A stretch of DNA of 12,371 bases from an uncultured delta proteobacterium (GTDB lineage: Bacteria; RBG-13-61-14; DRUE01). This document shows, one piece after another, positions 1-12,371 of the stretch. Location: NCBI GenBank assembly GCA_903930515.1, contig CAIYYW010000127.1:1-12371 (forward strand), given 5' to 3'. The notes beneath the pieces were generated by a model. The model worked only from the letters and a program-made list of their open reading frames with translations, had not been told where the DNA came from and did no database searches. The first letter of the stretch is position 1, and each line of letters begins with the position of its first letter. Made by a program: the position numbers and the translations under genes.

Positions 1-244
1 AATTGTGTGCATAAGAGGCAACGCTCAATCGGACAAAGATATCGACCAGCTTTTGTTGTTGGGCCTCGGATAGTTTTTCCCATTCTTTACCCACAACAAT
101 GCGGGCAATTTTTGTTAAGTCGTGACTATTTGATACCGGCTCGTACAGCTTGTCATATCTTCCTGCATAGCCTAATTGCTTGCCATTCTTCATGACGGCT
201 ATCAGTTCTGCCTGAAATTTTTCGACCACCTCCGGCTTGACCAT
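1..244 (-). CDS. MlaC/HpnM-like ABC-transporter auxiliary protein, fragment
   Basis: Reading the minus strand from about 244 to 2 gives one uninterrupted frame of about 81 residues that runs off the left edge. It contains GYAGRYDKLYEPV, then DLTKIARIVVGKEW, then LSEAQQQKLVDIFVRLSVAS and Y. This order (aromatic-Arg-Tyr, 'ARIVVG..W', 'LS..QQ..L...F...L...YA') is that of the Ttg2D/MlaC family, and is closest in my memory to hopanoid-associated HpnM. Such proteins are periplasmic lipid carriers working with an Mla-type ABC transporter. The N-terminal signal peptide and first third are missing. At about 200-244 the frame runs into sequence that codes MalQ on the other strand, so the usable ATG at 244 is probably not the true start. 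The codons are more AT-rich than those of the genes to the right. Family assignment is fairly secure; HpnM versus MlaC is not. Confidence 0.6.
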   Translation of the reverse strand, partial: MVKPEVVEKFQAELIAVMKNGKQLGYAGRYDKLYEPVSNSHDLTKIARIVVGKEWEKLSEAQQQKLVDIFVRLSVASYAHN

Positions 245-850
245 TTCCGCGGGTTCGTGGATTACTGGGAAGTGCCGCTCGGGGAGAAGACCGCGGTGAA
301 CGGGAATTGGGTGAAGGGGCCGGGGAATGATTTTTTTGACCGGCTGCTCGGCCGTTTCCAGAGCCTGCCCCTGATCGCGGAAGATTTGGGGATCATCACC
401 GACCAAGTCAGGAACACTATTGTTCATTACGGTTTTCCCGGGATGAAGGTCTTGCTCTTCGCCTTCACCGAGGATATCGCGGCCAACCCCTACGCGCCTC
501 ACAATCACATCCCGAACTGCATCCTCTATACCGGGACCCACGACAACAATACCACCCGGGGATGGTTTGAGAGCGAGGCGGGCGAGGCGGAAAAGGAGCG
601 TTTTTTCAAATGCCTGGGGAGAAGGGTGAGCGGTGAGGAAGTGAGCTGGGAAATGAGCCGGATGGCCCTGAGCTCAGTGGCCAATGTGGCGATGATCCCG
701 CTCCAGGATGCGCTCGGGCTTGGACAATCCGCCCGGATGAATATCCCGTCCATCGCCGACGGCAACTGGGAATGGAGGGTTTTGCCGGAGCAGTTGAAGC
801 CTGAACTCGCGGACCAACTCCAAGGGCTGGCAAAAAAATATCTCCGCTGA
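176..850 (+). CDS. malQ: 4-alpha-glucanotransferase (amylomaltase, GH77), C-terminal fragment
   Basis: Amylomaltase moves alpha-1,4-glucan segments between maltodextrins and glycogen in the cytoplasm. The GH77 catalytic motifs are all present: RLDHFRGF (nucleophile Asp, codon 239-241), then IAEDLG (acid/base Glu), then YTGTHDNNTT (third Asp). The family C-terminal block follows with SVANVAMIPLQDALGLG, ARMNIPS and GNWEWR, ending at TGA 848-850. Family members are about 500 residues. Here only about the last 215 are present, and recognisable MalQ sequence begins near base 209. The frame is closed by a TAA at 173-175, and its first codon (TTG 176) is only formally a start. The gene is therefore broken at its 5' side, at the same place where the opposing MlaC/HpnM fragment breaks. 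It converges on the acyl-CoA operon, with 44 bases between the two stop codons. Function is certain at the domain level; as it stands the product would lack most of the TIM barrel. Confidence 0.85.
   Translation: MLAILHDGYQFCLKFFDHLRLDHFRGFVDYWEVPLGEKTAVNGNWVKGPGNDFFDRLLGRFQSLPLIAEDLGIITDQVRNTIVHYGFPGMKVLLFAFTEDIAANPYAPHNHIPNCILYTGTHDNNTTRGWFESEAGEAEKERFFKCLGRRVSGEEVSWEMSRMALSSVANVAMIPLQDALGLGQSARMNIPSIADGNWEWRVLPEQLKPELADQLQGLAKKYLR
200..244. other. Breakpoint between two head-to-head truncated genes
   Basis: On the plus strand MalQ homology starts abruptly at about 209. On the minus strand MlaC/HpnM homology starts abruptly at about 244-230. Each gene lacks its 5' portion at this same place, and base composition changes from AT-rich on the left to GC-rich on the right. 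This is what an inversion or deletion joint, or a chimeric contig join, would look like. Confidence 0.55.
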
Positions 851-894
851 TCCTGAAAAACTAAATCATTCCCGCCGCAAAAACGCATCCAGCC

Positions 895-1323
895 TTACTT
901 CTTCGGCGGCATCACCTTCATACTGCCCTCAACCACCACCTCGCCGCGCTGGTTCAACCATTCCAGCTTCATAATCACGATGTTCTTGTCCATTATTTTC
1001 TCAGACACCGTGGCGGTGGCGGTGATGGTGTCCCCGATCTTAACCGCAGCCTTGAATCTGGATTCGCCGGCATAGGCGATGGAGCCCATCCCCGGCAGCT
1101 TCATCCCGATCACCGGCGCCATCAATCCCTGCACCAGAGAGCCGTGCGCGATCCTTCCCTTGAAGATCGTCTGCTTCGCGTATTCCTCGTTGATATGGAT
1201 CGGGTTGAAATCACCGGTGATCCCGGCGTATAGAACTATGTCCGTCTCCGTGATGGTCTTGGTCTGAGACGCGCTTTCCCCGATCTCCAACTCCGCAATA
1301 CTCTTTCCCAATGCGTATTCCAT
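895..1323 (-). CDS. MaoC-like (R)-specific enoyl-CoA hydratase, copy A
   Basis: A single hot-dog-fold MaoC dehydratase of 142 residues, the normal length of PhaJ-type enzymes, which hydrate 2-enoyl-CoA to 3-hydroxyacyl-CoA in the cytoplasm. The hydratase-2 motif is visible as YAGITGDFNPIH, with catalytic Asp38 and His43, followed by GRIAHG (His60-Gly61). The start is the ATG at 1323, not the upstream in-frame codon at 1362. A strong GGAGG lies just before 1323, whereas the 13 extra residues would be translated from a palindromic repeat. It is the last gene of the operon. It is about 75% identical (about 106 of 142 positions, counted by eye, ungapped) to the gene immediately upstream, so the two arose by tandem duplication. 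They might form a hetero-oligomer as MaoC pairs such as ChsH1/ChsH2 do, or have split substrate ranges. A FabZ-like role is less likely given the catabolic context. Confidence 0.9.
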   Translation of the reverse strand: MEYALGKSIAELEIGESASQTKTITETDIVLYAGITGDFNPIHINEEYAKQTIFKGRIAHGSLVQGLMAPVIGMKLPGMGSIAYAGESRFKAAVKIGDTITATATVSEKIMDKNIVIMKLEWLNQRGEVVVEGSMKVMPPKK

Positions 1324-1337
1324 CTTTTTCCTCCTTC

Positions 1338-1362
1338 GTGGCGCGGACACTCCTGTCCGCAC
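1338..1362. repeat. Intergenic palindrome, family A
   Basis: GCGGACA (1343-1349) and TGTCCGC (1354-1360) pair perfectly around a 4-base loop, within a GTGGCGCGGACA context. It lies 15 bases upstream of the copy A MaoC start, before its ribosome binding site. Confidence 0.8.
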
Positions 1363-1380
1363 AATTCTTTGAATGTGCGA

Positions 1381-1424
1381 GCGCCTTCCTCCTCCGCTAA
1401 AGCTGCGAAGGACAAGTCAGGCGC
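1381..1424. repeat. Nested inverted repeat between the MaoC genes
   Basis: GCGCCT (1381-1386) pairs with AGGCGC (1419-1424). Inside it CCTTC (1384-1388) pairs with GAAGG (1407-1411), bracketing CCGCTAAAGC. It is unrelated in sequence to the other palindromes here. It resembles dispersed 'TCCGCTAAAGC' repeats I have seen in uncultured-bacterium assemblies, but only a genome search can show that it is repeated. Confidence 0.4.
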
Positions 1425-1427
1425 GAT

Positions 1428-1859
1428 TCATAATTTCTTCGGAGGCATCAGCTTCACCGATCCCTCCATCACCAATTCCCCCCTCTGGTTCTTCCACTCC
1501 GCCTTCATCACCACGATATTCTTCTCAACTATTTTCTCGGCCACCGTGGCCGTAACCGTGATGGTGTCCCCGATCCTGCCCGGAGCCTTGAACCGGACCG
1601 TCCGCTCCAGGGCGATCGTTCCCGGACCCGGCAATTTCATCCCCACCACCGGCGCGATCAACCCCTCAATCAATCCCCCGTGCGCAATCCTGCCCCCGAA
1701 CCGGGTGGTCTTCGCGTATTCCTCGTTGATGTGCATCGGGTTGAAATCCCCGGTGATCCCGGCGTAAAGAACTATGTCCGTCTCCGTGATGGTCTTGCTC
1801 TGGGACGCGCTCATCCCGATCTCCAGTTCGTTTATGCTCTTTCCCAATGGAATTTGCAT
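1428..1859 (-). CDS. MaoC-like (R)-specific enoyl-CoA hydratase, copy B
   Basis: A 143-residue single-domain MaoC hydratase. It carries the same motif block as its neighbour: YAGITGDFNPMH with Asp38 and His43, then GRIAHG. The start at ATG 1859 is supported by AAAGGAGA about 8 bases upstream. The C-terminus MPPKKL matches that of copy A plus one Leu. Most differences from copy A lie in residues 50-95, which include the region after the catalytic helix that shapes the acyl pocket in this family. That fits a divergence in substrate choice, though this is inference. Its upstream neighbour is the BKACE gene, 55 bases away, with a family A palindrome in the gap. Confidence 0.9.
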   Translation of the reverse strand: MQIPLGKSINELEIGMSASQSKTITETDIVLYAGITGDFNPMHINEEYAKTTRFGGRIAHGGLIEGLIAPVVGMKLPGPGTIALERTVRFKAPGRIGDTITVTATVAEKIVEKNIVVMKAEWKNQRGELVMEGSVKLMPPKKL

Positions 1860-1883
1860 CTGCGTTCTCCTTTAAGAATTATT

Positions 1884-1911
1884 CGTGGCGTGGACACTCC
1901 TGTCCGCGCAC
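1884..1911. repeat. Intergenic palindrome, family A
   Basis: GCGTGGACA (1888-1896), loop CTCC, then TGTCCGCGC (1901-1909). The stem has one T/G position where the other copies have C/G. It starts 3 bases after the BKACE stop codon in transcription order and ends about 25 bases before the MaoC copy B start. Confidence 0.8.
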
Positions 1912-1914
1912 AAT

Positions 1915-2754
1915 CTAAATACCGATAATTTCCTTCGTTTCCTCCACACTCGCCGCCTCCTTGCCCATCCCTTCAATAATTTTCACCGCAGCGCTCACGA
2001 GTTCGGCGTTGGATTTGGCGAGCACTCCGCGCTTCAAATAAATATTGTCTTCAAAGCCCACCCTCAAACCGCCGCCCGCGGATACCCCGGCCGCGCCTAA
2101 ACTGAGCTGATGCCTGCCGATCGCGATCACCTGGAAGGTGGAATTTTCCGGAAGGTCTTGAATCAGGATCGCGAGGTTTCGGAGACTGGGCTGGATTCCT
2201 CCGAGCACGCCCATCACAAAAGAGAAACGATAGGGCGGATCCGCCAGTCCCGGCTTGATCAGCAATTGGATCACATTATTGATCATACCCAGATCGTAAA
2301 TTTCAAACTCGGGCTTCACCTTCAATTCCTTCATCCGCTTCGCGAACAACTCCATCACCTCGGGCGGGTTCGGGAAAAGTTTTCTTCCGAAATTCATGGA
2401 GCCGGCGTTGAGCGAAGCCGAATCCGGTTTCAATTCTTCCACGGCTTTGAGCCGGGCTTCCGGCCCGAGTCCGAGGGTGGTTGCGCCTCCGCCGGTGGTG
2501 ATCTGGGTGATGATCGGGCAGCGCCGCCGCACGGCCGCTAAATACGCCCTGAAGACTTCCAGGTCCGAAGTCGGCTCGCCGGTCTCGGGATTTCTCGCGT
2601 GAAGATGCACCACACTCGCTCCCGCGTCATAAGCCCGTTTGGACTCCTCCCCAACCTCCTCCGCACTGATCGGAAGATAGGGGGTATCCTTGCGGCTGGG
2701 GATGCTCCCGGTCGGAGCCACCGTGATGATCACCTTGTCTCTCAGGTCAGCCAT
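1915..2754 (-). CDS. BKACE-family 3-keto acid cleavage enzyme (DUF849)
   Basis: BKACE enzymes, of which 3-keto-5-aminohexanoate cleavage enzyme (Kce) is the prototype, condense a 3-keto acid with acetyl-CoA and release acetoacetate plus a new acyl-CoA. The protein has 279 residues, the family length. It opens with VIITVAPTG, carries the zinc-ligand motif VVHLHAR (His50 and His52), a SLNAGSMNFG motif, and the C-terminal GGLRVGFEDN block with the third zinc ligand Glu235. The start is ATG 2754, preceded by AAGGAG at a 6-base spacing. The in-frame extension to 2799 reads into a palindromic repeat and is rejected. The neighbours do not include lysine-fermentation genes (kamA, kamDE, kdd, kal) or carnitine genes, so the specific 3-keto acid is unknown. 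Family assignment is very secure; substrate is open. Confidence 0.92.
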   Translation of the reverse strand: MADLRDKVIITVAPTGSIPSRKDTPYLPISAEEVGEESKRAYDAGASVVHLHARNPETGEPTSDLEVFRAYLAAVRRRCPIITQITTGGGATTLGLGPEARLKAVEELKPDSASLNAGSMNFGRKLFPNPPEVMELFAKRMKELKVKPEFEIYDLGMINNVIQLLIKPGLADPPYRFSFVMGVLGGIQPSLRNLAILIQDLPENSTFQVIAIGRHQLSLGAAGVSAGGGLRVGFEDNIYLKRGVLAKSNAELVSAAVKIIEGMGKEAASVEETKEIIGI

Positions 2755-2770
2755 CTCAATCTCCTTGAAT

Positions 2771-2799
2771 TCGTGGCGCGGACACTCTTGTCCGCGCAC
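2771..2799. repeat. Intergenic palindrome, family A
   Basis: GCGCGGACA (2776-2784) and TGTCCGCGC (2789-2797) form a perfect 9-bp stem around CTCT. It sits about 16 bases upstream of the BKACE start, just before its ribosome binding site. Confidence 0.82.
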
Positions 2800-2826
2800 C
2801 TATTCCGGGCGCCGCCAGCCGCACCG

Positions 2827-3975
2827 CTACTTGAACTCTCGGAAAAGCTCGCGCGCGATGATCACCTTTTGGATCTCGGTGGTTCCGGCGCCGATTTCAA
2901 GCATGCGCGCGTCCCGGTAATATCGCTCAATCGGGTATTCCTTCATATAGCCGTAACCGCCGAAGACCTGGAGGCCGTCGTGGACCGCGTGCTGGACCAT
3001 CCGGCTTGCGTAATACTTGATCATCGCGGCTTCCTTGGTCACCTTTTTTCCGTTCATCACCATCCAGACCACCTTGTAGGCAAAGGTGCGCGCCATCTCC
3101 ACCCCGGTGGCGATCCGGGCGAGTTTCTCCTGAATCAACTGATACTCCGCGATCGGTTTTCCAAATTGCGCGCGTTCCAGGGCGTATTTGGTCGCCACCT
3201 CCAGAGCGGCCTGGGCGATCCCGATACTGCTGAAGGGCGTGAGCGACCGCTCGACATCGAGCGACGCGAACATCTGATGGAAAGCCCGGCCGGGCGCGCC
3301 CAAAACATAATCCTGGTGCACCCGCAAATCCTCCATAAAAACTTCCCCGGTCGGAGAGCATCTCCCGCCCATCTTATTGAACTTTTTCCCGGTGCTCAGT
3401 CCCTTCATCCCGCGCTCAAGGATGAACGCGGTCCCGCCCTCCATCCGCTTGCTCCCGGGCTCGCGCGTGAGCATCACGAAATACTGCGCCTCCGGGGCGT
3501 TGGTGATGAAGGTCTTCTGGCCGTTCAAAATAAAGTAGTCGCCGTCCTTCACGCAGGACGACTTGATGCTGAGCGCGTCGGAACCGCTTCCCGGCTCGGT
3601 CAGGCACCAGCACCCGAGAACCTCGCCCCGGCAGATCGGGGGCAGATATTTTTTCTTCTGGTCCTCGGTCCCGTGCTTGTTGACATTGTTGCAGAAAAGC
3701 AGGTCGGCCGCGTTCAAAGAAAGGTTGAACCCGAAGCAGGCGCGCACGAATTCCTCGTAAATGATCGCCTTGGAAAACAGGTCTCCGCCCGCGCCCCCGT
3801 ATTCCGCCGGCAGATACGACCCGACCAGCCCGAGTTGCCCGGCCTTTTGATAAACCCCCCACGGAAATTCCTGGGTCTCGTCAAGCTCCTGCGCCTTAGG
3901 CGCCAGCTCGATGTCGCAGAATTTCCGGACCTGATCCTTGAGCATCAGATGCTCGTCGCTTAAATTGTAATCCAT
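2827..3975 (-). CDS. Acyl-CoA dehydrogenase with isovaleryl-CoA-dehydrogenase-type catalytic base
   Basis: A 382-residue flavoprotein of the acyl-CoA dehydrogenase family, which introduces the 2,3-double bond of an acyl-CoA and hands electrons to ETF. The N-terminal helical domain carries LPAEYGGAG (55-63). The FAD/substrate strand motif CWCLTEPGSGSD is at 122-133. The C-terminal signature GGYGYMKEYPIERYYRDAR is at 339-357. At the usual base position the motif is GAGTTEIQ, with Ala363 where MCAD-type enzymes have Glu. A Glu occurs instead at LDVER (Glu242) on the helix that carries the base in isovaleryl- and long-chain enzymes, and the flanking LEIGAGT is also IVD-like. An active enzyme with a branched-chain or bulky substrate is therefore likely. 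The ATG at 3975 has AAAGGA upstream. It lies between the CoA-ligase and BKACE genes. Confidence 0.93.
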   Translation of the reverse strand: MDYNLSDEHLMLKDQVRKFCDIELAPKAQELDETQEFPWGVYQKAGQLGLVGSYLPAEYGGAGGDLFSKAIIYEEFVRACFGFNLSLNAADLLFCNNVNKHGTEDQKKKYLPPICRGEVLGCWCLTEPGSGSDALSIKSSCVKDGDYFILNGQKTFITNAPEAQYFVMLTREPGSKRMEGGTAFILERGMKGLSTGKKFNKMGGRCSPTGEVFMEDLRVHQDYVLGAPGRAFHQMFASLDVERSLTPFSSIGIAQAALEVATKYALERAQFGKPIAEYQLIQEKLARIATGVEMARTFAYKVVWMVMNGKKVTKEAAMIKYYASRMVQHAVHDGLQVFGGYGYMKEYPIERYYRDARMLEIGAGTTEIQKVIIARELFREFK

Positions 3976-3990
3976 CTTCTTATCCTTTCT

Positions 3991-4012
3991 GTGCGGGAGA
4001 CTTTAGTCTCCC
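3991..4012. repeat. Intergenic palindrome, family B, longer-stem copy
   Basis: GGGAGACTTTAGTCTCCC (3995-4012) is a hairpin with core ACTTTAGT. Compared with the next copy its stem is longer by a GA/TC pair block. It sits 15-20 bases upstream of the acyl-CoA dehydrogenase start. Confidence 0.8.
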
Positions 4013-4020
4013 TGCCTTCT

Positions 4021-4042
4021 CGCGCGAGGGACTTTAGTCCCG
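4021..4042. repeat. Palindrome, family B, overlapping a stop codon
   Basis: GGGACTTTAGTCCC (4028-4041), adjacent to the previous palindrome. On the minus strand its centre contributes the TAA stop codon (4034-4036) and the final Asp codon of the CoA-ligase gene. Confidence 0.8.
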
Positions 4043-4900
4043 ATTCCTTTTATAATAATCGCGCATTTTCGCCAGCACGAACACGGCGTCTTCGGCGCTG
4101 TCAAAAAACGGGTATTTGCTCCCCGCCATAACTTGTTCCTTGGAATGATAGGGCATGGCGAAGGCGAACCCGACCGGCTTGTTGGCCAGGTCCACGGTTT
4201 CATTGAACTCGGAGACCAAGTCGCGCTGGAGCTGGTTCAAGGTCGGGTACAACTTCAATACTTCCGGATCGCGATAGATATAAGCCATTGCCAGGCCGTC
4301 GTATTCCTCGCGGATCAGGAGTTCACGCAGAAAAGTCCGTTGGGTCTCGGCGCTGTAAAGGTCGCCGAAGTCAAGCGGGTTTCGGAACTCAATGATTCCG
4401 GCGCGCCGCTTCCGGGAATATTTTTCCACGAGGTCCGCGGGGATGGGCGGCAGTTCAAACCCGTGTTTCCAGGCCAGGTCCGCGAGCATCACCGAATATC
4501 CTCCGCTGGGCGAGATGATCAGGAGACGGTTTCCTTTCATTGCGGGAAGCGAGAAGGCCCGGGCCAGGTTCATCATCTCGGCCAAGGATTTCACCCGGAT
4601 CACCCCGGCCTGTTGGAATGCGCCGTCCATCACCAATTCATCGTTCCGGAGCGCGGAGGTATGGGAGTTGGCCGCGGCCTCGCCATAAGGACTGATGTTC
4701 GCCTTGAAAACGATCACCGGTTTTTTCGCGCGTTTCGCGGCTTCCAGGAATTCCCGGCCCCGGCGCAAGTCTTCCAGGTAAACGCAGATCACGCTGGTGT
4801 CCGGGTCCTCGGCCAAATATTCCAGGAAATCCACTTCATCCAAAACGGTTTTGTTGCCGAGGCTCACGAATTTTCCCAGCGGGAACGCGTCAATGAACAT
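4034..4900 (-). CDS. Acyl-CoA synthetase (NDP-forming) alpha subunit, C-terminal part after frameshift
   Basis: This frame carries the second and third domains of an ADP-forming acetyl/acyl-CoA synthetase alpha subunit, which makes acyl-CoA from an acid, CoA and ATP through a phosphohistidine. It begins at KFVSLGNK, the strand-turn shared with succinyl-CoA ligase alpha. ANSHTSALRND follows, with His80 of this frame as the expected phosphorylated His. Then come LLIISPSGGYSV and the Succ-CoA-ligase-like domain to the end. No ATP-grasp (beta) domain follows, so a separate beta subunit must exist elsewhere. The ATG at 4900 is an internal Met of the original gene and has no ribosome binding site of its own. 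The stop TAA at 4034 lies within a family B palindrome. Without the frameshift this would join the preceding frame into about 463 residues, the usual alpha-subunit length. Confidence 0.85.
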   Translation of the reverse strand: MFIDAFPLGKFVSLGNKTVLDEVDFLEYLAEDPDTSVICVYLEDLRRGREFLEAAKRAKKPVIVFKANISPYGEAAANSHTSALRNDELVMDGAFQQAGVIRVKSLAEMMNLARAFSLPAMKGNRLLIISPSGGYSVMLADLAWKHGFELPPIPADLVEKYSRKRRAGIIEFRNPLDFGDLYSAETQRTFLRELLIREEYDGLAMAYIYRDPEVLKLYPTLNQLQRDLVSEFNETVDLANKPVGFAFAMPYHSKEQVMAGSKYPFFDSAEDAVFVLAKMRDYYKRNRD

Positions 4901-5424
4901 TTTGGTGGAAAGGGTGTCCCGACCCCGCCGCTCTGGGAGAGGAACGCGATCTTTCCGGAGGGCGGCCGGTCCAGGGGCATAAACGATAGGGCCAGCCCGT
5001 TTTGAGTGTTGGCGGTGGCGATCCCGTTCGGGCCGACCACCAAAAGATTCTTTTCGCCGCAGATTTTTTTCACCTGCTCCGCCAGTTCAATCCCTTCGGG
5101 TTTTCCGGTTTCTTCAAAGCCCGCGCTGGAGATGGCGATGTGTCTGATCCCGTGCCTGGCGCAGTCCAAAAGGATTTCCGGCGCGAGCGCTCCCCTGGTG
5201 AAGATCAGGGCCAGGTCCGGCTTTTCCGGAAGCTGGTCCAGAGAGGTGAAAATGGGGACGCCGTCATTCTCTCCCGCGGTCGGGCTTAAGCCGAAAATTT
5301 TTCCGGTATAGCCCCAGCGCTTGCAATTGGAAATGATATTCCTGGCCAGGTTGCTCGGATTGGGCGACAGCCCGAAAATAACCACGCTCCGGGCGTTGAA
5401 GAACTGGTCAAACTCCTTTTTCAT
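4864..5424 (-). CDS. Acyl-CoA synthetase (NDP-forming) alpha subunit, N-terminal part, frameshifted
   Basis: The CoA-binding Rossmann domain of the same synthetase. It has VVIFGLSPNPSN near residue 14, GPNG at 131-134, and the SQSGG motif at 163-167 that precedes the second domain. After SQSGGVG the frame leaves the family pattern, reads about 17 unrelated residues and stops at 4864. The family pattern resumes in the other frame at about 4905. The net shift equals one lost base or two gained bases. A single base missing near the CCC run at 4918-4920 would restore the usual 19-residue spacing between SQSG and FVSLGNK, so I favour that. I chose ATG 5424; the frame upstream of it translates a palindrome. 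No strong ribosome binding site is adjacent (AAGGAG lies about 15 bases away). Recent pseudogene or sequencing error are both possible. Confidence 0.85.
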   Translation of the reverse strand: MKKEFDQFFNARSVVIFGLSPNPSNLARNIISNCKRWGYTGKIFGLSPTAGENDGVPIFTSLDQLPEKPDLALIFTRGALAPEILLDCARHGIRHIAISSAGFEETGKPEGIELAEQVKKICGEKNLLVVGPNGIATANTQNGLALSFMPLDRPPSGKIAFLSQSGGVGTPFPPKCSLTRSRWENS

Positions 5425-5458
5425 CTGTGCTTTCTTGAACTCCTTGCCATATTTCGCG

Positions 5459-5493
5459 GTGCGGACATCCCGCGTATTCCGCGGGATCCGCAC
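5459..5493. repeat. Long intergenic hairpin upstream of the CoA-ligase gene
   Basis: GTGCGG (5459-5464) pairs with CCGCAC (5488-5493), and ATCCCGCG (5467-5474) pairs with CGCGGGAT (5480-5487). The loop is 5 bases and there is a 2-base bulge. It occupies the same position relative to the next gene as the family A palindromes and begins with a similar GTGCGGAC. It looks like a diverged or extended member. Confidence 0.75.
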
Positions 5494-5580
5494 ACATTAC
5501 TCAGGCCGGGCCGAATTCATCGGCGTCAAAAATACCGTTATGAGGATTGGGAGGCATTGCCGGCTGATAAAATTTTTACC

Positions 5581-6726
5581 TTACTTGCCGAAAATCTCCC
5601 GGGCCACAATCACGCGATGGATTTCCGGCGTGCCCTGGGCCGCGATCCAGGCGAGGGCGTCGCGGCATTGGCGCTCGACCGGGTATTCGACATCGCTGCC
5701 GTAGCCGCCCAGGATCAGGTTTGCCTGTTCCACCGCGCGCATCATGACTCGGCCAGCCAGGATCTTGGCCATGCTGGTTTCCTTGCGGTGGTCCACCCCG
5801 CGCTCGCTCAGGACCGCGGCGCGCAAGGCCATCAGCCGGGCCGCGTCAATCTCGGAGGCGATTTCCGCGACCGGGAAGGAGATGCCCTGGTGCTTGTAAA
5901 TGGGCGTTCCCGCGATCACGCGCTCCTTGGCGAATTTGACCGCGACTTCCAGGGCGGCCCGGGCCAGACCGATGTGTCCGAAGCTCAAGCTGATCCGGGT
6001 GTTGCTGAGCACTTTCAGCGCGAGTTTAAGCCCGTCGCCCTTGCCGCCGATGCGGTCCGCGTCCGGGACGAACAGGTTGTCCAGCTTCAGTTCATACGCG
6101 CGATGACCTTTCAAACCGCATAGCACATTGTGTTTGTCCAGGATCAGGCCCTTGGTGTTCTTGTCCACAATAAAAGCGCTCACGCCCTTGCCGCCCGAAC
6201 CGGGTTCCTCGTTCGCGAACAGCGCGAAAATGTCCGAGAAGTCGGCGTAGGAGATCAAACGCTTGCGGCCGTTGAGCAAAAAGCCCTTGTCGGTCTTGGT
6301 GGCGCTGGCCTTCATGCTGGCCGGGTCGGAGCCGGAGGCCTCGTCGGTGAGCGCGTAACAACCGACCTCTCCGGAGGCGATCCTTCCCAGGAACCGCTTT
6401 TGCTGCTCGTCGGTCCCGCCCAGCTTGATCACATAAGTATAGAGCTGGGCGATTTCCAAAAACGGGATCAGGGCCGGACAGCCGTAACCGATCTCCTCGG
6501 CAATGATGCAGACATCCACCTTGCCGATCTCATAACCGCCGAATTTCTTGGGCACGCTGAGCGCCGGCAAATGGAACGGGTCCTTGGTCAGTTTCTCCAC
6601 CAGGTCCTTGGGGATCCGGTCGTTGTCGTCAATCTCCTTCACCCGGGGCATCACAAATTCCTTTACCAATGCCCGGTATTTCTCCCGCAACCCCAACTGT
6701 TCCTTGGTGTAAAATGTTTCAGCCAT
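5581..6726 (-). CDS. Acyl-CoA dehydrogenase lacking a recognisable catalytic glutamate
   Basis: A 381-residue acyl-CoA dehydrogenase fold. It has VPKKFGGYEIG (58-68), CYALTDEASGSD (123-134), LNGRKRLIS (151-159) and the C-terminal GGYGSDVEYPVERQCRD (340-356). The usual base motif EGTSEIQ reads QGTPEIH, so the catalytic Glu is Gln364. The alternative helix position used by isovaleryl-CoA dehydrogenase reads SNTRI, with Thr243. No carboxylate is therefore seen at either known site. It may be a non-catalytic partner in an alpha2beta2 dehydrogenase, like the paired FadE/ChsE steroid enzymes, or use another residue. The start is ATG 6726 with a very strong GGAGGAGG upstream. The in-frame extension to 6771 crosses a palindrome and is rejected. 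It lies between a DUF35 gene and the CoA-ligase gene. Confidence 0.9.
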   Translation of the reverse strand: MAETFYTKEQLGLREKYRALVKEFVMPRVKEIDDNDRIPKDLVEKLTKDPFHLPALSVPKKFGGYEIGKVDVCIIAEEIGYGCPALIPFLEIAQLYTYVIKLGGTDEQQKRFLGRIASGEVGCYALTDEASGSDPASMKASATKTDKGFLLNGRKRLISYADFSDIFALFANEEPGSGGKGVSAFIVDKNTKGLILDKHNVLCGLKGHRAYELKLDNLFVPDADRIGGKGDGLKLALKVLSNTRISLSFGHIGLARAALEVAVKFAKERVIAGTPIYKHQGISFPVAEIASEIDAARLMALRAAVLSERGVDHRKETSMAKILAGRVMMRAVEQANLILGGYGSDVEYPVERQCRDALAWIAAQGTPEIHRVIVAREIFGK

Positions 6727-6740
6727 TTTCCTCCTCCTTT

Positions 6741-6769
6741 TCGTGGCGCAGGCACTCTTGCCTGCGCAC
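6741..6769. repeat. Intergenic palindrome, family A, compensated variant
   Basis: GCGCAGGCA (6746-6754) and TGCCTGCGC (6759-6767) pair perfectly over 9 bp around CTCT. Compared with the GCGCGGACA copies, two base pairs differ and both arms have changed together. Confidence 0.82.
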
Positions 6770-6790
6770 AATTAAATTTTCTTCCTTTCT

Positions 6791-6812
6791 GTGCGAGGGA
6801 CTTTAGTCCCGA
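6791..6812. repeat. Palindrome, family B, overlapping a stop codon
   Basis: GGGACTTTAGTCCC (6797-6810) preceded by GTGCGA. On the minus strand it supplies the TAA stop (6803-6805) and the last residues of the DUF35 gene, as its counterpart at 4028-4041 does for the CoA-ligase gene. Confidence 0.8.
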
Positions 6813-7258
6813 CAAGGCCGAAAATACTTTATGTCCAGAATGTGTCCCGTTCTATTTTCCTGAAAAACCGCTTCCAGTTTAGTCCCGATCGTCAAATCTT
6901 TTTCCTCCGCTTCTCCGACCAAATGGGTCAGCCCGGTGTCAGACCCGTCCAGCTTGATCACGGCCAGGATGAACGGACCCCCCCTCGGTTGGACCGGCTC
7001 GGGATAGTGGACCGAGGTAAAGGTCTCAATCCTGCCTCGGCCGGACAGCTCCACCCATTGCTTCATTTCGGAGAAGCATTTCCCGCAAGTCGCCCGGGGC
7101 GGGACATAGACGATCCCGCATTTGTCGCATTTGATCCCGAGAATTTTTTTCTGATCCCGGAGCGAGACGAGGAACTTGCTCACCACCGGCCCGGCCGAGT
7201 AATTATAAGACACCTGCAGGACCTGGCTTGAAATCAGGATCGCGTCATTTTGTTTCAA
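6803..7258 (-). CDS. DUF35 zinc-ribbon/OB-fold protein (thiolase partner), second of two
   Basis: A 151-residue Zn-ribbon plus OB-fold protein of the DUF35 family. A rubredoxin-type ribbon CDKC (Cys44, Cys47) and CGKC (Cys58, Cys61) flanks the conserved PPR. The OB domain follows, from about residue 68 (WVEL.GRGRIETFT) to the IKYF near the end. Such proteins bind thiolase-fold enzymes and help form the CoA channel, as in the archaeal thiolase/HMG-CoA synthase complex, BbsA of benzoylsuccinyl-CoA thiolase, and the ChsH2 C-terminal domain with Ltp2. The start is a TTG at 7258, supported by GGAGAG about 8 bases upstream; the nearby ATG is out of frame. The stop codon and the final CRD residues come from a palindromic repeat, so the C-terminus may have been altered by insertion of that repeat. 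Confidence 0.9.
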   Translation of the reverse strand: MKQNDAILISSQVLQVSYNYSAGPVVSKFLVSLRDQKKILGIKCDKCGIVYVPPRATCGKCFSEMKQWVELSGRGRIETFTSVHYPEPVQPRGGPFILAVIKLDGSDTGLTHLVGEAEEKDLTIGTKLEAVFQENRTGHILDIKYFRPCRD

Positions 7259-7284
7259 AGCTTCTCTCCATTTGGGGCGAAGTT

Positions 7285-7310
7285 CGGCGCGGACACCCCT
7301 GTCCGCGCAC
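7285..7310. repeat. Intergenic palindrome, family A
   Basis: GCGCGGACA (7287-7295) and TGTCCGCGC (7300-7308) pair perfectly around CCCC. It lies between the two DUF35 genes, about 27 bases upstream of the TTG start. Confidence 0.82.
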
Positions 7311-7319
7311 GATTAAATT

Positions 7320-7796
7320 TTACTCCACCGGCTGAAACCATTTAATATCGCTCAGTTTGCCTTCCCGCTCTTGGTTGAACACCGCTTCCATCCTCATACC
7401 GACCCGGAGTTTCTTGGGGTCGTTCTCGGACAGGAAATGCTGGATCCGGGAATCGGCATGGTCCAGCCGGATCAGGCCGTATCCATAAGGGACCGGTCTT
7501 TTCTTTCCGGTCATCGGGTCCAGGAAACCGAAAAAAACCACGGTGAAACATTCCAGCACTCCCCCCGGTCCGACCTCCACCCACTCGTCGGTCGGCGCGA
7601 AGCAAGGACCGCAAACCGGACGGGGCGGGATATAAACCTTCTTGCAGCGCGGGCATTTCCTGCCGTAAATCTTTTTCTCGTCCCGCAACTTTTTGAAAAA
7701 GAAACTCCCGATCTTTCCGCAGGAATAGTTATACGGGAAATTCGCCGGGGCGCTCATCTCCAGCAATTCAATTTGCCTGCCCGCCTGTTCCATCAT
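7320..7796 (-). CDS. DUF35 zinc-ribbon/OB-fold protein (thiolase partner), first of two
   Basis: A 158-residue DUF35 protein. The zinc ribbon is CPRC (Cys48, Cys51) and CGPC (Cys62, Cys65) around YIPPRP, followed by an OB fold to the SDIKWFQP end. The N-terminal segment with PYNYSCGKIGSFFFKKLRD matches the helix that docks on thiolases in this family. The stop codon of the upstream thiolase-fold gene is separated from this ATG by one base (TGAGATG), so the two are almost certainly translationally coupled and form one complex. A second ATG follows directly and could be the real start. It is paralogous to the next gene downstream but has an insertion in the OB domain (DPMTGKKRPVPYG). Confidence 0.92.
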   Translation of the reverse strand: MMEQAGRQIELLEMSAPANFPYNYSCGKIGSFFFKKLRDEKKIYGRKCPRCKKVYIPPRPVCGPCFAPTDEWVEVGPGGVLECFTVVFFGFLDPMTGKKRPVPYGYGLIRLDHADSRIQHFLSENDPKKLRVGMRMEAVFNQEREGKLSDIKWFQPVE

Positions 7797-7797
7797 C

Positions 7798-8952
7798 TCA
7801 ATCCCTTTCCAAAATCGTGATCTCGGTCCAGAAGCTCCCTCCGAACCCGGTGGCCAGCGCGGTCTTGGCGCCCGGGACCTGCCGGGCGCCTCCTTTTCCC
7901 ATCAACTGGATCGCGGCTTCGGCCACCCGGATCATCGCGGTGGCGCCGATGCAGTTGGTGGAAATGACCCCGCCGGAGGGATTAACCGGAAGCTCGCCGG
8001 TCATCTGGGTCGCGCCCGAGTCCATCAGCTTCCCGCCCCCGCCCAGTTCGCATAAGCCGAGCGCCTCGTACCAGGAAAGCTCGGCAAAGGTGCAAGGCTC
8101 ATAAAATTCCGCGACATCCAGTTCCTTGATCGGATTAACGATCCCGGCCTGGGCATAGGCGTCCTTGGCCGCGTCCCGCAAGGTCCTCATATTGATCAGC
8201 AACGGCAGGTCCGAGTTAAAGGGCTGGTCGTGCCGGGTGGACAGGGCCTTGAACCAGGCCGGCCGGTTCGGGCTTTTCTTTTTCGCAACCTCCTCGCTCG
8301 CGACGATGATGGCGCAGGCCCCGTCTGAGGTTGGGCACATATCCATCAGCTTGATCGGGCTTGCGAGCATGGGCGAGCTGAGCACATCCTGGACCGTGAC
8401 CGCTCTCCGGAGATGGGCATGGGGATTGTTCAGGGCGTTTCCGCGGTTCTTCACCGCCACCCGGGCCGCCTGTTCCTCGGTGATCCCGAACTTGTTCATA
8501 TATTCGCTCGCGGCGAGCGCGAAGGTCCCGATCGCGCCGGCCATATTGGACCTCTCAAAGAGCGGGTCGGACTGGAAGATCAGGCCCGCGGTGGTGTCTC
8601 CGTCCGACTGCTTTTCCCAGCCGATGCAAAGGACGCAGTTGAACATTCCGCTCGCCACATGATAGTATCCGGCATGCGCCACGCTCGCGCCGGTGGTTCC
8701 GCCGGTGGTGATCTTCATCGCGTGCTTGAGATACGCCCCGGTCTCGGCCGCGGCCCAGAGGTCCGCGTTATACACTCCCTCAAAATGCTCCATATTTCCG
8801 ATCAACACCGCGTCCAGGTCGGCTGGGCTCATCTCGGCGTCTTGGAGACAGGCGGAGACCGCCTCGTGGATCAGTTCCACAATGTTGACATCGCGCCGCC
8901 GGGATTTGTGAAAAGTCTGCCCGGTGGCTATGATTGCCGCTCTTCCAGCCAT
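7798..8952 (-). CDS. SCP2-type thiolase-fold protein without thiolase catalytic residues (aldolase candidate)
   Basis: A 384-residue thiolase-superfamily protein of the SCP2/lipid-transfer type. Fold markers include the N-terminal AIIATGQT, NPSGG (324-328) and GATAMIRVAEA. The catalytic residues are absent. The nucleophile motif CASG reads GTTG (Gly85-Gly88), the HDCF box reads YEPC (284-287), and the His of GHPxGAT reads Asn333 in STNCIGAT. Ltp2, the actinobacterial steroid side-chain aldolase, also lacks the Cys and works with a DUF35 domain. The one-base overlap-like junction with the following DUF35 gene supports a similar complex. A degenerate thiolase with altered chemistry remains possible. 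The ATG at 8952 has only a weak GGTGAG upstream. It acts in the cytoplasm, presumably on a 3-hydroxyacyl- or 3-oxoacyl-CoA. Confidence 0.88.
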   Translation of the reverse strand: MAGRAAIIATGQTFHKSRRRDVNIVELIHEAVSACLQDAEMSPADLDAVLIGNMEHFEGVYNADLWAAAETGAYLKHAMKITTGGTTGASVAHAGYYHVASGMFNCVLCIGWEKQSDGDTTAGLIFQSDPLFERSNMAGAIGTFALAASEYMNKFGITEEQAARVAVKNRGNALNNPHAHLRRAVTVQDVLSSPMLASPIKLMDMCPTSDGACAIIVASEEVAKKKSPNRPAWFKALSTRHDQPFNSDLPLLINMRTLRDAAKDAYAQAGIVNPIKELDVAEFYEPCTFAELSWYEALGLCELGGGGKLMDSGATQMTGELPVNPSGGVISTNCIGATAMIRVAEAAIQLMGKGGARQVPGAKTALATGFGGSFWTEITILERD

Positions 8953-8965
8953 AATTATTTCTCAC

Positions 8966-8989
8966 CGCAAAGGCGCAAAGAACGCAAGG
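8966..8989. repeat. Triple CGCAAAG tandem motif
   Basis: CGCAAAGG, CGCAAAGAA and CGCAAGG follow one another in the 67-base gap between the two thiolase-fold genes. I recognise 'CACCGCAAAGGCGCAAAGAACGC'-type runs as a dispersed intergenic repeat in many environmental genomes, but only this copy is visible here. Confidence 0.5.
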
Positions 8990-9019
8990 AAATTTTTGGA
9001 ATCTGTAATTTGCAATTCA

Positions 9020-10168
9020 TCATTTTCCGCTCAGCGCTATCACGCATTGGCTCTGTCCGCACGGCCCGTAAGAGCCTTGGGCCAGCGCGGTCTTGACCTT
9101 TTTTTCCACCTGATGTTTTCCGGCCTCGCCCCGGATTTGTTTCGCGGCCTCAATCACGCGGGTCAGGCCGGAAACGCAAAGCGGGTTCCCGCCCAAAACC
9201 CCGCCGGAAGCATTGATCGGCTGGCCTCCCTTGGGATCGCTTTTTCCGGAATCCATCAGCGCCGCTCCTTTGCCGGCATCGCAGAGCCCGAGCGCTTCCG
9301 GATATTGAAGCAGTTGATATCCGAAATAGTCGGAAAGCTCAATCAGGTCCAGCTCCCGGCCCGGGTCTTTGATCCCGGCCATCCGGTAGGCCTTGGCAGC
9401 GGCCTCGGACAATGCCCTCGCCTCGGCCAGGTCGCGGTCGCCCAGGAAATAGCTGTCCATTGATACGCCCGCGCCTTTGATCCAGACCGGCCGGTCAGTC
9501 CACTTCTCCGCCACTGACTCGCGCGCGAGCATGAGCGCGCAGGCCCCGTCCGCGGGCGCGAACACCTCAAGCCGGTGGAGCGGGCTGGCCAGCATCTGCG
9601 AATTCAAAACTTCTTCCTGGCTGGTTTTTTTACCGCGAAAAACCAGCTCGTTTTTAGCCGCCTGGGTCAGGGCTTTGGCCGCGGCCTCCGCCATTTTTTC
9701 CGCGGGGATTCCATTCCGGCGCAAATACCTTCGCGCCTGGAGCGCGCCGGAATTGATCTCGTCCAACCCGAGCGCGCGCTGGAAGAATGGATCAAACATC
9801 GCGTTGGCGATGACATTCTGCGAACCTTCGCTCATCTTGGCGTGGGCGACCACCAGGCAGGTCTGATACTTGCCGGAGAGGATCCGCATCATCCCGTAAA
9901 AAACCGCCTGGGTCCCGTCCCCGGCGACCTTGGCCTCGGACTTGAGATATGCCCCCTCGGCCTCCGGCACGGTGCGGCTGGAGATGGTCCTTCCGTCCAG
10001 GTAATCCTGGGAGCAGGACACGATGTTGTCCACTTGCTTGATCTCCATCCCCAGCTGATTGAGCAGGCCGGAGGTCGCCTGATACACCAACTCGGTGATG
10101 TGATCCTCGCGCTTCTCGGCCTGATATGAGGTCTGGAACACGCCGACAATCGCCACCCGTTCAGTCAT
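9020..10168 (-). CDS. Thiolase-fold protein without thiolase catalytic residues, second paralogue
   Basis: A 382-residue thiolase-superfamily protein. The fold is shown by VAIVGVFQT at the start, the NQMLASPLHRLEVFAPADGA region, NASGG (319-323) and a GNPLCVSG loop. The catalytic Cys position reads Ala82 (AGDG), the HDCF box reads SDYF (279-282), the catalytic His reads Asn328, and the C-terminal Cys-X-Gly is replaced. It is clearly diverged from the neighbouring thiolase-fold gene, so the pair may form a heteromer with the two DUF35 proteins, one thiolase per DUF35. It is the first gene after the promoter at 10201-10229. ATG 10168 lacks an obvious Shine-Dalgarno sequence, which suits a short 5' leader of about 25 bases. 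A direct thiolase role is unlikely; aldolase or structural roles are inference. Confidence 0.88.
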   Translation of the reverse strand: MTERVAIVGVFQTSYQAEKREDHITELVYQATSGLLNQLGMEIKQVDNIVSCSQDYLDGRTISSRTVPEAEGAYLKSEAKVAGDGTQAVFYGMMRILSGKYQTCLVVAHAKMSEGSQNVIANAMFDPFFQRALGLDEINSGALQARRYLRRNGIPAEKMAEAAAKALTQAAKNELVFRGKKTSQEEVLNSQMLASPLHRLEVFAPADGACALMLARESVAEKWTDRPVWIKGAGVSMDSYFLGDRDLAEARALSEAAAKAYRMAGIKDPGRELDLIELSDYFGYQLLQYPEALGLCDAGKGAALMDSGKSDPKGGQPINASGGVLGGNPLCVSGLTRVIEAAKQIRGEAGKHQVEKKVKTALAQGSYGPCGQSQCVIALSGK

Positions 10169-10186
10169 TTTTAAGGCTTGCCCACA

Positions 10187-10238
10187 TCAAACTTTAGTTA
10201 ATCCTATTTCAAACTTTTTTCAAAGTCAAAGTTTGAAA
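10187..10238. promoter_or_regulatory. Candidate operator: three TCAAACTTT half-sites
   Basis: TCAAACTTT occurs at 10187-10195 and 10209-10217, and inverted at 10228-10236. The last two form a perfect 11-bp inverted repeat (10207-10217 with 10228-10238) that overlaps the -35 element and abuts the -10 element of the promoter below. The first lies at the predicted start of transcription. This layout suits a dimeric repressor responding to an acyl-CoA; no regulator gene is in the window. Confidence 0.55.
10201..10229 (-). promoter_or_regulatory. Sigma70-like promoter of the main operon
   Basis: On the minus strand TTGACT (10229-10224) is followed, after exactly 17 bases, by TAGGAT (10206-10201). 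That is 5 of 6 and 4 of 6 matches to consensus. Transcription would start near 10194, about 25 bases before the ATG at 10168. It is the clearest promoter in the window and would drive the thiolase-to-MaoC gene set. Confidence 0.6.
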
Positions 10239-10311
10239 ATGCGGTTCAAGGTTATCGGTGAACAGCGCCCGGGAAATACCGCGGACCGTTCGGCGTTTAG
10301 AGTGGACCGGA

Positions 10312-11472
10312 TCAAAAGGTCAACTCATCCTTGAGCACCGACCTGGAAATCACCAGCCTTTGAATCTCGCTGGTGCCTTCCACGATCCGGTACAGGCGCA
10401 GGTCTCGGTAATAGCGTTCCACCTTGGCCTCCACCATATATCCCATTCCTCCGTGGATCTGGAGCACGCGGTCGGCGACCTTGCAGGCCATCTCGCTGGC
10501 GTAGAGCTTGGCCATAGAGGCGAGCGCGGACTGGCGTTCTCCGGAATCGTATCGGAGCGCGGCGTCAATCATCATACAGTCTGCGGCGTAAATCTCGGTG
10601 GCGCAGTCGGCGAGCATCCACTGGATGGCCTGGAAATCCGCAATCGGTTTTCCGAACTGCACCCGGATCTTGGCGTAATCCGATCCCATCTTCAAAAGCT
10701 TCTCGGCGTAACCGATACAGCTCGCGGCCAGGGTGACGCGCCCGATGTCCAGGGTCTTCATCGCGGTGCGGAATCCCTCTCCCACCTTGCCGATCACATT
10801 TTCCTCCGGCACCCGGCAGTCCTCAAAGATCACCTCGGACTGGACCATGGCCTTGCTTCCCATATGCTGATGGAGCTGTCCGATCTTGAGACCGGGCGTG
10901 CCCTTTTCAATAATGAACGCGGTGATCCCGCCCTTGGTCCGCTTTTCCTTGTCGCTGAGCGCGAGCACCGTGAACACATCCGCGATCGGGGCGTTGGTGA
11001 TGAAATGCTTCAAGCCGTTGACCACCCAGAACTTGCCGTCCTTGACCGCGGTGGTGGTCATTGAGGCTGCGTCCGAACCCGCGCCCGGCTCGGTCAGGCA
11101 GAAGCAGGAAAGTTTTTTACCGCTGGAGAGGTCCGGGAGAAACCTTTGCTTCTGCTCCTCCGATCCGGAGAGCAGGATGGCTTGGCTTCCGATCCCGTTG
11201 TTGACCGCAATCAGGGAGCGGAACGCGCCGTGTCCCCACGAAAGCGCCTTGGCCACCAGGCAATAGCCGGTGGCGCCGATCCCCAGTCCGCCGTATTCGG
11301 TCGGGATGGTCATCCCGTAAAGGCCCAGGTCGCGCACCTTCTGCACAACCGGCTCGGGTATTTTTCCCTGCTGTTCAATCAGCTCGTCAATCGGCTCGCA
11401 ATCCTTTTTTACAAATTTCCTGACGGTATCCACAAACTCCAGGATCTCCTTGGGTATCGCCGCCTTATACAT
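10312..11472 (-). CDS. Acyl-CoA dehydrogenase with canonical catalytic glutamate
   Basis: A 386-residue acyl-CoA dehydrogenase. It has PTEYGGLGIG in the N-terminal domain, CFCLTEPGAGSDAASM for FAD and acyl binding, FGKPIADFQAIQW in the C-terminal helical domain, and IHGGMGYMVEAKVERYYRD. The usual base motif VEGTSEIQR is intact, with Glu365 as catalytic base. Of the three dehydrogenases here it is the most conventional short/medium-chain type. The ATG at 11472 is preceded by GGGAGGG five bases away, a strong ribosome binding site. It is followed by 143 bases containing the main operon's promoter. It may therefore be transcribed separately from its own upstream region, with or without read-through. 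Confidence 0.93.
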   Translation of the reverse strand: MYKAAIPKEILEFVDTVRKFVKKDCEPIDELIEQQGKIPEPVVQKVRDLGLYGMTIPTEYGGLGIGATGYCLVAKALSWGHGAFRSLIAVNNGIGSQAILLSGSEEQKQRFLPDLSSGKKLSCFCLTEPGAGSDAASMTTTAVKDGKFWVVNGLKHFITNAPIADVFTVLALSDKEKRTKGGITAFIIEKGTPGLKIGQLHQHMGSKAMVQSEVIFEDCRVPEENVIGKVGEGFRTAMKTLDIGRVTLAASCIGYAEKLLKMGSDYAKIRVQFGKPIADFQAIQWMLADCATEIYAADCMMIDAALRYDSGERQSALASMAKLYASEMACKVADRVLQIHGGMGYMVEAKVERYYRDLRLYRIVEGTSEIQRLVISRSVLKDELTF

Positions 11473-12086
11473 TTTTTCCCTCCCTGATTAAGTTTTTTCC
11501 CCCGCGGGAACCCGATGCCGGATGCCTTCTTGATTGGCAGGTCCGGCCCGGCCGACCTTCTTTCCTGATTTCCTCCAGACCTTCTTGCCCCTACAAGATT
11601 AAACCAAAGAGCGCCTTTGCTCCAAGAATAAAGTCGCGCTTTTTTTCAGTCTTCCCAATCAGGCGCCGGATACTTTTCTTGCCGCTCCTGGGAACCGGGG
11701 ATTCTATTCTGCCTTAACTTTTAATTTTGTTGCTTAAGGACCAGAGACTGGGCTTGGTTTACGGCCACTGGTTATAAGGGGATGCGGGATTTTCCAAAAG
11801 CTTTTTGCGGAAGGGGGCAGGTCTTGAGGGTCTGTCGCCTAAAGCCTTCTGACCGGACAGGATAAAACATCATTCCAAGGAGCGGAAGAAGTCCCGCGGA
11901 AAGCCGAATTCAGTTATTCGGTGCATATAGATAAATAATCAACTCTGAATCAAATCTGAAACACAAGGGCTATTTGGGCAACAGCCCCTCAATCCCTGAC
12001 CGGTCCGGGCCTACCCTTGATGCTAAATTGGTGTCCACCAAACCGGGTGCGATCCAGCTTGCCGACCCCTGTTCACCTTATTGAAT
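11473..12086. other. 614-base gap with no recognisable gene
   Basis: No frame here reads like a protein I know. It forms the leader region of the dehydrogenase gene on the minus strand and the 3' flank of the RCC1-repeat gene. Local inverted repeats include CCGAAT/ATTCGG (11904-11909 with 11916-11921) and TTGGTG/CACCAA (12028-12033 with 12036-12041). Near 11604-11620 overlapping alternative pairings (GAGC/GCTC versus CAAAG/CTTTG) are possible. None matches a riboswitch consensus I recognise. A weak -10-like TATAAC (minus strand, 11776-11771) has no good -35 partner. Confidence 0.5.
12028..12041. repeat. 14-bp palindrome TTGGTG-TC-CACCAA
   Basis: A perfect 6-bp inverted repeat about a 2-base centre, in the non-coding stretch 46 bases past the RCC1 gene's stop. 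The flanking TGTCCACCAAACCGGG is reminiscent of insertion-sequence ends, but no transposase or second end is visible. Confidence 0.3.
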
Positions 12087-12371
12087 TCACGGGCCAAATC
12101 CGATCACATCTACCGGAACATTTCTATAAGTATTTTTCCCATTCCCAAGCTGACCATAATAATTATAGCCCCAACACTTTACTCCCCCGACAGAGTTAAG
12201 AGCGCAGGTATGCCAACCACCAGAAGACATTGCGCTTACCCCTGAAGATAGGCCGGAAACATTAACCGGAACCTTGCTATCGGCTTTTTTCCCATTCCCA
12301 AGTTGACCATATTCATTATACCCCCAGCACTTTACTCCGCCGCTGGAGGTAAGGGCACAGGTATGCTGACC
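12087..12371 (-). CDS. RCC1-repeat protein, C-terminal end
   Basis: The minus strand from the right edge to the TGA at 12087-12089 codes 94 residues containing two copies of a 51-residue repeat. Each has HTCAL, then [16 protein letters not shown] and VPV.V in that order, which is the bacterial form of the RCC1 beta-propeller blade. Bacterial RCC1-repeat proteins are usually large, secreted or surface-anchored, with a Cys pair in each blade (HTCAL and VKCW) as seen here. Their functions are mostly unknown. The start and any signal peptide lie outside the window, and the protein is probably several repeats longer. The last blade stops soon after [10 protein letters not shown]. It has no evident link to the acyl-CoA operon, and its codons are more AT-rich. 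Confidence 0.85.

Follow-up and report, generated by a model that had tools for sequence, protein, structure and literature searches.

The window analysed here, a stretch of 12,371 nucleotides from an uncultured delta proteobacterium, carries two neighbouring thiolase-fold genes, T1 and T2, together with two DUF35 genes, and on balance our analyses favour reading this T1-T2-DUF35 set as a retro-aldolase (acyl-CoA aldol-lyase) that is heteromeric, works without a nucleophilic Cys and belongs to the Ltp3-Ltp4 kind. The genes of the window are as follows:

10312..11472, minus strand: acyl-CoA dehydrogenase 1, upstream of T1
10168-9020, minus strand: T1, thiolase-fold subunit of Ltp4 type, 382 aa (Pfam, profile alignment, tree, model)
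8952-7798, minus strand: T2, thiolase-fold subunit of Ltp3 type, 384 aa (Pfam, alignment, tree, model)
7796-7320, minus strand: DUF35a, zinc-ribbon OB-fold partner with a C4 zinc motif (Pfam)
7258-6803, minus strand: DUF35b, second zinc-ribbon OB-fold partner, of a distinct b type, with a C4 zinc motif (Pfam)
5581..6771, minus strand: acyl-CoA dehydrogenase 2
4034..5493, minus strand: ADP-forming acyl-CoA ligase, alpha-type (CoA_binding + Succ_CoA_lig)
2827..3975, minus strand: acyl-CoA dehydrogenase 3
1915..2799, minus strand: BKACE-type beta-keto acid cleavage enzyme (PF05853)
1428..1859, minus strand: MaoC-type enoyl-CoA hydratase 1
895..1362, minus strand: MaoC-type enoyl-CoA hydratase 2, a tandem relative of hydratase 1

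Pfam recognises Thiolase_C_1 and Thiolase_N in both T1 and T2, and the two DUF35 partners that the earlier note had placed beside the pair each carry zf-ChsH2 and OB_ChsH2_C; the DUF35b gene lies just beyond the 7320-10168 range given in that note. The one-base coupling it had described between T2 and DUF35a is indeed there (the TGA of T2, a G, then the ATG of DUF35a). The order acyl-CoA dehydrogenase 1-T1-T2 is common to the window and a congener, and the ligase gene, which the assembly used here shows as split by a frameshift near 4867-4900, is one 463-aa frame in the congener. The missing 3-hydroxyacyl-CoA dehydrogenase, which had been offered as a reason to expect aldol cleavage, makes a weak argument, as a FadB/J-like one is encoded elsewhere in the window's genome and a 3HCDH-type cluster is present in 5 cassette-carrying loci.

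The arrangement, which the earlier note had not recognised, is already known. In actinobacterial loci (Rv3521-Rv3522-Rv3523 in M. tuberculosis naming), a double-DUF35 gene of 309-340 aa with two OB_ChsH2_C stretches stands side by side with Ltp4-type (PRK07937) and Ltp3-type (PRK08313) genes; this is the same layout, with the two DUF35 domains as separate genes here and as one fused gene there, and in both cases the two adjacent thiolase-fold genes are Cys-less and come one from each of two sister lineages. The actinobacterial genes, which we called Ltp3 and Ltp4 from family models and gene order and not from R. rhodochrous sequences, score above the NCBIfam cut-offs, and a gene next to the Ltp4-Ltp3 locus of Tsukamurella passes the EchA19 equivalog cut-off. 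A review presents Ltp3-Ltp4 as an aldol-lyase that is heteromeric and acts on C24-branched sterol side chains (PMC6678751), and both proteins are needed for branched, not straight, sterol side chains (PMC6273163), the support for the activity in these sources being genetic. In our tree, computed without full-length Sal, T1 groups with Ltp4 (support 99/96) and T2 with Ltp3, weakly as a strict group (79/50) and at 98/95 with three more rows. A 100/97 branch separates T1, T2, Ltp3 and Ltp4 from the Cys thiolases, and the Ltp2-like rows fall on the thiolase side of it, so that Ltp2, once proposed as the closest precedent, has to be given up as such; a PRK07855 protein above cut-off in Nocardia, with a YDHF motif and a MaoC-DUF35 frame nearby, was taken as Ltp2. 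T2 shares with the Ltp3-type subunit the loss of the Cys, a Tyr at the HDCF His position and an Asn at the GHP His position, while T1 shares with the Ltp4-type subunit a conserved Asp near the elbow but differs from the Ltp4-type sequences in a Ser that replaces their His. Because T1 scores 163 against a cut-off of 419 (PRK07937) and T2 376.1 against 514 (PRK08313), we consider them related to these sterol subfamilies and not inside them. Unlike the Ltp3-Ltp4 loci, the window is not a sterol locus: neither an EchA19-type hydratase nor an AMP-forming CoA ligase was found in it, and it has MaoC hydratases, an ADP-forming ligase and a BKACE enzyme instead.

The two models predicted for the thiolase-fold proteins, each taken singly, are of good confidence (pLDDT 90.4 and 87.3) and show complete two-domain thiolase folds, whose best structural match is the solved thiolase 6esq (Z about 53 over 374-376 residues), in line with the claim that the fold has been kept. 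Residues were matched by sequence and profile alignments, which place no Cys at the nucleophile position and no His at the HDCF or GHP position in either protein. At the position of the nucleophilic Cys, T2 has Gly85, invariant in the T2 family alignment; for T1, profile-profile alignment points to Gly85, preceded by the conserved Asp84, with some uncertainty in how the residues align around the T1 deletion. The loss of the Cys in both proteins thus stands, while Ala82, to which it had been assigned in T1, is replaced by Gly85. Also borne out is the loss of the HDCF box (YEPC in T2, SDYF in T1) and of the GHP His (Asn333 in T2, invariant, and Asn328 in T1), and together these alignments make thiolase chemistry unlikely for T1 and T2. 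It goes too far, however, to say that all catalytic residues are gone, since T2 retains Tyr284 at the base position in 33/34 T2 sequences, as in the aldolases Sal and Ltp2; His180 is invariant in T2 as well. In T1 the base position holds no conserved residue (S12 Y9 H5 T4 L2 A2 among 35 sequences), and for this reason T2 is probably the catalytic subunit and T1 a specialised non-catalytic or regulatory partner. Of the proposal of two aldolase-like subunits, retro-aldolase activity remains the best-supported function, but it is doubtful from these residues that T1 and T2 are equal in it.

The closest comparisons for T2 are with enzymes that also combine a thiolase fold with DUF35. In the bile-acid aldolase Sal-Shy(DUF35) of Comamonas testosteroni (9MYR), Gly likewise occupies the nucleophile position, and Gly85, Tyr284 and Gly372 of T2 align with Gly89, Tyr302 and Gly391 of CtSal (PMC12329534), the Gly89 assignment being taken from the description in that paper, as the Sal alignment that we used begins further on. 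Sal differs in having a single thiolase-fold subunit as a central dimer and a DUF35 fused to a MaoC hydratase. The steroid aldolase Ltp2-ChsH2(DUF35) (6OK1) resembles T2 in its Tyr base (YDHF) and in lacking the Cys; apart from its place in the tree, it differs in having one thiolase-fold subunit. The position of the Sal general acid Cys304 is Pro286 in T2, and that of the Ltp2 general acid Tyr344 is Asn333; as both acids are missing, catalysis in T2 must differ in detail and neither mechanism can be transferred.

Based on these comparisons, a possible mechanism would be as follows. The acyl-CoA dehydrogenases would form a 2-enoyl-CoA, which the MaoC hydratases would convert to a 3-hydroxyacyl-CoA, and T2 would then cut the C2-C3 bond of the latter to give acetyl- or propionyl-CoA and an aldehyde or ketone, a route that would be useful when the 3-hydroxyl is tertiary and hence not oxidisable. 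Tyr284 would act as base on the 3-hydroxyl, backbone amides around Gly85 and Gly372 could hold the substrate and the enolate, and His180 is one candidate proton donor. T1 would serve as a structural or regulatory partner in a T1-T2 thiolase-fold heterodimer flanked by the DUF35 proteins, which would be the alpha-beta-beta-alpha assembly of Sal-Shy(DUF35) in heteromeric form.

The four-gene cassette occurs across several phyla, in many bacteria and some archaea. T1 and T2 are neighbours on one strand 36 times among the loci that we examined, and the window's genome has three cassettes. The numbers of T1 and T2 copies, counted as matches, are equal in three related genomes (3/3, 3/3 and 5/5), and the two proteins co-diverge (r 0.841, with 0/2000 permutations as high), a correlation that still includes shared species history. 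Counting against the retro-aldolase reading, two of the three cassettes in the window's genome do not adjoin beta-oxidation genes, and in one related genome, G002, the closest copy of T1 and that of T2 are on separate contigs. The DUF35 proteins are of two distinct types, a and b, which were recovered in loci outside the set used for building the profiles; in most cassettes whose DUF35 genes are separate, T2 is followed by one of the a type, and a b-type gene directly precedes T1 in b-T1-T2-a loci. This supports both DUF35 partners as parts of the T1-T2 unit, and T1 and T2 are probably each paired with their own zinc-binding DUF35 protein. The same gene order could also be taken to mean that T1 works with DUF35b, and T2 with DUF35a, as separate homomeric aldolases, each forming an alpha-beta-beta-alpha complex and the two acting on successive or different substrates. 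The one-subunit, one-DUF35 build of the Sal and Ltp2 types fits such an arrangement, as does the Tyr at the base position of 9/35 T1 sequences. We nevertheless hold it to be improbable, though the least so of the alternatives, as this position is otherwise not conserved in T1 and nearly invariant in T2, the matching copy numbers and the co-divergence tie T1 to T2, and ltp3 and ltp4 are reported to be necessary for one process (PMC6273163).

The literature consulted here treats Ltp3-Ltp4 as an actinobacterial sterol enzyme, whereas the cassette is common, some genomes having several copies of it, and is present in organisms and operons that show no visible link to sterols. Our literature search for two thiolases with DUF35 in anaerobes returned no paper, and we found no close solved structure. 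The widespread non-actinobacterial version is, as far as we found, unstudied. If the retro-aldolase reading is true, the cassette would give beta-oxidation a route past tertiary 3-hydroxyacyl-CoAs that resist oxidation, and many genes named acetyl-CoA acetyltransferase or thiolase would be misannotated. It would also be a readily studied example of how, after duplication of an enzyme, one subunit keeps catalysis and the other becomes its partner, with a DUF35 probably belonging to each. A broader hypothesis, to which we give somewhat less than even credence, is that heteromeric 2+2 retro-aldolases are widespread in uncultured anaerobes, acidobacteria and archaea and act on non-steroid 3-hydroxyacyl-CoAs, for example from beta-branched acids with tertiary alcohols. 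One subunit would then hold a third thiolase-fold solution to the active site (Tyr284 as base, with the invariant Asn333 and His180 and with neither the Sal nor the Ltp2 acid), and its Asp84-bearing twin would be the partner.

Three other functions appear less probable still. T1 and T2 could both be non-catalytic and have the task of binding acyl-CoA, or of providing a scaffold, for the dehydrogenases and hydratases, as might be thought from the loss of every classical thiolase residue and because no catabolic neighbours were found beside 2/3 of the cassettes in the window's genome. We judge this unlikely, as a pure scaffold would have no need for the conservation of Gly85, Tyr284, Asn333 and His180 of T2 across several phyla, and the CtSal residue matched by Tyr284 is essential (PMC12329534).

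Less likely again is a multi-component C-acyltransferase or synthase of the PhlABC type. PhlABC and MucABC also comprise two thiolase-fold proteins and a DUF35 protein, PhlABC combining an active and an inactive member of the thiolase superfamily (PMC2954200), and PhlC is among the structural matches to the T1 and T2 models. However, the PhlC-type subunit keeps its catalytic Cys, and a PDB entry in which a PhlC-like subunit carries the C88S substitution points to Cys88 as its key residue; with Gly at this position in T2, an acyl-enzyme is not expected there. PhlABC and MucABC moreover carry out biosynthetic acyl transfer, and the operon context here, with its dehydrogenases and hydratases, is degradative.

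Slightly behind it, and very unlikely, comes an unusual thiolase or Claisen enzyme using another Cys as nucleophile, for example Cys206 or Cys287 of T2 or Cys370 of T1: the thiolase fold is complete and Cys206 is invariant in a 26-row alignment, but an equivalent Cys is also present in an ordinary SCP2 thiolase and in BbsB, so that Cys206 is not a replacement nucleophile, Cys287 is variable in the T2 family (F12 C6 A5 Y5 S5), Cys370 is found in 22/35 T1 sequences, and both catalytic His positions are replaced (Tyr284, Asn333).

A thiolase of the BbsAB or SCP2 type was rejected: the (S)-2-benzoylsuccinyl-CoA thiolase BbsAB (7PXP) likewise pairs a thiolase fold with DUF35 in anaerobes, but BbsB retains the Cys, HDAF and GHP, whereas T1 and T2 are without the nucleophilic Cys, the HDxF His and the GHP His and score far under the BbsB NCBIfam cut-off. 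Pseudogene decay or chance was rejected because the cassette is conserved and dN/dS between congeners is about 0.14 for T1 and 0.18 for T2, indicating purifying selection, and the loss of the classical thiolase residues is fixed throughout the T2 family.

The cassette of two thiolase-fold proteins, T1 and T2, and two DUF35 proteins very probably descends from the Ltp3-Ltp4 kind, the paired aldol-lyase of actinobacterial sterol side-chain degradation, and its genes belong to a single run on the - strand of the window:

ACAD1, acyl-CoA dehydrogenase
10168-9020 (-), T1, thiolase-fold protein of Ltp4 type, 382 aa
8952-7798 (-), T2, thiolase-fold protein of Ltp3 type, 384 aa
7796-7320 (-), DUF35a, zinc-ribbon OB-fold protein
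7258-6803 (-), DUF35b, zinc-ribbon OB-fold protein
ACAD2, acyl-CoA dehydrogenase
5493-4034 (-), ADP-forming CoA ligase
ACAD3, acyl-CoA dehydrogenase
BKACE, beta-keto acid cleavage enzyme
1428-1859 and 895-1362 (-), two MaoC hydratases, in tandem and closely related to each other

In domain searches, T1 and T2 both matched Thiolase_N and Thiolase_C_1, and DUF35a and DUF35b both matched the ChsH2 zinc-ribbon and OB domains, with the C4 zinc motif kept. As the earlier note had it, one base separates T2 from DUF35a. In the congener, the same genes are split over two contigs, one with ACAD1-T1-T2 and the other with DUF35a-DUF35b-ACAD2-ligase-ACAD3-BKACE-MaoC.

The observation of a Cys-less thiolase-fold pair beside two DUF35 genes is sound: the nucleophilic Cys, the HDCF His and the GHP His are absent from T1 and from T2. 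Over 35 paired T1/T2 sequences, the Cys position of T2 is always Gly85, while Tyr284 is kept in 33/34, and Asn333 and His180 each in 34/34. T1 keeps Asp84 (33/35); its position equivalent to Tyr284 holds S (12), Y (9), H (5), T (4), L (2) or A (2), and its GHP His position N (18), H (9) or D (3). Ala82, earlier taken as the T1 Cys position, is probably wrong, because the profile-profile comparison of the two families (probability 100) pairs T1 Gly85 with T2 Gly85; the loss of the Cys is unaffected. In the Sal aldolase of Comamonas testosteroni (CtSal), Tyr302 and Cys304 are essential and the nucleophile is replaced by Gly, and the equivalent pair in Ltp2 is Tyr294 and Tyr344 (PMC12329534). T2 resembles Sal and Ltp2 at the base and CtSal at the nucleophile-position Gly, and its Gly372 corresponds to CtSal Gly391, but it differs from both aldolases at the acid, where CtSal Cys304 is replaced by Pro286 and the Ltp2 Tyr344 position by Asn333. 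On these residues, T2 therefore looks aldolase-like at the base but not at the acid. The predicted structures of T1 (pLDDT 90.4) and T2 (87.3) are complete thiolase folds. Their nearest structural matches are an archaeal acetoacetyl-CoA thiolase and an SCP2 thiolase, while Sal and Ltp2 score Z ~45-46; the fold alone does not tell thiolase from aldolase.

In a 61-row tree including Ltp2 and Cys thiolases, T1 groups with Ltp4-type genes (99/96) and T2 with Ltp3-type genes (a modest 79/50, rising to 98/95 on adding three rows), and both groups split from Ltp2 and the Cys thiolases at 100/97. The grouping of T1 and T2 was the same in an earlier tree with more long branches and without Ltp2. Records from Tsukamurella and Streptomyces clavuligerus carry a 309-339 aa double-DUF35-OB protein followed by PRK07937 and PRK08313 proteins, both exceeding their family cut-offs. 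The Tsukamurella cluster, which also encodes an AMP-binding enzyme and a protein that exceeds the cut-off of the EchA19 equivalog model, has the order of Rv3521, Rv3522 (ltp4) and Rv3523 (ltp3) in M. tuberculosis, where fadD19 and echA19 are close by (PMC6429209). Gly, Tyr and Asn at three active-site positions are common to T2 and Ltp3-type genes; we found no solved structure close to Ltp3 or Ltp4. Published work, reviews included, describes Ltp3 and Ltp4 as aldol-lyases required for C24-branched side chains (PMC6273163; PMC4761994) and as a heteromeric aldol-lyase (PMC6678751), two of the three citing Wilbrink 2012 by name. The arrangement is thus not new, contrary to the earlier note, given the actinobacterial double-DUF35, PRK07937 and PRK08313 genes; the proposed retro-aldol chemistry is still the best bet and, granted descent from the Ltp3-Ltp4 kind, rather probable. 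We infer the subunit roles of T1 and T2, their complex and its reaction.

T2 has relatives in several lineages, among them Desulfobacterota, Acidobacteriota, Euryarchaeota and Bacillota, and a Cupriavidus plasmid bears relatives of both proteins. T1 and T2 are adjacent on the same strand in 36 of the loci examined, and the correlation between T1 and T2 distances across 32 pairs is 0.841, a value that still includes shared species history and that 0/2000 permutations reached (highest 0.345). By our own count of matches, T1/T2 gene numbers are 3/3 in the window's genome, 3/3 in the congener and 5/5 in a same-order genome, where the nearest T1 and T2 copies lie on separate contigs; the collection contains just three species genomes of the phylum to which the window's organism belongs. 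The cassettes' DUF35 genes are of two types, a and b. With profiles built from T1-T2-a-b loci alone, the b-T1-T2-a loci outside that set (L019, L022, L024, L026 and L028) scored b before T1 and a after T2; for distant or fused forms the distinction is less sharp. Two Acidobacteriota DUF35b proteins, L022:6343-6801 and L026:6362-6811, showed no C4 zinc motif. A 344-aa protein with SCP2 and DUF35 OB domains (L093:3430-4461) adjoins a T1/T2 pair. On Rhodococcus and Simplicispira plasmids, very divergent T1-like partners of ~304 aa (L029:7090-8004, L061:5072-5983) stand beside an intact T2-like protein and look as though the partner subunit were undergoing reduction.

Across 43 loci (the window and 42 others, a few overlapping or sharing a genome), recurrent neighbour families are acyl-CoA dehydrogenases (18 loci), AMP-forming ligases (14), crotonases (11), MaoC hydratases (8), SDR (6) and 3-hydroxyacyl-CoA dehydrogenases (3HCDH; 5). 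The earlier note had argued for aldol cleavage from a missing 3HCDH; the window indeed has none, but the argument is weak, since a FadB/J-like 3HCDH is present elsewhere in the genome and cassettes elsewhere adjoin one. The Ltp2 route runs from dehydrogenation through hydration to aldol cleavage, its tertiary alcohol not being oxidisable (PMC11321319). Two other cassettes of the window's genome have no catabolic neighbours; a molybdopterin oxidoreductase (L095:9974-12103) lies a few genes from another copy there.

A frameshift at 4867-4900 splits the window's CoA ligase gene, either a strain-specific loss or an assembly error; the congener's ligase is one 463-aa frame (L105:2911-4302). Between ACAD2 and this ligase, the congener operon has a 540-aa carboxylesterase (PF00135; L105:4337-5959) with an apparent signal peptide, not present in the window, which could hint at an ester substrate. 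At 12087-12371, an open frame with RCC1-like repeats runs past the window's end.
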